From positions 310,001 through 374,000 of the forward strand of contig NZ_JACJTV010000001.1 in the NCBI RefSeq assembly GCF_014698845.1: a stretch of DNA of 64,000 nt. The letters run 5' to 3'. This document shows positions 1-64,000 of this stretch, in pieces (the first letter of the stretch is position 1; each line of letters begins with the position of its first letter). The translations under genes and the position numbers were made by a program. The notes beneath the pieces were generated by a model. That model did not search any database and had not been told where the DNA came from. It saw nothing but the letters and a program-made list of their open reading frames with translations. The DNA is from Coleofasciculus sp. FACHB-1120 (GTDB lineage: Bacteria > Cyanobacteriota > Cyanobacteriia > Cyanobacteriales > FACHB-T130).

Positions 1-1
1 T

Positions 2-55
2 AGGGCTGTAGAGACCATCGGGGCACGGGTCATTGAAGAGCGATCGCTCTGCTGA
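2..55 (+). CDS. Possible 3' end of an upstream gene
   Basis: An open frame enters from the left edge and ends with TGA at 53-55, giving about 17 residues (RAVETIGARVIEERSLC). A good terminator follows 45 bases later, which is why I treat it as the tail of a real gene. Nothing here identifies the product, and an open frame this short could be chance. Confidence 0.3.
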   Translation, partial: RAVETIGARVIEERSLC

Positions 56-99
56 CAATTTTGGTAAGAATAATATCGTTCAATTGAACGCGATCTTAG

Positions 100-136
100 G
101 TTGGGTGAAGCATTAGCGACACCCAACTTTTGCTTT
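100..136 (+). terminator. Rho-independent terminator
   Basis: An 8-bp stem, GTTGGGTG (100-107) with CACCCAAC (120-127), is followed by a T-rich tract from 128. It fits termination of a plus-strand gene lying left of the window. The GTTGGGT/ACCCAAC pair is a common type of cyanobacterial repeat hairpin. A 14-bp palindrome, CGTTCAATTGAACG, precedes it at 77-90. Confidence 0.55.
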
Positions 137-302
137 ATTCGGTTGGGTTTCTTGGCTCAACCTCGACTTCTACGGGGAGAGGAGCTTGAAGTTTGATGGG
201 GAACATTGCAAGAAAGCTAAGTTTGGGGCGATCGCTTCCCGACTCTTGCTAACCTAAAGCAGCATAGGTTGCCAACTAGATAAATCTCTAAGGATTTTGC
301 TT

Positions 303-1082
303 ATGAACGCACAACCACAGATTATTAGACAAAGTGAGTTACTCAATCGGCTGGTGCTAGATCGCAGTACAGCAGAAGAAGTTGGTCGGGTAGATCAATT
401 GTGGTTAAATCCTCAATCGCACCAAGTTATAGGTTTTACCTGCAAGTCAGGATTTTTGGGTAGCCTGAAACAGGTGTTTAGGTGGGAGCAAATTACTACG
501 ATTGGCTCCGATAGTCTTATCGTCAACAATACTCCAGAAGTTATTGAACCCGAAACGCCAATTCAGAAAATTTCTTTAATTGGACATGAGGTGTGGACTG
601 ACGCTGGCAACAAAGCGGGCAAAATTGTAGACTATCTCTTCAATTTTAAAACCGGCGCTGTCATTAATTATTTATTTGTTTCTAGTGGTTGGCGCGGCGT
701 TTTAAATGGTGTTTATTTGCTCCCGGTAGAAGCGATTTCTAGTACGGGTAGTAAACGAGCGCTGGTCACGGATGCCATTGTCCAAACTCCTCAACAGTAC
801 GCCGAGGGACTCAATCAAAAAATGAGTCAAGCGGCAGAGTTACTCAGAGAAGACTATAAGAAAACTCAGGATGATTTAGAAGCGCTAAAGCGCAGCGCTC
901 AAAATATTGCTGAACAAGTCAAAGATACGACTGAAACAATGACTAGCATAGCTAAAGAAAAACTTTCTGAGGCGAAGCAGCAACAAGACGCGTCTCAACC
1001 AAATGAGACGATAAAAACGATTGATACGACGGCTCAGCCTTTACCGAGTGAGCCTCCAGAGCTACCTGGAAACACTAATTAA
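303..1082 (+). CDS. PRC-barrel domain protein
   Basis: A 259-aa soluble protein with two PRC-barrel-like domains, roughly residues 10-80 and 90-165, each of the type that begins with E-L-x-N-R-L / I-G-H-E-V and contains a short G-x-V motif. Residues about 170-235 are charged, Ala/Glu/Lys-rich and likely a coiled coil, and the tail is Pro/Thr-rich. PRC barrels are known from the photosynthetic reaction-centre H subunit and from RimM; free-standing cyanobacterial members have no agreed function. I start at ATG 303 because AAGGA at 290-294 is well spaced from it; a TTG at 297 is too close. It converges on the histidine kinase to its right. The domain assignment is firm, the role unknown. Confidence 0.8.
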   Translation: MNAQPQIIRQSELLNRLVLDRSTAEEVGRVDQLWLNPQSHQVIGFTCKSGFLGSLKQVFRWEQITTIGSDSLIVNNTPEVIEPETPIQKISLIGHEVWTDAGNKAGKIVDYLFNFKTGAVINYLFVSSGWRGVLNGVYLLPVEAISSTGSKRALVTDAIVQTPQQYAEGLNQKMSQAAELLREDYKKTQDDLEALKRSAQNIAEQVKDTTETMTSIAKEKLSEAKQQQDASQPNETIKTIDTTAQPLPSEPPELPGNTN

Positions 1083-1133
1083 GCGAATGGGAGAAGAAAT
1101 TGATGATGAAGCGCATCAAATAATCTTTACTTA

Positions 1134-2456
1134 TCATTTTTGATTCAGTTGATTGAGCGGCAACTTAACGGTAAAAGTCGTGCCACTGCCAACTTCACTT
1201 TTGATAGCGATCGCTCCATCGTGTAAATCCACACACTCTTTAACGATTGTTAATCCCAACCCTGTACCAGAGATTGTACCAACATTCCTTCCTCGATGGA
1301 ATCGCTCAAACAAGCGTAGTTGGTCTTCTTTGGGGATTCCGATTCCCTCGTCCTGAATTTGGAAGATTGCCTGACGATCTTGACAGATCAGTTCAAAATG
1401 AACTTTGCCACCTCTGGGAGAATATTTAATTGCATTTGAAAGCAAATGATCAATAATTTGTCGCAGCAGCTTTTTATCCAGGTAGGCGTTACTACACTGG
1501 CCTTGATGAATAAAAGTAATCGCGTGTTGTGAGCCAATGCTAACTTGCAATTCTTCCACCAACTCGCGGCTAAATTCTACTAAATCCAGCGGTATGGGAT
1601 TAATCTCTAACTTGCCAGCCTCTGTTTTATCAAGAAGGAGGATGTCGTTTAACAACCGAGCCATTTGTTTGCTAGCGATTCTTATTTTCTGGAAATGCGA
1701 GTCCTTTTGCACGTCAGACAACTTGTGTTTGTAGCGTTCCAGTAATTCAGCAGACATGGAGATAATTGTCAGCGGCGTGCGGAATTCGTGAGATGCAGCC
1801 CTGATGAAGCGAGATTTGAGATTGCTGAGTTCTTTTTCTTGTTCCAGTGCTTTGCGGGTTTGTTCCGCCTGCTGGTGGCGTTCGGTGATGTCACGCAATA
1901 GCCAGCGCAAACCGATTAAGTTGCTGGAGCGATCGCGTATAGCCGCCACGTTCAGTGCAGCTGGGAACGGCGGCTGACCTTTTGAGGGTTGTAAGCGCAC
2001 TTCCCAGTCGTGCAACTGCGGGAAGTGATTCAATTCGGTCAATATATCCCGAAAGGTTTTGCGATCTTCCTTCGTCACAAAAATCGCCATTGGTTTGCCG
2101 ATTAGAGAATTTTGGGATCGGTTCAGCAAAGCCGCCGCCGTACGGTTAGCCTCCTGAATGATTCCCAAGGTATTCGTCACTAAGTACCCGTCTGGGGCAA
2201 ACTCAAATAGCTCTTGGTAGCGCTGGCGTTCTGCTTTTACAGTCTCATGAGCGATCGCAAGTTGTTCGTTGCGTTGCTGCAACTCCTCTGTAGCCACCTG
2301 CAACTCTTCCAAAGCTGTGGAGAGTTCCTGCAAAGCCTCCATTGTCAGTGTTTCCTGCGGATCTGGAAGGGATGGGGATTCCCTAGTACGTTGCCACAGC
2401 TCGTGCAGACGCTGTTGTGCCGCCTCAATCTGTTGGTTAAAGATTTCCTCTTTCAT
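1134..2456 (-). CDS. PAS-domain sensor histidine kinase
   Basis: A 440-aa cytoplasmic kinase with no membrane segment. An N-terminal coiled coil (about 25-80) leads into one PAS domain (about 82-195, ending D-I-T-E-R), then HisKA with phospho-acceptor His223 in the motif ASHEFRTP, then HATPase_c with N-box LLSNAIKYSPRGG, D-x-G-x-G-I and GTGLGLTIV. All catalytic boxes look intact. The ATG at 2456 is preferred to a GTG one codon earlier; no clear ribosome site is visible. The kinase core closely resembles that of the larger triple-PAS kinase at 32769-34847, so the two are probably paralogues. No response regulator is adjacent, so its partner and signal cannot be inferred. Confidence 0.9.
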   Translation of the reverse strand: MKEEIFNQQIEAAQQRLHELWQRTRESPSLPDPQETLTMEALQELSTALEELQVATEELQQRNEQLAIAHETVKAERQRYQELFEFAPDGYLVTNTLGIIQEANRTAAALLNRSQNSLIGKPMAIFVTKEDRKTFRDILTELNHFPQLHDWEVRLQPSKGQPPFPAALNVAAIRDRSSNLIGLRWLLRDITERHQQAEQTRKALEQEKELSNLKSRFIRAASHEFRTPLTIISMSAELLERYKHKLSDVQKDSHFQKIRIASKQMARLLNDILLLDKTEAGKLEINPIPLDLVEFSRELVEELQVSIGSQHAITFIHQGQCSNAYLDKKLLRQIIDHLLSNAIKYSPRGGKVHFELICQDRQAIFQIQDEGIGIPKEDQLRLFERFHRGRNVGTISGTGLGLTIVKECVDLHDGAIAIKSEVGSGTTFTVKLPLNQLNQK

Positions 2457-3114
2457 CACGTACTTGTTCTGTGAGAATTAAGATTAAGAATTGAGGCGCT
2501 TGCAAGAGTTTTCATAAATTAACGAGCGATCGCGTCCTTCATACTCACAGCTTTATGAATTTAGTGTAAGAGCAAATACTCCCACAAATGATGCAAGCCA
2601 AGGAGCAACGCTATTACTTACCAGAATAATATTTGTAACTAGAGGAAGTGACAAAGGATAAAAGTGAATATTAGGATAGTAAAATCTTGCCATTGCTAGG
2701 TGGCTCATACTAATCATAATTGCTTAGCACTTATATCGAAGATTCTTCAACATTTCTTTCAAAGAACCGAATCATAAAGTTTTGATTAATAATTTACCCT
2801 GACTAATCCCTAGGAATTGACTTACCCTTAATCCTTAATTGTAATGACAAATTTGGGGGTACTCACGACTTTAGCAATAATCTGCTCCCCAACTCTTCAA
2901 TTAATATTTAATTGTTTATAAAAGTTCTAAAAACTTAAAATACTATTATAAAGTTTATTTTTATTTAAAGTATGTATTTCCTTCTAAGCACAATTAGTTA
3001 TTTAATATACAACTATTTTTAAAAGCTACCCAAAATCCTAAAAAATTATTTTTTCGTAAATATAAAAATAAAGATGTAGCGCTAGCTTTAACTTCTTTCA
3101 AATTTCGTCATCAG
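2457..3114. other. AT-rich intergenic region
   Basis: About 660 bases without a credible gene. It becomes very A/T-rich from roughly 2900 to 3080. The left part presumably carries the promoter of the kinase gene. A 25-codon ATG frame at 2844 is hydrophobic but has no ribosome site and I do not call it. Confidence 0.5.
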
Positions 3115-3228
3115 CTATCGCGACTCTCGATTAACGATCGCTACCTCTCGCTCTCGATCGGCAACGACCCAATCGCACAGTTCGCCTAGGTTGGTACTAG
3201 CATCAGTGAACGTTGTCTGGTTGGACAT
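3115..3228 (-). pseudogene. Truncated YefM/Phd-type antitoxin remnant
   Basis: The 37-codon frame starts MSNQTTFTDASTNLGELCD and continues with V-V-A-D-R-E-x-x-V-A-I-V-N-R, the conserved N-terminal DNA-binding half of YefM/Phd antitoxins. It stops immediately after that conserved NR, where the family normally runs on for some 45 more residues. In another frame just beyond the stop, A-D-D-E-I can be read, resembling the next family segment (A-A-D-E-L), which suggests a frameshift plus decay. GAGGGA lies about 10 bases before the ATG. No RelE/YoeB toxin gene is visible nearby. I infer a dead toxin-antitoxin locus. Confidence 0.5.
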
Positions 3229-3917
3229 AGTGGGTGATTCCCTCATGCTGTAACCTTTCCAGTACATGATAGCTTGAGGAACTGGAGAGAGCGATCGCAC
3301 TTTGGTGGAATGAATGCGATCGCGTCTCCTCATCCAAAGCAAACGCAAAAATCTATACATGAAGAGTAAGGGAGCGCTCTATTTTCTCTACAGCTCATCC
3401 TACTCGCTGGAGAAACTGGTGCAAGTAGTCTCTCCTATTTCTGCATAAATTGGTTTGGTGATGGATTTGGCGTTGATGATTCCAGAAGATAAAATGCTGG
3501 CATTTTTCTAAGAACCTGTATGGATTTTGGGAATTTTTAGCAAGTGAGCTGCTAGCAATGCTTTCTGCGTAAGGGATATTATTCTACGAGCGTCGAGCCA
3601 ATGCCCTGAGCGCTTCTGGATGTCGCCGACCAAATTACTGAAATACGTCGCAGTCACCAACGTAGGGAATCTCACTTCACGCTATCCTAGTATTCCGGTT
3701 GGGATTACTTGTGAACCTGTGATTAAGAACGATATCTGGATTACGGAAATGGTTCCAAAGGGTATGGTTTCTCCTTTTTATCCAAAAATGGAGAGACTTT
3801 ACCAATGCTTTGAGAGCTTAAAGTAGCATTTTAAAGCGCATTTAATCGCACAACAGAAAATCCCCTAGTTCTACAAACGAGCTAGGGGAAGGTAATTAAA
3901 AAACATCGGATCTAATT
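3229..3917. other. Intergenic region with one hairpin
   Basis: About 690 bases. A 68-codon frame at 3620-3826 has no recognisable family and I do not call it. An 8-bp hairpin, TCCCCTAG (3861-3868) with CTAGGGGA (3882-3889), sits 28 bases before the next gene. It could be a leader structure or a minus-strand terminator, since on that strand it is followed by a T-rich stretch. Confidence 0.4.
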
Positions 3918-4214
3918 ATGACTCATAATCAGCAAAATCGGGCTTTCTTCCAGCCTTCATCCTCGTTTGCCCAAAAATTGGGATATGACTTCTCCACTCA
4001 AAAGAAACTGAGTAATGTAGAACAAGAGCAGAGTATTCTTATGTCTTCCAATCCAACTGATTCCCCTAAACCGCCAGAATCAGGAGGCTTAATTCCCACC
4101 TTGACTTATGGAGGAGTTGCAGTAGCTGTCATTATTGCGATGGCTTACTTCTCCCAAATCCAGCTAAAATCAATTACTGAACTGCTTAAAACAGTGAACA
4201 AAAAAACTAAGTAA
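3918..4214 (+). CDS. Small single-pass membrane protein, unknown function
   Basis: Up to 98 aa, with a polar N-terminal part, a Pro-rich stretch around residues 45-57, one hydrophobic segment at about 60-82 (GGVAVAVIIAMAYFSQ core) and a Lys-rich tail, suggesting a membrane anchor with a cytoplasmic basic end. The start is uncertain: ATG 3918 has a weak upstream GGA, and the internal ATG at 4041 (MSSNPTDSP...) would give a 57-aa protein that contains all the conserved-looking sequence. It converges on chlB and shares a strong terminator with it. I do not recognise a family. Confidence 0.5.
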   Translation: MTHNQQNRAFFQPSSSFAQKLGYDFSTQKKLSNVEQEQSILMSSNPTDSPKPPESGGLIPTLTYGGVAVAVIIAMAYFSQIQLKSITELLKTVNKKTK

Positions 4215-4240
4215 CTTGCTTGTTTGTACTCAGAAAATAG

Positions 4241-4273
4241 TTCAGCAGCCAGTTTATAGAACTGGCTGCTGAA
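4241..4273. terminator. Bidirectional terminator hairpin
   Basis: A perfect 14-bp stem, TTCAGCAGCCAGTT (4241-4254) with AACTGGCTGCTGAA (4260-4273), closes a 5-base loop. It lies between the 3' ends of the small membrane protein gene and chlB, so it probably ends both transcripts. The tract after it is only moderately T-rich in either direction. Confidence 0.7.
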
Positions 4274-4295
4274 TACTAATATTTACCAAGTTCAA

Positions 4296-5822
4296 TTATG
4301 CGCCGACTGCTTCTTTAGCTGCATACATCACTTCTAAAGTGATGACGTTGAAGCCGCGATCGCGTGCAAATTTCTCGGTGTTGCGCTTCACTTTGCCGCG
4401 CACGAAACCAGGAACTTTGTTCAGTTCTGCTTGTGCTTCCTTGTTCCAACCGAGGTCAGAATCAGCCGAAATCCCCTTGGTAATCACTTCTTTGGTATCG
4501 TGTCCGCCGAAGATTTCTAGGAGGTGATCTTCCATTCCCAAAGTGAAGGAATTGTAGATCAAATCCGTAATTTGGTTCGTACCTTCGTACCCGCAGAATG
4601 GCTTGTAACCGATGGGGAAATTCTGAACGTGAATTGGTGCTGCGATGACGCCGCAGGGAATATTTAGACGCTTACCGACGTGACGTTCCATTTGGGTGCC
4701 GAAGATGGCAGAGGGTTCCACACGAGCGATCGCATCCCCAATTTGACCGTGATCTTCGGTGACGATCACTTCATCACAGTATTCGCCCACCTGCTCCTTG
4801 AACCACTCAGCATCGTACTTGCAGTATGTTCCCGCCCAAACAACGTGAATTCCCATTTCTCTGGACAGAATTTTCGTGATGGCGGCGGCGTGGGTGCTGT
4901 CGCCAAACACCACAGCTTTCTTTCCTGTCAAGTTTTGGCAGTCAATAGAACGGGAGAACCAAGCGGCTTGAGAAACGTGCAAAGTCTGCTCGTTGATGTA
5001 GTCTTCGTAGTTAACATCTGCGCCTTGAGCATTAATTATTTCCTGAATTTTGCGGATGCAACGCGCAGTTTCCACCACACCCATCGGCGTGATATCTACA
5101 AAAGGCATCCCAAATTCTTTCTCCAGGTACTGAGCCGCCATTGGCCCGATTTCGCGGTAAGGAACCAGGTTAAACCAAGCCTTCGGCAAATTCTTGAGGT
5201 TGTGAACCGATGCACCTTCTGGAATTACTTCGTTGACCTGAATCCCCAAGTCAGCCATCAACCGCTTCAACTCGGTGCAGTCGTGGTGATTGTGAAATCC
5301 GAGGCTGGAAATTCCCAGGATGTTAACCGAGGGCTTTTCTGTTTTGCCTTCGGGTAAATCGCCTTTTTTCCGGGCTTTCTCGATGTAAAGCTGGACAATT
5401 TGCCGCAGGGTGATGTCGGCGGCTTGCAGTTCATTGACGCGGTAGTGGTTCACGTCCGCCAGCATCACGTCCGACTTGGTTTCTATGGAAGCTCGTTCTA
5501 CAAAGTTTTCCAAGTCTTCTTGGAGAATGCTGCTGGTACAGGTAGGAGTTAAAACAATCAGGTCTGGGTGTTCCTCAACGTCTTTGCGGGTAATATTGTC
5601 CACCACCTTTTCTTGGGAACCACGCGCCAAAACGTTCCGGTCAACGGAACTGATGGTAACTGGGGTGAAGTTGCGATCGCGCTCTAGCATCGAGCGCATG
5701 ACGTTAAAGTAGTCATCGCCAATTGGCGCGTGCATGATCGCATGGACGTTCTTAAAGGAACTGGAGACCCGCAGAGTGCCAATGTGCGCCGGGCCTGCAT
5801 ACATCCAATAAGCCAATTTCAT
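4296..5822 (-). CDS. chlB: Light-independent protochlorophyllide reductase subunit B
   Basis: A 508-aa subunit of dark-operative protochlorophyllide oxidoreductase (DPOR). With ChlN it forms the nitrogenase-MoFe-like catalytic component that reduces the D ring of protochlorophyllide without light, using electrons from ChlL. The start [18 protein letters not shown] is typical. Asp36, the unusual Asp ligand of the shared [4Fe-4S] cluster known from BchB, is present, as is the TPTCTSS segment. The last 55 residues are the PCP_red domain (L-G-W-N ... F-V-R ... I-T-L-E-V). The length is normal. AAGGGAGAA precedes the ATG. chlL and chlN are not in the window. A free-standing PCP_red gene lies at 12025-12204. 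Confidence 0.97.
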
Positions 5823-6069
5823 AGAGTTCTCCCTTCGTGCTGATGACTATCAATTTATCTGGAATGAGCTGAAACAGTTGATTTCAAAGGCTAATTGTCT
5901 CAGATTGTCTCAAACATCCACCAACCCCGATCTAATGAGCGGTTGGGGTTCTGGTGAACTGGCAAAAATGCCTGAAATGCCCTTCATCTGTATAATCCAG
6001 CCTGGGACGAGAGCGATCGCACTCTCCTCAATCTGCAACGATTCTTAATTTTTAGCGATATTCCTTTAT

Positions 6070-6798
6070 TTAATGAGTCGAGGAACCCATTGCTTGGCGC
6101 TGTGCATCTAGCAATTCTTGAATACCCTTTTGAGCTAAATCCAATATTTGATTAAGTTGAGTCCGATTAAAGGTGCCTTCCTCAGCCGTTCCTTGAACTT
6201 CGATGATGTTAAGTTGGTCGTCCATCACCACGTTGAAATCCACCTCAGCCGCGACATCCTCAACGTAGTTCAAATCTAAAACTGGCTCTCCCTGCAACAG
6301 TCCTACCGAAACTGCGGCAATTTGATGGCGAATCGGAGATCGCTCTAACTCTCCCTGCTGTATCAGCTTTTCTATCGCGTCTGCAAGTGCCACAAACCCT
6401 CCGGTAATCGATGTTGTGCGGGTTCCGGCATCCGCTTGTAAAACATCGGCATCTACCGTTATCGTGCGTTCTCCCAGTGCCTCGAAATCCAGCGACGCCC
6501 GCAAGCTGCGCCCAATCAATCGCTGAATCTCTTGAGTGCGTCCAGACAGCTTCATAAATTCCCGTGCTTGGCGTTGGGGTGTCGCACCCGGTAGCATCCG
6601 ATATTCAGCCGTTAGCCACCCTTTGCCGGTGCCTTCTAAAAACTTGGGGACACCTTTTTGAATCGTCACACTACAGAGAACATGAGTGTCGCCGCAGCTC
6701 GTTAGAACCGAACCCGCAGCAAATCGGGTGAACATTCGTTCAAACCGAACCGGACGCAGTTGGTAAAATTGCCGACCATCAGGACGCAACCAAGACAT
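6070..6798 (-). CDS. rph: Ribonuclease PH
   Basis: A 242-aa phosphorolytic 3'-5' exoribonuclease that trims the 3' ends of tRNA precursors, releasing nucleoside diphosphates. Family features are clear: MSWLRPDGR at the start, [10 protein letters not shown], the G-K-G-W-L-T-A-E-Y segment, [15 protein letters not shown], and [13 protein letters not shown] carrying the catalytic acidic residues. I choose ATG 6798 over an upstream in-frame start at 6846 because homologues begin with the MSW-R-x-D-G-R motif and GAGG lies at suitable distance. It is downstream of rsmH on the same strand, but a strong hairpin separates them. Confidence 0.95.
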
Positions 6799-6899
6799 CG
6801 CACTTGCCTCAAAATTCTTGATTAGGATACAGCAGTTACCAGTCAATTTAAGTTAATTAATCTGTTGAACTTTAACAATTTACGATAATTTCTTTAGGA

Positions 6900-6940
6900 A
6901 CGACTCGCCGCTATAGCTTTCGGCTATAGCGGCGAGTCGT
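6900..6940. repeat. 18-bp perfect inverted repeat between rsmH and rph
   Basis: ACGACTCGCCGCTATAGC (6900-6917) pairs perfectly with 6923-6940 across a 5-base loop. It begins 6 bases past the rsmH stop codon. The strand downstream of rsmH lacks a strong T tract, so it is either an unusual terminator, an RNA-stability hairpin, or a copy of a dispersed palindromic element. Confidence 0.7.
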
Positions 6941-6946
6941 TTGCTA

Positions 6947-7843
6947 TCATTTTCGTTCTGCTATTCGCAGTTTAGCGGAGCGAGAGCGAGGATTATTTTC
7001 CAGTTCATCGTCTTGCGGTGTAATCGGTTTTTTGGTTAACACCTGCAATATCGGCGATTCCCGGAAACCATGCTTTACCAAGCGATCTTCTAAACTGTGA
7101 AAACTGATGATGCCAATCCTACCGCCTGGTTTGAGCCAGTTGGGTGCTTGATTCAGGAAGGTTTCTAGAGACTTTAACTCATCGTTGACGACAATTCGTA
7201 GCGCTTGAAATACCCGTGTGGCAGGGTGAATTCTGCCGTAGCGGTACTGACGGGGAACGCTATACGCGATCGCCTCTGCTAACTCGGTTGTTGTCTGAAA
7301 TGGACGCTTTTCTACAATCGCCCTAGCAATCCGCCGTGACAGTCTCTCTTCCCCATATTTAAAGAAAATATCCGCCAGTTCCGCTTCTTTCCAGTAATTA
7401 ATGACTTCTGCGGCGGTCAGCGATTGCTGCTGATTCATTCGCATATCTAAGTCAGCTTGGTGGCGAAAACTAAAGCCTCGCTCTGGAACATCGAACTGAG
7501 CAGAACTCACGCCTAAATCTGCAATAATTCCGTCAAATGTTAGACCATTCGGTTGATATTTTGTGAAATTGCCATGCCAAAATTGGATGCGTTCTCCAGA
7601 ATCGTGCAATTGGGTTTTAGCCGCAGCGATCGCTTGTTCATCCTGGTCAATCGCCGTCACCCGAACATCCGGTGCTGCTTCCAGAATTAACCGACTGTGT
7701 CCGCCACCCCCCACCGTTGCGTCCAGGTAATGTCCCCCCGGAAGGATTTCCAACCCGGCAATTAACTCCCGACTCAGCACCGACAGATGAAAAAATGCCG
7801 GTGTCTCTGTCTGATTCGTCAAACTCTTGTCAATTTCATCCAT
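6947..7843 (-). CDS. rsmH: 16S rRNA (cytosine-1402 N4)-methyltransferase
   Basis: A 298-aa SAM-dependent methyltransferase (MraW/RsmH) that modifies C1402 in the ribosomal P site. Visible motifs: H-L-S-V-L-S-R-E-L, the SAM-binding [35 protein letters not shown], the [14 protein letters not shown] box, and [12 protein letters not shown]. The C-terminal [10 protein letters not shown] is also typical. The ATG at 7843 is preferred to an adjacent TTG. Unlike the usual dcw cluster, no cell-wall genes are adjacent, which is common in cyanobacteria. Confidence 0.96.
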
Positions 7844-7992
7844 CAAAAAAATTCAGCGACGATAAATAGGCGCACCCTCTATTTTGCCTATAATTTTTCC
7901 AATTTTCTGGCTGTACCCATTCTTCTCATTCCGCTCGTTCACCATCAGCACATAACTTTGACCGGGAAGCTGGATTTCAGAGACCAGTTTAT

Positions 7993-8201
7993 TTAGAGTT
8001 GAAATTTATCGCCGTTGCTAATTGTCGAGCGCTCTTGCCTTGCTCTCAATACTAGCTCGTAGTGATTTTGGGCACGCTTTTGGTAAACGTTTGCCGCCTC
8101 GATTTGTCTTTGTTGTTTGAGAAAAGCGCCATTAACTCGCCCCCTGAAAGGAGCTGGTCTGGATTGATAGCGATCGCCTTCTCAATTGAACACCTGAGTA
8201 A
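7993..8201 (-). pseudogene. Degraded tetratricopeptide-repeat (TPR) fragment
   Basis: On the minus strand one frame reads SIEKAIAINPDQLLS (about 8190-8147), a TPR second-helix signature. After an apparent frameshift another frame continues G-A-F-L-K-Q-Q-R-Q-I-E-A-A-N-V-Y-Q-K-R-A-Q to a TAA at 7993-7995. Together they look like one and a half TPR units of a dead gene; an in-frame stop precedes the first piece. Part of the signal comes from a HIP1 site, which can encode A-I-A, so the call is tentative. The rest of the 7844-8289 gap shows nothing else. Confidence 0.35.
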
Positions 8202-8289
8202 TCAAGCTCTTTTTGAAGACGATCGAAGTCGCAGAAAAACCAAGCTGTACCGTCGTCAATTTCCGAATTGGCTAGTCATGTCAAGCTGC

Positions 8290-8952
8290 CTATTCTACTT
8301 GTAAACCCAATGTCCCCATCGCGTATGACGTTGCCTTGTTCACTAAATCAGGCCCCGCTTTTTCGGGTGAACCGGCATCGAAGGGTGGGGCTGGATTGTA
8401 CTCCATCAAGAGTTGAGCGATCTTGGCGGCTTCCTCACCACAAAGCGCTTTAGCAACCACGAGACCAAAATCAATGCCTGCTGTCACACCTCCCCCCGTC
8501 ATGCGATTGCGGTCAATGACGACTCGCTCTGCTCCGACTTCAACCCCCAATGCGGCTAGGTGTTCCCGCATCATCCAGTGAGTCGCAGCTCGATAGCCTT
8601 GCAGCAGTCCTGCCTTTGCCAAAAACATAGACCCGCCGCACACAGAGGTAATAAACTTTGCGGTGCTTCCTTGCTGACGCAGAAATCCAAGGATCTCTGA
8701 ATCGTCGATGATTGCCATCTGTTTTAAGCCGCCGCCAACACAGATCACGTCCAAGGGCGGGCAATCGTCAAAGGTGGTATCCGGCAAAATCATCATGCCG
8801 TCATCGGTTTCGATCGGGTCTAGCGTTTTCCAGATTCGATGAATCTGGACATTGGGAAGCGCACTAAAAACTTGCTGGGGTCCCACAATATCCAGCGCGG
8901 TCATGCCAGGATAGATAACCAAACCAATAATCTGCTTTTGTGAGTCCGTCAT
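8290..8952 (-). CDS. DJ-1/PfpI family protein, isonitrile-hydratase-like
   Basis: A 220-aa glutamine-amidotransferase-like fold protein. The nucleophile elbow is S-V-C-G-G-S with Cys105, followed by L-A-K-A-G-L-L-x-G-x-x-A-T-H-W, and the N-terminal T-A-L-D-I-V-G-P places Asp21 where isonitrile hydratase InhA has its catalytic Asp. This combination is closer to InhA than to DJ-1 or Hsp31, so hydration of an isonitrile or a related small molecule is possible but unproven. AAGGA lies about 9 bases before the ATG. It is divergent from a GAF-LuxR regulator 103 bases away, which may control it. Confidence 0.8.
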   Translation of the reverse strand: MTDSQKQIIGLVIYPGMTALDIVGPQQVFSALPNVQIHRIWKTLDPIETDDGMMILPDTTFDDCPPLDVICVGGGLKQMAIIDDSEILGFLRQQGSTAKFITSVCGGSMFLAKAGLLQGYRAATHWMMREHLAALGVEVGAERVVIDRNRMTGGGVTAGIDFGLVVAKALCGEEAAKIAQLLMEYNPAPPFDAGSPEKAGPDLVNKATSYAMGTLGLQVE

Positions 8953-9055
8953 ACATCAATCCTTCTAATGGCGCTTGCAATGAAATCTATCCTTATACTA
9001 GGGATGGCAAACCACTGCGCCTAGTCCTCGACCGAGTACTCTTTGAGGCACAAAG

Positions 9056-9805
9056 ATGATTTCCTTACAGCTTTTATTTGAAGCTATCAGTCAGGTAAAA
9101 GAGGAACAAGACCTGCGATCGCAACTCGTGCCAAAAATTGGTGAGTACTTTGCCGCCAAGCGATCGGGAATTTTTTTCTTCGACCAGCTTTTGGGCGACC
9201 GCAAGTTTCAAAAAATGCTGAACGTTGCCTTATCTATTGAACATAATCCTGTGGCGCGTTACATAGCAGAGCGCCATACGCCTGTCCATGAAGGATTAGT
9301 GACATCCCCAAAAGCCTGGGCAATCATTTGTCCTCGTCCCGATCATTGGCACGTGATGGCAGGACCCATTATCGATCGAGGTCAATTAATCGGCTCAGTG
9401 GGTTGCACCCGTGAAAAATCAATGCCTGCCTTTGATGCCCAAGATATCGCTGATTTGAGTGCCATTTGTTTACACCTATCGGTTTGGATCGCACGCTTGC
9501 GATTCGCGTCAAGCACAATTGAAGACCCGATTTTGGAACCTCAGCACCAACCGTTAAACACCCATCGCTTAACGTCTCGTGAGTTGGAAATTGCCAACTT
9601 GGTCGCGCTGGGTCGAACCAACACAGAAATCGGGACTGAACTTTGGATTACCGAGAATTCTGTCAAGCAGGCGTTGAAGCGAATGTTCCGTAAGCTTGAG
9701 GTTTCATCGCGTACAGAAATGGTTGCACAGCTTTTTGCGACACAACACCATTTTCCAAGTGCAAAGCCATCTCCATCCAACTTGGCGCTCAACGCTCACC
9801 AGTAA
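9056..9805 (+). CDS. LuxR-family transcriptional regulator with GAF-like sensor
   Basis: A 249-aa regulator. Residues about 10-155 resemble a GAF/PAS-like sensory fold (P-I-I-D-R-G-Q-L-I-G-S-V-G) and residues about 168-230 form a LuxR/NarL-type helix-turn-helix (L-T-S-R-E-L-E-I-A-N-L-V-A-L-G-R-T-N-T-E-I with N-S-V-K-Q-A-L-K-R). There is no receiver domain, so it is not a two-component regulator; it probably binds a ligand or senses redox directly. GAGG at 9044-9047 supports the start. It is divergently arranged with the DJ-1/PfpI gene, suggesting it regulates the shared intergenic promoters. Confidence 0.85.
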   Translation: MISLQLLFEAISQVKEEQDLRSQLVPKIGEYFAAKRSGIFFFDQLLGDRKFQKMLNVALSIEHNPVARYIAERHTPVHEGLVTSPKAWAIICPRPDHWHVMAGPIIDRGQLIGSVGCTREKSMPAFDAQDIADLSAICLHLSVWIARLRFASSTIEDPILEPQHQPLNTHRLTSRELEIANLVALGRTNTEIGTELWITENSVKQALKRMFRKLEVSSRTEMVAQLFATQHHFPSAKPSPSNLALNAHQ

Positions 9806-9827
9806 CCGCTCACCAGTAACCTTTGGC

Positions 9828-9862
9828 GGCGTTGCCTAAATGATTACGAATTCAGCAACGCC
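9828..9862 (+). terminator. Putative terminator hairpin
   Basis: An 8-bp stem, GGCGTTGC (9828-9835) with GCAACGCC (9855-9862), follows the LuxR-type gene by 22 bases. No U-tract follows, so efficiency is uncertain. Confidence 0.4.
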
Positions 9863-10072
9863 GGATTCTCTATGTTGTGCCAAAATTCCCCTTGGTTAAA
9901 TGCAGCTCGAATTCCGACGTATCCTGCGGACAAAGCTCCATATAATTAAGGAAGCGAAACAAAAATCAACACTCAGTAGTAAACAGACATTGCCAGTCGG
10001 AGTGATTTTGGCGTGTTTATGAAATTTCAGGTGCGGCTGCCCAAATCGGCTTCAAGGAGAGATGGCTGAACT

Positions 10073-11257
10073 ATGGCAAAGATAGAAACTAGAACAGAAC
10101 CGATGGTGCTGAACATGGGTCCGCACCATCCCTCTATGCACGGAGTGCTACGACTCATCGTTACCCTGGATGGGGAGGATGTCGTGGATTGCGAACCCGT
10201 GATCGGCTACCTGCATCGCGGCATGGAAAAAATTGCCGAAAACCGCACCAACATCATGTACGTCCCCTACGTCAGCCGATGGGACTATGCAGCGGGAATG
10301 TTTAACGAGGCTGTCACCGTTAATGCGCCGGAAAAACTAGCCGGTATCTCAGTTCCCAAACGCGCCAGCTACATCCGCGTCATCATGCTGGAATTGAACC
10401 GCATCGCCAATCACCTGCTGTGGTTGGGACCATTTTTGGCTGATACGGGCGCTCAGACTCCCTTCTTTTATATCTTCCGCGAACGGGAGATGATTTATGA
10501 CCTGTGGGAAGCCGCCACTGGTTATCGGATGGTCAATAACAACTACTTCCGTATTGGGGGAGTTGCCGTTGATTTGCCCTACGGGTGGGTTGATAAGTGC
10601 TTGGACTTTTGCGACTATTTCCTGCCAAAAGTTGACGAATACGAGCGCTTAATCACTGACAACCCCATCTTCCGCCGTCGCGTGGAAGGCGTGGGCACCA
10701 TCAGCCGCGAAGAAGCGATCAACTGGGGACTTTCTGGCCCCATGTTGCGGGGTTCTGGCGTCAAGTGGGACTTGCGGAAAGTTGACCACTACGAATGCTA
10801 TGACGACTTCGACTGGCAAGTGCATACGGAAACTGGCGGCGATTGTTTTGCCCGCTACTTGGTGCGGATTCGGGAGATGCGCGAATCTGTCAAGATTATT
10901 TACCAAGCTATCAAAGCACTTCCCGGCGGTCCTTACGAGAACTTGGAAGCCAAGCGTATGGCAGAAGGGCCAAAATCCGAATGGAATGGCTTTGACTACC
11001 AGTACATTGGTAAGAAAATCGCTCCCACTTTTAAAATTCCTAAGGGCGAACATTACGTCCGAGTCGAGAGTGGGAAAGGTGAGCTAGGAATCTATATTAT
11101 TGGCGATGATAATGTCTTCCCTTGGCGTTGGAAGATTCGTGCAGCCGATTTCAACAACCTGCAAATCCTCCCTGGTCTTCTCAAGGGTGTAAAACTCGCT
11201 GATATTGTGGTGATTTTGGGTAGCATTGATATCATCATGGGTTCTGTAGACCGCTAA
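10073..11257 (+). CDS. ndhH: NAD(P)H-quinone oxidoreductase subunit H
   Basis: A 394-aa peripheral subunit of thylakoid NDH-1, homologous to complex I NuoD (49 kDa), forming part of the plastoquinone-reduction site. It starts [20 protein letters not shown] with the family's [10 protein letters not shown] quinone-site motif, and has [24 protein letters not shown] and a C-terminal [12 protein letters not shown] as in chloroplast and cyanobacterial NdhH. Length is normal. AAGGAGAG lies upstream (about 10054-10061). It stands alone, as is usual in cyanobacteria, while the ndhAIGE genes are about 8 kb away on the other strand. Confidence 0.97.
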
Positions 11258-11464
11258 AACAAGCAAAAGGCAAAAGGCAAAAATAGGTCGGGAAATGTCC
11301 ACCTAAAAAAGCTAAACCTTCAAAAGTAGCAGCGGATAGGTAGCGAATGTAACGGAATCGATTGTCGGTTAAAGGAGATAGTTTAACTGCTTCTAAAGCT
11401 GAGAAAAGATTCATTACAGTCGTTTCCAATCGCTGCTACTTTTTTTGCTGAGGGTTTGTTAATA

Positions 11465-11905
11465 ATGGCTATTCCTGAAATTACTCAAATACTTTTGACT
11501 GCTAAAAAAGAGAAAGGGTTAAGTTTTGCTGATTTAGAAAAGGCTGTTGGACGCGACGAAGTCTGGATTGCGGCAGTGATGTATCGTCAAGCAAGTGCTT
11601 CTGAAGAAGAGGCAAGTAAGCTTCTCTTCGCATTAGAGCTTGACCCAAGTTATGCTAAAGAACTAACAGAATGCCCGCTGAAAGGATTGGGACCAGTTGT
11701 TCCTACTGACCCTCTGATTTATCGCTTTTATGAAATCATGCAAGTGTATGGAATGCCGCTAAAAAGCGTCATTCACGACAAGTTTGGTGACGGGATTATG
11801 AGCGCGATTGACTTTACTTTGGATGTGGAGAAAGAAGAAGATCCCAAAGGCGATCGCGTAAAAATTATTATGTCGGGCAAGTTCCTCTCCTACAAAAAGT
11901 GGTAA
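11465..11905 (+). CDS. cynS: Cyanate hydratase (cyanase)
   Basis: A 146-aa enzyme that converts cyanate and bicarbonate to ammonia and CO2. The N-terminal part is the helical DNA-binding-like fold of cyanases; the catalytic domain shows the family signature [15 protein letters not shown] with Arg87 and Glu90, and Ser113 in G-I-M-S-A-I-D-F, equivalent to the Arg/Glu/Ser triad of the E. coli enzyme. I start at ATG 11465 (MAIPEITQ) rather than the TTG at 11456; GAGG lies about 12 bases upstream. No cynA-B-D cyanate transporter genes are adjacent, and I see no clear NtcA site (GTA-N8-TAC) in front of it. Confidence 0.95.
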
Positions 11906-11924
11906 CTCGTTGGTAGGGTTGGGA

Positions 11925-11981
11925 GCGATCGCTCTCAGGATGCGATCGCCTTCTGAATGGGACGCTGGAAAGCGCGATCGC
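11925..11981. repeat. Cluster of three HIP1 octamers
   Basis: GCGATCGC occurs at 11925-11932, 11942-11949 and 11974-11981 in the 119-base gap after cynS. HIP1 is a cyanobacterial hyper-abundant palindrome. This is the densest cluster I noticed in the window. Confidence 0.8.
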
Positions 11982-12024
11982 TTCCCTGTTAAACTCCTGT
12001 TTTAAGGATTTTTTGGAGAAAACT

Positions 12025-12204
12025 GTGGCGAATCAACCCAATGCCGTAGAGTGGACACCCGAAGCTGAAGCCAAATTGAAAGAAATTCCCTTTTTTGTCC
12101 GTCCCGCCGCCAGGAAAAAAATCGAAAAATTTGCACAAGAAGCGGGGCAAAAAATAATAACAGTGGAAGTTTATCAGCAAGCTAAACAACAGTTTGGGCA
12201 GTAG
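12025..12204 (+). CDS. Free-standing PCP_red-domain protein
   Basis: A 59-aa protein made almost entirely of the domain found at the C-terminus of ChlB. It shares with ChlB residues of about 460-506 the pattern W-x-x-E-A-x-A-x-L, P-x-F-V-R, E-K-F-A and I-T-x-E-V. In ChlB this domain contributes to substrate binding in DPOR; the role of single-domain copies is not established. I prefer GTG 12025 because GGAG at 12015-12018 is ideally spaced from it; the alternative TTG at 12013 would overlap the ribosome site. It lies 119 bases after cynS on the same strand. Family membership is firm; a chlorophyll-biosynthesis role is inference. Confidence 0.85.
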   Translation: MANQPNAVEWTPEAEAKLKEIPFFVRPAARKKIEKFAQEAGQKIITVEVYQQAKQQFGQ

Positions 12205-12322
12205 CAGAATTCGCCCGGAAGTTTAAGGGCGATCGCTTTTTTATCTTCAGTTGAGAGAGCGATCGCGTTTTGTCTCAGTTTTGTCTCAACTATCGCAGTC
12301 GTAAATGATTCGTGAAGGCGAA

Positions 12323-12352
12323 ATGCCCGACTTCGAGAGAGAAGTCGGGCAT
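12323..12352. terminator. Hairpin between convergent genes
   Basis: A 12-bp perfect stem, ATGCCCGACTTC (12323-12334) with GAAGTCGGGCAT (12341-12352), encloses loop GAGAGA. The CCCGACTTC/GAAGTCGGG core resembles the hairpin at 28163-28195 and is probably a dispersed cyanobacterial element that also serves as a terminator here. Confidence 0.55.
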
Positions 12353-12417
12353 CTTAAGGGCTGGCTCACAACTCAAATAGGATTGCTACATCAGACGACC
12401 CACACCCAGTTGAACGT

Positions 12418-13005
12418 TTAAAACCCGCTATAGTTGATCGTTGGATTGGGTGGAGTTGAAAATCCTGTGTCCGGCAAGCTGGTGGTGCCAGGAGTCGCGA
12501 TTAACCCGCCAGAATTGCTTGTACTGGGAGTGATAGGATAGCTACTCGGCAAGCTGGTGGTGCCGGGAGTCGCGATCAATCCGCCAGAATTGCTTGGACT
12601 GGGAGTGATGGGATAGCTACTCGGCAAGCTGGTGGTGCCAGAAGTCGTGATTAACCCGCCAGAATTGCTTGGACTGGGAGTGATGGGATAGGTACTCGGC
12701 AAGCTGGTGGTGCTTGGAGTCGTTATCGCCCCATCTGGCAAGGTTGTATTACCCAAGGGGGCGGGAGACTGATTTGGTTGAGTTGTAGAATCCGGCTGGG
12801 TTGTATAGACTCCGAACATCGTTGTCGGATCGGCGGTCGTTGTAGACTGTTTTGCCTTGAGAGTAGAGTTTTGATTGAGTTGGGACATAACTGGAATACT
12901 GACCAAATAACAGATTCCTAGAAATCCAGCGATGCCAACAAAACCTTTGACTAAATTCTGCCCCGCTGATGACTTTTTTGATTTTGATATTGTTCGTGAA
13001 CTCAT
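12418..13005 (-). CDS. Membrane-anchored Ser/Thr/Pro repeat protein
   Basis: A 195-aa protein with a basic N-terminus, one hydrophobic segment at about residues 20-40 (a signal anchor or uncleaved signal peptide), and an extracytoplasmic region dominated by a 25-residue tandem repeat: T-T-S-L-P-S-S-Y-P-I-T-P-S followed by P-S-N-S-G-G-L-I-A-T-P-G. Three full copies and degenerate flanking copies are present. It resembles low-complexity linker or surface proteins. I recognise no family. Copy number is likely to vary between strains because the DNA repeat is near-perfect. Confidence 0.75.
   Translation of the reverse strand: MSSRTISKSKKSSAGQNLVKGFVGIAGFLGICYLVSIPVMSQLNQNSTLKAKQSTTTADPTTMFGVYTTQPDSTTQPNQSPAPLGNTTLPDGAITTPSTTSLPSTYPITPSPSNSGGLITTSGTTSLPSSYPITPSPSNSGGLIATPGTTSLPSSYPITPSTSNSGGLIATPGTTSLPDTGFSTPPNPTINYSGF
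12481..12705 (-). repeat. 75-bp tandem repeat within the Ser/Thr/Pro protein gene
   Basis: Units beginning GGTGGTGCC lie at 12481, 12556 and 12631, with a fourth, diverging start at 12706, giving an exact 75-base (25-codon) period. The units differ by only a few substitutions. Confidence 0.9.
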
Positions 13006-13214
13006 GGGTGCTTCCTAAATTCAGTAGAGTACCCGCGTGGTGAACAAACTTCTCACAACCCTGTAAATCTACCTATAGACTCCCCTACACTTTAAGAAGT
13101 CTCCACAGAGAATTGCTATTAAATCGGGATATCTTTATCACTCCTTTAAATAAATCGTTTATTCTTGCCTGATAGTAAAGCTTTTGTGAAGCGCTTGTGA
13201 AGCGATCGCAGCAC

Positions 13215-13242
13215 GTAAAAAGCCCAGAAATTTATTTCCGGG
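13215..13242 (-). terminator. Putative terminator for the HNH/NACHT unit
   Basis: CCCAGAAA (13223-13230) pairs with TTTCCGGG (13235-13242) with one wobble, and on the minus strand is followed by CTTTTTACG. It sits about 180 bases past the HNH stop codon. The remainder of the 13006-13425 gap shows only a short direct repeat near 13180-13205 and two HIP1 sites. Confidence 0.5.
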
Positions 13243-13425
13243 TTAAAGCTAAAGTAAGCTAAAACTTACTGGTCAGCCTCTAGTTGACTGACAAAACCAA
13301 GAGGCAAAATCTGCAAGACTCGCCAAAACTCTCGAAACCCAACCTACACGGAAAGATTTTTCAATCAGATAGCGATCGCATCCTCAGTGCTGCTCAAGTC
13401 GCACTATTTTAGGCAGAGTAATTAT

Positions 13426-13872
13426 CTATTGATTCGTCATCCGTCGTAGGGCAGAGGCAGATGGATATCTGCTAACTGCTATTAATTCTTGTCGCTCTAG
13501 AATGCGCTCATCGTTGTTAAAATCTAGAATTCGTGCAGTTACTTCGCCAATATCTGTTAACGATTTAATCACATTGTCATCTAGTCGAAAATGCTCCCCC
13601 CAAAAGTCTCTACGTGGGTTTAAAAAACGCACAAGTTCCCCAGTTCGCCAAACAATAGAACCTAAATCGGTTCCTTTATTGAGATTACAGAAAACACAAG
13701 CATAGGCAAGATTATCTGCTGTTGTTGAGCCGCCGTGTTTCAAGCTAATGATATGCTCAACTTGGTAGCGCGAAGACCTGTCTAATTCTGAAATTAGGCA
13801 ATACTCGCAGAGGAAATCCGCACAGTTGGCAACCATACGCCGGAGTTCTTGACTAATGTAAGGACGAGACAC
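13426..13872 (-). CDS. HNH endonuclease family protein
   Basis: A 148-aa protein with a zinc-type HNH core: C22-x2-C25, E39-H40, H46-G-G, N54 and C59-x2-C62, matching H-N-H nucleases whose fold is held by four cysteines. About 75 more residues follow the core with no recognised domain. It starts with GTG 13872, only 9 bases after the stop of the 83-aa gene, so the two are almost certainly co-transcribed, with the NACHT gene ahead of both. Generic HNH proteins serve as homing, restriction or phage-defence nucleases; here the linkage to a NACHT ATPase makes an effector role plausible but unproven. Confidence 0.85.
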   Translation of the reverse strand: MSRPYISQELRRMVANCADFLCEYCLISELDRSSRYQVEHIISLKHGGSTTADNLAYACVFCNLNKGTDLGSIVWRTGELVRFLNPRRDFWGEHFRLDDNVIKSLTDIGEVTARILDFNNDERILERQELIAVSRYPSASALRRMTNQ

Positions 13873-13881
13873 TTTAAATAG

Positions 13882-14133
13882 TTACTCAGATTTAATATAC
13901 TTATCAGCCCGTGCTTTTGCTAGGGTCATTATATGCTCTAGCGTCAGGAAATGGTCTAATTCCCGCTTTTCATCTGGCGTAAGTTCTCCTGCTTTGTGTT
14001 TATAAACCAAGTCTTCTAAACGTTCTTGCGCTGCTTCTGATAGTCGAAAATTAACAACACTTTGAGGAGTCGTTCCAGCAGCAATGAAGTCAATAATTTC
14101 GTCATAAACTTTGATTGTCTTTACAGCAGTCAT
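13882..14133 (-). CDS. Conserved small protein, possible partner of the HNH nuclease
   Basis: An 83-aa acidic protein, probably mostly helical. It starts MTAVKTIKVYDEIIDFIAAG, has a central R-L-S-E-A-A-Q-E-R-L-E-D-L-V motif, and continues with L-T-P-D-E-K-R-E-L-D-H-F-L. The R-L-S-E-A-A-Q-E-R-L stretch looks like a short regulatory or ribbon-helix-type motif, but I cannot assign a family. The gap to the HNH gene is 9 bases and to the NACHT gene 26 bases. The size and arrangement resemble an antitoxin or specificity partner of the nuclease; this is inference from position only. Confidence 0.65.
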   Translation of the reverse strand: MTAVKTIKVYDEIIDFIAAGTTPQSVVNFRLSEAAQERLEDLVYKHKAGELTPDEKRELDHFLTLEHIMTLAKARADKYIKSE

Positions 14134-14159
14134 GAGTTTATCACCCTTTTTCTCTAATT

Positions 14160-17027
14160 TTAATTATCTAATTCTTTGAGTTTCTTGCTGGCGAACTCGC
14201 GTACTTTTTCGTCTAGGTCATTTTCTGCTCTGTCGCGCAACAGCGTTAGAGTCTGAGGATGGTCAGCATAATTTTTGATAATTCCCTCAAGTGCAATTTG
14301 CCGAGGGTTGTATTGCTTGTCTTCCTTACGCTCAAAGGGATCTTTAAGGGCGCGATCGCACAAAAATTCAAACATCCCAGGCTCATCCTTCCAACCTTTG
14401 GCTAATTCATTCACTGCCACATATCGCTCTTCCCAATTCTTGCCAGACAGAGCATTGGATTTGAGGATAGATAAAGTATCAAGATCGTTTTTCCAACCTC
14501 TAGCTAGCTCCATCACCGCTATGTATTGCACATTTAAAGTATTATCAATTTGAGTGAGAGCTTTAAGCCAAGATAAGGTATCTGAATGATCTCTCCAATC
14601 CCTTGCTATCTGTTGCACTGCTACCTGCTGGACACGCCAATCACGGGAGCAAGCACAGGTTTTGAGCCAAAGTAAATTTGCTGGATTGTCTTTCCAACCG
14701 TTGGCTACCTCTCCCACCGCTATATATCGTACATAAGTATCCATTTCATCTGTTGACTGAGCAAGGGTTTTAAGCCAGGTCAGGGTTTCTAGTTCCTCTT
14801 TCCAGGTTGTTGCAATTGCTGAAACCGCTTGTTGGCGAACTACAAAATTTACACTTACCTGAGTAGTTAAGTCTTTAAGGTGATTTAGCAGTTTACTTGC
14901 AGTTGCTGTGATCGCACTTCGATTCCTCACATCTGAAAGGCATTTAGCTGCCAAAAGTAGGTTGATAAACTTTTTCGCTTCGCCATTTAAAGCCATCAGA
15001 TAATCAATTGTTTGACCGGCAAAACTCGTATCAATCATTCCCGCAATCAGCCGCAGAACTTCATGCCAAGATTCATCCTGCCAATGCTTGCCAAAAACCT
15101 CTGTTTTCAGTTCCTCCAGTGAAAGACTGCGTTCCTTCTCAAATTGCCAGACAAACTCACTAGCACAAAAGTATTCCAAAAACGTCCGATGCACAAAGGC
15201 ATAGTAATCTGCACCCAAGAAACACAAAATAAAGTTACGGTGTCGCAGTTGCTCAATTAGTAACCTAGTAACCGTTCTGGCTTGCTCAACTTCTATAGTT
15301 TTCAGATAATCAGTCAATACCTTTTCTAAATCATCTGCACTAATCAAGTTGCCAGCCAAACTTTTTTCACTAGCTTGCATCTGGTAAGCTACCTGACGCA
15401 GTATTGCTTGCTTATCTTTATAGTCAATCGTTACCGAATCTACCCTCGGATTTTCTAGCAATTTCTGCTCGACATCCCATTGATGCAGCAGTAACCGCGA
15501 CGCTTGGTTGTAGAGTTCTGGTCTATCTCTTGGCAATTCTTGATTGCGGTTCAAAATCGCCATCATTGTCAGCAGGAGAGGATTTCCCGCCAGTTCTCCA
15601 ATCGCTGAAGACTTTTTAATTGCCTGTTGCAGTCGCTCCTGTTTTCTAACTTTATCCGCCTCATCGGTGAACGTTAATCCATGCCATCGATAGAGAAAAT
15701 CCTCGATTTGCTCTGACTCTAAATCTTGCAGCATGAAGTGACGAAACTGTGCATCTCGCAACCGTTGAGGCTTGTAGCCAATAATGCGAGAGGTAACAAT
15801 TACCCGCGCCTTCGGATATTCATTCGTGAAACGATGAATATCAGTAATTACCTCCTCCCGCTTCGCCGGATCGAACACCTCATCCAACCCATCAAACATC
15901 ACCAAAACCTTGCCAGTTCTTAGCCGTTCGTGGAGTTCATGTTGATTGAGGCGACAGACAATTCCACAGCCCTTGTGAAAGAACTCCAGAAAATCTTTGC
16001 ACTCTCCAGAGTCGCGATTGCGAATGTAAGCCCGCAATTCAATCAGCAACGGAATTGACTCTTCAATAACATTATTCAGGGGCGTTCTTGCCCAGTTCAA
16101 AGCGATGTATTGCAACAATGTGGACTTTCCCGAACCCGGATCGCCCAAAATTACAACATAAGGATAGGTTTGATAATCATTAACAATATCCAAAACTGAG
16201 CGAATTGGCTGTTGATAATAAACTTCTTTGTATCGTTCCCACCCCTCCGGGTTGACGTCTGCTTCAAGTTGGTTACTCTCTCTCAGTCGTTTTTGATGCT
16301 CTTTAGGAATCTCGTAAACTTGGGGTAAATATTCCTGGCATTCTCGCACATCCTGTGCTATGAAAACTTGCCATACCTTGAGTTTTTCTCGATAGTCGTA
16401 AACAGTCGTATCTAAACTATCTAAATTAAGATTGGCGTATCGCTCTTGCAGCCCTTCCTGATATCGCCTCAAGTCAAATTCAGTAGGAATTCCAGCCAGT
16501 TCTTTAGTGCTTTGTTGAATAGCTTCTAGATTTTGAGAGTCAAGTATAGCGCGTAATTCGTCTGATTCGCGGATGATAGCTTTAACTTTTTTAAGATAAC
16601 GCTTGCCAATCTGTTCCCAATCAAATCCCTCTGGCAAAGATAACAAGTCTAGCTGATACCAAGTTATAGATAATTTCTTAATATTTATAGCTTGACAGTC
16701 ATATTGAAAAGCACTTCCTAATATCTCTTTAACAGATTTATCATTAATAAATTGATTAAATGGTGTGGTGTAAGCTGGCAGTTGTTCTTCAGAAATTTCA
16801 GCATCTTCTAATTCCTGCTGCACTAATTGCAAAAATTCCTTCAGAGCTTTACCAACTACTGTTTGCAGGATATCTTTCTGGAATAATCCCGTAAAATCCT
16901 TGATGCTGTCTTTGAAAAAATCTTTGACGTAATCGTCTAAAGCTCCTTTGGCTAAGGGAGCCAGAACCTCTGTAAACACAAATCCCGCGACAGTATTAAC
17001 TCCCCAGACCAATAACCAATCCACCAT
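14160..17027 (-). CDS. NACHT-domain NTPase with C-terminal HEAT-like repeats
   Basis: A 955-aa STAND NTPase. Residues 1-280 are an uncharacterised helical N-terminal domain beginning with a hydrophobic W-L-L-V-W-G-V-N-T-V-A-G-F-V-F stretch. The NACHT core has Walker A GDPGSGKSTLL from Gly295 and Walker B V-L-V-M-F-D-G-L-D-E-V around residue 377 with the extra acidic residue typical of NACHT, then R-V-I-V-T-S-R (sensor 1). After a helical region come at least five repeats of about 38-42 residues (about 710-950) with the pattern V-R-x-x-A-V-x-E-L-A-x-G-W-K ... T-L-x-W-L-K, HEAT-like and suited to ligand recognition. Several bacterial NACHT proteins of this build are antiphage sensors. Followed by the 83-aa and HNH genes on the same strand. 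Confidence 0.9.
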   Translation of the reverse strand: MVDWLLVWGVNTVAGFVFTEVLAPLAKGALDDYVKDFFKDSIKDFTGLFQKDILQTVVGKALKEFLQLVQQELEDAEISEEQLPAYTTPFNQFINDKSVKEILGSAFQYDCQAINIKKLSITWYQLDLLSLPEGFDWEQIGKRYLKKVKAIIRESDELRAILDSQNLEAIQQSTKELAGIPTEFDLRRYQEGLQERYANLNLDSLDTTVYDYREKLKVWQVFIAQDVRECQEYLPQVYEIPKEHQKRLRESNQLEADVNPEGWERYKEVYYQQPIRSVLDIVNDYQTYPYVVILGDPGSGKSTLLQYIALNWARTPLNNVIEESIPLLIELRAYIRNRDSGECKDFLEFFHKGCGIVCRLNQHELHERLRTGKVLVMFDGLDEVFDPAKREEVITDIHRFTNEYPKARVIVTSRIIGYKPQRLRDAQFRHFMLQDLESEQIEDFLYRWHGLTFTDEADKVRKQERLQQAIKKSSAIGELAGNPLLLTMMAILNRNQELPRDRPELYNQASRLLLHQWDVEQKLLENPRVDSVTIDYKDKQAILRQVAYQMQASEKSLAGNLISADDLEKVLTDYLKTIEVEQARTVTRLLIEQLRHRNFILCFLGADYYAFVHRTFLEYFCASEFVWQFEKERSLSLEELKTEVFGKHWQDESWHEVLRLIAGMIDTSFAGQTIDYLMALNGEAKKFINLLLAAKCLSDVRNRSAITATASKLLNHLKDLTTQVSVNFVVRQQAVSAIATTWKEELETLTWLKTLAQSTDEMDTYVRYIAVGEVANGWKDNPANLLWLKTCACSRDWRVQQVAVQQIARDWRDHSDTLSWLKALTQIDNTLNVQYIAVMELARGWKNDLDTLSILKSNALSGKNWEERYVAVNELAKGWKDEPGMFEFLCDRALKDPFERKEDKQYNPRQIALEGIIKNYADHPQTLTLLRDRAENDLDEKVREFASKKLKELDN

Positions 17028-17345
17028 AATACTCGCACCTACTGGATTCCGTAGACTACGAGTATAGCGAGTGTGTTGGCGCGATCGCCTTCAGCGTGCA
17101 AGTCTCGAAAGAGCGATCGCTACCTGCGTCAGAGGAAGTGCGCTGACAGAGATTTTGGGCAAATTTGAGAATGCGATCGCTACCTCCCCTTTCCTTTTCC
17201 AGAGGAAGGTAGCCAGTTTGTTGAGGAAAATAGCGCAACTATTCAAGACATCTTCCAAGGTTGGATCAATTATATTGACCTGATTAACAGCCTGGGTTGA
17301 AGCCTCTAGCAATTCTCTATGAGATGCAGTACATAACCGCACCTT

Positions 17346-17438
17346 GCCCCTCTCCATGTATGTCGAGCCATTCAAGACTGCCCCTCCCCACAAAGGTCGA
17401 GCCATTCCATATTGCCCCTCTCCGTGGACGGAGAGGGG
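17346..17438. repeat. 34-bp direct repeat and terminator-like hairpin
   Basis: Two imperfect 34-base units start at 17346 and 17380 (each with GTCGAGCCATTC), and a third begins at 17414. The third leads into CCCCTCTCCGT (17415-17425) paired with 17428-17438, an 11-bp stem with a 2-base loop, which lies 37 bases past the leuC stop and may terminate leuC. The rest of the 17028-17475 gap is HIP1-rich. A 104-codon minus-strand frame there (17091-17405) has no recognised family and I do not call it. Confidence 0.6.
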
Positions 17439-17475
17439 TTGGGGGTGAGGTTCCGAATTCCCCTCTGCGACTGCT

Positions 17476-18795
17476 CTACATAAAATCGCGGGGGTCGGTT
17501 ACATATCCAGTCAACGCCGAAGCCGCAGCCGTATAAGGCGAAGCTAGATAAATCCCCGCCTCTTTATTCCCCATCCGACCGGGGAAATTGCGGTTAGTCG
17601 TAGAAACGCAAATTTCCGGCTCATTCAGACGCCCGAAAGTATCCTTGGGGCCACCCAAACAAGCCGCGCAGGAAGGTGCAGCAGGCTCAATGCAACCAGC
17701 CGCCAAGAAAATCTCAGACAAAGTTTGGCCTTCGTACTTCTGCGTGAACAAGTCTTCGTAGACTTTCTGCGTTGCCGGTACTAAATAAGTAGGAACCTTC
17801 ACCTGCTGTCCTTTAAGAATGCGGGCAGCGTACATAAAATCTGAAGTTTTGCCGCCAGTGCAAGAACCGATATAAACTCGGTCAATCTTGACATCCCGAC
17901 ATTCCCGCGCCAAAGCACGATTGTCTGGCGAATGGGGCTTCGCGACAACCGGCTCTAATTTGGAGACATCATAATGCCGATCTGAGTAGAAACGAGCGTC
18001 AGCATCCGTATAAACTGGCTCAAAAGGCTTATCCGTCCGGGCGCGGACGTACTCAAACGTCGTCTCATCCGGGGCGACAGTGCCATTTTTGCCACCCGCC
18101 TCAATCGCCATATTACACAGCGTCATCCGGTCTTCCATCGACAGACCGTTAATGGTAGTACCGGAAAATTCCAGCGCCCGATAGGTAGCTCCAGCAACCC
18201 CAATATCTCCAATGATTTGTAAGATCAGGTCTTTCGCCAACAGGTAATTCGGCATTTCGCCCTCGAAGACAAAGCGCATCGTCGCCGGGACTTTGATTAG
18301 CAGCTTGCCGGTTCCCATAATGAAGCCAGCGTCTGTGTTGCCGATGCCGGTGGCGAACTGACCAAAAGCGCCCGCGTTGCAGGTGTGGGAATCGGTACCA
18401 AACAGCACTTCCCCCGGACGGGTGTGACCTTCTTGTGCTAGGGCAATGTGACAAACACCTTTGTAATCGGGATTGGCTTTAAAATCGGCTCGGTCGGTGA
18501 TGTCGTAGAAATATTTAATGTCTTGCTCTTTGGCAAAGTCGCGCAGAATATCAACGTTGCGGTTAGCGCGTTCGTCGGCAGTAAAAATGTAATGGTCTGG
18601 AATCAAAACAATCTTTTCTTTGTCCCAGACTTTAGCATCAGCGCCAAATTCACGCTTAAATACCCCGATTGTACCGGGGCCACAAACGTCATGGGTCATT
18701 AACAAATCAACGTTAACCCAAATATTTTCCGTCGGTTCGACAATAGCCCGACCAGAGGCACGAGCCAAGATTTTTTCGGTGAGAGTCATCCCCAT
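17476..18795 (-). CDS. leuC: 3-isopropylmalate dehydratase large subunit (short LeuC/homoaconitase type)
   Basis: A 439-aa aconitase-superfamily large subunit. It has M-T-L-T-E-K-I-L-A at the start, FGTDSHTCNAGAFG, G-S-C-T-G-G-K and P-S-C-A-A-C-L-G-G, the last three carrying the cysteines that bind the [4Fe-4S] cluster. The family isomerises 2-isopropylmalate to 3-isopropylmalate in leucine synthesis. The sequence follows the shorter LeuC/homoaconitase-like class (about 420-440 aa) rather than the roughly 470-aa enterobacterial type, so a related substrate is possible. GGAAGAGGAAA precedes the ATG. No leuD is adjacent. The small-subunit gene must lie elsewhere. Confidence 0.85.
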   Translation of the reverse strand: MGMTLTEKILARASGRAIVEPTENIWVNVDLLMTHDVCGPGTIGVFKREFGADAKVWDKEKIVLIPDHYIFTADERANRNVDILRDFAKEQDIKYFYDITDRADFKANPDYKGVCHIALAQEGHTRPGEVLFGTDSHTCNAGAFGQFATGIGNTDAGFIMGTGKLLIKVPATMRFVFEGEMPNYLLAKDLILQIIGDIGVAGATYRALEFSGTTINGLSMEDRMTLCNMAIEAGGKNGTVAPDETTFEYVRARTDKPFEPVYTDADARFYSDRHYDVSKLEPVVAKPHSPDNRALARECRDVKIDRVYIGSCTGGKTSDFMYAARILKGQQVKVPTYLVPATQKVYEDLFTQKYEGQTLSEIFLAAGCIEPAAPSCAACLGGPKDTFGRLNEPEICVSTTNRNFPGRMGNKEAGIYLASPYTAAASALTGYVTDPRDFM

Positions 18796-19110
18796 AGCTA
18801 TTTTCCTCTTCCTTGCAAAGACGCGATCGCTTTTATTTGATAATGCCTATTTTCTCCAGCCCTCTGTCATTCTATAACAATGTATTTCAGACAACTAATA
18901 CTAATGATAGATGTGGGTCGGATACTTGAAATGTCTTGCTCTCAACATTTCCACGTTTTTCACCGCTCAAATTTATTAGGCAAAATTTAAAATAAGGGTT
19001 CAACGTTCTGAAGATAAATATGAATATTAAAAACGCTTGTAGATTCATCAATTTACATTTAAAGAACTAAATATTAATCAATGATTTTTCTGACGTTGCG
19101 AGTAAGGAAT

Positions 19111-19239
19111 AATGGGTAATTGGTATAGGTAAAAACTTTTCAGTTCTAGAGACGCGATTATCGCGTCTAAATTTTGAATTCAAGAGCTTGCTTTCTTCAA
19201 TTCAAAACACTCATTACCCATTACCCATTAACCATTACC
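19111..19239 (-). repeat. Heptamer array at the ndhE stop codon plus downstream hairpins
   Basis: On the coding (minus) strand, four heptamers GGTAATG, GTTAATG, GGTAATG, GGTAATG fill 19239-19212, the first supplying the TAA stop of ndhE. Downstream, AGACGCGA (19150-19157) pairs with TCGCGTCT (19161-19168), a likely terminator. AATGGGTAAT at 19111-19120 can pair back with the heptamers. The remaining gap to leuC (18796-19110) is featureless and AT-rich. Confidence 0.75.
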
Positions 19240-19546
19240 ACTTCAACAGATTAAACTGCTCCATGTCCACCGTCTCGCGGTTGCGATAGATTGATAGCAC
19301 AATCGCCAAACCCACAGCGGCTTCAGCGGCTGCAACAGTAATCACAAAGACAGAAAAAACCTGACCTTTAATTTCTTGAGGATCGAGGAAATTAGAAAAA
19401 GCCATTAAATTCAGGTTTACAGAATTCAGCAGCAATTCAATCGACATCAGCACGCGAACAGCATTACGGCTGGTAATCAAGCCATAGATACCGATGCAGA
19501 AGAGGGCAGCGGCTAGCAGTAGAAAATACTGAAGTTCTAAGTGCAT
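19235..19546 (-). CDS. ndhE: NAD(P)H-quinone oxidoreductase subunit 4L
   Basis: A 103-aa membrane subunit of NDH-1, homologous to NuoK, with three transmembrane helices (about 4-24, 29-50, 62-87). It contains the conserved helix-2 acidic residue in [12 protein letters not shown] and the second in [10 protein letters not shown], both linked to proton translocation in NuoK. Last gene of ndhA-ndhI-ndhG-ndhE, 15 bases after ndhG. Confidence 0.96.
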
Positions 19547-19561
19547 GAGTTTTCTTGGTTT

Positions 19562-20194
19562 CTAGGTGTTGGTATCTGCGGGGAGTTTACCGCTTTCGGA
19601 GCCGACCGTCAAAAGTTCGCGAGGACGTTCCGGCAACGTTAACGAGGTTGGTTGAGTTAGCTGAGGTGAAATTTCTTCTGGAATATACTCACGACGTGCC
19701 AGAACAATTGCGCCTACCATTGCCATCAACAACAACACAGATGCCAACTCAAAAGGTAGCAAAAAGTCACTGAAGAAATGCAGACCAATCTGCACAATGC
19801 TACTTTCAATGGGAGTGGTCAAGACCGCTAAAGTCCAGGGAGTTCTGATCACCATCGTACCCAGAAGCCCAAACAAGCCGATACAGACCAAAGCCGTTGA
19901 TGCTTGCCGAATCCAGCGATTGCGAATGGGTGCAAAATCTTCCCGCTTGTTTACCAGCATGATGGCAAACAAAATCAGGACGTTAATCGCTCCAACATAA
20001 ATGAGAACCTGCGCCGCCGCTACAAAGTCTGCATTGAGAAGAAGATACAGCCCAGCGATGCTAACAAAAACTCCACCCAGTAAGAAGGCTGAGTAGACAA
20101 TATTAGAAAACAGCACCACTCCTAAAGCTGAGCCAATCATCATCAGCGACAGCAGGCCAAACGAAACAATCTGAACGCCTTCAGCTAGATTCAT
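19562..20194 (-). CDS. ndhG: NAD(P)H-quinone oxidoreductase subunit 6
   Basis: A 210-aa membrane subunit of NDH-1, homologous to NuoJ. Five hydrophobic segments are visible (about 8-26, 30-50, 58-82, 95-112, 148-168), with the NuoJ-type motif Y-V-G-A-I-N-V-L-I-L-F-A-I-M-L-V in helix 3. The last 40 residues are a soluble tail as in other cyanobacterial NdhG. It sits between ndhI and ndhE on the same strand. The 92-base gap to ndhI holds a long hairpin-forming repeat. Confidence 0.95.
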   Translation of the reverse strand: MNLAEGVQIVSFGLLSLMMIGSALGVVLFSNIVYSAFLLGGVFVSIAGLYLLLNADFVAAAQVLIYVGAINVLILFAIMLVNKREDFAPIRNRWIRQASTALVCIGLFGLLGTMVIRTPWTLAVLTTPIESSIVQIGLHFFSDFLLPFELASVLLLMAMVGAIVLARREYIPEEISPQLTQPTSLTLPERPRELLTVGSESGKLPADTNT

Positions 20195-20230
20195 TTTTGT
20201 CCTTTGTCAGTAGTCAATAGTTCATGCGTC

Positions 20231-20281
20231 ATTAGTCATTCATCATTAGTTTTTTCGGGTAACTAATAACGAATGACTAAT
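20231..20281. repeat. Long inverted repeat in the ndhI-ndhG spacer
   Basis: Two 21-base arms, 20231-20251 and 20261-20281, match at 19 of 21 positions and enclose a 9-base loop TTTTCGGGT. The arms are themselves built of ATTAGTC/ATTCATC-like heptamers. On the transcribed strand this gives a stable hairpin inside the operon. Confidence 0.75.
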
Positions 20282-20286
20282 CACTT

Positions 20287-20871
20287 TTATTTTTCCGTTT
20301 GTTCCAGAATTTCATCTGGAAGCTGACCGGGGCGACGGGAACCTTCTGGCAGGTCGTGCGGGTCCATGACTCCCTTTGGCAGGTAGACAAGTTCGCGCAG
20401 CGGCGTCACCATTGGGTCTTGCGTGACCTTGTACGGCAAGCGACCCAGTGCCACGTTGTCAAAATTCAATTCGTGACGGTCGTAGGTGCTAAGCTCGTAC
20501 TCTTCGGTCATTGACAGGCAATTGGTTGGGCAGTATTCCACGCAGTTGCCGCAAAAGATACAAACTCCGAAGTCGATGCTGTAGTGCTTGAGGAGTTTCT
20601 TTTTGCTTGCTTTGTCAAACTCCCAATCCACTACTGGCAGGTTGATGGGACAAACCCGCACGCAGACTTCGCAAGAAATGCACTTATCAAATTCAAAGTG
20701 AATTCGACCCCGGAAACGCTCGGAAGGAATGAGTTTTTCGTAGGGGTACTGCACTGTAATCGGACGCCGCCGCATATGGTCGAAGGTTACAGACAACCCT
20801 TGACCAATATATCGAGCCGCTTGAACGGTTTCTTTGGCGTAATCGCCAACTTGTTTAAGGAACTTAAGCAT
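20287..20871 (-). CDS. ndhI: NAD(P)H-quinone oxidoreductase subunit I
   Basis: A 194-aa peripheral subunit homologous to NuoI/TYKY, carrying two [4Fe-4S] clusters that pass electrons towards plastoquinone. Both ferredoxin motifs are complete: [12 protein letters not shown] and [12 protein letters not shown]. The N-terminal [18 protein letters not shown] is the family's membrane-facing helix. In cyanobacterial NDH-1 the electron donor is ferredoxin rather than NADH. Downstream of ndhA across a 94-base gap containing heptamer repeats. Confidence 0.97.
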
Positions 20872-20942
20872 TGTTCTGTGTCTCTCTCTGATTAGAGAAT
20901 CGGTTATTGGTGATTGTGGAAAAGGTAATTTTTACCACGATT

Positions 20943-20970
20943 TATTACCGATTACCGATTACCAATTACC
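20943..20970 (-). repeat. GGTAATN heptamer array at the ndhA stop codon
   Basis: On the coding strand the run is GGTAATT, GGTAATC, GGTAATC, GGTAATA, four heptamers, the first of which includes the TAA stop codon of ndhA (20968-20966). An imperfect inverted copy of the same motif lies at about 20890-20930, and GGTAATTTTTACC in between is a small hairpin. Confidence 0.85.
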
Positions 20971-22084
20971 CGCCAAAAGCAACGGGAAATGCTAATTTTA
21001 GTGCTGCGGTCAGTAGCAGGTTGACTAAAGACACTGGGAGCAGAAACTTCCACCCTAAATCGAGCAGTTGGTCAATGCGAACCCGTGGTACAGTCCAACG
21101 CAGCAGAACCGCTATGAAAACGAGGAAGTAGGCTTTTAGGAGGGTCATGGTGATCCCCAGTGATGCATCAATCACCTGCAACCAGGGACTGGTTTCATTA
21201 ACTCCTAGCCAGCTGCCTAACATTGAGAGGGGAATGGGAAATTCCCATCCGCCTAGATACAAGATTGCAACTAGCAGGGCGGAGAGGACAAGGTTGACGT
21301 AAGAGCCGATATAAAATAGACCGAATTTCATTCCGGCGTATTCGGTCTGATAACCGGCAACCAGTTCTTCTTCTGCTTCTGGCAGGTCAAAGGGAAGTCG
21401 TTCGCATTCTGCCAAAGCGGCAATCCAAAAGATGAGGAAACCTACGGGTTGCCGCCAGACGTTCCAGCTGAGGATGCCATAGCCAGATTGATGTTCTACG
21501 ATGTCGATAGTGCTAAGACTGTTGGACATCATTGCGATCGCAAGTACCGAAAGCGCTAGGGGAATTTCGTAACTAATCGACTGCGCTGCCGCCCTTAAAC
21601 CCCCTAGTAGGGAATACTTGTTGTTTGAAGAATAGCCGGACATCAGCAAGCCAATCGGCTGAATGCTGGAGAGGGCAATCCACAAAAAGACGCCCATTCC
21701 GACGTTAGAGATTATCAGGTTTTGCCCAAACGGCACGATCAGGAAGGACAAAAACACTGGGATGACGACGATGATTGGGCCTAGCGTGAATAGCAAGCGG
21801 TCGGTCTTGGCTGGGACAATATCTTCTTTGAAAACCAGCTTTAGACCATCGGCGACCGGCTGCAAAACACCCAGTGGTCCGGCGAATTCTGGCCCAATTC
21901 GCTGCTGAGCTGCCGCAGAAATCTTCCGCTCCAGCCAGACGACCACTAGCACCCCTACGGTAGCACCAATAATCATCAGAAACATCGGCAGCGGCATCCA
22001 AACGGCTTTGGCGGCACCTGCTGGGATGCCCAGATCCCTGAGGGATTGGATAAAAGTTCCTTGTAGGTCAATACCTGGGTTCAT
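20966..22084 (-). CDS. ndhA: NAD(P)H-quinone oxidoreductase subunit 1
   Basis: A 372-aa integral membrane subunit homologous to NuoH, with about eight transmembrane helices. It forms the quinone-access channel between the membrane arm and the peripheral arm. Typical segments: [37 protein letters not shown] and [20 protein letters not shown]. First gene of the ndhA-I-G-E set. Confidence 0.97.
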
Positions 22085-22316
22085 GTTTCCCGAACGAAGT
22101 AATTACTAGGACAATTCGAGACAAGATGTATCGAATCAATCTATCTGTTCTTTTGTGAAGATTTTTTTCAGCTACACAGCCTAGTATATCGTTGGAGCGC
22201 ATCCAGCCCAGCGCCGCAAATAAGAAATTCTACTTATCCTTAAGTTAAAGTTTTCTGTGGTCAGAAAGAGGGGAGGCGCGATCGCGTTGCGCCGACAAGT
22301 CGGTTTGCTCGTGTAA

Positions 22317-23150
22317 TTATGACTGATGCTCCTCTAACCAGACGGCTAAATCCGTTGGTGCCGTGAAATCCAATAGCGCCTCACCCAATTCCTCTAATTG
22401 AGCAATGGGTAACTGCTGAATCCGCACTTGCATCTGTTGGTCAACGGCACCCAGACGCCGCGCCAGCTGACGCACGATCAGCGATAGTGCCTCTTCTTTC
22501 TTTCCTTCTCGTCGTCCTTTTTGGATGATGCTTTGATAGGTTACGGATTCTTGCATAACTTCCTCTCTCAAGAATTGGCGAATTAAATTCTCGCTAAATC
22601 GCAAACCAGCCAGCACCTCGACACAAGCCGCAAGATTCCCCCGCTGCTCTGGTTCTTCGATCATATCGATCTGGGCTACGACTTGCTCCAATAAGTCATT
22701 GGGGGTATTGCTTTTAGCTAAAGTTGCGAATGGCAATAGTGCAGGGTTTGCCAGTAGTGGCGCTGGTTCTTGCTCCCAAAGACGGATGACTCGGTATCGA
22801 TGCCTGGTGTTTGTTGCAGCGAACTGCTCAATAAAGACGGCTTCTGAGGTGGTGGACTTTAAAAAAATCACGACTTGCACAATTGGACAGCGATACTGGC
22901 GATACAGTCGCACCCAGTAATCCAGCATTCTAAATGGCAGCGGGGGATCGGATGCTGGCAGGGTTTGAAATTCTATGTGCAAGATCCGATTGCCAGTTTG
23001 CAGCAGAGTGAGAGAATCGGCGCGAATCGGTTCGGCGCTCAGTTCAGTTTTGAGTACCTGAATGTCGGTAGCTTCATCTGAGAGTAGCCAGCTTACAAAC
23101 TCAGATGGGTATTCTTCTGCAAGGTATTTGCAAATGTTGTCGTAATCCAA
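22317..23150 (-). CDS. Rpn family nuclease/putative transposase with DUF4351
   Basis: A 277-aa protein of the Rpn (YhgA-like) family, PD-(D/E)XK nucleases that promote recombination in E. coli. The catalytic pattern is visible as Asp45 in R-A-D-S-L and Glu60-x-Gln62 in H-I-E-F-Q-T. The C-terminal 60 residues fit DUF4351 (L-A-R-R-L-G ... I-Q-Q-L-P-I-A-Q-L-E-E-L-G-E-A-L-L-D-F), common on cyanobacterial members. The start codon appears to be TTG at 23150 (family start M-D-Y-D-N-I-C-K-Y-L); no ribosome site is evident. These genes are multi-copy in large cyanobacterial genomes. It separates gltA from ndhA on the same strand, with 232- and 272-base flanks. Confidence 0.85.
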   Translation of the reverse strand: MDYDNICKYLAEEYPSEFVSWLLSDEATDIQVLKTELSAEPIRADSLTLLQTGNRILHIEFQTLPASDPPLPFRMLDYWVRLYRQYRCPIVQVVIFLKSTTSEAVFIEQFAATNTRHRYRVIRLWEQEPAPLLANPALLPFATLAKSNTPNDLLEQVVAQIDMIEEPEQRGNLAACVEVLAGLRFSENLIRQFLREEVMQESVTYQSIIQKGRREGKKEEALSLIVRQLARRLGAVDQQMQVRIQQLPIAQLEELGEALLDFTAPTDLAVWLEEHQS

Positions 23151-23422
23151 TGGAAAGTATGGAGAAACTACTTGGGATTTTACTAGGTGATAGCGATGGA
23201 GCGATCGCTACCACGCTACCGCGCAAGAACTTCTGAGAAATAGCGATTTATCATCTAGCGCTGGGAATCCTTAAATAGAAGGTGATTTTCTGTCGCGCTT
23301 CACTTCTATTCGTTATGAATCAGCCGAATTTTCGGGAACTTGCAAAGCTTGGAGATGTGAGAGCGATCGCTTCCCCATACAATTTTTGTCGGAAGCGATC
23401 GCATTTTTCGGGTTCTAGATGA

Positions 23423-24559
23423 CTATCGTTGTTCTATCGGAAGGTAGTCAGCTTCGCGGGAACCCTTATAAATTTGGGTCGGACGATAGATGCGGTTTTC
23501 TCCTAACTGTTCCTTCCAGTGAGCTAGCCAACCAGCAACACGAGCGATCGCAAATACGGGTGTAAACAAATCTGTAGGAATGCCCATCTTTCGGTAAACC
23601 AAACCCGAATAGAAATCCACGTTTGGGTAAATTCCTTTTTCGCCTAATTTTTCCTCAAGTGCCCTTTCCAACTCCACAGCGATGTCGTAATACTTATCGT
23701 GACCAAATTTCTCAAACAGTTGTTCTGCCAAGTTTTGGAGAATTGTCGCTCGCGGGTCTTTCACTTTATAGACGCGATGACCAAAGCCCATAATTTTCGC
23801 TTTGCGCTGTAAGGCATCCTCTAGCCACGCACTAACATTTGCCACTGAGCCAATTTCTTCTAACATGGTGATGACTTCTTCATTCGCCCCTCCATGCAAT
23901 GGCCCTGCTAAAGTTCCCACCGCTGAGGCAACGACTGCGTAGGGGTCGGTCAGGGTTGAAGCCGTCACCCGTGCCGAGAAGGTGGAAGCGTTCATCGTAT
24001 GTTCTGCATGAAGCGTCAAGCAGACATCGAAAATCCGCGCCGCCAGGGGGTCGGGTTCTCGCTCGTTCAGCATATACAAGAAGTTAGCTGAATAGTCCAA
24101 GTCATCGCGAGGGCGCACAGGGTCGTTGCCTTTCCGCATCAATTGGAACGCCGCCACCATTGTGGGAATTTTTGCTAAGAGACGCACCACTGCTTCCCGA
24201 ATATAAGCAGGGTTATCTAAAGCGCGACGAGAGTAAAACAAACCCAAAGCAGCGGCAGAAGCTTGCAGCGCATCCATTGGATGCCCGGTTTCCGGAAAAC
24301 ACTTCATCATGTCCCGGATGCGATATTTGATCCGCCGATGATAGCGAATTTCACTTTCAAAGGCCTCAAGTTCTTCCTTCGTGGGGAGCGTACCCCAAAT
24401 TAATAAATACGACGTTTCTAGGAAGGTACTCTTTTCTGCGAGGTCTTCGATGCGAATGCCGCGATATTCCAGTATTCCCTGTTTTCCATCGACATAGCTG
24501 ATACTGGATTGGGCAGCGGGAATGCCTTCTAGACCTGGTTTATACTCGCAGACAGTCAT
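23423..24559 (-). CDS. gltA: Citrate synthase
   Basis: A 378-aa citrate synthase of the short, type I-like bacterial class, condensing acetyl-CoA and oxaloacetate. Signatures: L-E-Y-R-G-I-R-I-E-D-L, the active-site histidine in L-H-A-E-H-T-M-N-A-S-T, G-P-L-H-G-G-A-N-E, and G-F-G-H-R-V-Y-K-V-K-D-P-R with catalytic His and Asp-region residues. Length and motifs are complete. In cyanobacteria it feeds 2-oxoglutarate for nitrogen assimilation. It stands alone with the Rpn gene downstream and sixA upstream on the same strand (94-base gap). Confidence 0.96.
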   Translation of the reverse strand: MTVCEYKPGLEGIPAAQSSISYVDGKQGILEYRGIRIEDLAEKSTFLETSYLLIWGTLPTKEELEAFESEIRYHRRIKYRIRDMMKCFPETGHPMDALQASAAALGLFYSRRALDNPAYIREAVVRLLAKIPTMVAAFQLMRKGNDPVRPRDDLDYSANFLYMLNEREPDPLAARIFDVCLTLHAEHTMNASTFSARVTASTLTDPYAVVASAVGTLAGPLHGGANEEVITMLEEIGSVANVSAWLEDALQRKAKIMGFGHRVYKVKDPRATILQNLAEQLFEKFGHDKYYDIAVELERALEEKLGEKGIYPNVDFYSGLVYRKMGIPTDLFTPVFAIARVAGWLAHWKEQLGENRIYRPTQIYKGSREADYLPIEQR

Positions 24560-24653
24560 GTTGCTACGGATTGGGTGAGGGGAACATACTCAAGTTACCT
24601 TACCAGAAACAGTTTTTGTAGTCGCTAGTTTTACCAGAATTTCTAAACGGGGA

Positions 24654-25145
24654 TTACAACAGCCACTTGGGTGAGGAAAGCAAAAACATCTGGCTATGAC
24701 CCACGGGAGACTGAGTTTCTGGAAGGCTTAATCCAATCATGCCTGCTTTTTTCAGAATTAGGGCTTCTTGGGTATCGCCCCACACCAAAATTTCTGCCCA
24801 ATTTCCCAAGTTAGGTTGATGACCTACCAGGGCTAATTCAGATCCGCCCGATCGCCGCCATTGCTCTAACCATCTCAGCCAAGCTTGGATGCCACCCCCA
24901 GGAGCCAGGTCGATTGATTCTTCTAGGTGGGAACACAAACCGGCTGCGACGAGAATTTTGGCGGTTTGGCGTGCCCTCACCAAAGGACTGGTGAGGATCA
25001 GGTCGAAGCGCACACCGATTTCATCCAGTCGTTTTGCTACTTTAACGGTTTTCTTGCGTCCCTCTTGGGTCAGTGATCGCGCTTCATCTTTGGCATCCTC
25101 AGATAGCTCGGCGGCGATTCCGTGGCGGATCAAATAAAGTTTCAT
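24654..25145 (-). CDS. sixA: Phosphohistidine phosphatase SixA
   Basis: A 163-aa histidine-phosphatase-superfamily enzyme. The catalytic RHG motif is residues 7-9 with His8 as the phospho-acceptor, and the second catalytic His109 is in L-V-G-H-Q-P-N-L. L-I-L-T-S-P-L-V-R-A-R-Q-T-A is the conserved middle motif. SixA enzymes dephosphorylate phosphohistidine, in E. coli acting on ArcB or the nitrogen PTS protein; the cyanobacterial substrate is unknown. It lies 56 bases downstream of the DHH phosphoesterase gene, so co-transcription is likely. Confidence 0.9.
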   Translation of the reverse strand: MKLYLIRHGIAAELSEDAKDEARSLTQEGRKKTVKVAKRLDEIGVRFDLILTSPLVRARQTAKILVAAGLCSHLEESIDLAPGGGIQAWLRWLEQWRRSGGSELALVGHQPNLGNWAEILVWGDTQEALILKKAGMIGLSLPETQSPVGHSQMFLLSSPKWLL

Positions 25146-25201
25146 GGGTTAATTGCTGATGGACGAAGGGAAGAGTTGCAATTCCATTCTTCCACTCGCT
25201 T

Positions 25202-26494
25202 CTACTCTCCATGAAGCAGATTGTCTTTTGGATTAACCAATCGAAGCAGCTTTTGCTTGATTTGGGTGTCATAAACTTCCCATTTCATCTTGGCGTACTC
25301 GGAATTTTCATTGAAGCCGCCCAAGAATCCCATCGGAATTTCAAAGCCGCCTGCTGAGAGTCGTCCGCCGCCGAAAAAGCGTCCTTGACTGTCTTGCCCA
25401 AAGGCTTCTTTGATAAACTCGTCAGGGTCGAGAGTCAGCTTGCTGGTTCTCAGGGAGCCAATTACAACTTCCAGTTCTTCGTCTTCGTCGTGGACGATTC
25501 CATAGACAACAGCAGTGTGGACGTTTTCTTCTGTTACGAGAAAATCTGCTGCTTGAGGGATGGCATCCCTGTCTTCGTAGCGAAGATAACCGACACCGGC
25601 GATGGAGAAGTTATTTTGCACAGTACGGTTGGTTAGCGATCGCTCGATTACATCCATCACCCGTTTTGAGCGATACGCCTGCAAGACTGCATTCAACAGT
25701 TGGGCGTCATAAAAACGGCTAAGATACCCCGCAGCCAGAAAATCCTCTTCCTGAGCTTGCATCAGCCGGTTGGTATCTGACCTCAGACCATGCATCAATG
25801 CTGTGGCACACTTTACGTGTTCGCTAATACCGCTATCCAGCTTTAGCAACCCTGCTTGGAGGTACTGGGTTAAAATTGTCGCCGTGGCTCGTGTAGAAGG
25901 GCGAATATCCGTAAATTCAGCATTCAGTTCCGTCTGTATACTGTGATGGTCAATCACAACCGTAATCGGGATTCCTGCCTTTTGTACCCAAGGCAGTAAT
26001 TGACAGGTGGTGCCTTGGTTATCAATCAGAACGCAGCCCTGATACACAGAAAAGTCCTTCTCTTTTTCCTTCAGGCACTGGACGCTTAAGCGTTTTGCGG
26101 GTAAACCTGTGAGTTTAACCAAGGCAATATTCTCTTGGTGGCTCAGGGTGCCTGCGTACACAATATCGGATTGGATATTGTACTGTTTGGCAATCAGTTG
26201 ATATGCCCACGCACCCGAAAGAGCATCCGGGTCAGGGAAATCTTGCAGAATTACCAGATGGCGATCGCCCCGGTGACGCTCCAAAGTCCGTCGTAGCGAT
26301 TCCACTATTCTTTCTAGTGGTGGTTCGCTCAACGATCTTGCTGAATAATTACTAGATCCATTCCCTAGGTGTGTGGGAGCTTCCTGTTTTTGTTGAATTT
26401 CAACCACAGATTCCGAATCTGGCTTGGTCTCTAAAGGCTTTGACTCGGCGGCGATTGGAGAACCATTAAGAGGCTTGAGCAAATTAGATGGCAT
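25202..26494 (-). CDS. DHH/DHHA1 family phosphoesterase
   Basis: About 430 aa. The first 60 residues are a low-complexity Pro/Ser/Glu-rich leader. The catalytic DHH domain has L-Q-D-F-P-D-P-D-A-L-S-G-A, C-V-L-I-D-N-Q-G and V-I-D-H-H-S metal-binding motifs, then D-T-N-R, and the C-terminal DHHA1 domain ends F-G-G-G-R-L-S-A-G-G-F-E-I. This is the build of NrnA-like oligoribonuclease/pAp-phosphatases and of c-di-AMP phosphodiesterases without the sensor part; which substrate applies cannot be told. The start at ATG 26494 (MPSNLLKPLNG) is a choice; the open frame runs on upstream to 26611 with no support. The 476-base gap above it otherwise holds only the HNH-gene terminator. Confidence 0.85.
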   Translation of the reverse strand: MPSNLLKPLNGSPIAAESKPLETKPDSESVVEIQQKQEAPTHLGNGSSNYSARSLSEPPLERIVESLRRTLERHRGDRHLVILQDFPDPDALSGAWAYQLIAKQYNIQSDIVYAGTLSHQENIALVKLTGLPAKRLSVQCLKEKEKDFSVYQGCVLIDNQGTTCQLLPWVQKAGIPITVVIDHHSIQTELNAEFTDIRPSTRATATILTQYLQAGLLKLDSGISEHVKCATALMHGLRSDTNRLMQAQEEDFLAAGYLSRFYDAQLLNAVLQAYRSKRVMDVIERSLTNRTVQNNFSIAGVGYLRYEDRDAIPQAADFLVTEENVHTAVVYGIVHDEDEELEVVIGSLRTSKLTLDPDEFIKEAFGQDSQGRFFGGGRLSAGGFEIPMGFLGGFNENSEYAKMKWEVYDTQIKQKLLRLVNPKDNLLHGE

Positions 26495-26932
26495 ATTATG
26501 GATGATGCAGGTGTGCAAGGCTATAAGATTAGTATTCCAGTTGCTGCAACGGTCTCTCTCCTCACGCTTCCTGCCAAATATACGACAGTCAGTCAATCGC
26601 CCAAAGGGCATAAAAAAAGCGCAGTATAGAAACCCTTGTAAATGCTGCGAAAGTTCGCCTCTTTACTGCGAAAACAGGTTTCCAGAGACGCCGTGATTAC
26701 GCTTGTCTTGATATAGATCTACCTATTGATCCGATCTTGACAAAAAAACTGGCAAACGGCACTCCCCCTGTGGTCGCGTTTTCCGGACTTGATCTTTTAC
26801 CCTTTTACCGTTGCGCTCTTGCTCTTTGAGGGGTACCAATTGGCAATAAAGGGTTGAGGAAGGGTACGATGTTCCTCCTCCCCCACCCGTAGGGGCACTC
26901 CCCGTAACCGCCAGTCCCTTGACCAGCCAAAT

Positions 26933-26969
26933 TTTAAAAACCCCCCGCAGTTGATCTAAATGCAGGGGG
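26933..26969 (-). terminator. Rho-independent terminator of the HNH gene
   Basis: On the minus strand a G/C-rich stem with one mismatch (26969-26961 with 26949-26941, loop of 11) is followed at once by a TTTTTAAAAT tract. It starts one base past the HNH stop codon, and its placement and U-tract are textbook. Confidence 0.75.
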
Positions 26970-26970
26970 C

Positions 26971-27468
26971 TTAAACGCCAATCACATATTTTTTCCACTC
27001 CAGATGCGTACCACTTTTGAGGTGTTTCGCAACTTCAAAGTGCAGACTACTGTAGGGCTTACGGGGCGGTTGCCGCAACATCATGTTAGCTTCTTTAGGG
27101 GTGCGGCTACCTTTGTTAACATTGCAGCGCACGCAAGCGGTGACAATGTTTTCCCAGGTATCGCCGCCGCCACGAGAGCGGGGAATTACATGATCGAGCG
27201 TTAAATCGTCCCCTGTATAAGCGCAATATTGACAAGAATGACTATCGCGGTGCAGGATATTTCGGCGAGTCAGGGGAATTTCCTTGTAAGGAACCCGGAC
27301 ATAGTAGCGTAGCCGAATTACCGTCGGAAGTGGAAAATCTGAGTAGACATATTTGCCGTTGTGTTCAACCCGCTCTGCTTTCCCTTTGATCAACAAGACA
27401 GCCGCCCGCCGCCAGCTGGTAATGTTGAGCGGTTCATAAGAGGCGTTTAACACCAGAACCTTGCCCAT
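26971..27468 (-). CDS. HNH endonuclease, conserved cyanobacterial type
   Basis: A 165-aa protein starting [20 protein letters not shown], the hallmark of a widespread bacterial HNH family whose N-terminal 70 residues form a conserved extra domain. The nuclease core has C79-x2-C82, L-D-H93-V-I-P-R-S-R-G-G, N107 and C112-x2-C115. It is chromosomal and single-copy in many cyanobacteria and not tied to mobile elements; its function is unknown. It is unrelated in architecture to the HNH protein at 13426-13872. Confidence 0.9.
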
Positions 27469-28656
27469 AGGGTGATTGAGATATAGAGAAGATTTTTTCA
27501 GATGGTAACACAGTTAATCCAAACGCTGTCAGGGTCGAGAGATAGAGAGGGAACAGGAGGGTCAAGGAGTCGGGAAGAATTCCTGTCTCATTCAGACCTC
27601 AGACCGTACTCTTCACTCCTCAGCCTTCACTCCTGACTCTTCAGTCTTCAGGCCTCAGCACTGCATACGACATCCTCTAACAGTTCTGGGTCACACTCTC
27701 GGTCACATCTTGCTCTGGGCGATTGAAACCCCACAGCGACAGCAATCACACGCTTTTCTGACGGGGAATGCGATCGCGCCAGAATTCGATTCTGGTGGCT
27801 TAGTGCAAGATATCAGCTTAAGGGAAAACTCTAGTTAAAACCCAACTGTTCTTTGTTATGCAAAATCAATGATTACCTTGATTTTAGATAGAAGTTGATA
27901 CACAACCCTCGCAAAGAGAAGACGTAAGATGAGAACTTATCTGGGTAAATAAAGTTAAATCTCAGCCAGCAAAAATACTCCTTAAATATTCTGTTTCCCG
28001 TTATTTCTTCGATAATTTCTATAAGCGCATCTTGTTCAAATAGAATTTATTTTAAAATAAAAAAAACTAATTTAAAAATATAAAAAATAACAACTCTATC
28101 AACAGATGTTTTAAAGACTCTCTTATAGTAATCCTATTTTAGTGGTGAGATGAGAGGGGTTCAGATCCCCAACTTCTTGGAGAAGTTGGGGATCTCGCCT
28201 TCACAAACCACTTAGGACAGCTATATAACATTTTGCTTTGACGTTGCGTGAAATTAGGCGAGCAATGATATACCTTCTGCACTTTTGGGGCACCCTATTT
28301 AGATAATAGGGTTTTGAGGGGGTAAAGAGATTGGTAGTTCTATCATCATTGCCTTTGACAGGGATGATACCCCGAACCTTAGACAGATGAAAGACCATAG
28401 GACTCAGCACTCAGCACTCACCCGCCGCTTGGTGTGGGCTAGGAACTCTTGTCCTGGGGGCAATCGTCCTAAGAATTGCGCCATATACAAACTTACTACA
28501 GGCAGGAATGTGACGCCTGCGTGACGGGCGTCACATTCCTACGGTATCCAGTCTCACAACTTAGTGAGGTGACTGTCATACACTGTCAAGGTTTTCAATC
28601 ACCAAATCTTTTTAAGAAAAAGTTTACATTTAGAATAAAGAATTCTCGATAGCGAA
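27469..28656. other. 1.2-kb gap with dispersed repeats and hairpins
   Basis: No credible gene. Contents in order: tandem CTCAG/TCAGxCT-like short repeats at about 27590-27665; an AT-rich core (27950-28130); a 15-bp perfect hairpin, arms 28163-28177 and 28181-28195, of the CCCCAACTTCT/AGAAGTTGGGG type; further CTCAG repeats at 28400-28420; and a 14-bp perfect hairpin, AGGAATGTGACGCC (28504-28517) with 28527-28540. A 69-codon minus-strand frame at 28201-28410 overlaps these repeats and is not called. Confidence 0.65.
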
Positions 28657-30015
28657 ATGCAACTTCAAGTGACCAGTAAGCCCTCAAGAGTTCTCAAGAC
28701 TTCCATACTCAAGGATGTCTTACCAGATACTCATCAGACTGAACCATTCACTAATTCAAACAATCTGGTGCAGAATATCCCGAAAGCTCAGGAAGTAATT
28801 TGTCAATTTTTTCTGGACATTGTTAAGCAATGGACGCCAGACTTAGTTTTATATGAGTTTAGAATTTTATTTGTTAATCCGGCTAAAGCGGTTGAATCAG
28901 CACACTTAAAAGCGCTTAGAACTATTATCCTTTCTAAGGATGAGGAAGAATTTAAAAATACCTTAAAGCGTTCTTGTTATATACTGCTCAATAACTGGAT
29001 ATTGTCTCGCAACTATCAAGCTTTGCAAGACTTAGTTCAATTAATTTCTAATTCTGCTGACGGTGATAGCATCTCTTCTCCGAGTACAAAATGTCTAAAA
29101 ACTTGGCTTACAGATTTTGTGAATAGCCAAGACTACGAAGAACTTAAGTTATTTGTTTCTAAATATCAAAATCGAGAGCAAGACCATTGGAAGAGCCGTT
29201 ATACTCCCTATTTGTTAACGCCTCAGTATGTTAATAAGAAGAATCCTGAAGAACAGCGCCAAGCGGCTAAAGGGTTATCAAAGCAGTTAAAAGAGCAGTT
29301 TAAGTTTGATCTGGCAATGTACACAGCCCATTCTGGGTCTACTGGATTTAACACTAAGGAAAACCAAAATCCTACGGCTTTGGGCGATCAAGCGCTCCGC
29401 TTAATTAAAAAAGTTATCGCAAAACGGGGTATGTTCAGCTATGAAAACATTGCGAATATTTTCCTGAAACAAACCAAACAACTGAAGTACAAGTATTTTA
29501 AGCAAGGCTTACTAAAATATTTATTTTATTCGACTGAAAGCCAAGGTGAGGTAAAAAACCTACAAACTAATTTAGGGAAAGCTTTAGAACCCCTCTATAA
29601 AGAGATTGATGAGGAAGAGGTCAATAGCCTGCTGCTGCTTAAAACCTGTAAACGGGTGATTGAATGTTTGACAATCAAGAAGAATGGTGAACCGGCTTCC
29701 CTGTTTATTTCATTAGCTTCTGAAGGAAAATCGGTTACTCTAGCAATCCTGCTGCTGAAGATTATTCTAATTTGTCCTCCAACTCGAACTCATTTAGAAG
29801 TTTGTCTTGCTAAATTAATTAAATATTATGAAGAGTATCCTCAAGAAGAATGTTCTTGGGTAATTAATTTCTTAGAAGTGATCAGAATTACTTTAACAAT
29901 TTATACGGAAAATATTCAATTCGACTTAGTAAATATGGAAGAGGATAGTCTTTCTCCGGTGCCTAGCGTTAATGGGGCTGCTTATCGAGTTTTTTCTCGG
30001 AAGTATGGGAGATAA
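28657..30015 (+). CDS. Uncharacterised 452-aa protein
   Basis: I do not recognise a family. The protein is predicted mostly helical and soluble, rich in Lys, Leu and Glu, with repeated helical stretches such as L-K-T-W-L-T-D-F-V-N-S-Q-D-Y-E-E-L and one hydrophobic run, V-T-L-A-I-L-L-L-K-I-I-L-I-C, around residues 363-376 that could be a buried helix. No signal peptide, no catalytic motif. The ATG has no strong ribosome site. The gene is visibly more AT-rich than its neighbours and stands alone between a 1.2-kb repeat-rich gap and a convergent symporter gene, which may indicate acquisition. A long intact frame argues for a real gene. Confidence 0.75.
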   Translation: MQLQVTSKPSRVLKTSILKDVLPDTHQTEPFTNSNNLVQNIPKAQEVICQFFLDIVKQWTPDLVLYEFRILFVNPAKAVESAHLKALRTIILSKDEEEFKNTLKRSCYILLNNWILSRNYQALQDLVQLISNSADGDSISSPSTKCLKTWLTDFVNSQDYEELKLFVSKYQNREQDHWKSRYTPYLLTPQYVNKKNPEEQRQAAKGLSKQLKEQFKFDLAMYTAHSGSTGFNTKENQNPTALGDQALRLIKKVIAKRGMFSYENIANIFLKQTKQLKYKYFKQGLLKYLFYSTESQGEVKNLQTNLGKALEPLYKEIDEEEVNSLLLLKTCKRVIECLTIKKNGEPASLFISLASEGKSVTLAILLLKIILICPPTRTHLEVCLAKLIKYYEEYPQEECSWVINFLEVIRITLTIYTENIQFDLVNMEEDSLSPVPSVNGAAYRVFSRKYGR

Positions 30016-30435
30016 CCGGAAAATTTGCAGTGGCTCTAGAGGGCTACTTGTTTAAAGCGGGGGCGCTAGAACGCATGTCTAAGACTAATTTTTCTCTTGT
30101 GATGCTAGCCATCAGACTCTCCCAACTCTGTTCACAAGAAAGCAAACAGAAAATCGCCAGTGTATCGCCAGCAACATGAATTGGCATACGTTGGTAAACC
30201 TGTAGGACGATCGCGATCGCATCTATATCGGTAGTAGCGTCGGTAAGGGCGTAGGTGGCGACTCTCAAAAAACTACTTCACCCGCCTATAAAAAAGGGGC
30301 GATTAAGGAATCACCCCTACTTGTGTGTTGATTTATACCATTTTGTTGTAGATTTGCCGCTTGTGCAAATTTTGAAATTCTGTTGCGGCATTGGTTTGGT
30401 CGTCCAAACTTCCAAATCTAAAATCCACACGGGGA
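30016..30435. other. Gap between convergent genes
   Basis: 420 bases. A 74-codon minus-strand frame from TTG (30044-30268) has no recognisable family. GGGGCGATTA (30296-30305) and TCACCCCT (about 30311-30318) could form a weak terminator hairpin. Nothing else seen. Confidence 0.35.
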
Positions 30436-32109
30436 TTAATGGCTTGATGAAACGATTGGTTCCCCACCTGGCGTGCGTAACTCTTCAACCATCTCCTGTA
30501 TCTCTAGGGGCGGTGGCGGAGTTAGACGCGAGACAACCCAGGTGACAACAAAGTTGATCGCCATGCCCAAGGTGCCAATTCCCTCAGCAGAAACGCCGAA
30601 AAACCAGGGTGGCATCCCATAAAATTTGACACCCGCAATGTATGAAATGGTAAAGATAAGCCCAGTTAACATTCCCGCGATCGCGCCTTCTCGATTTGTC
30701 CGCTTGTCGAAGATGCCTAAAATGATCACCGGGAAAAAACTTGCCGCCGCTAAACCAAAAGCAAAAGCTACTACCTGCGCCACAAAACCAGGAGGATTGA
30801 TGCCGAAGTATCCGGCAATTGCGATCGCAAACCCGACCATAATTCGACCCACCATTACCCGTAGCGATTCTGACGCACCGGGATTAATGATGCGGTAGTA
30901 GATATCGTGAGCAACCGCACTGGAGATTACCAAAAGCAAGCCGGATGCCGTAGATAGCGCCGCCGCTAATCCTCCCGTCGCCACCAAGCCGATCACCCAA
31001 GGAGCAAGTTTTGCCACCTCCGGTGTTGAGAGAACGATAATATCCGGATCGATGCCGATCTCGCTGGTGGCTTTATCGGGCGTTAGCTGAATCCGCCCAT
31101 CCCCGTTCTTATCTTCAAAGGTAAGCAGCTTGGTATTTTCCCACTTGTTCACCCAGTCGAGTTGATGAATTTCCTGAATCGTCTTGTTGTGCAAACTGTC
31201 GATCAGGTTATAACGGGCAAACGTTGCAAGTGCAGGAGCGCTCGTGTAGAGTATGGCGATGAATAGCAGCGCCCAACCCGCTGAGTAACGTGCCGCCCGG
31301 ACATCGGGAACTGTGTAAAAGCGCACGATGACATGAGGCAGTCCCGCCGTTCCCACCATCAAAGCAATGGTAGTAAACAAAACATCCAGCATCGACTTGT
31401 TGACAAACGGTTTGGTGTATTCCTGAAAACCGAGGTCAACCTGGATTTGGTTTAATTTAGGGACGATATCGCTAAAAGGGAACGCCAGTTGGGGGATCGG
31501 GTTGCCGGTGAGCAGCATGGCGAGCGCGATCGCGGGAATCAAGTAGGCAATAATCAATACGCCGTACTGTGCCACCTGAGTCCAGGTAATCCCCTTCATT
31601 CCCCCCAAAACGGAGAAAAAGCCGACAATCACCATTCCAATAATCACGCCAGTGCTTACATCTACTTGCAGGAAGCGGCTGAACACAATTCCCACACCCC
31701 GCATCTGTCCCGCGACGTAGGTCATGGAAACAAAAATCGCCGCCACGACTGCCACTAAACGGGCGACATTAGAGTAATAGCGATCGCCGACAAAGTCCGG
31801 CACCGTATATTTACCGAACTTCCGCAAATAGGGAGCCAGCAACAACGCTAGCAGAACATAGCCACCCGTCCAACCCATCAGATAGATCGAGCCGTCGTAA
31901 CCCAAGAAGGAAATCAGCCCTGCCATTGAGATAAACGACGCCGCTGACATCCAATCTGCTGCTGTTGCTGCACCGTTGGCGATGGGTGGAACTCCACGCC
32001 CAGCCACGAAAAAGCCTGCGCTTTCTTTAACGCGCGACTGCCAACCGATGTAGAGGTACCCAATGAAAGAAAGACTAACCAATAAAATAGTCCAGACTTC
32101 AACTGACAT
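30436..32109 (-). CDS. Sodium:solute symporter, acetate/ActP-like
   Basis: A 557-aa polytopic membrane protein (about 13 transmembrane helices) of the SSS family. Motifs: F-F-V-A-G-R-G-V-P-P-I-A-N-G-A-A-T-A-A-D-W near the N-terminus, T-V-P-D-F-V-G-D-R-Y, and G-G-L-A-A-A-L-S-T-A-S-G-L-L-L-V-I-S-S-A, all typical of ActP-like permeases. A polar insert of about 60 residues (about 310-370) sits between helices. The chosen ATG 32109 follows GAGGG; an upstream GTG lies inside the ribosome site. It begins 8 bases after the stop of a DUF4212 gene, the known small-subunit arrangement of such symporters. Substrate could be acetate, propionate or another monocarboxylate. Confidence 0.9.
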   Translation of the reverse strand: MSVEVWTILLVSLSFIGYLYIGWQSRVKESAGFFVAGRGVPPIANGAATAADWMSAASFISMAGLISFLGYDGSIYLMGWTGGYVLLALLLAPYLRKFGKYTVPDFVGDRYYSNVARLVAVVAAIFVSMTYVAGQMRGVGIVFSRFLQVDVSTGVIIGMVIVGFFSVLGGMKGITWTQVAQYGVLIIAYLIPAIALAMLLTGNPIPQLAFPFSDIVPKLNQIQVDLGFQEYTKPFVNKSMLDVLFTTIALMVGTAGLPHVIVRFYTVPDVRAARYSAGWALLFIAILYTSAPALATFARYNLIDSLHNKTIQEIHQLDWVNKWENTKLLTFEDKNGDGRIQLTPDKATSEIGIDPDIIVLSTPEVAKLAPWVIGLVATGGLAAALSTASGLLLVISSAVAHDIYYRIINPGASESLRVMVGRIMVGFAIAIAGYFGINPPGFVAQVVAFAFGLAAASFFPVIILGIFDKRTNREGAIAGMLTGLIFTISYIAGVKFYGMPPWFFGVSAEGIGTLGMAINFVVTWVVSRLTPPPPLEIQEMVEELRTPGGEPIVSSSH

Positions 32110-32117
32110 TTTTTCCC

Positions 32118-32372
32118 TCACTCATCGATATCGTATTTGCGATCGAGCTTATCCATCTGCACGGCATAGATGAAAATCAGCGCTACAAAGACAAAAATAG
32201 AACCCTGCTGTGCCATCCAGAAGCCGAGGGGAACGCTACCAAAACGCACCGCATTCAATGGCTCAACTAACAGAATGCTAAAGACGAGAGATACTAGCGC
32301 CCACACAATCAAAAGATTCCGAATTAAAGCAGTATTGGCTCGCCAGTAAGCCTGACGTTTATCTTGATGCAT
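32118..32372 (-). CDS. DUF4212 small subunit of a sodium/solute symporter
   Basis: An 84-aa protein with two transmembrane helices (about 18-40 and 54-74) and the DUF4212 start pattern Y-W-R-A-N-T-A-L-I-R-N-L-L. These proteins accompany SSS-family symporters as putative small subunits, and the symporter gene follows 8 bases later. The ATG at 32372 is chosen over an upstream in-frame TTG; the ribosome site is weak. The 396 bases upstream (32373-32768), shared with the divergent kinase gene, hold no other gene. Confidence 0.85.
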   Translation of the reverse strand: MHQDKRQAYWRANTALIRNLLIVWALVSLVFSILLVEPLNAVRFGSVPLGFWMAQQGSIFVFVALIFIYAVQMDKLDRKYDIDE

Positions 32373-32768
32373 AGATTTTTGCTGTTGCCAGAATCTCAAA
32401 TGAGAATAACTTGATTAGATTATCAGGAGTAGAAGCGATCGCGCTCTTTCGATCCAGCCATCCAGCAGCGAAACATCTCGTAAAAATAAACGTAAAATCC
32501 CGGAGGGATATAACCTCGGTTCCTACAAAATGCGGGTTTTTGAAGATTAACACTCACCTGCTCAGCGTATACCGCAACGCTCTGGCTGCTTAAAGTTAGG
32601 AAGTAGCAGAAAATCTGCGATCGCTTCCGAGTAAATACATAAATTGCTGTTTTAAAAACAAAATGCAAAATTTTGTAAGAATTGGGACGAATACTCTGCA
32701 TCATTAGTCGGAAGCAATGGGAATACTAATAACAGATAACCGGGGAGTTAATCTCTAAGAGGGCTACT

Positions 32769-34847
32769 GTGAACAATCCCAAGCATCCAAACGAACCAAC
32801 TGAGCCGCTGGCTAAAGCAGAGTCCGAACTCAATACATTTTTTAACCTGTCCCTCGATCTCTTATGCATTTGCGGGCAAGATAAGTACTTCCAGAAACTC
32901 AACCCCGCCTGGGAGAGAGTTTTAGGCTGGACGCTGGAAGAATTGATGTCGCGCCCTTGGATAGAGTTTGTTCATCTAGAGGATATGGATGCAACGCTAA
33001 CAGCATCCACACAATCTGCTGAGAATGCGATCGTCCATTTTGAAAATCGCTATCTCTGCCAGGATGGTAGCTATCGATGGCTGTCTTGGAGAACGTTACC
33101 GCATCAAAATGGATGCTTCTATGCAGTTGCCAAAGATATCACCGAGCATAAAACCGTTGAGTTAGAACTACAACAACTCACCGCCCAAGTTAAGCAACAA
33201 TCCACAAACCTCGACCAAATTCTCTCAGCTTCTCCAGATCGGATTTATCTGATCGATAGAGCGGGAAAATATGCCGATACTAGCCTTGCAGGTGCCCAAG
33301 CACTGGGGTTCCAGCGTAGCGATATGGTAGGGAAGACAGGGCAAGAACTCGGCTTGCAACCGGAAAATATGGGGTCAATTGAAGCGCACCATCAGACAGT
33401 ATTTTCTACCGGGCAACCGATGACTGGCGAAGCTTGCCTTCCCACCACCGAGGGTTTCAAGCACTACGAGTACATTATCACCCCGATCCAAAATCCAGAT
33501 GCCAGTGTGGATGCAATCCTTAGCACTGTCAGAGATATTACGAGTCAAAAGTGGGCAGCCGCCGCCCTAAAAGAAGCCAACGAAGAACTAGAAAAGAGAG
33601 TAGAAGAGCGTACAGCAGAATTACAACAGGTAAACGAACAACTTCGGGATGAAATTAGCCAAAGCCTGCGACACGCAGTGCTAGGCCAGCGTGCAGAAGC
33701 AGCACGGCGCGAGAGCGAAGAAAGATTCCGCCGAGTTTTTGATGATGCTCCTATCGGTATCACCTTAGTCAGAAAACCTGACTGTCAGTTTTTCATGGTA
33801 AATCGAGCCTTTTGTGAAATTTTGGGTTACACGGAGTCAGAGCTGATTGCCCTTAATCTTTTTGAAATTAACCATCCCGAAGATTTGGAAACGGAAACGC
33901 CTTATCTCAAGCAAGTCATTCAGGGAGACATAGACAGCTATCAGCTTGAGAAGCGTTATATCAAGAAAAACCAAGAAATTTGCTGGGTGAAGTTAACAGC
34001 AACGGTAATCCGGAATGAAATTGGAGAAGTCCTCTATGAATTAGGCATGGTTGAGGATATCACCGAGCGGAAACGAGCTGATGCCGAAATTCGGAATGCG
34101 ATGGAAAAAGAACGGGAACTCTGCGAACTGCGTTCTCGCTTTGTTACCACCGTATCCCACGAATTTCGCACCCCGTTGAGCATCATCATTTTGTCTGCCA
34201 GATTGCTAGAACGTTTCCCACATCAAGCAACTGAAGAGAAAAAACGCGAGTATTTTGCTCGCATTCAAGCAGCTGCCAAAAATATGACCCATCTATTAGA
34301 TGATGTGTTGTTTATTGGTAAAGCAGAAGCCAAGAAGCTCGCATTTAATCCAGCACCTTTAGATTTAGAAAAATTCTGCCGCGGCCTCGTGGAAGATATC
34401 CAAGTGACAATTAGCAAGCAACACGCGATCGCTTTCGCTTGTCAAGGTCAGACTACCCATTTTTGCATGGATGAAAAGTTGCTTCGGCAAATTTTTACGA
34501 ATTTACTTTCAAATGCCATTAAGTATTCCCCGAAAGGCGGCAATATTCGATTCGACTTAGTTTGCGAACAAGGAACAGCACTTTTCCTCATCCGAGATCA
34601 AGGAATCGGTATTCCTCCCGAAGCCAGAACACGATTATTTGAATCTTTTCATCGAGCTGATAATGTGGGGACAATTCAGGGTACTGGATTAGGACTTTCT
34701 ATCGTTAAAAATTGTGTGGACTTACACGGTGGAAAAATTGCAGTAAACAGTGAAATTGGAGTGGGAACGACCTTTGCAGTTACGCTTTATTCAAGTAATT
34801 GTGGGTCTAAAGTAGAGGCTATTAATTCTCTGGTTCAAGCTTCATAA
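32769..34847 (+). CDS. Triple-PAS sensor histidine kinase
   Basis: A 692-aa soluble kinase. PAS domains lie at about 20-128, 145-262 and 315-437, each followed by a D-I-T-(E/S) PAC ending, with a coiled coil at 264-315. HisKA carries His464 in VSHEFRTPL, and HATPase_c has LLSNAIKYSPKGG, D-Q-G-I-G-I-P and GTGLGLSIV. Complete kinase, no receiver domain. Starts at GTG 32769 with AGAGG upstream. It is divergent from the symporter/DUF4212 pair, so it might sense the transported solute, but that is only positional. The core is a close relative of the kinase at 1134-2456. Confidence 0.92.
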   Translation: MNNPKHPNEPTEPLAKAESELNTFFNLSLDLLCICGQDKYFQKLNPAWERVLGWTLEELMSRPWIEFVHLEDMDATLTASTQSAENAIVHFENRYLCQDGSYRWLSWRTLPHQNGCFYAVAKDITEHKTVELELQQLTAQVKQQSTNLDQILSASPDRIYLIDRAGKYADTSLAGAQALGFQRSDMVGKTGQELGLQPENMGSIEAHHQTVFSTGQPMTGEACLPTTEGFKHYEYIITPIQNPDASVDAILSTVRDITSQKWAAAALKEANEELEKRVEERTAELQQVNEQLRDEISQSLRHAVLGQRAEAARRESEERFRRVFDDAPIGITLVRKPDCQFFMVNRAFCEILGYTESELIALNLFEINHPEDLETETPYLKQVIQGDIDSYQLEKRYIKKNQEICWVKLTATVIRNEIGEVLYELGMVEDITERKRADAEIRNAMEKERELCELRSRFVTTVSHEFRTPLSIIILSARLLERFPHQATEEKKREYFARIQAAAKNMTHLLDDVLFIGKAEAKKLAFNPAPLDLEKFCRGLVEDIQVTISKQHAIAFACQGQTTHFCMDEKLLRQIFTNLLSNAIKYSPKGGNIRFDLVCEQGTALFLIRDQGIGIPPEARTRLFESFHRADNVGTIQGTGLGLSIVKNCVDLHGGKIAVNSEIGVGTTFAVTLYSSNCGSKVEAINSLVQAS

Positions 34848-34909
34848 ATCCTGGAAATCATTTTGCTAAAAATATTTTCTAACATCAAGGCATTTATCTA
34901 AATTTGAGC

Positions 34910-35344
34910 TTAGATATTTCCTCCCTTTTTTAGGAACTGCCTCAAAATCTCGCTGGGTTTCCGATCCCATGTATCGATGTGATTGTAAATTAAACCGTCT
35001 TTATTAAGTTTATAAGTAGAGTAACCATTAAAAAATAGGCGAGGTTTCCAGGGAAGGCGCAAAACACCGCGCACAGTCCAATTCGCCCTAATCGTATCTT
35101 CATCTGTCTGCGCCACATCATGAAGATCGAAAAATATCTCTGTAAAAAATAGCTGCGCGTGAAATCGCAACGTCCAAAAGATAATCCGATAGTTGAATTT
35201 GCATTTAAATTTATTCACTGGATCTTCAAAGTAGATATCCTGCGTATAAATGTCGTAGGAAATATCTCTTTCAAAAAGCATGGGTAGATCATTTTTAAGC
35301 GTTTCCACCACTTGTTCTACTTGTAATTGATATTCCACCCGCAT
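34910..35344 (-). CDS. DUF2358 domain protein
   Basis: A 144-aa protein of the DUF2358 family, an NTF2-like fold conserved in cyanobacteria and plastids with no known function. Typical are L-P-M-L-F-E-R-D-I-S-Y-D-I-Y-T-x-D-I-Y-F-E-D-P near the N-terminus and W-x-L-R-F-H and W-T-V-R-G-x-L-x-L-P-W-K-P later. I start at ATG 35344, preceded by GAGGAG, rather than at GTG 35365. It converges on the triple-PAS kinase. Confidence 0.85.
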   Translation of the reverse strand: MRVEYQLQVEQVVETLKNDLPMLFERDISYDIYTQDIYFEDPVNKFKCKFNYRIIFWTLRFHAQLFFTEIFFDLHDVAQTDEDTIRANWTVRGVLRLPWKPRLFFNGYSTYKLNKDGLIYNHIDTWDRKPSEILRQFLKKGGNI

Positions 35345-35801
35345 TCTCTCCTCAACCAGCGGCACAGTGATGATTTTAGCGGCTTTTTAACTTCTTTTTT
35401 TGCAGAAAACCGGATTCTATACCATCTGCGATTTTACATCGATTTTCATCGATTGTTTCTTGTCTATGGATGCGATCGCTTACAAAGTAATAAAAGATCC
35501 GAAATTCTACAGTAGACGGTATCTCCAGCTAATGCTGTGTCAGGGGGTTAGCGACAAAGATTTCTAGTCAAAAGTCTTCTGCCTAAAAATAAACTGATAG
35601 TTGCTGTCTAGATGACCTGCTAGCCATCCGTAATTTCTCTGAAATCTGTCGATTAACACATAAATAGTCAAAGTCGATTGTTTGCACAAATTGTAAGCAA
35701 ATTGTTACCTTATTCATGAAAATCAACAAATATATGAAATATTCCAAGATAAGATACAAATTGAATATTAAATGTAAAAACTATTACAGCCATAAATCTT
35801 G
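35345..35801. other. Intergenic region with a GTAA-N8-TTAC inverted repeat
   Basis: 457 AT-rich bases between divergent genes. GTAA-GCAAATTG-TTAC at 35693-35708 is a short dyad about 95 bases ahead of the ethylene-receptor-type kinase, preceded by a direct repeat of CAAATTG. The spacing does not match NtcA (GTA-N8-TAC). It might be an operator. No gene seen. Confidence 0.35.
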
Positions 35802-37709
35802 ATGCTAAAATTTGTGCAAAATTTTTTGTCAAAAGATTTTATTCCCCACGGGCATTGTTACCTGTGGAAGCCTGGATTAGTGTGGCTGCACATTACATCT
35901 GATATTTTGATCGCAGTCGCTTATTATTCGATTCCAATCATGCTGGTATATTTTGTCTCCAAAAGGCGAGATATGCCCTTTTACGGGATATTCCTGTTGT
36001 TTGGAACATTCATTGTTGCGTGCGGTACGACGCATCTAGCAGAGGTGGTGACGCTGTGGCATCCGTATTATTGGCTATCAGGATTCTTGAAAGCTTTTAC
36101 GGCTGGGGTTTCTGTGTATACAGCGTTGGTACTAATGCCCTTGATTCCTCAAGCACTTGCATTTCCTAGTCCAGCGCTATTAGAAATTGCCAACAATACA
36201 CTAGAAAAGGAAGTTGCCGAGCGCCAAGCCACTGAAGAAAAACTACGAAAACTCACATTAGAGTTAGAAAGACGAGTTGAAGAAAGGACTGCGGCGCTAC
36301 AATCTGCCAACATCTTGTTACAACAGGAAATTGTCGAACGCCAGCAGACAGAAGCGGCGTTACGGGAAAGCGAGGCGCAATATCGTCGCATTGTTGAAAC
36401 CACGACTGAGGGAATCTGGGTTCTCGACACCGCAGGTAATACATCTTTTGCGAACAATCAGATGGCCCAAATGCTAGGCTATACCGTCCCTGAGATGCTA
36501 GGTCAGACTTTATTTGCATTCATGGATGAGGAAGCTCAGGCGATCGCGATCGCTCACATGGAACGTCGCCGCCAAGGAATTAAAGAACAGCACGACTTTA
36601 AATTCAGCCGTAAAGATGGCGCTAACTTGTGGGCGATTGTTGCGACCAATCCTATCTTCGATCAATCAGGGCAATACATCGGTGTCTTAGGAATGATTAC
36701 CGACATTACCGAACGTAAAACCGCCGAGGAAGCCTTACGACAATCAGAAGCGCAATTGAGACAACAAACAAACCAGCTAGAACAAGCTTTTCGAGAACTT
36801 CAACAAACCCAAGCAAAGCTCGTTCAGAGCGAAAAAATGTCCAGTTTGGGGCAGTTAGTCGCTGGAATTGCTCACGAAATTAATAACCCAGTTAACTTCA
36901 TCTACGGCAATCTCACCCACACCAACGACTATACTCAGGAACTGCTCAATCTCCTCTCCCTCTACGAGAAACACTATCCTAATCCGGTTCCTGAAATTCA
37001 AGCCCTTCTAGAGATGAGCGATTTCCAATTTATGAAGAACGACCTCCCAAAGCTGCTGGCATCGATCAAGGTGGGGGCAGAACGCATCCGTCAAATTGTA
37101 TTGTCGCTGCGAAACTTCTCTCGACTGGATGAAGCGGAAATGAAAAGCGTTGATATTCATGAGGGAATTGAAAACACTTTGCTGATTTTGCAGCATCGCT
37201 TGAAGCAAGTTGGAGGCACTTCAGGCGTTCAGCTGCTTAAAGAGTATGGCGAGTTGCCACAAATCGAGTGCTATCCAGGTCAGCTCAACCAAGTATTTAT
37301 GAATATTCTCACTAATGCAATTGATGCCCTTGAAGAGGCAATTGGGAATGGGTCATGGGTCATGAATGATGAGAAACAAAGGACTCATGAACAATTACCG
37401 ACTATTCGGATTCGCACTCAAATGCTAAACAGTAATCAGCTCGCAATATACATTGCAGATAACGGTTCTGGCATCAGCAAAGAGGTACAGCAACGAGTGT
37501 TCGATCCGTTCTTCACCACAAAAAGCATCGGCAAAGGCACAGGGTTGGGCTTATCAATCAGTTATCAGATTGTGGAAAAACACGGTGGTCAATTAAAATG
37601 TATTTCTTCAGCCGGACTCGGGGCAGAGTTTGCAATCGAAATTCCTATCCATCAGACCCGTCGGCAGCCTACTTTAGTGAAGGAATCTACCCTGTTTTTG
37701 GCTCCTTAA
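35802..37709 (+). CDS. Ethylene-receptor-type hybrid-sensor histidine kinase
   Basis: A 635-aa membrane kinase. Three N-terminal helices (about 25-50, 60-80, 90-112) form an ETR1-like ethylene-binding domain with S-D-I-L-I-A-V-A-Y-Y-S-I-P and the copper ligands Cys74 and His78 in A-C-G-T-T-H. Next come a coiled coil, one PAS domain (about 190-305), another coiled coil, HisKA with His358 in GIAHEINNPVNF, and HATPase_c (DNGSGI, GKGTGLGLSIS). This is the layout of Synechocystis SynEtr1. An odd hydrophilic insert at about residues 513-530 derives from a repeat (see findings). ATG 35802 preferred to a TTG one codon earlier. No regulator gene is adjacent. Confidence 0.9.
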   Translation: MLKFVQNFLSKDFIPHGHCYLWKPGLVWLHITSDILIAVAYYSIPIMLVYFVSKRRDMPFYGIFLLFGTFIVACGTTHLAEVVTLWHPYYWLSGFLKAFTAGVSVYTALVLMPLIPQALAFPSPALLEIANNTLEKEVAERQATEEKLRKLTLELERRVEERTAALQSANILLQQEIVERQQTEAALRESEAQYRRIVETTTEGIWVLDTAGNTSFANNQMAQMLGYTVPEMLGQTLFAFMDEEAQAIAIAHMERRRQGIKEQHDFKFSRKDGANLWAIVATNPIFDQSGQYIGVLGMITDITERKTAEEALRQSEAQLRQQTNQLEQAFRELQQTQAKLVQSEKMSSLGQLVAGIAHEINNPVNFIYGNLTHTNDYTQELLNLLSLYEKHYPNPVPEIQALLEMSDFQFMKNDLPKLLASIKVGAERIRQIVLSLRNFSRLDEAEMKSVDIHEGIENTLLILQHRLKQVGGTSGVQLLKEYGELPQIECYPGQLNQVFMNILTNAIDALEEAIGNGSWVMNDEKQRTHEQLPTIRIRTQMLNSNQLAIYIADNGSGISKEVQQRVFDPFFTTKSIGKGTGLGLSISYQIVEKHGGQLKCISSAGLGAEFAIEIPIHQTRRQPTLVKESTLFLAP

Positions 37710-38062
37710 AAAAATTGATGAATTGAGAAAATAGCCGGTAACGATCTCCTGGAAGCTAGAAAATACAGTATTTACAGAATTGATAAATTTTATAGCTTAT
37801 CCAGATATAAAAAAATAAATAATGACTATTGTTTTGTTAGTTAAAGCTCTAATTTAGTTGGGTCTATAAATAATCTTTCTAACCCTGTATAAAGAACTAT
37901 TTACTATGTCTGCAAACTAATAATATTAAAAATTTATTAAGGTGATTTGTGACCAAAAAAGTAAATTTTTGTGACTTAGATCCCTAAAGAATCAATATAA
38001 ATTAAGGTAAAAGTAAAATTACCCATATAAATATAGCTAGCCTAGATGCGGAAAAACAGAAT
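37710..38062. other. AT-rich intergenic region
   Basis: 353 bases, strongly A/T-rich, with no gene, clear hairpin or repeat. It presumably contains the promoter of the GGDEF/EAL gene. Confidence 0.45.
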
Positions 38063-41000
38063 ATGGTAAATCTGAACCGGATAGGTATATTTGAAGCTAT
38101 ATCTCAAAGAATAACTAAAGCTGGTGCCAGAAAAAATGTCGCTAGCATCCAATCTGGAGAAGTACCTTGGGTGAAAGCGCCTATGCCTAGCCATGAAGCA
38201 GCAAGGCTAAAAGCCCTCCAGCAGTATGAGATTCTTGATACTGCTCCCGAACAGGCTTTCGACGATCTAGTCTCTGTGGCGGCACATATTTGCGGAACAC
38301 CAATTGCGCTGATTAGCCTCGTCGATCAGCATCGGCAGTGGTTCAAGTCGAAAATCGGTGTGGAAGTATCAGAAACACCGCGAGATATTGCCTTTTGCTC
38401 CCATGCGATTCTGCAAACCGATCTGTTTGTCGTCTCAGATGCAACAGCCGACGAACGGTTTGCAACGAACCCTCTAGTCACGACTGACCCTAATATCCGC
38501 TTTTATGCAGGTGCGCCTCTAATTACACCTGCGGGTTATGCCTTAGGAACGCTGTGCACGATTGACTTTGTGCCGCGTCAACTCACGCCTGAGCAGCAAG
38601 AAGCCCTTTTAGCACTGGGTCGTCAGGTCGTCGCGCAACTTGAACTCAGACGTAATTTAGTCAATATGCAACAAGCGATCGCTGAGCGCTTGCAAGCAGA
38701 AAGCCTCTTAGGTAGTCAGAAGTGTGTACTGGAAATGATTGCCAGAGGAGACGGTCTTACTAGTGTCCTCAACGTTATATGTTGCAATATTGAGAAGCAT
38801 TCTAGTAATATGCTCTGTTCAATTCTTTTGGTGGATGAGAACAGAAAAAATCTGCGCTACGGTGCCGCGCCTAGCCTTCCTGAAAGCTATAATCGTGCTC
38901 TTGATGGAATACCAATTGCACCGAGTGTTGGCTCTTGCGGGACAGCTGCCTATTGGAAGGAACCCGTAATTGTCTCAGATATTGCCATCGATCCGTTATG
39001 GAAAGATTACCGCGAGTTAGCGTTGAGCAACGAATTGCGAGCTTGTTGGTCTACACCGATTTTGAATTCGGATGGCAAGGTGTTGGGTACTTTTGCCATG
39101 TACGACTCCCAGCCCTGCACCCCTAATTCTTATGATTACCAACTAGTTGAAATAGCAACAAACTTGGCAGGAATTGCCATCGAGCGCCTACAGACAGAAA
39201 CCGCACTTCAGAAAGCACACGAAGAGCTAGAATTCCGGGTTTGGGAACGAACGCAAGAGCTACAAAAGGCGAATCAGACATTGCAAGCCGAAATCGAGGA
39301 GCGCCAGCAAGCAGAAGCAGCGCGGCGGATTTCCGAGGAAAGGTTCTTTAAAGCCTTCCGTTCCAGTCCGGATGCAATCACGATCAGTACGGTGGCAGAG
39401 GGACGCCTTGTCGAGGTCAACGATACTTTGCTCTACATTACTGGTTATACCCGCGAAGAACTCATCGGTCGCACCACAGTTGAGCTGAAGATTTGGCCAA
39501 ATGTAGAAGAGCGCAATCGCATGAAGCAGATATTGCTGGAGGAAGGATCTGTTCGCAACATAGAATTTACCTTCCGCATCAAGTCAGGTGAGGCGCGGGT
39601 GGGATTGCTATCAGCAGAAATTATTGACTTTGACAATCAGCCGTGTCTTCTCGCTGTGAGCCGAGATATTAACGATCGCAAGCAGGCAGAAGAAGCGCTT
39701 AACGTACAACAAAAGTTTCTTCGCCATGTAATTGACGCCACCCCAAATTTGATTTTTGTCAAAGACTGGGATGGAAAATATACTCTGGTTAACAAAGCCT
39801 TAGCAAATATTTATGGAACAACTGTTGAAAATTTACTTGGCAAAACTGATGCTGATTTCAATCGGAATGCTGAGGAAGTAGAACAGTTTCTCCGTGATGA
39901 CAGAGAAGTGATGACACTATCATCGGAAAAAATTATCTCTGAGGAAACCCTCACCGACTCTACAGGGAAGGTGCGATGGTTTCAAACAACTAAGAAGTCT
40001 CTAGTCTCGCCAGATGGAAAAGCCCAACAAGTGCTGGGTGTTTCCACAGATATTAGCGATCGCAAACGGGTAGAGGATCTATTAATCTACGATGCCTTTC
40101 ACGATAAGCTGACAGGCTTAGCAAACCGTGCCTTGTTCATGGATCGACTCGGACATTTGGTTGAGCTAACGAAACGGCGTCAGGATTACTTGTTTGCTGT
40201 ACTGTTTCTCGATCTCGATCGCTTTAAGGTGATCAATGACAGCCTTGGGCATACAATCGGAGATCAACTACTTGTCGAAATCGCTCGCAAGCTCCAGACG
40301 TGTCTGCGTCCTGGAGATACGGTTGCCCGTCTTGGGGGAGACGAGTTCACTATTCTTCTAGAAGATATTCAAGATGTGAGTGACGCCACCCGCGTTGCGA
40401 ACCAAATTCAAAATGAACTCGCTTTACCTTTTAATCTAAACGGGCAGGAAGTCTTCACCAGTGCTAGTATTGGCATTGCCTTCAATACCACAGATTATCA
40501 CCAGCCGGAAGACCTCTTACGCGATGCCGACATTGCCATGTATCGTGCTAAGGCATTGGGTAGAGCGCGTCATGAGGTCTTCGACATGACAATGCACACT
40601 CGCGCTGTGGCACTTTTGCAGTTAGTAACTGACTTGAGGCAGGCTGTTAATCGCCAAGAGTTTCTACTTCACTACCAGCCCATTGTGTCGCTCTCTACAG
40701 GTCAAATTACCGGATTTGAAGCCCTAGTGCGCTGGCAACATCCAGAACGCGGTTTGATTTCCCCAGCCGAGTTTATTCCAGTGGCAGAAGAAACGGGACT
40801 AATCGTTCCCATCGGTTGGTGGGTATTAAGGGAAGCTTGCCGTCAGATGCGTGTATGGCAAACACAACAATTAACAATCAGCGTAAATCTATCTAGCAAA
40901 CAGTTTACGCAGCCTCATCTCGCTCCAGCAATCCATCAGATTTTAGAGGAAACAGGTTTAGATCCTGGCTGTTTGCGGTTAGAAATCACTGAAAGCGCCG

Positions 41001-41377
41001 TGATGGAGAATGCTGAATCTGCGATCGCGACCCTCTTAGAATTGAAAAAACTAGGCGTCCAGATATATATTGATGACTTCGGCACGGGTTATTCATCTTT
41101 AAGCTATCTGCACCGATTTCCGATTGATACGTTGAAAATTGACCGCTCTTTCGTCGGGAGAATGAGCAGTGATAGCGAGAATTGGGAGATTGTCCGTACC
41201 ATTATCACACTGGCTCACAACTTGGGTTTGGATGTGATTGCAGAAGGAGTAGAAACGGCAGAGCAACTTGCTCAACTCAGAACTCTGCAATGCGAATATG
41301 GGCAAGGTTACTTTTTCTCCCGACCCCTGGATGTTGTCGCAGTGGAGACATTAATGGCAGCAGAGCGTCAGTGGTGA
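38063..41377 (+). CDS. GAF-GAF-PAS-PAS-GGDEF-EAL cyclic-di-GMP enzyme
   Basis: A 1104-aa signalling protein. GAF domains at about 60-205 and 220-385, a coiled coil to about 425, PAS at about 430-550 and 555-675, GGDEF at about 680-845 and EAL at about 858-1100. GGDEF residues 758-762 are intact (R-L-G-G-D-E-F), as is the EAL motif at 886-888 (G-F-E-A-L-V-R-W) with [10 protein letters not shown] for metal binding, so both synthesis and breakdown of c-di-GMP are possible. No membrane segment. The GAFs lack an obvious bilin-binding C-H pair in a phytochrome context, so I do not call a photoreceptor. It follows the ethylene-receptor-type kinase by 353 bases on the same strand. Confidence 0.92.
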
Positions 41378-41599
41378 GGGAAATTGGCTGTTTTGTTCTG
41401 ATAATGCGGATTTTCCTAATACCCATACAGAGAGAATAACGGAAGCATCCCCTGAACTGCGCTTTTCCGGCTCTTGGGGTAGGCGTTCTCTTTGCTGCTC
41501 GTTTTTCCCATAAATTTAATAATTCCTTGGGTTCAAATTAGAAAAAATAAATACAATAAGTATAAATACATATTCAACCGAAAAAGGTTGGAGTTAGCC

Positions 41600-42220
41600 A
41601 TGAACAATGTGCAGTACGCTTTTGTACTTCGACGACTGGCTACTATTTTGGCTGTAGCGATTTTGTCTTTGAGCCTGACAGCAGCCGTCACCGGAATTCT
41701 TCTATCTTTCTACTACGAACCGACCGCAGGTGGAGCTTATAATTCCTTGAGGGAAATCAAATCAGAGATTCCCAATGGTTGGCTAATTCAGCGTCTCCAT
41801 GAGATTGCTGGAAATGGATTAATTGGGACTTCTCTGATAGCGATCGTTGTGATGTTTCTCGGTGAAAAATTTCGCCGAAGCTGGCTGACCGCTTGGATAA
41901 GCGGAATTTTACTTACTTTGGTAGCGATCGCGCTTGGTTGGACTGCCATGCTTCTCGATTGGACACAGTTAGGGTACTGGCGTTTCACCATCGAATTAGG
42001 CACAGTAGAAGCCGTCCCTGGAATTGGTTCCCTACTCCGAGAAATCCTCACGGGGGGTGGAGCCATCAATACGGTAACAGTTGCCCATTTGTACACGTTG
42101 CATAGTTACATTCTTTCAATTGGGGCGCTGATTCTGGCAGTGATTCATCTCGGAGGACTATTGCTACAAGAAAAAGAAGAGAAGCAGACGCTGATAGAAT
42201 CAGAAGCAAAATTCAGCTGA
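41600..42220 (+). CDS. Cytochrome b6-like N-terminal-domain membrane protein
   Basis: A 206-aa protein with four transmembrane helices that aligns along its whole length with cytochrome b6: F-Y-Y-x-P-T, G-W-L-I-x-x-x-H, D-W-T-Q-L-G-Y-W, V-x-A-V-P-G-I-G, and Y-T-L-H-S-Y-I-L. Of the four haem-ligand histidines of b6, three are recognisable (R-L-H, T-L-H and V-I-H-L), but the position 14 residues after the first His is Ala instead of His. The protein is therefore unlikely to bind the second b-haem in the usual way. GGAG at 41590-41593 supports ATG 41600. The next gene, a FAD oxidoreductase, starts 36 bases later and is likely co-transcribed. It is not petB, which is more conserved and would be linked to petD. 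Confidence 0.85.
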   Translation: MNNVQYAFVLRRLATILAVAILSLSLTAAVTGILLSFYYEPTAGGAYNSLREIKSEIPNGWLIQRLHEIAGNGLIGTSLIAIVVMFLGEKFRRSWLTAWISGILLTLVAIALGWTAMLLDWTQLGYWRFTIELGTVEAVPGIGSLLREILTGGGAINTVTVAHLYTLHSYILSIGALILAVIHLGGLLLQEKEEKQTLIESEAKFS

Positions 42221-42256
42221 CATACATCTAAATCACCCAAAAAAACTCAAACGTCT

Positions 42257-43738
42257 ATGTCCGTCCCTCACCAACTGGCGGTTGGCAGCAATAGACAAGC
42301 CATTGTCATCGGTGGCAGTATGGCTGGGCTACTGGCAGCGCGAGTGCTTGCCGAACGCTTTGATCAAGTGACGATGATTGAACGCGATCGCATCCCAGAC
42401 AAATCAGAGACGCGCCGAGGTGTACTCCAAGCCCACCAAGCTCACGTTCTGCTGTTGCGGGGTCAGCAGATTTTGGAGCAAATGTTTCCTGGATTGGCTG
42501 CTGAATTATCGGCTGCTGGCGCTACTGCTTTGGACTGGACGTTAGACTGTCCCATGCTAGATTTTGGCGGTTGGGCACCCCGCTTTTCCTCCGGACTGGT
42601 GACTCGTGCTTGTAGCCGGAACCTCTTGGAGTGGACGATTCGCCGCCGACTGGCTGCTTACAGCAATGTACGCTTTCTGGAAGAATGCCAAGCAACCGAG
42701 TTGTTGTCCGACACCAGCAAAACTAAGGTGACGGGCGTACAGGTGCAATTTCACAACCACGGGCAAAACACTAGCGCCGCAGATGTAGAGACGCAAAATT
42801 CCGCGTCTCTAGCAGCCGATCTGGTCGTGGATGCAACTGGACGGAATTCCAAAACCCCTGAGTGGTTAAAGGCATTAGGTTACACACCGCCTCAAGAGAC
42901 AGTCATTAACTCATTTTTAGGCTACGCCAGCCGTTGGTATCAGCGCCCAGCTGATTTCCAAAGCGATTGGAAATCAATCGTGGTGTGGTCTAAACCTGGG
43001 GAAAACTCTCGCGGTGGGCTGCTTTATCCCTGTGAGGGTGACGCTTTTGTGATTACCCTGGCTGGTTTGGGTCGAGACTATCCACCCAGCGACGAAGCTG
43101 GCTTTTTGGAATTTGCCCGCAGCTTGCGATCGCCGATTCTCTACGAAGTCGTCAAACAAGCCCAACCGATTTCACCCATCTACTGTCATCGCGGCACAGA
43201 AAACTGCCTGCGCCACTACGAACAATCGAGATTGCCAGAAAACTTTGTCGTCTTAGGCGATGCCGTCTGTTCCTTCAATCCTATCTACGGTCAAGGTATG
43301 ACCGCCGCGGCGATGGCTGCATTAACCCTGGAGGAGTGCTTGAAAGAGCAATTTCAGCGTCACTCTCAAGACGATTTAACGGGTTTAACGCGGCGTTTTC
43401 AAAAGCAACTGGCTAAAGTGAATCATATCCCTTGGCTGATGGCGACCGGCGAGGATTTCCGCTGGCCTACGACCGAGGGCGGTCAAGCCGATCTGAAGAC
43501 CCGATTTATGCAACGGTATCTGGATCGTGTGAGGTTAATCACGGTTGAGAGTCCCGTAGCGTTCAAAGTTTTCATAGAAGTGCTGCATCTGCTGAAACCA
43601 CCCACCGCCTTTTTTCAGCCTCGTATCTTAATGCAAGTGCTAAGGCAGGTAATCACTCGGCGTCAGCAAGATCAACCGAATGCTAATGAACTATCTCTTC
43701 CGAAGCTGCCGTCTTCTGCTGTTGATTCGTTAACCTGA
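42257..43738 (+). CDS. FAD-dependent oxidoreductase (aromatic hydroxylase-like)
   Basis: A 493-aa flavoprotein of the p-hydroxybenzoate/UbiH-like class. The N-terminal Rossmann motif reads V-I-G-G-S-M-A-G-L-L-A-A-R-V-L (about 17-31), a G-G-S variant of GxGxxG, followed by the acidic end of beta-2 in M-I-E-R-D. V-V-D-A-T-G-R and V-L-G-D-A-V-C-S-F-N-P-I-Y-G-Q-G-M are the FAD-binding ATG and GD motifs. No signal peptide. The substrate is unknown; relatives hydroxylate or oxidise quinones and isoprenoids. It sits 36 bases after the cytochrome-b-like gene, which could supply or take electrons, and before an epoxide-hydrolase-like gene. A short palindromic repeat lies inside the frame. Confidence 0.85.
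   Translation: MSVPHQLAVGSNRQAIVIGGSMAGLLAARVLAERFDQVTMIERDRIPDKSETRRGVLQAHQAHVLLLRGQQILEQMFPGLAAELSAAGATALDWTLDCPMLDFGGWAPRFSSGLVTRACSRNLLEWTIRRRLAAYSNVRFLEECQATELLSDTSKTKVTGVQVQFHNHGQNTSAADVETQNSASLAADLVVDATGRNSKTPEWLKALGYTPPQETVINSFLGYASRWYQRPADFQSDWKSIVVWSKPGENSRGGLLYPCEGDAFVITLAGLGRDYPPSDEAGFLEFARSLRSPILYEVVKQAQPISPIYCHRGTENCLRHYEQSRLPENFVVLGDAVCSFNPIYGQGMTAAAMAALTLEECLKEQFQRHSQDDLTGLTRRFQKQLAKVNHIPWLMATGEDFRWPTTEGGQADLKTRFMQRYLDRVRLITVESPVAFKVFIEVLHLLKPPTAFFQPRILMQVLRQVITRRQQDQPNANELSLPKLPSSAVDSLT
42787..42810. repeat. Palindromic repeat inside the FAD oxidoreductase gene
   Basis: AGAGACGC (42787-42794) and GCGTCTCT (42803-42810) flank an 8-base loop. It encodes roughly V-E-T-Q-N-S-A-S-L in a variable loop, and shares the AGACGC/GCGTCT core with the intergenic hairpin at 19150-19168, so it looks like a dispersed element tolerated in the reading frame. 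Confidence 0.6.
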
Positions 43739-43799
43739 AGAGTGTTCGCATCGGCGATGAATCGCCGATGCCATGACTACAACAGCAAAGGAGGTATCT

Positions 43800-44672
43800 A
43801 TGTCTGTGCTAGAGGGTTCTTGGAAGCACGAATATATCACCAGCAACGGAATTAAGCTGCACTACGTCACCCAGGGAGAAGGCCCTTTGATGTTGATGCT
43901 GCATGGGTTCCCAGAATTTTGGTACTCCTGGCGGCATCTAATCCCCGAATTTGCTAAAGATTATAAAGTCGTCGCCCTTGACTTGCGCGGTTATAACGAC
44001 AGCGATAAGCCAGCAGACCAATCGGCTTATGTGATGGATGAATTTATTAAAGATGTTGAAGGGGTAATTCAGGGGCTGGGATACTCTAGCTGCGTGCTGG
44101 TGGGTCATGACTGGGGGGGCGCGATCGCTTGGAATTTTGCCTACGCATTCCCCACGATGGTAGACAAGTTGATTGTCCTAAATCTGCCTCACCCTGCCAA
44201 ATTTGCCGAAAATATGCGTAATCCTCAACAACTATTACGCAGTTCCTATATCTTCTTTTTTCAGCTACCGTGGCTACCAGAATTTCTCTTACAATCCTTC
44301 GATTACCAATCGATTGAAACGGCTATCACGGGTATGGCTGTTAATAAGAATGCCTTCACCAAAGCCGATCTGGATGCCTATAAACAAGCTGCTGCAAAAC
44401 CCGGTGCCCTGACAGCCAGCCTGAACTATTATCGCAATCTTTTTCAGCAGAGAATGCTCAGTCAAGATTGGAGTATTCTCCAGGTTCCTACGCTAATGAT
44501 TTGGGGAGAGCAAGATACTGCACTTGGTAAAGAACTGACTTACGGAACTGAAGCGTATGTCAAAGACTTTACGATTAAATACATTCCCGACTCTAGTCAT
44601 TGGGTGCAGCAAGAGAAACCGCAACTGGTCACTCAATATATGCGAGAGTTCCTTTCAGCTACCAACAGCTAA
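43800..44672 (+). CDS. Alpha/beta hydrolase, epoxide-hydrolase-like
   Basis: A 290-aa alpha/beta-fold enzyme. H-G-F-P-E-F (35-40) forms the oxyanion hole, the nucleophile is Asp104 in V-G-H-D-W-G-G, the acid is in W-G-E-Q-D-T-A-L-G, and the catalytic His is in D-S-S-H-W-V-Q. An Asp nucleophile and H-G-F-P place it with epoxide hydrolases and haloalkane dehalogenases rather than serine esterases. The start ATG 43800 is supported by a complete Shine-Dalgarno, AAAGGAGGT (43787-43795), unusually strong for this window. A small hairpin (43750-43769) lies between it and the FAD gene 61 bases upstream. Its substrate may be made by that oxidoreductase, which is inference. Confidence 0.88.
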   Translation: MSVLEGSWKHEYITSNGIKLHYVTQGEGPLMLMLHGFPEFWYSWRHLIPEFAKDYKVVALDLRGYNDSDKPADQSAYVMDEFIKDVEGVIQGLGYSSCVLVGHDWGGAIAWNFAYAFPTMVDKLIVLNLPHPAKFAENMRNPQQLLRSSYIFFFQLPWLPEFLLQSFDYQSIETAITGMAVNKNAFTKADLDAYKQAAAKPGALTASLNYYRNLFQQRMLSQDWSILQVPTLMIWGEQDTALGKELTYGTEAYVKDFTIKYIPDSSHWVQQEKPQLVTQYMREFLSATNS

Positions 44673-44976
44673 TCGATTGCTGATTCTGCAACTTTTTAAA
44701 TTAGCTCACTTTGCTGCTGAGATTAACTTTCAAGGTGCCAATCAAGAGGCTGAAGCTGCTTTTTAAATTCTAAGCAGCTCCAGCCTTAAAGCGACAGATT
44801 GCCAATCTATCAACAATATTACCTTAGTCTCATCTAATAGCGATCGCGCTTTCCTGGCGATGTGGGGAAAATGCGATCGCGCTCCTCCATCCTCCACCGC
44901 AAAAACCAGACACAATAGTTAACATACTGACAAAAGAGCATTTACAATCAAAGACTGCCCCTAAAAGTTCCTTACC
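44673..44976. other. Gap before lysS
   Basis: 304 bases with two HIP1 sites (about 44841 and 44874). No gene or strong hairpin seen; presumably holds the lysS promoter. Confidence 0.4.
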
Positions 44977-46497
44977 ATGTCCTCAGATGATATCCGCGCC
45001 ACGCGGTTAGAGAAAGTCGAACAGCTAAAGCAACTGGGAATGAATCCCTACGCTTACCAGTGGGAATCCAGCCACCATGCGGCGCAATTGCAGGAAAAAT
45101 ACGCAGATTTGCCCAGCGGTGAAGAAGTTGAGGTAGAAGTCGCCATTGCTGGACGCATTATGGCGCGTCGCGTCTTCGGCAAACTTGCCTTCTTTACCTT
45201 GCAAGACGAAACTGGCTCGATTCAGCTGTATCTGGAGAAGAAAAGAATCGATGAAGGGATGGCAGATGTCCCGGATGCCTTTAAACACCTAAAGGATCTA
45301 ACGGATGCCGGGGACATTTTGGGAGCCAAGGGGACAGTTAAACGCACGGAAAAGGGTGAGCTATCGGTTTACGTGAAACAGTACGCGATTCTCACCAAGT
45401 CGCTGCTGCCTTTACCGGATAAGTGGCATGGATTGACGGATGTCGCCAAGCGCTACCGTCAGCGTTACGTGGATTTGATTGTCAATCCGGAAGTGCGAGA
45501 AACTTTCCGACGCCGCGCTCTGATTACCGCCGGAATTCGCCGCTATTTGGATAAACTTGGGTTTATTGAAATTGAAACGCCGGTGTTACAAGGAGAAGCT
45601 GGTGGTGCGGATGCGCGTCCCTTCGTCACCTATCACAACACGCTGGATATGGAGTTGTATCTGCGGATTGCAACAGAACTCCATCTGAAGCGGTTGATTG
45701 TCGGCGGATTTGAGAAGGTTTTTGAATTGGGGCGGATTTTCCGGAATGAGGGGATTTCTACGCGCCACAATCCCGAATTCACCACGATTGAGGTTTATCA
45801 AGCCTACGCCGACTATCAGGACATGATGGCGCTGACGGAGGGAATTATTACCACTGTGGCGCAAAAGGTGCTGGGGACGCTGGAAATTACTTATCAAGGC
45901 GAACCGATTAACTTAACACCGCCTTGGCGTCGCGTGACCATGCACGACTTAGTCAAGGAGCAAACTGGCTTAGATTTTGCCGCTTTCCCAACGCTGGAAG
46001 CTGCGATCGCAGCAGCAAGTGAGGCAGGGATCGGAGGCGCACAAGAATGCAAATCGATTGGCAAAATTCTTAACGAAGCCTTTGAGCAAAAATGCGAACC
46101 GAATCTGATTCAGCCGACGTTTGTGCTGGATTATCCGGTGGAAATTTCTCCCCTGGCGAAGCCGCACCGCTCGAAACCGGGGTTGGTAGAGCGATTTGAG
46201 TTATTTATCGTCGGACGGGAGACGGCGAATAGTTTCTCAGAATTAACCGATCCTATCGATCAGCGGCAACGACTGGAAGCGCAAGCGGCGCGGAAGGCAG
46301 CGGGAGATTTGGAAGCGCAAGGCGTGGATGAAGATTTCCTGACAGCGCTGGAGTATGGAATGCCGCCGACAGGTGGTTTAGGGATTGGGATTGACCGCTT
46401 AGTGATGCTGCTAACTGATTGTGCCAGCATTCGGGATGCGATCGCTTTCCCCCTCCTCAAACCCGAAAAATCCGACGCTCCCCCAGAATCAACCTAA
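44977..46497 (+). CDS. lysS: Lysyl-tRNA synthetase, class II
   Basis: A 506-aa class II aminoacyl-tRNA synthetase. The N-terminal OB-fold anticodon-binding domain (about 55-145) is followed by motif 1 region ([10 protein letters not shown]), motif 2 ([20 protein letters not shown]) and motif 3 ([12 protein letters not shown]). All catalytic residues appear present and the length is typical. A hairpin-forming direct region at 46565-46594 lies between it and the convergent VOC gene. Confidence 0.97.
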
Positions 46498-46629
46498 CCC
46501 CAGCCCCTTCCCGATGACGAAAGGGGAGAATTAAAAAGAACCAAACAACCCAAAAATTTCTCTCTAACCCTCTCTTAGTAGGGGAGAGTTAGGGAGAAAT
46601 AGGGAGAGGTTAAGGAAAGGTCAATATCG

Positions 46630-47232
46630 CTAATTCGACACTTCTGCCATTTCAATCACGCGACCATCCAAATCTTTTACCAAGAAATTCAATGGTTTGT
46701 CCCGACGAATTTTGTGCTTGACGCCCCGCATTTGCACCCGCATCAGCACCATTTCTAAACAATCGTGGTCAAAACAAACGTGCCGTTGCTGGTTTTTCTT
46801 CCCCAAACTGGCTCCAGAAATTACGTGCAGTTGGGTGTTCTTCTTGAGCTGATACCATAAACCTTCCGTACCATTCAGCTTTTGGGTAGCGGTGCTTCCT
46901 CCCAACGTGGGTGAGAGATAAAGCGGATCGATGGCGGTAGCTCCCAATGTTTGCTCATAGTTGTAATAGTAGTGCAACGGCACTTCTGCAACTGGCAAAT
47001 CTAGCAAGCCTTCATAGAACTGTCGCGCTGTGTCTAAATCGGACACCATGACGGTATGGACTTTTGGGGCGCTGGTGAGAAACATCCACATAGCACCGGC
47101 GTAGGCTGCCAAGAGCATCACCATGATGCCTTGAGTAGACAAGAGACCATCTAGAGGTAATTCAGGGAAAAAAGCACCTAAATGAACGAGCTGAGGCAGA
47201 AGAGAAATCGTATCAATTGCTGCTAGAACCAT
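46630..47232 (-). CDS. Membrane-anchored glyoxalase/VOC-fold protein
   Basis: A 200-aa protein. Residues about 30-53 form one transmembrane helix, followed by a glyoxalase/VOC domain that begins K-V-H-T-V-M-V-S-D-L-D-T-A-R-Q-F-Y-E and ends K-D-L-D-G-R-V-I-E-M-A-E. H59 at the domain start and the Glu near the end are in the positions of VOC metal ligands. The membrane anchor is uncommon for the superfamily. Function unknown; a thylakoid or plasma-membrane location is inferred. It faces lysS convergently. Confidence 0.75.
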   Translation of the reverse strand: MVLAAIDTISLLPQLVHLGAFFPELPLDGLLSTQGIMVMLLAAYAGAMWMFLTSAPKVHTVMVSDLDTARQFYEGLLDLPVAEVPLHYYYNYEQTLGATAIDPLYLSPTLGGSTATQKLNGTEGLWYQLKKNTQLHVISGASLGKKNQQRHVCFDHDCLEMVLMRVQMRGVKHKIRRDKPLNFLVKDLDGRVIEMAEVSN

Positions 47233-47744
47233 GAACCTACAAGGCTTGAAGAACTCTATTGAAAACTAAACTTACGGTTGCACATAACACTTTGACTCTA
47301 AACGAGTCAAGAGTGCTATTTAATTCTATCAAGCTTAAACGAGTCTCTAAAATACTCCGCAAGTCGGCCGAAGTTGAATCAAACTAGCGCTACAAGTTAT
47401 CCAGCTCGATATTGAGATAAGCGATGGTGGCTATAGGAATCCCATTTGAGTAGTAAATTAGCGGTTTAGACACTCGATTTCTCTAAAGTCGGCGGTGTTG
47501 TCTTCACGAAATGAGAAGGATAATCAGAAGGATACAAGTTTGTTGAGCGCGAACCGACAGGTCGGCGCTTTGCGATCGCAACGGAATCTATCGCAACGAA
47601 GCGATCAAATTAGCTAAAAAAATAAAGTGCGATTGGCACTCTTGTCACCGACTAAAAAGACAAGTATCATTTCCATTCGTCAAAACACTAGATATATTAG
47701 GGATCGTTCCTGGATAGAATGACTCCAGTAAGTGATTCAAAATC
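47233..47744. other. Gap between divergent genes
   Basis: 512 bases. A hairpin CACTTTGACTC (47288-47298) with GAGTCAAGAGTG (47304-47315, one bulge) lies in the leader side of the VOC gene, and a HIP1 site near 47572. No gene is seen. Short frames present are not convincing. Confidence 0.4.
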
Positions 47745-48419
47745 GTGCAAATTCCTCATTTCCCTGAAAGCAATCATCCGATTGTCAAATCGCTGTTTCA
47801 TTACAGCGATCAGGAATTACTGACTTTGTTTCAGCGCCATCCGGAGCAGGGGCGCTTCTTCATAGCGCTTTTCAGTCGCTATAGTCCGATTGTTTATACC
47901 CTGATTCAGCATTTGGCGCGATCGCCTGTACAAGCAGACTACCTCTTCGCCCTCACCTGGCGGCACATCTACTTCGAGCTAGGCGGACTGGATTTGCGCG
48001 ATGTTAGCGGGACTGGGATGCTAACTTTCCAGAACTGGCTGATTAACATTACCGCTGTATGTATCAACCAGGCAGAATTGCCACCCGTGGAGTCAATTCA
48101 TTACAACCTACAAGCGGCTTCCCCGCCCCTGTGGTGTTATGTCGAGCAAGCGCTGGAGCGATTCCCGCCGATGCTGCGATTGATGGTGCTGATGGCGCAG
48201 ACCTTCAACTGGAGTCATACGCGGATTGCCGCTTATCTCCAAGCAGAGGGAGAAACAATTTCTCCCGCACAGGTTCAAGTTAAGCTCCAGGAAGGGTATC
48301 AACTGTTAGAAGCTTCTTTACCAGAGGATATTCGCACAATTTATCTGGTAGGAGGAGCTAAACAATCGAGCAAAGCTGAGAAGCAAGAGGCAAGTGGAGC
48401 GATTAGCTATGAGTTATGA
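47745..48419 (+). CDS. ECF-sigma-factor-like protein
   Basis: A 224-aa protein that reads as a diverged group 4 (ECF) sigma factor. Residues about 20-95 resemble region 2 (S-D-Q-E-L-L-T-L-F-Q, L-F-S-R-Y-S-P-I-V-Y-T-L, A-D-Y-L-F-A-L-T-W-R-H-I-Y). Residues about 135-195 resemble region 4 (M-L-R-L-M-V-L-M-A-Q-T-F-N-W-S-H-T-R-I-A-A-Y-L-Q). Starts at GTG 47745; no good ribosome site. No anti-sigma gene is adjacent. The next gene, encoding a secreted TPR protein, starts inside its last 11 bases, implying translational coupling. Sequence conservation to classical ECF is low, so DNA binding is inferred. Confidence 0.65.
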   Translation: MQIPHFPESNHPIVKSLFHYSDQELLTLFQRHPEQGRFFIALFSRYSPIVYTLIQHLARSPVQADYLFALTWRHIYFELGGLDLRDVSGTGMLTFQNWLINITAVCINQAELPPVESIHYNLQAASPPLWCYVEQALERFPPMLRLMVLMAQTFNWSHTRIAAYLQAEGETISPAQVQVKLQEGYQLLEASLPEDIRTIYLVGGAKQSSKAEKQEASGAISYEL

Positions 48420-49509
48420 GGAGCGAGTCTTGTTTTTCGCAGCATTCGCCAAACCAGGCAAAAATCGGGCACAAAAAAACAGTGCTAATAAATTGAGACT
48501 TTTTTCTGTTTCTTTTATCTTTTTACTGTTTACTTTTTACTTGCCGAGCGGTGCCAAAGCCGTTAGTATTGACCAACAACTCAATATCCCCTTGAACAAT
48601 GGCACCCAAGGATATGCGAGGGAAGATGCTGACCGACTGCTGCGATTGGGCGCACAGGAGGAACTGAGAGGGAACCTGGCGAAAGCAATTCCCTACTGGA
48701 TACAAGCACTGGATATTTATCAACAACTAGGCGATAGGCAGGCAATCGGTCTTACCTATGATTATCTAGGTCTTACTTACGCCCGGTTGGGACGCTACTT
48801 TGAGGCGGAAGATGCCCTGCGACGCCGTTTGGCGGTTGCCCGCGACCAACCAGACTTCCAGGGGCAGATTTATGGCTTAAATAACGTCGGCACCGTTTTG
48901 CTGCAACGAGGTGCCGTGCAGGCGGCTTCAGTAAGCTTTTCTGAGGCACTCAGAATTGCCCAAAGTATCAGCAGCCAAGCTGGAGAAGGACTGTCGCTGA
49001 GTAATCTGGGTTTGGCGGCGGCGAATAGCGGCGATTATTTGCAAGCGATTAAACGTTACGAAGAAGCCTTGATTTTTCGGCGTCGCGGGAAAGACCCGCT
49101 GGGCGAGGCGAATACAGTGAATAATTTGGGAGATGCTTATCTGGCACTCAATCAATATCGGGATGCCCAGATTTCCTACCGTGGGGCGCTGAGATTGGGG
49201 CGGCAAACACGCGATCGCTCAACTCAATACCGAGCCATTGATGGTCTGGTAGTCATCTACAGCAAGCTTAGGCAGTATCAGGAGGGTTTTGAACTGCTCG
49301 ATCGCCGCTTAACCTTGGCTCAGGAATCGCAAAACTTGCGGCAAGAACTAGAATCGCTCCGATTATTTGCTCAACTTTATCAGGTGAGCGGCAACCCTGT
49401 AACGGCGCGGACTTTCTACCAACGAGCGATTACTTTGGCGCGTACCCTTGGGGATGAGCAGGAAGAAGCACTTTTGCTCAACAATTTGGCTCAAATTCGG
49501 ATTAGATAA
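48409..49509 (+). CDS. Secreted tetratricopeptide-repeat protein
   Basis: A 366-aa protein. After a basic N-terminus, residues about 28-48 form a hydrophobic signal sequence (F-S-V-S-F-I-F-L-L-F-T-F-Y-L) ending P-S-G-A-K-A, a plausible cleavage site. The rest is six to seven TPR units (e.g. G-L-T-Y-D-Y-L-G-L-T-Y-A-R-L-G-R-Y-F-E-A, N-N-L-G-D-A-Y-L-A-L-N-Q-Y), a periplasmic or thylakoid-lumen protein-binding scaffold. ATG 48409 lies within the previous gene, with GGAG about 10 bases upstream; overlap of 11 bases. It could be the partner or regulator of the sigma-like protein. Confidence 0.85.
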   Translation: MSYEERVLFFAAFAKPGKNRAQKNSANKLRLFSVSFIFLLFTFYLPSGAKAVSIDQQLNIPLNNGTQGYAREDADRLLRLGAQEELRGNLAKAIPYWIQALDIYQQLGDRQAIGLTYDYLGLTYARLGRYFEAEDALRRRLAVARDQPDFQGQIYGLNNVGTVLLQRGAVQAASVSFSEALRIAQSISSQAGEGLSLSNLGLAAANSGDYLQAIKRYEEALIFRRRGKDPLGEANTVNNLGDAYLALNQYRDAQISYRGALRLGRQTRDRSTQYRAIDGLVVIYSKLRQYQEGFELLDRRLTLAQESQNLRQELESLRLFAQLYQVSGNPVTARTFYQRAITLARTLGDEQEEALLLNNLAQIRIR

Positions 49510-49530
49510 AGCGTTGGAATCAAAATACCA

Positions 49531-49562
49531 GTGTAGGGATGCAAAGCTTTGCATCCCTACAC
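49531..49562. terminator. 32-bp perfect palindrome between convergent genes
   Basis: GTGTAGGGATGCAAAG followed directly by its exact complement CTTTGCATCCCTACAC forms two 16-base arms with no spacer. It lies between the ends of the TPR and the repeat-protein genes and could terminate both. GTAGGGATGCAAAG palindromes of this kind recur in cyanobacterial genomes. Confidence 0.7.
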
Positions 49563-49587
49563 TCTGGGTTAGGAAAGATTGAAACGG

Positions 49588-50418
49588 TTAGTTCAGCAAG
49601 ACATTCCCGTTTTCCTGAATGGTCATGGCATTTTTATCAACACTGAGATCCGTTGTTTCTTCCAAAACCACCTCTAACATTCCCTGTTCGCTTGATGTTT
49701 GGGGAACGACTCTCAGCAATGCACCATTCGGACGTTGGAAGGTCAGATTTACAGGGGTTTTCAAGCCTTGGAGCGTAATATTATCTCTACCCGGTAGTCT
49801 TCGCTGATTGGTATCGCCCAGCACCTGGTAAGTAATGGGATCGCCGGTTTGGTTGATCAGCCTGACATTCACCATCCCGTTCATGGGTATCACGCTAGAA
49901 GCGGGAGATTGTAGCTGTTCCGGGGCTGGTGCTTGAATCACAGCACCCGGTTGTGTCGGCGGTGCCGTCTCAGCGCCCGGTCTTGGCGGTGCTGGGGATG
50001 TTGTCTCAGTTGCGGAACCTGGCTGGAGTGGCGGAGCGGCTGGGCAACCTGCGGGAGGACGAATGCCCGCTTGAATGTATCTAGATTCGTAGAAAATGCT
50101 AGGACAAGGATTTAGCGGCGAAGCACCCTGAGCGTTATTCTGCAATTGGTTGACATTGCTAGGAGTGGAGTTATTTTGCATCATGCCCTCTCCACTTGCA
50201 GGTGGTTGCATCATGCCCTCTCCACTTGCCGGTGGTTGCATCATGCGATCGCCACTGGCGGGTGGTTGCATCAGGCGATCGCGAGTATCGCGCGGTTGGT
50301 CGATCTCCCCTGGAGCCGAGTTCATCTGAGCCAGCGCTGGTAAGCCAAAGAGCAAACTCCCACAAATCGCGCCTGCTAACGCTAGTGTTTTTTTGATTGG
50401 CTGATGTTTGTGAATCAT
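49588..50418 (-). CDS. Secreted protein with MMQPPASGEG repeats
   Basis: A 276-aa exported protein. The signal peptide runs to about Ala30 (L-F-G-L-P-A-L-A followed by Gln). Residues about 49-80 carry four copies of a ten-residue repeat (M-M-Q-P-P-A-S-G-E-G). A Pro-rich linker with two cysteines follows (about 85-170), then a folded C-terminal domain (about 178-276) of probable beta structure: V-N-V-R-L-I-N-Q-T-G-D-P-I-T-Y-Q-V-L-G-D-T. AAAGGAG lies 8-10 bases before the ATG. No family recognised; a surface or periplasmic role is inferred. It is probably monocistronic. Confidence 0.8.
   Translation of the reverse strand: MIHKHQPIKKTLALAGAICGSLLFGLPALAQMNSAPGEIDQPRDTRDRLMQPPASGDRMMQPPASGEGMMQPPASGEGMMQNNSTPSNVNQLQNNAQGASPLNPCPSIFYESRYIQAGIRPPAGCPAAPPLQPGSATETTSPAPPRPGAETAPPTQPGAVIQAPAPEQLQSPASSVIPMNGMVNVRLINQTGDPITYQVLGDTNQRRLPGRDNITLQGLKTPVNLTFQRPNGALLRVVPQTSSEQGMLEVVLEETTDLSVDKNAMTIQENGNVLLN
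50178..50282 (-). repeat. 30-bp tandem repeat in the secreted-protein gene
   Basis: Units beginning GCATCA start at 50178, 50208, 50238 and 50268 (the last partial), an exact 30-base period encoding M-M-Q-P-P-A-S-G-x-x. Two units carry GCGATCGC, so HIP1 sites coexist with the repeat. Confidence 0.85.
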
Positions 50419-50460
50419 GATTGATTCTCCTTTAATTCAGTTTTTTTAAAAGCGTTTATA

Positions 50461-50496
50461 CTGCCCGACTTCAGTAATTTGATACTCGTCGGGCAG
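50461..50496 (-). terminator. Hairpin downstream of the DUF2267 gene
   Basis: CTGCCCGAC (50461-50469) pairs with GTCGGGCAG (50488-50496). It lies past the DUF2267 stop codon and before the secreted-protein gene on the same strand, and on the minus strand is followed by an A/T-rich tract ending in T6. Confidence 0.5.
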
Positions 50497-50575
50497 CAAA
50501 AGAAGATTAAATTTTAGTCAACAAAAGGCAAAAGCAAAGAATTTGCTCTTTTAATTTTTGCCTTTTTCAAAAAGC

Positions 50576-51430
50576 TTAGGCTTGCTCCCAGAGTTCTCTA
50601 ATTTTGTCGGGTAAGAAGCCAGCAATTTCCTGAACCCGTTCTTCGGACAATTCATCTTTTGTCGCTGAGAACACAGCCTTGATTGCCATTTCTGGTTCTA
50701 CCCCTTGCGGCAAACCTGCTTCTTGGCGAATCCGGAATAGAAAAGTATCAGCCTTAATGATCAGGGGAGGACGAATCCGGCTAAGGAAATGGACAATTGG
50801 ATTGGTATCCTGCCACAAGTCAGCAATTTCGTTTTGCAGCGCCTTATCTTCTGTCGGTTCTACTGGTTCATGCAGTTCAGAAGTCACCCGATCGGCGGCT
50901 TCATTCGTCATCATATCCCGCATGGTACGGAACACAACCTCACTGATATCTCTAGCATCAAAGATATCTTCCAGTTCGCCCCTGAACATCACTTTCTCTA
51001 GGAAGGGCATATCTTTTGTGGCAATGGGAACCACAGGACCTTCCTTAAGGGCTGCTGGCGGGTTTTCCTCCATTTTTTCCAACAGGCGTTGCCCTTTTTC
51101 CGTCAGTCTGGCACTTTTAAATTTAATTAGATGAGGTGCTAAACCATCAGAGGGATCGTAGGAATTGGCAATGCGGAAGTCGAACTCTTTTGGATTAACG
51201 AGATTCGTGGTATCTTCCTGATTGGCGTAGGCATTGCCAGTAAATTCAGCATCGATATACTGCTTTTGATTTAAATAATCTAGATGCCCCATCAGGTCGG
51301 TTTCTGTGACTTGTCTACCAGCGAAGTCTGCTGCCGTGAAGGCTACTTCATGCTTACCCGGCTGGTTGTCACCTTCGTGGATTTTTTTGAGTAAAATGTA
51401 GGCAACATCTTCTCTTAAGGGTATTGTCAT
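50576..51430 (-). CDS. DUF2267 domain protein
   Basis: A 284-aa soluble protein. The N-terminal third (1-85) is a separate conserved part beginning MTIPLREDVAYILL; residues about 145-282 match DUF2267 (D-A-R-D-I-S-E-V-V-F-R-T-M-R-D-M-M-T, V-T-S-E-L-H, I-A-D-L-W-Q-D-T-N-P). The domain recurs in cyanobacteria and other bacteria, and no biochemical role is known to me. AAGGAG precedes the ATG at good distance. It lies between the secreted repeat protein and the sensor kinase, with a 280-base gap to the kinase gene. Confidence 0.85.
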   Translation of the reverse strand: MTIPLREDVAYILLKKIHEGDNQPGKHEVAFTAADFAGRQVTETDLMGHLDYLNQKQYIDAEFTGNAYANQEDTTNLVNPKEFDFRIANSYDPSDGLAPHLIKFKSARLTEKGQRLLEKMEENPPAALKEGPVVPIATKDMPFLEKVMFRGELEDIFDARDISEVVFRTMRDMMTNEAADRVTSELHEPVEPTEDKALQNEIADLWQDTNPIVHFLSRIRPPLIIKADTFLFRIRQEAGLPQGVEPEMAIKAVFSATKDELSEERVQEIAGFLPDKIRELWEQA

Positions 51431-51710
51431 CAGAATCTCCTTATATTTTGAATGTCGAATTTAGTAAACGCGGCGCTTTACCCTAAACTTTCCATAAGAA
51501 AGCGCTCGTATATAACGAGTAGAGAAATTGAAACTCAAAGAGAGTTTCAAAACCACTTTTGGGTCTAAATTTGGCTAAATTGCCTTAGCCGCTATTCAAG
51601 AAATTAGTAGGTCAAGCTTGATCCCTGCATCTGCCAGGGGAAGCATTTCTAAAGTAGAGTCTTCGGAAGGATGCACGAAGAGGGATGAAAGATGAATAGA
51701 TTTGTCCTGC

Positions 51711-53189
51711 CTAATATTCTTCTGTGTCTGCCGGTAAAGTGACGGTAACGGTTGTACCTTGATGGAGAATGCTTTCAATCTGGATATGACCTTGGTGAGT
51801 TTCAATAATTGCCTGCGCGATCGCTAACCCTAATCCAGATCCCGTTACCGTTGTATTTCCCGCGATATGAGTTCTGGCTGGATCGACTCGATAGAATCGG
51901 TCGAAAATGTGGGGCAGTGCCGACTCTGGAATGCCGATGCCAGTATCGCTGACTCTGACTTGCAGATGGGGCATCCCGTGGCGTTTCGTCGGGAGACGAT
52001 TCATGGCATCGACCCATTGCAATTTCACATCAACTTTACCCCCCGCTGGGGTGTATTGCAGGGCGTTACTGACCAAATTGGTGAATAGACGCGCTAGCTG
52101 ATCCCAGTCACCTTCAATAGCAAAGACATCCTCTTCAAATTTGGGATTTTGAATTTGGGAAGGGAGATATTCTTCCTCAATCATGCCCATATTTAAAATC
52201 GGCAATCCAAAATCGAGAGATAGCTTGATGCCTTTCTCAGAAGCGACTAGCTGTTGTTCTTCAATCACTTCCATCAACAAGGCATCAAGGTGAACTTGAA
52301 CCCAAGTGCGTTGTTTCATGCCACTATCCTGCCGCGCCAGAAATAGCAGATCGTCCACTAAACGCCCTAAACGTCTGGTGAGCCGTTCTACAACCTTCAT
52401 CTGTTGTCGGTAATGGATAGGTGCCGCTCCAGATGCCTCTAGTAGGTCGGGATCGTCCAGCGCCACCTGCACATTCGTTTGAATCATCGCAATCGGGTTC
52501 CGCAGTTCGTGGGAGGCGTCAGCGGTGAATTGTTTAAGCCGTTGGTAAGACTCTCTCACGGGTTCCATTGCCAACCCAGAAAGCCACCAGCCGCTAGTCG
52601 CCACAGAAATCAACATAAATCCGGTGCCAAAAATCAAATCGACCATCAACAAGCGAGTCGGTTTGGCAACCTCAAACCAGGGATGGCTCACGCGCAGATA
52701 TCCCAGCACCTGACGCCCCATTTGCACTCGTTGTGTCACCTGTCGCAAAAGCAGCTTGGAGTCCTTCGTTGCTTCCCTGGTCGGAGACCAAAATTCCGAG
52801 TCTAAAATCCCTTGCCAGGAAGCCCGAACGACCGGCACGGTTTCACCAGTGCGGTTGAGATGAATGGGAATATCTAAAGGTTCCGAGAGAGTTGACCAGA
52901 GTAATTCTCCTGTAGGGCTAAACCACTCTAGGTCGATGTGGTCGTCTTCAGCGGCTTCTGCATTGTTGCGAAAACTTGCTTCAACGTTGACGGAGGAATT
53001 GCCATTCGGGGCGGTTTCAATCACGAGCGATCGCTGCACCACTTCCACTACATGATTGAGGGTGTCATCCACGCGCTCAATCAGCGTGTTGCGGACATAC
53101 AAATAGACCCCAGTGGCAAATAGCAGTAACAGTACCGCTGTGACAGCCGTATACCAAATAGCCAGACGCCGACGAGTGGCTTGAAACAT
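51711..53189 (-). CDS. Membrane sensor histidine kinase (RppB/NrsS-like)
   Basis: A 492-aa two-helix sensor kinase. TM1 at about 10-32, an extracytoplasmic domain of about 145 residues, TM2 at about 178-205, then HisKA with His227 in ADASHELRNP, followed by HATPase_c with N-box L-V-S-N-A-L-Q-Y-T-P-A-G-G, D-T-G-I-G-I-P and G-S-G-L-G-L-A-I. The SHELRNP and overall order resemble the Synechocystis RppB/NrsS group that reports redox or nickel, but the periplasmic domain is not specific enough to assign a signal. No response regulator is adjacent, unlike rppA-rppB and nrsR-nrsS, so it is an orphan here. Confidence 0.88.
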   Translation of the reverse strand: MFQATRRRLAIWYTAVTAVLLLLFATGVYLYVRNTLIERVDDTLNHVVEVVQRSLVIETAPNGNSSVNVEASFRNNAEAAEDDHIDLEWFSPTGELLWSTLSEPLDIPIHLNRTGETVPVVRASWQGILDSEFWSPTREATKDSKLLLRQVTQRVQMGRQVLGYLRVSHPWFEVAKPTRLLMVDLIFGTGFMLISVATSGWWLSGLAMEPVRESYQRLKQFTADASHELRNPIAMIQTNVQVALDDPDLLEASGAAPIHYRQQMKVVERLTRRLGRLVDDLLFLARQDSGMKQRTWVQVHLDALLMEVIEEQQLVASEKGIKLSLDFGLPILNMGMIEEEYLPSQIQNPKFEEDVFAIEGDWDQLARLFTNLVSNALQYTPAGGKVDVKLQWVDAMNRLPTKRHGMPHLQVRVSDTGIGIPESALPHIFDRFYRVDPARTHIAGNTTVTGSGLGLAIAQAIIETHQGHIQIESILHQGTTVTVTLPADTEEY

Positions 53190-53214
53190 AAATTAACTCA
53201 ATCTTTTGCCAATG

Positions 53215-53874
53215 CTATTCTGGCAACTCACCAAAACGTTCCTGATAACGCGCTAATTGTTCCTCTGGAGTTAAAAACCGATTTCTCCTTTCGTCATACC
53301 AATACAACCACTCGCGTTGCACGCCTTGATGATTGCCCATACTGCGACCAATTCCTAAACCAATTTCTGGCATCCAAAAAGGCTCTCCAATTTGCTGCTG
53401 ATAGGTTCCATCTATCAAGCGATAAACTTCAAATGGTTCCTGTTGGTCTCTGCGCCAATGATTGGGGTTATAAATTACGTAATACAATACTCCTAATCCG
53501 GCATAAATTGCCATTTTATCGTCATATTCTTCTCCCGGAGTTTGGGAAACAATTTCTAAAACAAAAATAGGAACTATCTGGTTTTCTTCCCAAACTACAT
53601 AGCTTTTCCGTAACTGATTTCCCTTAACGCGCTCAACTCCCAAACTGAGAAAAGCATCCGGGACAATAGGAACTCTAGGATTTAAACCTGTGGTATGGTA
53701 AATCCCCATATTTACTCCAAAAAACCAGTCATATCGATTCGCCCAAATAAACCCTAAAATAGATTTGAGCAAGTTAGGAACTAAGTTGTGCAGTTCATTA
53801 TCCACTGGAAGACCATCGGATTCAGGTAGTTCATCGCTAGTCGGTAAGCGTAGCTGGGGGTCAAATTTCACCAT
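53215..53874 (-). CDS. Uma2 family endonuclease-like protein
   Basis: A 219-aa member of the Uma2/DUF820 family, PD-(D/E)XK-fold proteins present in dozens of copies in many cyanobacteria. The core runs from about 50 to 175: I-V-P-D-A-F-L, then V-P-I-F-V-L-E-I-V-S-Q-T-P with the Asp/Glu-x-Val arrangement, and D-K-M-A-I-Y-A-G-L-G-V-L-Y-Y-V-I-Y. The nuclease activity is predicted from fold only. Lies 25 bases past the kinase start on the same strand, upstream of it; possibly chance proximity. Confidence 0.85.
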   Translation of the reverse strand: MVKFDPQLRLPTSDELPESDGLPVDNELHNLVPNLLKSILGFIWANRYDWFFGVNMGIYHTTGLNPRVPIVPDAFLSLGVERVKGNQLRKSYVVWEENQIVPIFVLEIVSQTPGEEYDDKMAIYAGLGVLYYVIYNPNHWRRDQQEPFEVYRLIDGTYQQQIGEPFWMPEIGLGIGRSMGNHQGVQREWLYWYDERRNRFLTPEEQLARYQERFGELPE

Positions 53875-54059
53875 AATAGCTATCCTCTCAATCGCGTGCG
53901 TTTCCCAACTTCGAGAATATTAAATTAGCGAAAAAATGAAGCATATAACTTAACCCTAATATCTACTTCTTACACAAAGGTACACAGAGAAATTAAGCTA
54001 ACTTCGCGTACCTTTGCGTACTAAGAGCGTTTCAAATCTTTTCTACAATCTAAGCAACT

Positions 54060-57000
54060 TTAAGCAGCACTGCGTTGCCCAAATTGGGTCAAGAAGCGGA
54101 ACGCCTTGACAATGGAACTTGCACAATCTCTAGGGGAAGTGCCGTAAAAAGCACGCCACGCGGCAGCTTTATACTCGTCATAACGATCTACTCGTTCTGG
54201 AAATTTATCCAACCAAGCCAAGCGCACGGCATGACCAATTAGCACATCTAGCACAATATATTCTTCTACTTGTAACTCTGGATTTGCTTGAGCGATCGCT
54301 GCCAATTCCATCAACGCCTCAATATTCACCTTCCGGTATTCCGGTGCCTGTATCTTATTGAGCAAATGCTCGATCCGCAGGGCAAAATTCTTTTCCCCTG
54401 GCGTCATTTCCGACAAAATCAAATGGCTATCCAAACGATTGCGCCGCTCTAGCTTATCCCCAATTACCAAACCTTTGCAGTGTTTCAGCAGTCTCCAGAC
54501 GCTGGGATAAAAGTCTTTCGGGACTCGATTGAGCGCCCCGTCCAGTTGTCGCTGTCGCAACCAACCCCCAGCAGTGGGTGCCTCTGCCTCATCGGGTTCC
54601 ACCGGCACCACCCACTCAATCTCCTGTTCCTGCTGTTTGACGTGTAAGGATTCTTGCTGACGCAGCACTTGGTTCATCCCCTCATACCCAGCTAATACTT
54701 GGCGCAGCCGCATTCTCACTTCAAACGGACTTAACTGCATCAAGTGTTCGTAAGCTTCATCCTGAGTCAGGCGTAACTCGTGCGCCAATTCGCTAGTCAA
54801 CAGCAGAATCAAATATCCTACCCGCAGCGTCAGCAAACCGTCAAATAGCTGAGGTTCCCCCTTGATCAGCAGTCCGAGATAAATGAGGATTTCTTGAGTG
54901 AAGACGCGATCGCGAATATCCTCCCCACAGAACTCGCGGATCTTGTCCATAATTTCTGTATAAGACATCGGGCGTGCTATCAGCGACGCCTCAGTATACG
55001 CCTTGCCCACCGTAATCTGCTTGCCCCGCACCAGGATATCCGTTACCGCATCCGACAAGCCAATATCAACCTTATTCAGTAACCCAGCAGCATGACGCAC
55101 CACCGTCCAATAGGGGGACGCTCCGCTGGTGCCTGCCTTGGTGTAAACTTCATCCAGCAAATCCGCCACCGTCACTCGCTGTCCGGGTCCCCCAAAGCCG
55201 GTATCAAAATCCAATCCCTGCAACCGCACCAAGGTATGCAACAACTCGATTTGTTCATAGATGTTTTCCGACTCCCGAAGGCTAGAGAGCAATAACCCCA
55301 AGTTGGTTTCGCACTCCAGCATAAATTCTTGAGTATTACCCAACGGCCCATTCTTATCGGGATGGCTAGTCAGGTAGTACCGCCGCGTCGCCGCATCTTG
55401 AACTGGCGACTGGGTAAACTCAAAGTCGTGTAGAAAATCAATTCGTTGTGTCCCAGATGTCAGCATCAGCTGATTGAGCCGCCCCAATTTCACCCGAACC
55501 CCATTACATAAACCATCTTTTAGCTCCTGCATCAGTTCCAGAAGCGCCTCTGAGCCGGTTTCCAACATCGCGTGGGTCAGCAACAACGTCATGGTAGGAC
55601 GCCCTAGCTCAAACCAATTGCGCTGAATATAAGCCAGTTCGCTCTGAATTTCAGCAACTAAGAAATGGTAGTCAAGGGTCAGGTAAAACTGCTGTTGATC
55701 CAAAAATGACGGTAAGAAAACAATCGTCTCGCTGCGGATGCGAAAAATCCTTGATGTCGTTAAAGTCCGCAACCGACGCACGGGTCTACCCGTGAGTCCC
55801 AGCTTGTCGTTCCGCCCAATTTGGGTATAAACCGCTGAGAGTTCTGTTGCTTGACGCACCTGAATCGGCTCTAGTTGTTGCGGCGTCTGGGTTGCAATGC
55901 CGTGGACTGCTAATTCAGCCTGCAACTTTTCATCTTCTGCCAGCAGCGCAATTTGTACCATCGGGTTTCCTTCCCGACCCACACTCAGGTGCCGTCCCAG
56001 CGGGTCAATATCTCCCACCGCGATTAACTTTTCACTCAGCATTTCTCCTAGCAGGTACAAGCTTTGCGCCCACACCAAGGGGATATTTTCATTCGGCAGG
56101 CGCGGTTGGGTGTGGGGGTTCTGTCTCTCCGCCTCAATCTTTTCCGCCGGGACATAATAAAGCTCCGGTAGCAGCCGCAAACCGTCCTGCTCAATCAGCA
56201 GAAACTCCAGACACTCTTGGTAATCCTTAACCTGTTCCATATCTCCTCGAAACAAGCCATCCAGCACCAGGTAGGTGAAAAATAAAGGCCATTCGCACTC
56301 AATATGCTCAAATTGTTGCAATTCCCAAGGTTCGTAGTGCAAGCGGCTAGTATCTTCCAAAACAGTTTGGTGTCCATCTCGCAAAAAGCGTTTGCAGCCG
56401 TAGCGTCCCTCCAGTTTGTCGATGATTTTCTGTCGGGTACGTTCCATCAGCTCCATATTTTCCACCGCAAAGGCTGGGAAACTAATGACGCTCAAGCTAG
56501 CCGCATCTACTTCTTTGGAGCTTGATTCCCTTGGCAGCAGTGATTTCAGGGTCATGCGGGCGCGGGCAATTTCATCCGGCAGCACATGAATTACAGAAGC
56601 CTGAGAACCACGCACTCCGAATAAATCCAGTCCGCTAATTGCTTCTAAGGCGGCTTTTGCCATCCCGACCGAACTGGCATTTAGCTCTGGATTCCCCCGG
56701 TTTATCTTATTTCCCCGCTCCCAAATCCCATAATCGGGGGTTCGGTAAGTTCTGCCAATGTAATAGACCAGATTTTGGACAAAGTTTACTTCGTCAATGG
56801 CGTAGATGATATGTAACCCCGATGCCGTCATCTGAGCCAGCATCAGCAGAAATAGCGAGGTGGCATCTAACTGCAAGTGTCCCCAAGCGTCATCGCCAAC
56901 TACGACATCACCGCTGCTGGTGTTGTATTTGGCATGCAGACAGTCTAGGAGGGATTGGCTTTGTTTGAATTGCTCGACTTTGTGGCTCTGTCGCATCATA

Positions 57001-57287
57001 CAGAACAACAGCCCCCGCATCAGCTTGACGACGCTTTGTTCTAGCTCGTAGGTGCGCCCCTTATCTTCATCGACTTTGCGGTAAGCCAGCGCCAATCCCC
57101 AAACGGCGAGAATGCTGTAAACGTTGTCGCGTACCCAGGCATCGGTGTAGTCGCCGTGGGCGTTAATTGCAGTACTAGCGGGCAACAGACCCGTAATCGG
57201 ATTTTGACGATTGAGAATGACAGCCTTGATCTGGTGGTAGTAATTATCGAGGCGATCGCTTAGCGGTTGTGAGGCGTTTAGCAACAT
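54060..57287 (-). CDS. GH15-related, phosphorylase-kinase-subunit-like protein
   Basis: A 1075-aa soluble protein of the glycoside hydrolase family 15 / phosphorylase kinase alpha-beta superfamily. The first 460 residues form an (alpha/alpha)6 glucoamylase-type domain with A-H-G-D-Y-T-D-A-W-V-R-D-N-V-Y-S and G-D-V-V-V-G-D-D-A-W-G-H-L-Q-L-D-A, followed by I-W-E-R-G. The rest matches the long helical C-terminal part shared with eukaryotic phosphorylase b kinase alpha/beta. GGAGA precedes the ATG. Cyanobacteria have one such gene; no substrate or regulatory role is established, though glycogen metabolism is a natural guess. No glg genes are near. Confidence 0.88.
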   Translation of the reverse strand: MLLNASQPLSDRLDNYYHQIKAVILNRQNPITGLLPASTAINAHGDYTDAWVRDNVYSILAVWGLALAYRKVDEDKGRTYELEQSVVKLMRGLLFCMMRQSHKVEQFKQSQSLLDCLHAKYNTSSGDVVVGDDAWGHLQLDATSLFLLMLAQMTASGLHIIYAIDEVNFVQNLVYYIGRTYRTPDYGIWERGNKINRGNPELNASSVGMAKAALEAISGLDLFGVRGSQASVIHVLPDEIARARMTLKSLLPRESSSKEVDAASLSVISFPAFAVENMELMERTRQKIIDKLEGRYGCKRFLRDGHQTVLEDTSRLHYEPWELQQFEHIECEWPLFFTYLVLDGLFRGDMEQVKDYQECLEFLLIEQDGLRLLPELYYVPAEKIEAERQNPHTQPRLPNENIPLVWAQSLYLLGEMLSEKLIAVGDIDPLGRHLSVGREGNPMVQIALLAEDEKLQAELAVHGIATQTPQQLEPIQVRQATELSAVYTQIGRNDKLGLTGRPVRRLRTLTTSRIFRIRSETIVFLPSFLDQQQFYLTLDYHFLVAEIQSELAYIQRNWFELGRPTMTLLLTHAMLETGSEALLELMQELKDGLCNGVRVKLGRLNQLMLTSGTQRIDFLHDFEFTQSPVQDAATRRYYLTSHPDKNGPLGNTQEFMLECETNLGLLLSSLRESENIYEQIELLHTLVRLQGLDFDTGFGGPGQRVTVADLLDEVYTKAGTSGASPYWTVVRHAAGLLNKVDIGLSDAVTDILVRGKQITVGKAYTEASLIARPMSYTEIMDKIREFCGEDIRDRVFTQEILIYLGLLIKGEPQLFDGLLTLRVGYLILLLTSELAHELRLTQDEAYEHLMQLSPFEVRMRLRQVLAGYEGMNQVLRQQESLHVKQQEQEIEWVVPVEPDEAEAPTAGGWLRQRQLDGALNRVPKDFYPSVWRLLKHCKGLVIGDKLERRNRLDSHLILSEMTPGEKNFALRIEHLLNKIQAPEYRKVNIEALMELAAIAQANPELQVEEYIVLDVLIGHAVRLAWLDKFPERVDRYDEYKAAAWRAFYGTSPRDCASSIVKAFRFLTQFGQRSAA

Positions 57288-57383
57288 ATCATTCTCCAGC
57301 AGTATGGGGAATCCAGCCTAAGTGCTTTTTATTTTCGCACCAAAGCCAAAATTCATCTGACCAATGGAACAGATTGTTGCGCG

Positions 57384-57422
57384 TTTACAAATATTTGGTT
57401 ACATTAATTTAAAGATTGTAAC
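57384..57422 (+). promoter_or_regulatory. Possible RpaB/HLR1-type half-sites ahead of hli
   Basis: TTTACA at 57384-57389 and GTTACA at 57398-57403 lie in direct orientation, and TGTAAC (inverted) at 57417-57422. HLR1 consists of two (G/T)TTACA repeats bound by RpaB on high-light genes. The half-sites here are 14 bases apart from start to start, wider than the 10 of the usual HLR1, so this is suggestive only. Confidence 0.35.
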
Positions 57423-57447
57423 AAAACGTCATTATCGAGTTAAAACT

Positions 57448-57603
57448 ATGCAAAATCAAGACCGCAACGATGCAACCAAGATTGGCTTTACGCCGCAAGC
57501 TGAAAATTGGAATGGGCGTTTCGCCATGATCGGCTTCCTCGCTGCCATGATGATTGAACTCACCACGGGTCAAGGCGTGCTTCATTTTTGGGGTCTCATG
57601 TAA
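57448..57603 (+). CDS. hli: High-light-inducible protein (Hlip/Scp)
   Basis: A 51-aa one-helix chlorophyll-binding protein of the thylakoid. The helix carries the generic LHC motif [20 protein letters not shown] with the E-x-x-N-x-R chlorophyll-ligand pair, then G-Q-G-V-L-H-F-W-G. Hlips protect photosystem II assembly intermediates and carotenoid-chlorophyll complexes under high light. ATG 57448 is chosen; an open frame extends upstream to 57364 but that part is not family-like and overlaps the promoter region. No clear ribosome site is visible. Confidence 0.93.
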
Positions 57604-57690
57604 TTATTTCAGTTTTATAAATTTGGTCAATCTCAAAAGCTCGCTGGGAGTTTCTCTAGGAATTCCCGGTTTTTTGGTTTTCCAAATAAT

Positions 57691-57722
57691 AGTAGGGGCA
57701 GGTCAAGAAACCCGCCCCTACT
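57691..57722. terminator. Terminator hairpin between hli and sigA
   Basis: AGTAGGGGCAGGT (57691-57703) and ACCCGCCCCTACT (57710-57722) form a 13-bp stem with one mismatch, between the convergent ends of hli and sigA. A short A/T-rich tract follows on either side. The AGTAGGGGC core is a common cyanobacterial repeat type. Confidence 0.6.
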
Positions 57723-57750
57723 ATTTAGTTATCTCGCTAAAAAGGATTGT

Positions 57751-58953
57751 TTAGCGAATGTATTCTTTGAGAATACTGTTGCGATTAGGATGGCGCAACT
57801 TGCGGAGAGCTTTCGCTTCAATTTGACGAATCCGTTCGCGGGTAACGTTGAAGATTTGACCGATTTCTTCAAGAGTTTTCATGCGTCCATCATCCAAACC
57901 GTAGCGCAGACGCAGCACATCCCGTTCGCGGGGGCTGAGGGTGTCGAGGACGCTTTCTAGGTCTTCCCGGAGGAGATTTTTAGAAACTTGATCTTCGGGG
58001 GTTTCACCATCTGCTTCGATGAAGTCTCCTAGGCGAGAGTCTTCTTCTTTACCGATGGGAGTTTCTAGAGAAATGGGTAACTGAGCTGATTTGGCGATGA
58101 ATCGCAATTTCTCGATGGTCATTTCCATGCGAGTTGCGATTTCTTCTTCAGTGGGTTTGCGACCCATTTCTTGGGATAGAAGCTTGGTGGTTTTCTTAAT
58201 GCGGGAGATAGTTTCGTACAGGTGGACGGGTAGTCGAATGGTGCGAGATTGATCCGCGATCGCTCTCGTGATTGCCTGCCGAATCCACCACGTCGCATAG
58301 GTGGAGAACTTGTAACCTTTTTCGTGGTCAAATTTTTCAGCGGCTCGAATCAAGCCTAGACTGCCTTCCTGAATCAAGTCTTGGAAAGATAAGCCGCGAT
58401 TCATATATTTTTTGGCAATCGAAACCACCAAACGCAGGTTTGACTGCACCATTTTGTCCTTAGCGCGGCGACCTACATAAAGGCGATGTCGGAACGCTGG
58501 TAGGCGCTTCTTCACCTCTTTAGACCACTCTTCTTGTTGCGGTTCGCGCCCTAGCTGAGTAGCGAGTTGTTCCCAAACCCGTTCAGATTTCAGGACTCCT
58601 TCAGCCCACTCTATATCCTGCGGTTCCCGCTCCAGATTTTCGATCAGTTGCTCGCGCAAACGCTCTAATTCTAGTAAGTCGGCTATTTTGCGTGCAAGTT
58701 CAATTTCTTCATCGGCTCGTAAGAGACGAATCCGACCAATTTCTTGTAAATAGAGACGAATCGAATCCTCAGTGTAGTGTTTCTTTTTGGTTTGCACCCG
58801 ACGACGGGATCTACTGACCTTACCAGGCTTACCTTCGTCTTCATCGGGCGTTACGTCTACAAAGTCGTCTTGATCCGCGTCTTCATCAATTAAGAGATCC
58901 AACTCGCTCTCAGGCGGAGTGATGATTTCGAGTACGTCGTTGGCCTGGGTCAT
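57751..58953 (-). CDS. sigA: RNA polymerase principal sigma factor SigA
   Basis: A 400-aa group 1 sigma-70 factor. The N-terminal 55 residues are acidic then basic (D-E-D-A-D-Q-D-D-F), the short cyanobacterial version of region 1.1. Region 1.2 begins at about 59 ([14 protein letters not shown]), region 2 about 165-235 ([18 protein letters not shown] with [13 protein letters not shown]), region 4 about 330-395 with the E-R-D-V-L and T-R-E-R-I-R-Q-I-E helix-turn-helix. Directs transcription of housekeeping genes. A leader hairpin is present upstream (gap entry). Convergent with hli. Confidence 0.96.
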
Positions 58954-59611
58954 GCCGAATTCCTCATGCTCCTTCAGTTAAAGACCAGAAGATGGTGTTA
59001 GTTAATCTACAAAACAAGTGAGCCAGTCATTTATCTTGCCAGCTTTCAACGCTTGCTGACTGGCTAAATGAGAGAAAAGGGAGAATGCGCTCGCGTGAAA
59101 CGCCAGCGTTCGATAACCGCGTTGAAATAGGTGTTAATGCTGGTAGTGTTCAAAACCTTTCCGATTGTAGCCTTTCTCACAAAACTTGCACGCTTTTGGT
59201 TTATTTAAACCTTCAAATATGAAGTTAATGTCAAAGTGGCTTTTCCAAATGGATAATCTGATTGGAATTGATACACCCATTCCGATCCCATCTCCTTCAA
59301 GTAGCTTTTGCAGGATTTACCAGCAACACTTGCTGGTTGATTTGGTGATGCCTCCAGCCAGTTGATCGCTGTATTTCTATAAATAGCCTATAGTTAAGCG
59401 TCAAAGGTTTGGGGAGAGTAGCACTAAGCAGTAATGAACGTTTAGGCAAAACTAGAGAAAATGTTGCTTTATCTCGCATTTTGCTTCAATGCAACTCTAT
59501 CCTACTGACGCTTTATGGGCGATGGGTTGCGACAAATGGCTGAATTCTATTCCGTCATTCTAATCAACAAGAGCCAAAATGTGACAGAGAGAACATCAAT
59601 ATATTTCCTAT
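58954..59611. other. sigA upstream region
   Basis: 658 bases with no gene. An 8-bp stem GCCAGTCA (59022-59029) with TGACTGGC (59057-59064) may form in the sigA leader RNA. A 60-codon minus-strand frame (59297-59479) has no family and is not called. Promoters for sigA should lie here, but I cannot fix a start site. Confidence 0.4.
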
Positions 59612-60298
59612 TTAGGTTAAAGAGGTCAACTGACTTTGCTGCCACAGCGCATCGATGGTAACAAATTGATATCCTTGCTGCAAGAGTTGGGGCACTAGCT
59701 GGGCGGTTGTTTCAGCCACATCTTGACCTCCATAATAGCCATCATGCAAAACAATGACCGAACCATTTTGGACTTGCCGCAAAACTCGCTGTACGACAAC
59801 GCTAACCCCAGGCTGCACCCAGTCTTCTGGCACCACGCTCCACATGACAGGTCGATAGTTCCACTGCTGCAATAAATCTAAGGTCTGGGGTGTAAACAAA
59901 CCGTTGGGGGGTCGAACGTCACGAATAAATTGTGGATCGAGTTGACAGGCTTGTTGAATCGCCTGCTGTGTCTTTTCCATACTTTGTTTGAGGTCAGCTG
60001 GACTCAGCTTAGGAAAAGCGCGATGATCGTACCCATGCAGCCCAAGCCAGTGACCCCGCCGGTAGACTTCCTTGGCAGTTGCTGGTGCGCGGTTAACGCA
60101 AACACCCAGCCAAAAAAAACTGGCGGGTATGCCATAGTGGTCTAGCACTTTCAATAGTTCGGGAGTGTATTGGGGATGGGGGCCATCATCAAACGTGAGA
60201 GCGATCGCTCGTGAATTTCCAGTACCCGACCATAGACAACGGGGAAAGGCAGGCTGAAGAATTCGGTACACAATAGGAAATAGCGGAGCTAGCTGCAT
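59612..60298 (-). CDS. Polysaccharide deacetylase (NodB-like)
   Basis: A 228-aa carbohydrate esterase family 4 protein. Motif 1 is T-F-D-D-G-P-H with Asp37-Asp38, motif 2 is H88-G-Y-D-H92 (metal-binding H-x3-H), motif 3 R-P-P-N-G-L-F-T, and the later motifs include V-I-V-L-H-D-G-Y-Y. Metal ligands and the catalytic Asp are all present, so it should be active, removing acetyl groups from N-acetylglucosamine polymers or peptidoglycan. A hydrophobic start (residues 1-20) lacks a clear signal cleavage site, so location is uncertain. Divergent from the lipoprotein gene 41 bases away. Confidence 0.88.
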   Translation of the reverse strand: MQLAPLFPIVYRILQPAFPRCLWSGTGNSRAIALTFDDGPHPQYTPELLKVLDHYGIPASFFWLGVCVNRAPATAKEVYRRGHWLGLHGYDHRAFPKLSPADLKQSMEKTQQAIQQACQLDPQFIRDVRPPNGLFTPQTLDLLQQWNYRPVMWSVVPEDWVQPGVSVVVQRVLRQVQNGSVIVLHDGYYGGQDVAETTAQLVPQLLQQGYQFVTIDALWQQSQLTSLT

Positions 60299-60339
60299 TT
60301 GCTCTTTGATGTCGTTTTTCTAATGGGTGTCAACAGACG

Positions 60340-60876
60340 GTGAGTCTCAAAGGTCAATTTAAACAACAAAGCCCATTTCTTGCCATACTAGCGGGAGCTT
60401 CTCTGTTATTTGCTCTCTCTGGGTGCAGCACTGTAACCACTAATCAGTATGAAGCAACCGCCCGGACAACTTTAACTTGGAAGGTCGGTTACTCGACCAA
60501 TCCCGGTCGCAATCAAGAGCGAATCGAAACTTTTGGCTCTACTTCCTTACTCAACCGCAATGGGGAGAAGCCAGAAGGCGCGGTAATTGGTCCCGACGAA
60601 CGGGAACTCTGGTGGTCTGCACTGCCACCACGCCCTACGCTTGATGAAATTGAACAGCGGCTGCAACCTGCCGAAAAGGCAAGCCAGCCAGAGATTTTGC
60701 GAGATGTGAATTACCAGATTACTTATCGCAGCAATGGGCAGAGTGTTACATTGCCAACGAATTACGATGTCTATAGAGAAGTTGTTAAGGCATATCCCTC
60801 CCAAACGCCTTTAGAGCTGACGCTGGGAGTTAACGATTCCTCTGTGGAAAAAGCAGAACCCAAGTTTGAGAATTAA
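60340..60876 (+). CDS. Lipoprotein, conserved unknown
   Basis: A 178-aa exported protein with a lipobox at A-L-S-G-C29, so the mature protein is predicted to be lipidated at Cys29 and anchored in a membrane. The mature part is rich in Thr/Arg (L-T-W-K-V-G-Y-S-T-N-P-G-R-N-Q-E-R, L-W-W-S-A-L-P-P-R-P-T) and of unknown fold. It starts with GTG 60340 because the nearest ATG upstream (60323) ends at once. Divergent from the deacetylase, with which it may share a promoter region. No family recognised. Confidence 0.75.
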   Translation: MSLKGQFKQQSPFLAILAGASLLFALSGCSTVTTNQYEATARTTLTWKVGYSTNPGRNQERIETFGSTSLLNRNGEKPEGAVIGPDERELWWSALPPRPTLDEIEQRLQPAEKASQPEILRDVNYQITYRSNGQSVTLPTNYDVYREVVKAYPSQTPLELTLGVNDSSVEKAEPKFEN

Positions 60877-60947
60877 AAGAGAATTAAAACGCAAAAATTA
60901 AGACTCTTGCGATCGCTTCCCTGTCTCTTGGCTCCTTTTCCTTCTGC

Positions 60948-61727
60948 TTAATTCTTCCTGCGGACTTTAGCCACAGACCGTTTCAAAACAACGGGCGTCT
61001 TTAATGGTTGACTACCCTTAATTAACGGCTGGTTACTCTCCAATGCTTGCAGACCATCGAGAACCGCATCTCGGATCGCCGCTTCCGGTTCTTGATTCAG
61101 CATCAGCCGAAAGTATTCGGCAACACTACGTCGATGCTCCCGCTCTAACCGAGCCTCTGTAACTAAGGCACAAAGTCGGCGAACCGCAATCAGACGCTTC
61201 AGAGGGTCTACCTGCGTCAGCTCCGTTAACCAATGGTTCAGGTTAGCTTCATCCCGATTCAATTGACGGCTAATAATTTGCCAGACCAAGAGAATCAGAG
61301 TTGCCAGAGTGCCCAGACCTTGAAGAATTGCACCGGCGGCAATCCAGGGACTATCGGAGTCTACCCAGATGGAAACCGCCATGTAAGTGCTAAAGCTGGC
61401 AATGCCGCCACTGCCAACGGCGAGAGTTAATTGCCGGTTGGAGCCGCTAAAAAACCGTTGTAGACTCGACCAATGTACTTGCCAGTCCCACTCCTGCATC
61501 AGGTAAACCAGCAACATGACCAACACACCAGCGCCGGTTGCCAGTAGGAGCTTCCAGTTCCAGAACAGCATCACCACCACAACGGCGCTCACCCCTAGCC
61601 AGCTGCTCGATCCCTGAATTGGGTACCGGGGAAACAGCTTGAGAACTGGCATTTTTAATTGTTTCTGCGACAGAGCCAATTGGATCTGGTTAACGAGTTG
61701 TTGTCGCCAAGACGACGCCTGTGCCAC
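60948..61727 (-). CDS. Armadillo-type-fold membrane protein, conserved cyanobacterial
   Basis: A 259-aa protein with four hydrophobic segments (about 43-60, 62-78, 105-125, 130-152), the first two with many Leu/Val/Trp, and a C-terminal helical domain (about 160-245) of the armadillo/HEAT type (L-N-H-W-L-T-E-L-T-Q-V-D-P-L-K-R-L-I-A-V-R-R-L). Starts with GTG 61727 preceded by AGGAAA. The tail is very basic (V-R-R-K-N). Function unknown; membrane location is predicted. Convergent with the lipoprotein gene. Confidence 0.75.
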   Translation of the reverse strand: MAQASSWRQQLVNQIQLALSQKQLKMPVLKLFPRYPIQGSSSWLGVSAVVVVMLFWNWKLLLATGAGVLVMLLVYLMQEWDWQVHWSSLQRFFSGSNRQLTLAVGSGGIASFSTYMAVSIWVDSDSPWIAAGAILQGLGTLATLILLVWQIISRQLNRDEANLNHWLTELTQVDPLKRLIAVRRLCALVTEARLEREHRRSVAEYFRLMLNQEPEAAIRDAVLDGLQALESNQPLIKGSQPLKTPVVLKRSVAKVRRKN

Positions 61728-61872
61728 GAAAGTTTCCTGCTTAAGTCAGATAGATTATACCTAACGAGTTAACTATCCTAATAACTTTTAGTTTTTAGTC
61801 CGTAGCCCGTAGTCATTCGTCCTCCGTTTTAGCGAGTTGACCTATGACTACTAACCAATGAACCCTGACCGC

Positions 61873-62580
61873 TCACAAACCAAAGCTCAAGTCATCGACG
61901 GTCAGACAGCCATCAAAGGCGTAGAAGGTGATCCGATAGATATTTGGGGCTGCTACGCTCAGCTGACTGTTCGGAGGAACATTAGAATTCGTTCCGGCTA
62001 GATTTGGCTCTGTCAACTCCGCGCGAGCCAGGAGTTGGTTCTGCTGGTCGTAGGCAGATAAAATTGTTCGCTGAGAACTGGTGACAAAGCCACTGACATA
62101 GCGAACCGGAGATTGAAAGGAAATTTCTATTAAGCCATTCTTAGGGGCACCCATGAGGACGGTGGTGCCAGATCGGGGGGGGAAAGCGGGGTTAGACGGA
62201 TGCAGGGCGATCGCATTTCTAAACGTGAGACCCCATTGCTGAAACTGGCGCTCCACCACGTCAAAGCATTTCAAGTCTTCCATGTTGAGGCGAACGCAGG
62301 TCGGCTTATTTACGGGGAAGCCGGAGTCAGCGCTAGGTGGCTCCACGCTAGGAGAAGCGACAACGGTAGACCCATCGACGAACTCCATTGTTGGCGCGGA
62401 TGCGTTCAAGTCGCTGATTTCATCCCACGGAAGACTGCATTGCTTTGCCATAACATTCTGTGAATGTACTTTTTCCCGAACTGGATCGCCCTTAATTGCT
62501 CCGACGCAGATATCTCCAGACTTGACGGAACTATCACTTGGGAGTGACGACCTGAAGCTACTAACCCCCCCTCTGTTCAT
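61873..62580 (-). CDS. Conserved unknown protein, beta-sandwich-like
   Basis: A 235-aa soluble protein with no signal peptide visible. The C-terminal 140 residues read as a beta-sandwich of the type seen in PEP-CTERM and lectin-like proteins: V-S-G-F-V-T-S-S-Q-R-T-I-L-S-A-Y-D and R-I-T-F-Y-A-F-D-G-C-L-T-V-D-D-L-S-F-G. The first 45 residues are low-complexity. AAGGAGG at about 4 bases before ATG 62580 is a strong ribosome site and fixes the start, although an internal ATG at 62451 (MAKQCSLPWDE) begins the conserved part. Function unknown. Confidence 0.7.
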   Translation of the reverse strand: MNRGGVSSFRSSLPSDSSVKSGDICVGAIKGDPVREKVHSQNVMAKQCSLPWDEISDLNASAPTMEFVDGSTVVASPSVEPPSADSGFPVNKPTCVRLNMEDLKCFDVVERQFQQWGLTFRNAIALHPSNPAFPPRSGTTVLMGAPKNGLIEISFQSPVRYVSGFVTSSQRTILSAYDQQNQLLARAELTEPNLAGTNSNVPPNSQLSVAAPNIYRITFYAFDGCLTVDDLSFGL

Positions 62581-63260
62581 TCAGCCTCCTTGACTTATGG
62601 GGCATCTTTTACGATCTGATTCCGAGTAATGCTTCTTCCCTCAGGCAAAAAATTCCGCATTTTTATTTTCTTTTGAGAGAAGTTTTAGAAGAAATGTTCC
62701 AGCCATCCACTTTGGCTGATAATCGATTGCCATCGCGATCGCACACCCTGTTATTTAAATACGCAGAAAGCCGGTGAGGGGTTTCACCCCCTACCGTTTG
62801 GATTATCCCTGATTTTTTCTAATTTTGCGGAAAAAACCAGCGGATAGATTGGCATAGCGGGAATCCTATCAACCTAACGATATATTTTTACCTTAATTCA
62901 CATCTGTCTTTAGGAATAACTATCTATCAAAATCTTTAATTTTAAGACGGTTGTTTTATCGTTCCTTTAAATTGCAAATAAATTCCAAAATTGTTGCTCC
63001 AGCGAGGCTGGGCGCATTTGGTGCCATTAGTTGTTTTGATGTTGACCCGGTAAGAATTCCTGAAAAAACCTGAAACTACTTATATGTAAGCGTTTCATCA
63101 TTCAAAATCTAAAGCAAAAACCTAAAATAGTATCAGTCACCAGCTCAACTCAGCATCGGCAATTGAAACTGGGTGCTAGGAATCAACCACTAGCCAGACG
63201 TTCTCACACTTAACAATTCGCGACAATGAGCGCTTGTGGCGATAACAATGAGGTTTATTC
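62581..63260. other. 680-base gap
   Basis: No gene is apparent. The region is mildly A/T-rich with one HIP1 site near 62735. It holds the promoters of the two divergent genes at its ends. Confidence 0.45.
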
Positions 63261-64000
63261 ATGATTCAGCCACCCGGCTTTGAAATGCAATCGATTGTCA
63301 CTTCCTTGGGAAGAATGGTGTACTACACCCCCAAAGGGGCACCTTGGCGCTCGACAGATGCAGCCATGTCAGAGGATCTGCCCACGTTAGTTTTCCTGCA
63401 TGGCTTTGGTGGTGGGTCATCCGCCTACGAATGGTCGAAAGTCTATCCAGCTTTTGCAACCGATTATCGAGTGATTGCACCCGACCTAATTGGTTGGGGT
63501 CGGTCTGACCATCCCGCACGCAATTACCAGATAGATGACTACATCAACACAATTATTGAGTTCATCGAGCAGACCTGTAACGAGCCGGTACCCGTTGTGG
63601 CATCTTCTCTCACAGCTGCTTTTACAATTAGAGCTGCGATCACTCGCCCCGATCTTTTTAAGTCCCTGATTCTCACCACACCAGCGGGGTTGTCTGACTT
63701 TGGGGAAAATTACAGCCGGAGCTTCTTTGCCCAAATCGTTGCCACGCCTATTCTGGATCGCTTGCTCTATAGCACTGGCGTTGCGACGGAGGGTGGCATC
63801 CGTAGTTTCTTAGAACAGCGGCAATTTGCTCGTAGCCGTCGCGTATATCAGGAAATCGTAGATGCTTATCTGCAATCTGCCCAGCAACCCAATGGGGAAT
63901 ATGCAGCGCTCTCTTTTGTTCGGGGAGACTTATGCTTCGATCTATCCCTGTACATGACTCAGCTAAACGTGCCTACTGCCATTATGTGGGGAGAAAAGTC
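63261..64000 (+). CDS. Alpha/beta hydrolase, truncated by window edge
   Basis: An open frame from ATG 63261 runs without a stop for 246 codons to the right edge, so the C-terminus is missing. It starts M-I-Q-P-P-G-F-E-M-Q-S-I-V-T. The oxyanion-hole segment L-V-F-L-H-G-F-G-G-G-S-S and A-P-D-L-I-G-W-G-R-S-D-H-P are clear alpha/beta-hydrolase marks. The nucleophile elbow reads V-V-A-S-S-L-T-A-A, a departure from G-x-S-x-G in which Gly is replaced by Ala and Thr. The acid and His lie past the edge, apart from I-M-W-G-E-K at the end. Substrate unknown. Confidence 0.85.
   Translation, partial: MIQPPGFEMQSIVTSLGRMVYYTPKGAPWRSTDAAMSEDLPTLVFLHGFGGGSSAYEWSKVYPAFATDYRVIAPDLIGWGRSDHPARNYQIDDYINTIIEFIEQTCNEPVPVVASSLTAAFTIRAAITRPDLFKSLILTTPAGLSDFGENYSRSFFAQIVATPILDRLLYSTGVATEGGIRSFLEQRQFARSRRVYQEIVDAYLQSAQQPNGEYAALSFVRGDLCFDLSLYMTQLNVPTAIMWGEK

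Follow-up and report, generated by a model that had tools for sequence, protein, structure and literature searches.

In the textbook picture, electrons cross bioenergetic membranes by way of two b haems held in a single four-helix bundle. In cytochrome b6 (PetB) the ligands of these haems are His86, His100, His187 and His202, and Cys35 serves haem c(n), in the numbering given in PMC5730185. The consequences of losing a single histidine from a similar bundle have been described for mutants of Rhodobacter capsulatus cytochrome bc1. According to PMC8138165, the mutant H198N, in which a ligand of haem b(L) is replaced by asparagine, bound a high-spin, high-potential haem and did not turn over. For H212N, which lacks a ligand of haem b(H), PMC4807273 uses the term haem b(H) knock-out; it also reports that His-Lys ligation is tolerated in bc1. 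Another described protein that comes into consideration is ExtP, a b-type cytochrome of a selenite/tellurite reduction operon (NF040969). It is of similar length to the protein discussed below and is its best match among the NCBIfam models, but the score of 106.1 bits is far under the curated cut-off of 290. The protein belongs to a family of which we found no description in the open-licence literature.

The window, as we call the whole stretch of DNA analysed, comprises 64,000 nucleotides of Coleofasciculus sp. FACHB-1120. On its forward strand an ATG at position 41600 opens a reading frame of 206 amino acids (41600-42220). The translation contains the motif DWTQLGYW and three haem histidines, His67 (codon at 41798-41800), His168 (42101-42103) and His183 (42146-42148), just as an earlier note on this DNA had claimed, and the spacing of 36 bases to the next gene on the same strand is also as stated there. 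The note had further placed an alanine 14 residues after the first histidine, where b6 has its second, and residue 81 is indeed Ala, encoded by GCG at 41840-41842. The family profile aligns with cytochrome b6 of 1vf5 without gaps (E 2.8e-36), and in this alignment positions 67, 81, 168 and 183 correspond to b6 residues 86, 100, 187 and 202. His67 and His168 are the counterparts of the haem b(p) ligands; Ala81 stands where a haem b(n) ligand has been lost, and His183 is the other b(n) ligand, left without its partner. No other His fits this position, for there is none within residues 76-90 of the window protein.

The protein exceeds the cut-off of Pfam PF00033, the cytochrome b N-terminal domain (88.8 bits against 27.2), and stays below that of the NCBIfam cytochrome b6 model NF002990 (98.6 bits against 325). 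Its AlphaFold model (pLDDT 89, pTM 0.82) finds cytochrome b6 of 2e74 as the best PDB match (Z 19.4, rmsd 2.9 over 186 residues), and a Foldseek search returns 7r0w (E 5.4e-9). As far as a predicted structure can tell, this is a stand-alone protein with the b6 fold, and it has three of the four histidine ligands of PetB. Its likeness to PetB consists in the four-helix fold, the gapless profile match, the p-side haem ligands and the motif of the C-D loop. Unlike PetB, to which identity is about 26-33%, the family has neither the second n-side histidine, nor the cysteine of haem c(n), nor the n-side Gly, Arg and Arg-Lys residues, nor a petD nearby. Ahead of the gene, the leader (41545-41596, forward strand) carries a GTATAAATAC box and, at 41575-41590, a small hairpin; it is partly common to close relatives, and these features were recognized by eye and by consensus match only. 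At locus L114 the letters of the hairpin stem differ and the pairing is kept, also by eye. Scans of the sequence for promoters and terminators gave no more matches than in shuffles.

How widespread is such a protein? A scan of 388 genomes of the class found the family at 82 places, counting the window, which are spread over 79 genomes; 81 of these places were aligned. The E-values leave a clean gap: the family extends down to 1.9e-59 and the next matches, at the level of true PetB, start from about 1e-28. As a second set we took relatives from GTDB genomes, the best 80 of 219; this set overlaps the first and the counts are not pooled. A quick tree was built from 107 rows (92 family members, 7 PetB and 8 other cytochromes b). 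In it a branch with SH-aLRT 100 separates the family from all other rows, and so from the true PetB of the window's genome. The tree program flagged long branches, so that the family's position among cytochromes b is tentative. The window protein lies in this clade, with a residue other than His at 81 and with His67, His168, His183 and the family residues Arg128 and Glu132 all present. Its genome carries a paralogue (L002/L036) that has Glu81 and is 73% identical to it.

The earlier note had left it to be checked whether the loss of the ligand is conserved. It is: histidine occurs at position 81 in none of the 81 aligned members and in none of the best 80 of the 219 relatives. The 81 members have Gln in 72 cases, Glu in 6, Asp in 2 and Ala in 1, the last being the window alone; the best 80 of 219 have Gln (73) or Glu (7). 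L257, the weakest family place and outside the 81, has Gln as well. The other ligand positions are nearly constant in the 81 members (His67 81/81, His168 80/81 with Asn in the one exception, His183 81/81) and less so in the best 80 of 219 (79/80, 72/80 and 75/80 respectively). From these alignments, the missing ligand is a family trait; it is not a sequencing error, and it is not confined to one member. Ala81 itself is private to the window, the family norm being Gln; on the tree, position 81 requires at least six changes. One might take the uniqueness of Ala81 among the 81 as a sign that the gene in the window is decaying or has been misread. We regard this as highly improbable. The reading frame is intact, and Trichocoleus L113, at 85% identity the nearest among the best 80 of the 219 relatives, has Glu81 encoded by GAA. 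Since GAA is two base changes away from GCG, a read error in the window is unlikely, and comparison with L113 gives a dN/dS of about 0.1 with dS near 1. The private codon lies within GCGATCGT (41840-41847), which shares 7 of 8 letters with GCGATCGC. The latter is the HIP1 octamer, common in cyanobacteria, and the spread of this motif may be the source of the Ala81 change.

The loss of the ligand does not stand by itself. If helix direction is used to separate the p-side half of the protein from its n-side half (a split of our own making), conspicuous changes are found in the n half. The position of the haem c(n) cysteine (Cys35 of b6) is residue 16, and it is Cys in 17/17 PetB and in 0/81 family members (3 gaps). 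Likewise present in all 17 PetB and in no family member are the helix-A Gly at 19 (1 gap; 71 members have Val), the helix-B Arg at 84 (76 have Val), Arg at 188 and Lys at 189 (Arg in 2). The helix-A Gly is replaced by Val, Ile, Met or Leu and the helix-B Arg by Val, Ile or Leu; we take these lost Gly and Arg residues to be ones that hold or contact the n-side haem. Mean identity of the family to the 17 PetB is 0.324 in the p half and 0.208 in the n half. For 16 further cytochromes b, from the phylum but not from the class, the values are 0.375 and 0.350, a comparison that is not a pure di-haem control, as 14 of the 16 keep all four histidines and two are without b(n) ligands. Within the family, identity is near equal in the two halves (0.604 and 0.587). 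Given that the halves are equally conserved among members and that the n half is far from PetB, we conclude that the n half was rebuilt and has been conserved since, and is not decaying. There are also new invariants: Arg128 and Glu132 occur in 81/81 members, where 17/17 PetB have Ala and Val. W114, T115, W121, Q123 and W127 are invariant in the 81 members too, and residue 163 (codon at 42086-42088 in the window, His) is typically His in the family (His 74, Arg 7; n=81) and Arg in 17/17 PetB.

Our preferred reading, to which we give a probability of roughly 0.5, is that these proteins are stand-alone cyanobacterial paralogues of b6 that keep only the p-side bis-His haem, between His67 and His168, have a rebuilt n side and exchange electrons on the p side. 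Judged from the ligands, the protein would most likely contain a single b haem, low-spin and on the p side. The old haem b(n) site would have become a polar pair, Gln81-His183 in most members, with Glu or Asp for Gln in some; the window copy with Ala81 would be a local variant. If the n-side haem is absent, electrons could not cross the membrane, and a protein that works without subunit IV and the Rieske protein would not carry out bifurcated quinol oxidation. What could remain is exchange on the p side with plastoquinone/plastoquinol or with a small lumenal carrier, the weakest step of the proposal. The C-D loop is the p-side quinone region in b6f. Conservation of this loop in the family suggests p-side quinone, carrier or redox-sensing chemistry, and Arg128, Glu132, Trp121, Gln123 and Trp127 might form the exchange site. 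The protein could then act as a redox buffer, a sensor or a side route.

Among the points against this reading is His183, which is kept in 81/81 members though its partner is gone, and for this reason the n site perhaps still binds something. The main alternative, which we doubt, is that there are two haems, the n-side one being five-coordinate or ligated by His and Gln (Glu, Asp) through His183, high-spin and reactive with quinone, oxygen or NO. The residue opposite His183 is polar in 80 of 81 members, and the bc1 work on asparagine in place of a b(L) ligand (PMC8138165) and on His-Lys ligation (PMC4807273) provides precedents for haem in an altered site. However, the changes of the helix-A Gly, the helix-B Arg and the Arg-Lys pair resemble a filled pocket, Asn183 is found in 5/80 (best 80 of 219) and the window itself has Ala81. 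A bundle without b(n) ligands has arisen at least once elsewhere. L255 and L256, each an additional cytochrome b gene of its genome, come from two genomes of a different class within the phylum and have lost b(n) ligands, as the family has; they differ from it in having both b(n) histidines replaced (by Arg and Tyr), in their 447-aa reading frames and in adjoining another cytochrome b gene. These neighbouring copies (L253 and L252) keep all four histidines, so that here we see a second, separate loss of the b(n) site.

Further ligands have gone in some family members. Among the best 80 of the 219 relatives, 13 have lost another histidine (H168N in 8, H183N in 4, H67Y together with H183N in 1), and judged by their record titles these are all of Nostocales type: Nostoc, Nodularia, Tolypothrix, Cyanocohniella and Roholtiella. 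Because of these 13 and the one of the 81 with Asn168, a p-side bis-His haem cannot be universal in the family. On the tree, at least four changes at His168 and at least two at His183 are needed, all in one Nostocales clade. Judged from substitution rates, the family is under purifying selection: dN/dS is 0.05-0.23 in 15 hand-picked pairs, with dS from 0.95 to 1.8 in the three pairs that include the window, so that their ratios are rough. Eight pairs in which both members are without a ligand are still constrained (dN/dS 0.10-0.23). Such constraint, together with the clustered ligand changes, would fit a haem-free or haem-indifferent membrane scaffold with the b6 fold, perhaps quinone-binding or regulatory. 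A further point in favour is that 10 of 81 loci, which all belong to one clade, have a PadR-type regulator gene immediately before the cytochrome gene and in the same orientation. One of them is L108 (8866-9204), the only locus in which the assignment was checked with Pfam. The gap from the PadR gene to the cytochrome gene is 1 base in five of the 10 loci, the predicted ORF starts overlap in three, and two give no usable figure. The PadR-linked members have an N-terminal extension of about 100 residues, which in L108 appears, by eye, to include an extra hydrophobic helix. We think a scaffold unlikely as the general explanation, for the near constancy of His67 and His168 reported above, in the 81 members and in the best 80 of 219 alike, would make little sense if most members had no haem.

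The lost ligands need not mean lost haems. H168N would be the same change as bc1 H198N, if the b6 alignment and the ligand order can be transferred to bc1 (numbering from PMC8138165 and PMC5730185). Since the H198N protein keeps a high-spin haem, the haem at a site that has lost a ligand may be altered and not absent. The difference is that the bc1 mutation is described as abolishing turnover (PMC8138165), while the family changes are natural and occur in genes under purifying selection. A more adventurous suggestion would be that an n-side high-spin or His/Gln (Glu, Asp) haem was rebuilt for new chemistry and that the repeated ligand-to-Asn change in Nostocales took place under selection. We consider this rather improbable; if true, it would offer a natural series of stepwise haem-ligand loss that matches the ligand-to-Asn changes made by hand in bc1.

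Could the protein be an alternative subunit of a b6f-like complex, paired with subunit IV? Its predicted b6 fold would allow this, and its genome does contain a second complete petD, for subunit IV with PEWY (contig C52, L209:1306-1791), 83% identical to the petB-linked petD. No petB lies beside this second petD in the L209 stretch, and the preceding gene is AraC-like by eye. As a dedicated subunit IV it was rejected, for its distribution does not follow that of the family: about 9/388 genomes have two or more petD matches, and of the 79 genomes with the family only 3 do. Nor did any of the loci examined show a petD homologue close to the family gene (0/82 family loci and 0/80 loci of the best 80 of 219 GTDB relatives). 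Moreover, the side of the protein that has changed is the n side, which in b6f holds haems b(n) and c(n). An association of this kind is therefore very unlikely. The view of the earlier note that the protein is not part of the b6f complex holds in the sense that it is not an ordinary b6f subunit: a true petB adjoining petD is found elsewhere in the genome, the family forms a separate clade, and there is no petD nearby.

The earlier note had also proposed that a one-haem carrier serves the FAD enzyme encoded by the next gene. That gene (42257-43738, forward strand) does give FAD-binding Pfam matches and appears to be FAD-dependent monooxygenase-like; it is followed by an alpha/beta hydrolase gene (43773-44672, forward strand). 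Besides the shared strand and the short gap, the proposal can draw on the genome-level counts, and this part of the co-occurrence check stood: FAD homologues are present in 36/79 genomes with the family and in 33/309 without it (Fisher p 3.3e-11, uncorrected for ancestry and genome size). Large genomes and shared ancestry could be the source of this association. The other part did not stand. No homologue (E 1e-6) was found near the family gene in any of the 81 other family loci (about 8 kb on each side, less at contig ends), nor near the loci of the best 80 of 219 GTDB relatives (about 6 kb; the sets overlap). The arrangement in Trichocoleus L113 is instructive. As in the window, a gene of the EAL/GGDEF kind precedes the cytochrome gene and the alpha/beta hydrolase (84%) follows it, here after about 110 bases, but there is no FAD gene between cytochrome and hydrolase. 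In L117 and L118 the hydrolase is about 2 kb upstream of the cytochrome gene and no FAD-gene homologue was found near it. From this gene order the hydrolase looks like an older neighbour than the FAD gene, whose best homologue in the other scanned genomes is 59% identical. Partnership with the FAD enzyme thus finds no support in gene order, the uncorrected co-occurrence notwithstanding; the gene is probably a chance neighbour, and we attach very little weight to the carrier model.

No conserved operon partner that would hint at the function emerged across the family loci (n=81). The commonest neighbours in the 81 loci, apart from the 10 PadR-type genes, are a convergent Na+/H+ antiporter (16), a lipase-like gene (15) and a ClC-like gene (7, by eye). 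In Nostoc PCC 7120, alr0252 is described as a Na+/H+ antiporter in PMC10406281; our guess from gene order is that the gene beside it is a family member. In eight loci (L043, L047, L048, L050, L057, L066, L069 and L071) petJ-like, petE and psbV genes lie 2-7 ORFs, or about 2.5-5.2 kb, upstream. A Pfam check was made for L043, and we do not count this linkage as functional.

Whatever these proteins do, they are found in about a fifth of the scanned cyanobacterial genomes (79/388), under selection, with the bundle kept and the n-side site given up. This suggests that the b6 fold has taken on a different role in cells that also contain the true b6f complex. The natural ligand variants, with Gln, Glu, Asp or Ala at position 81 and Asn on helix D, are material for studying what the second haem is for.
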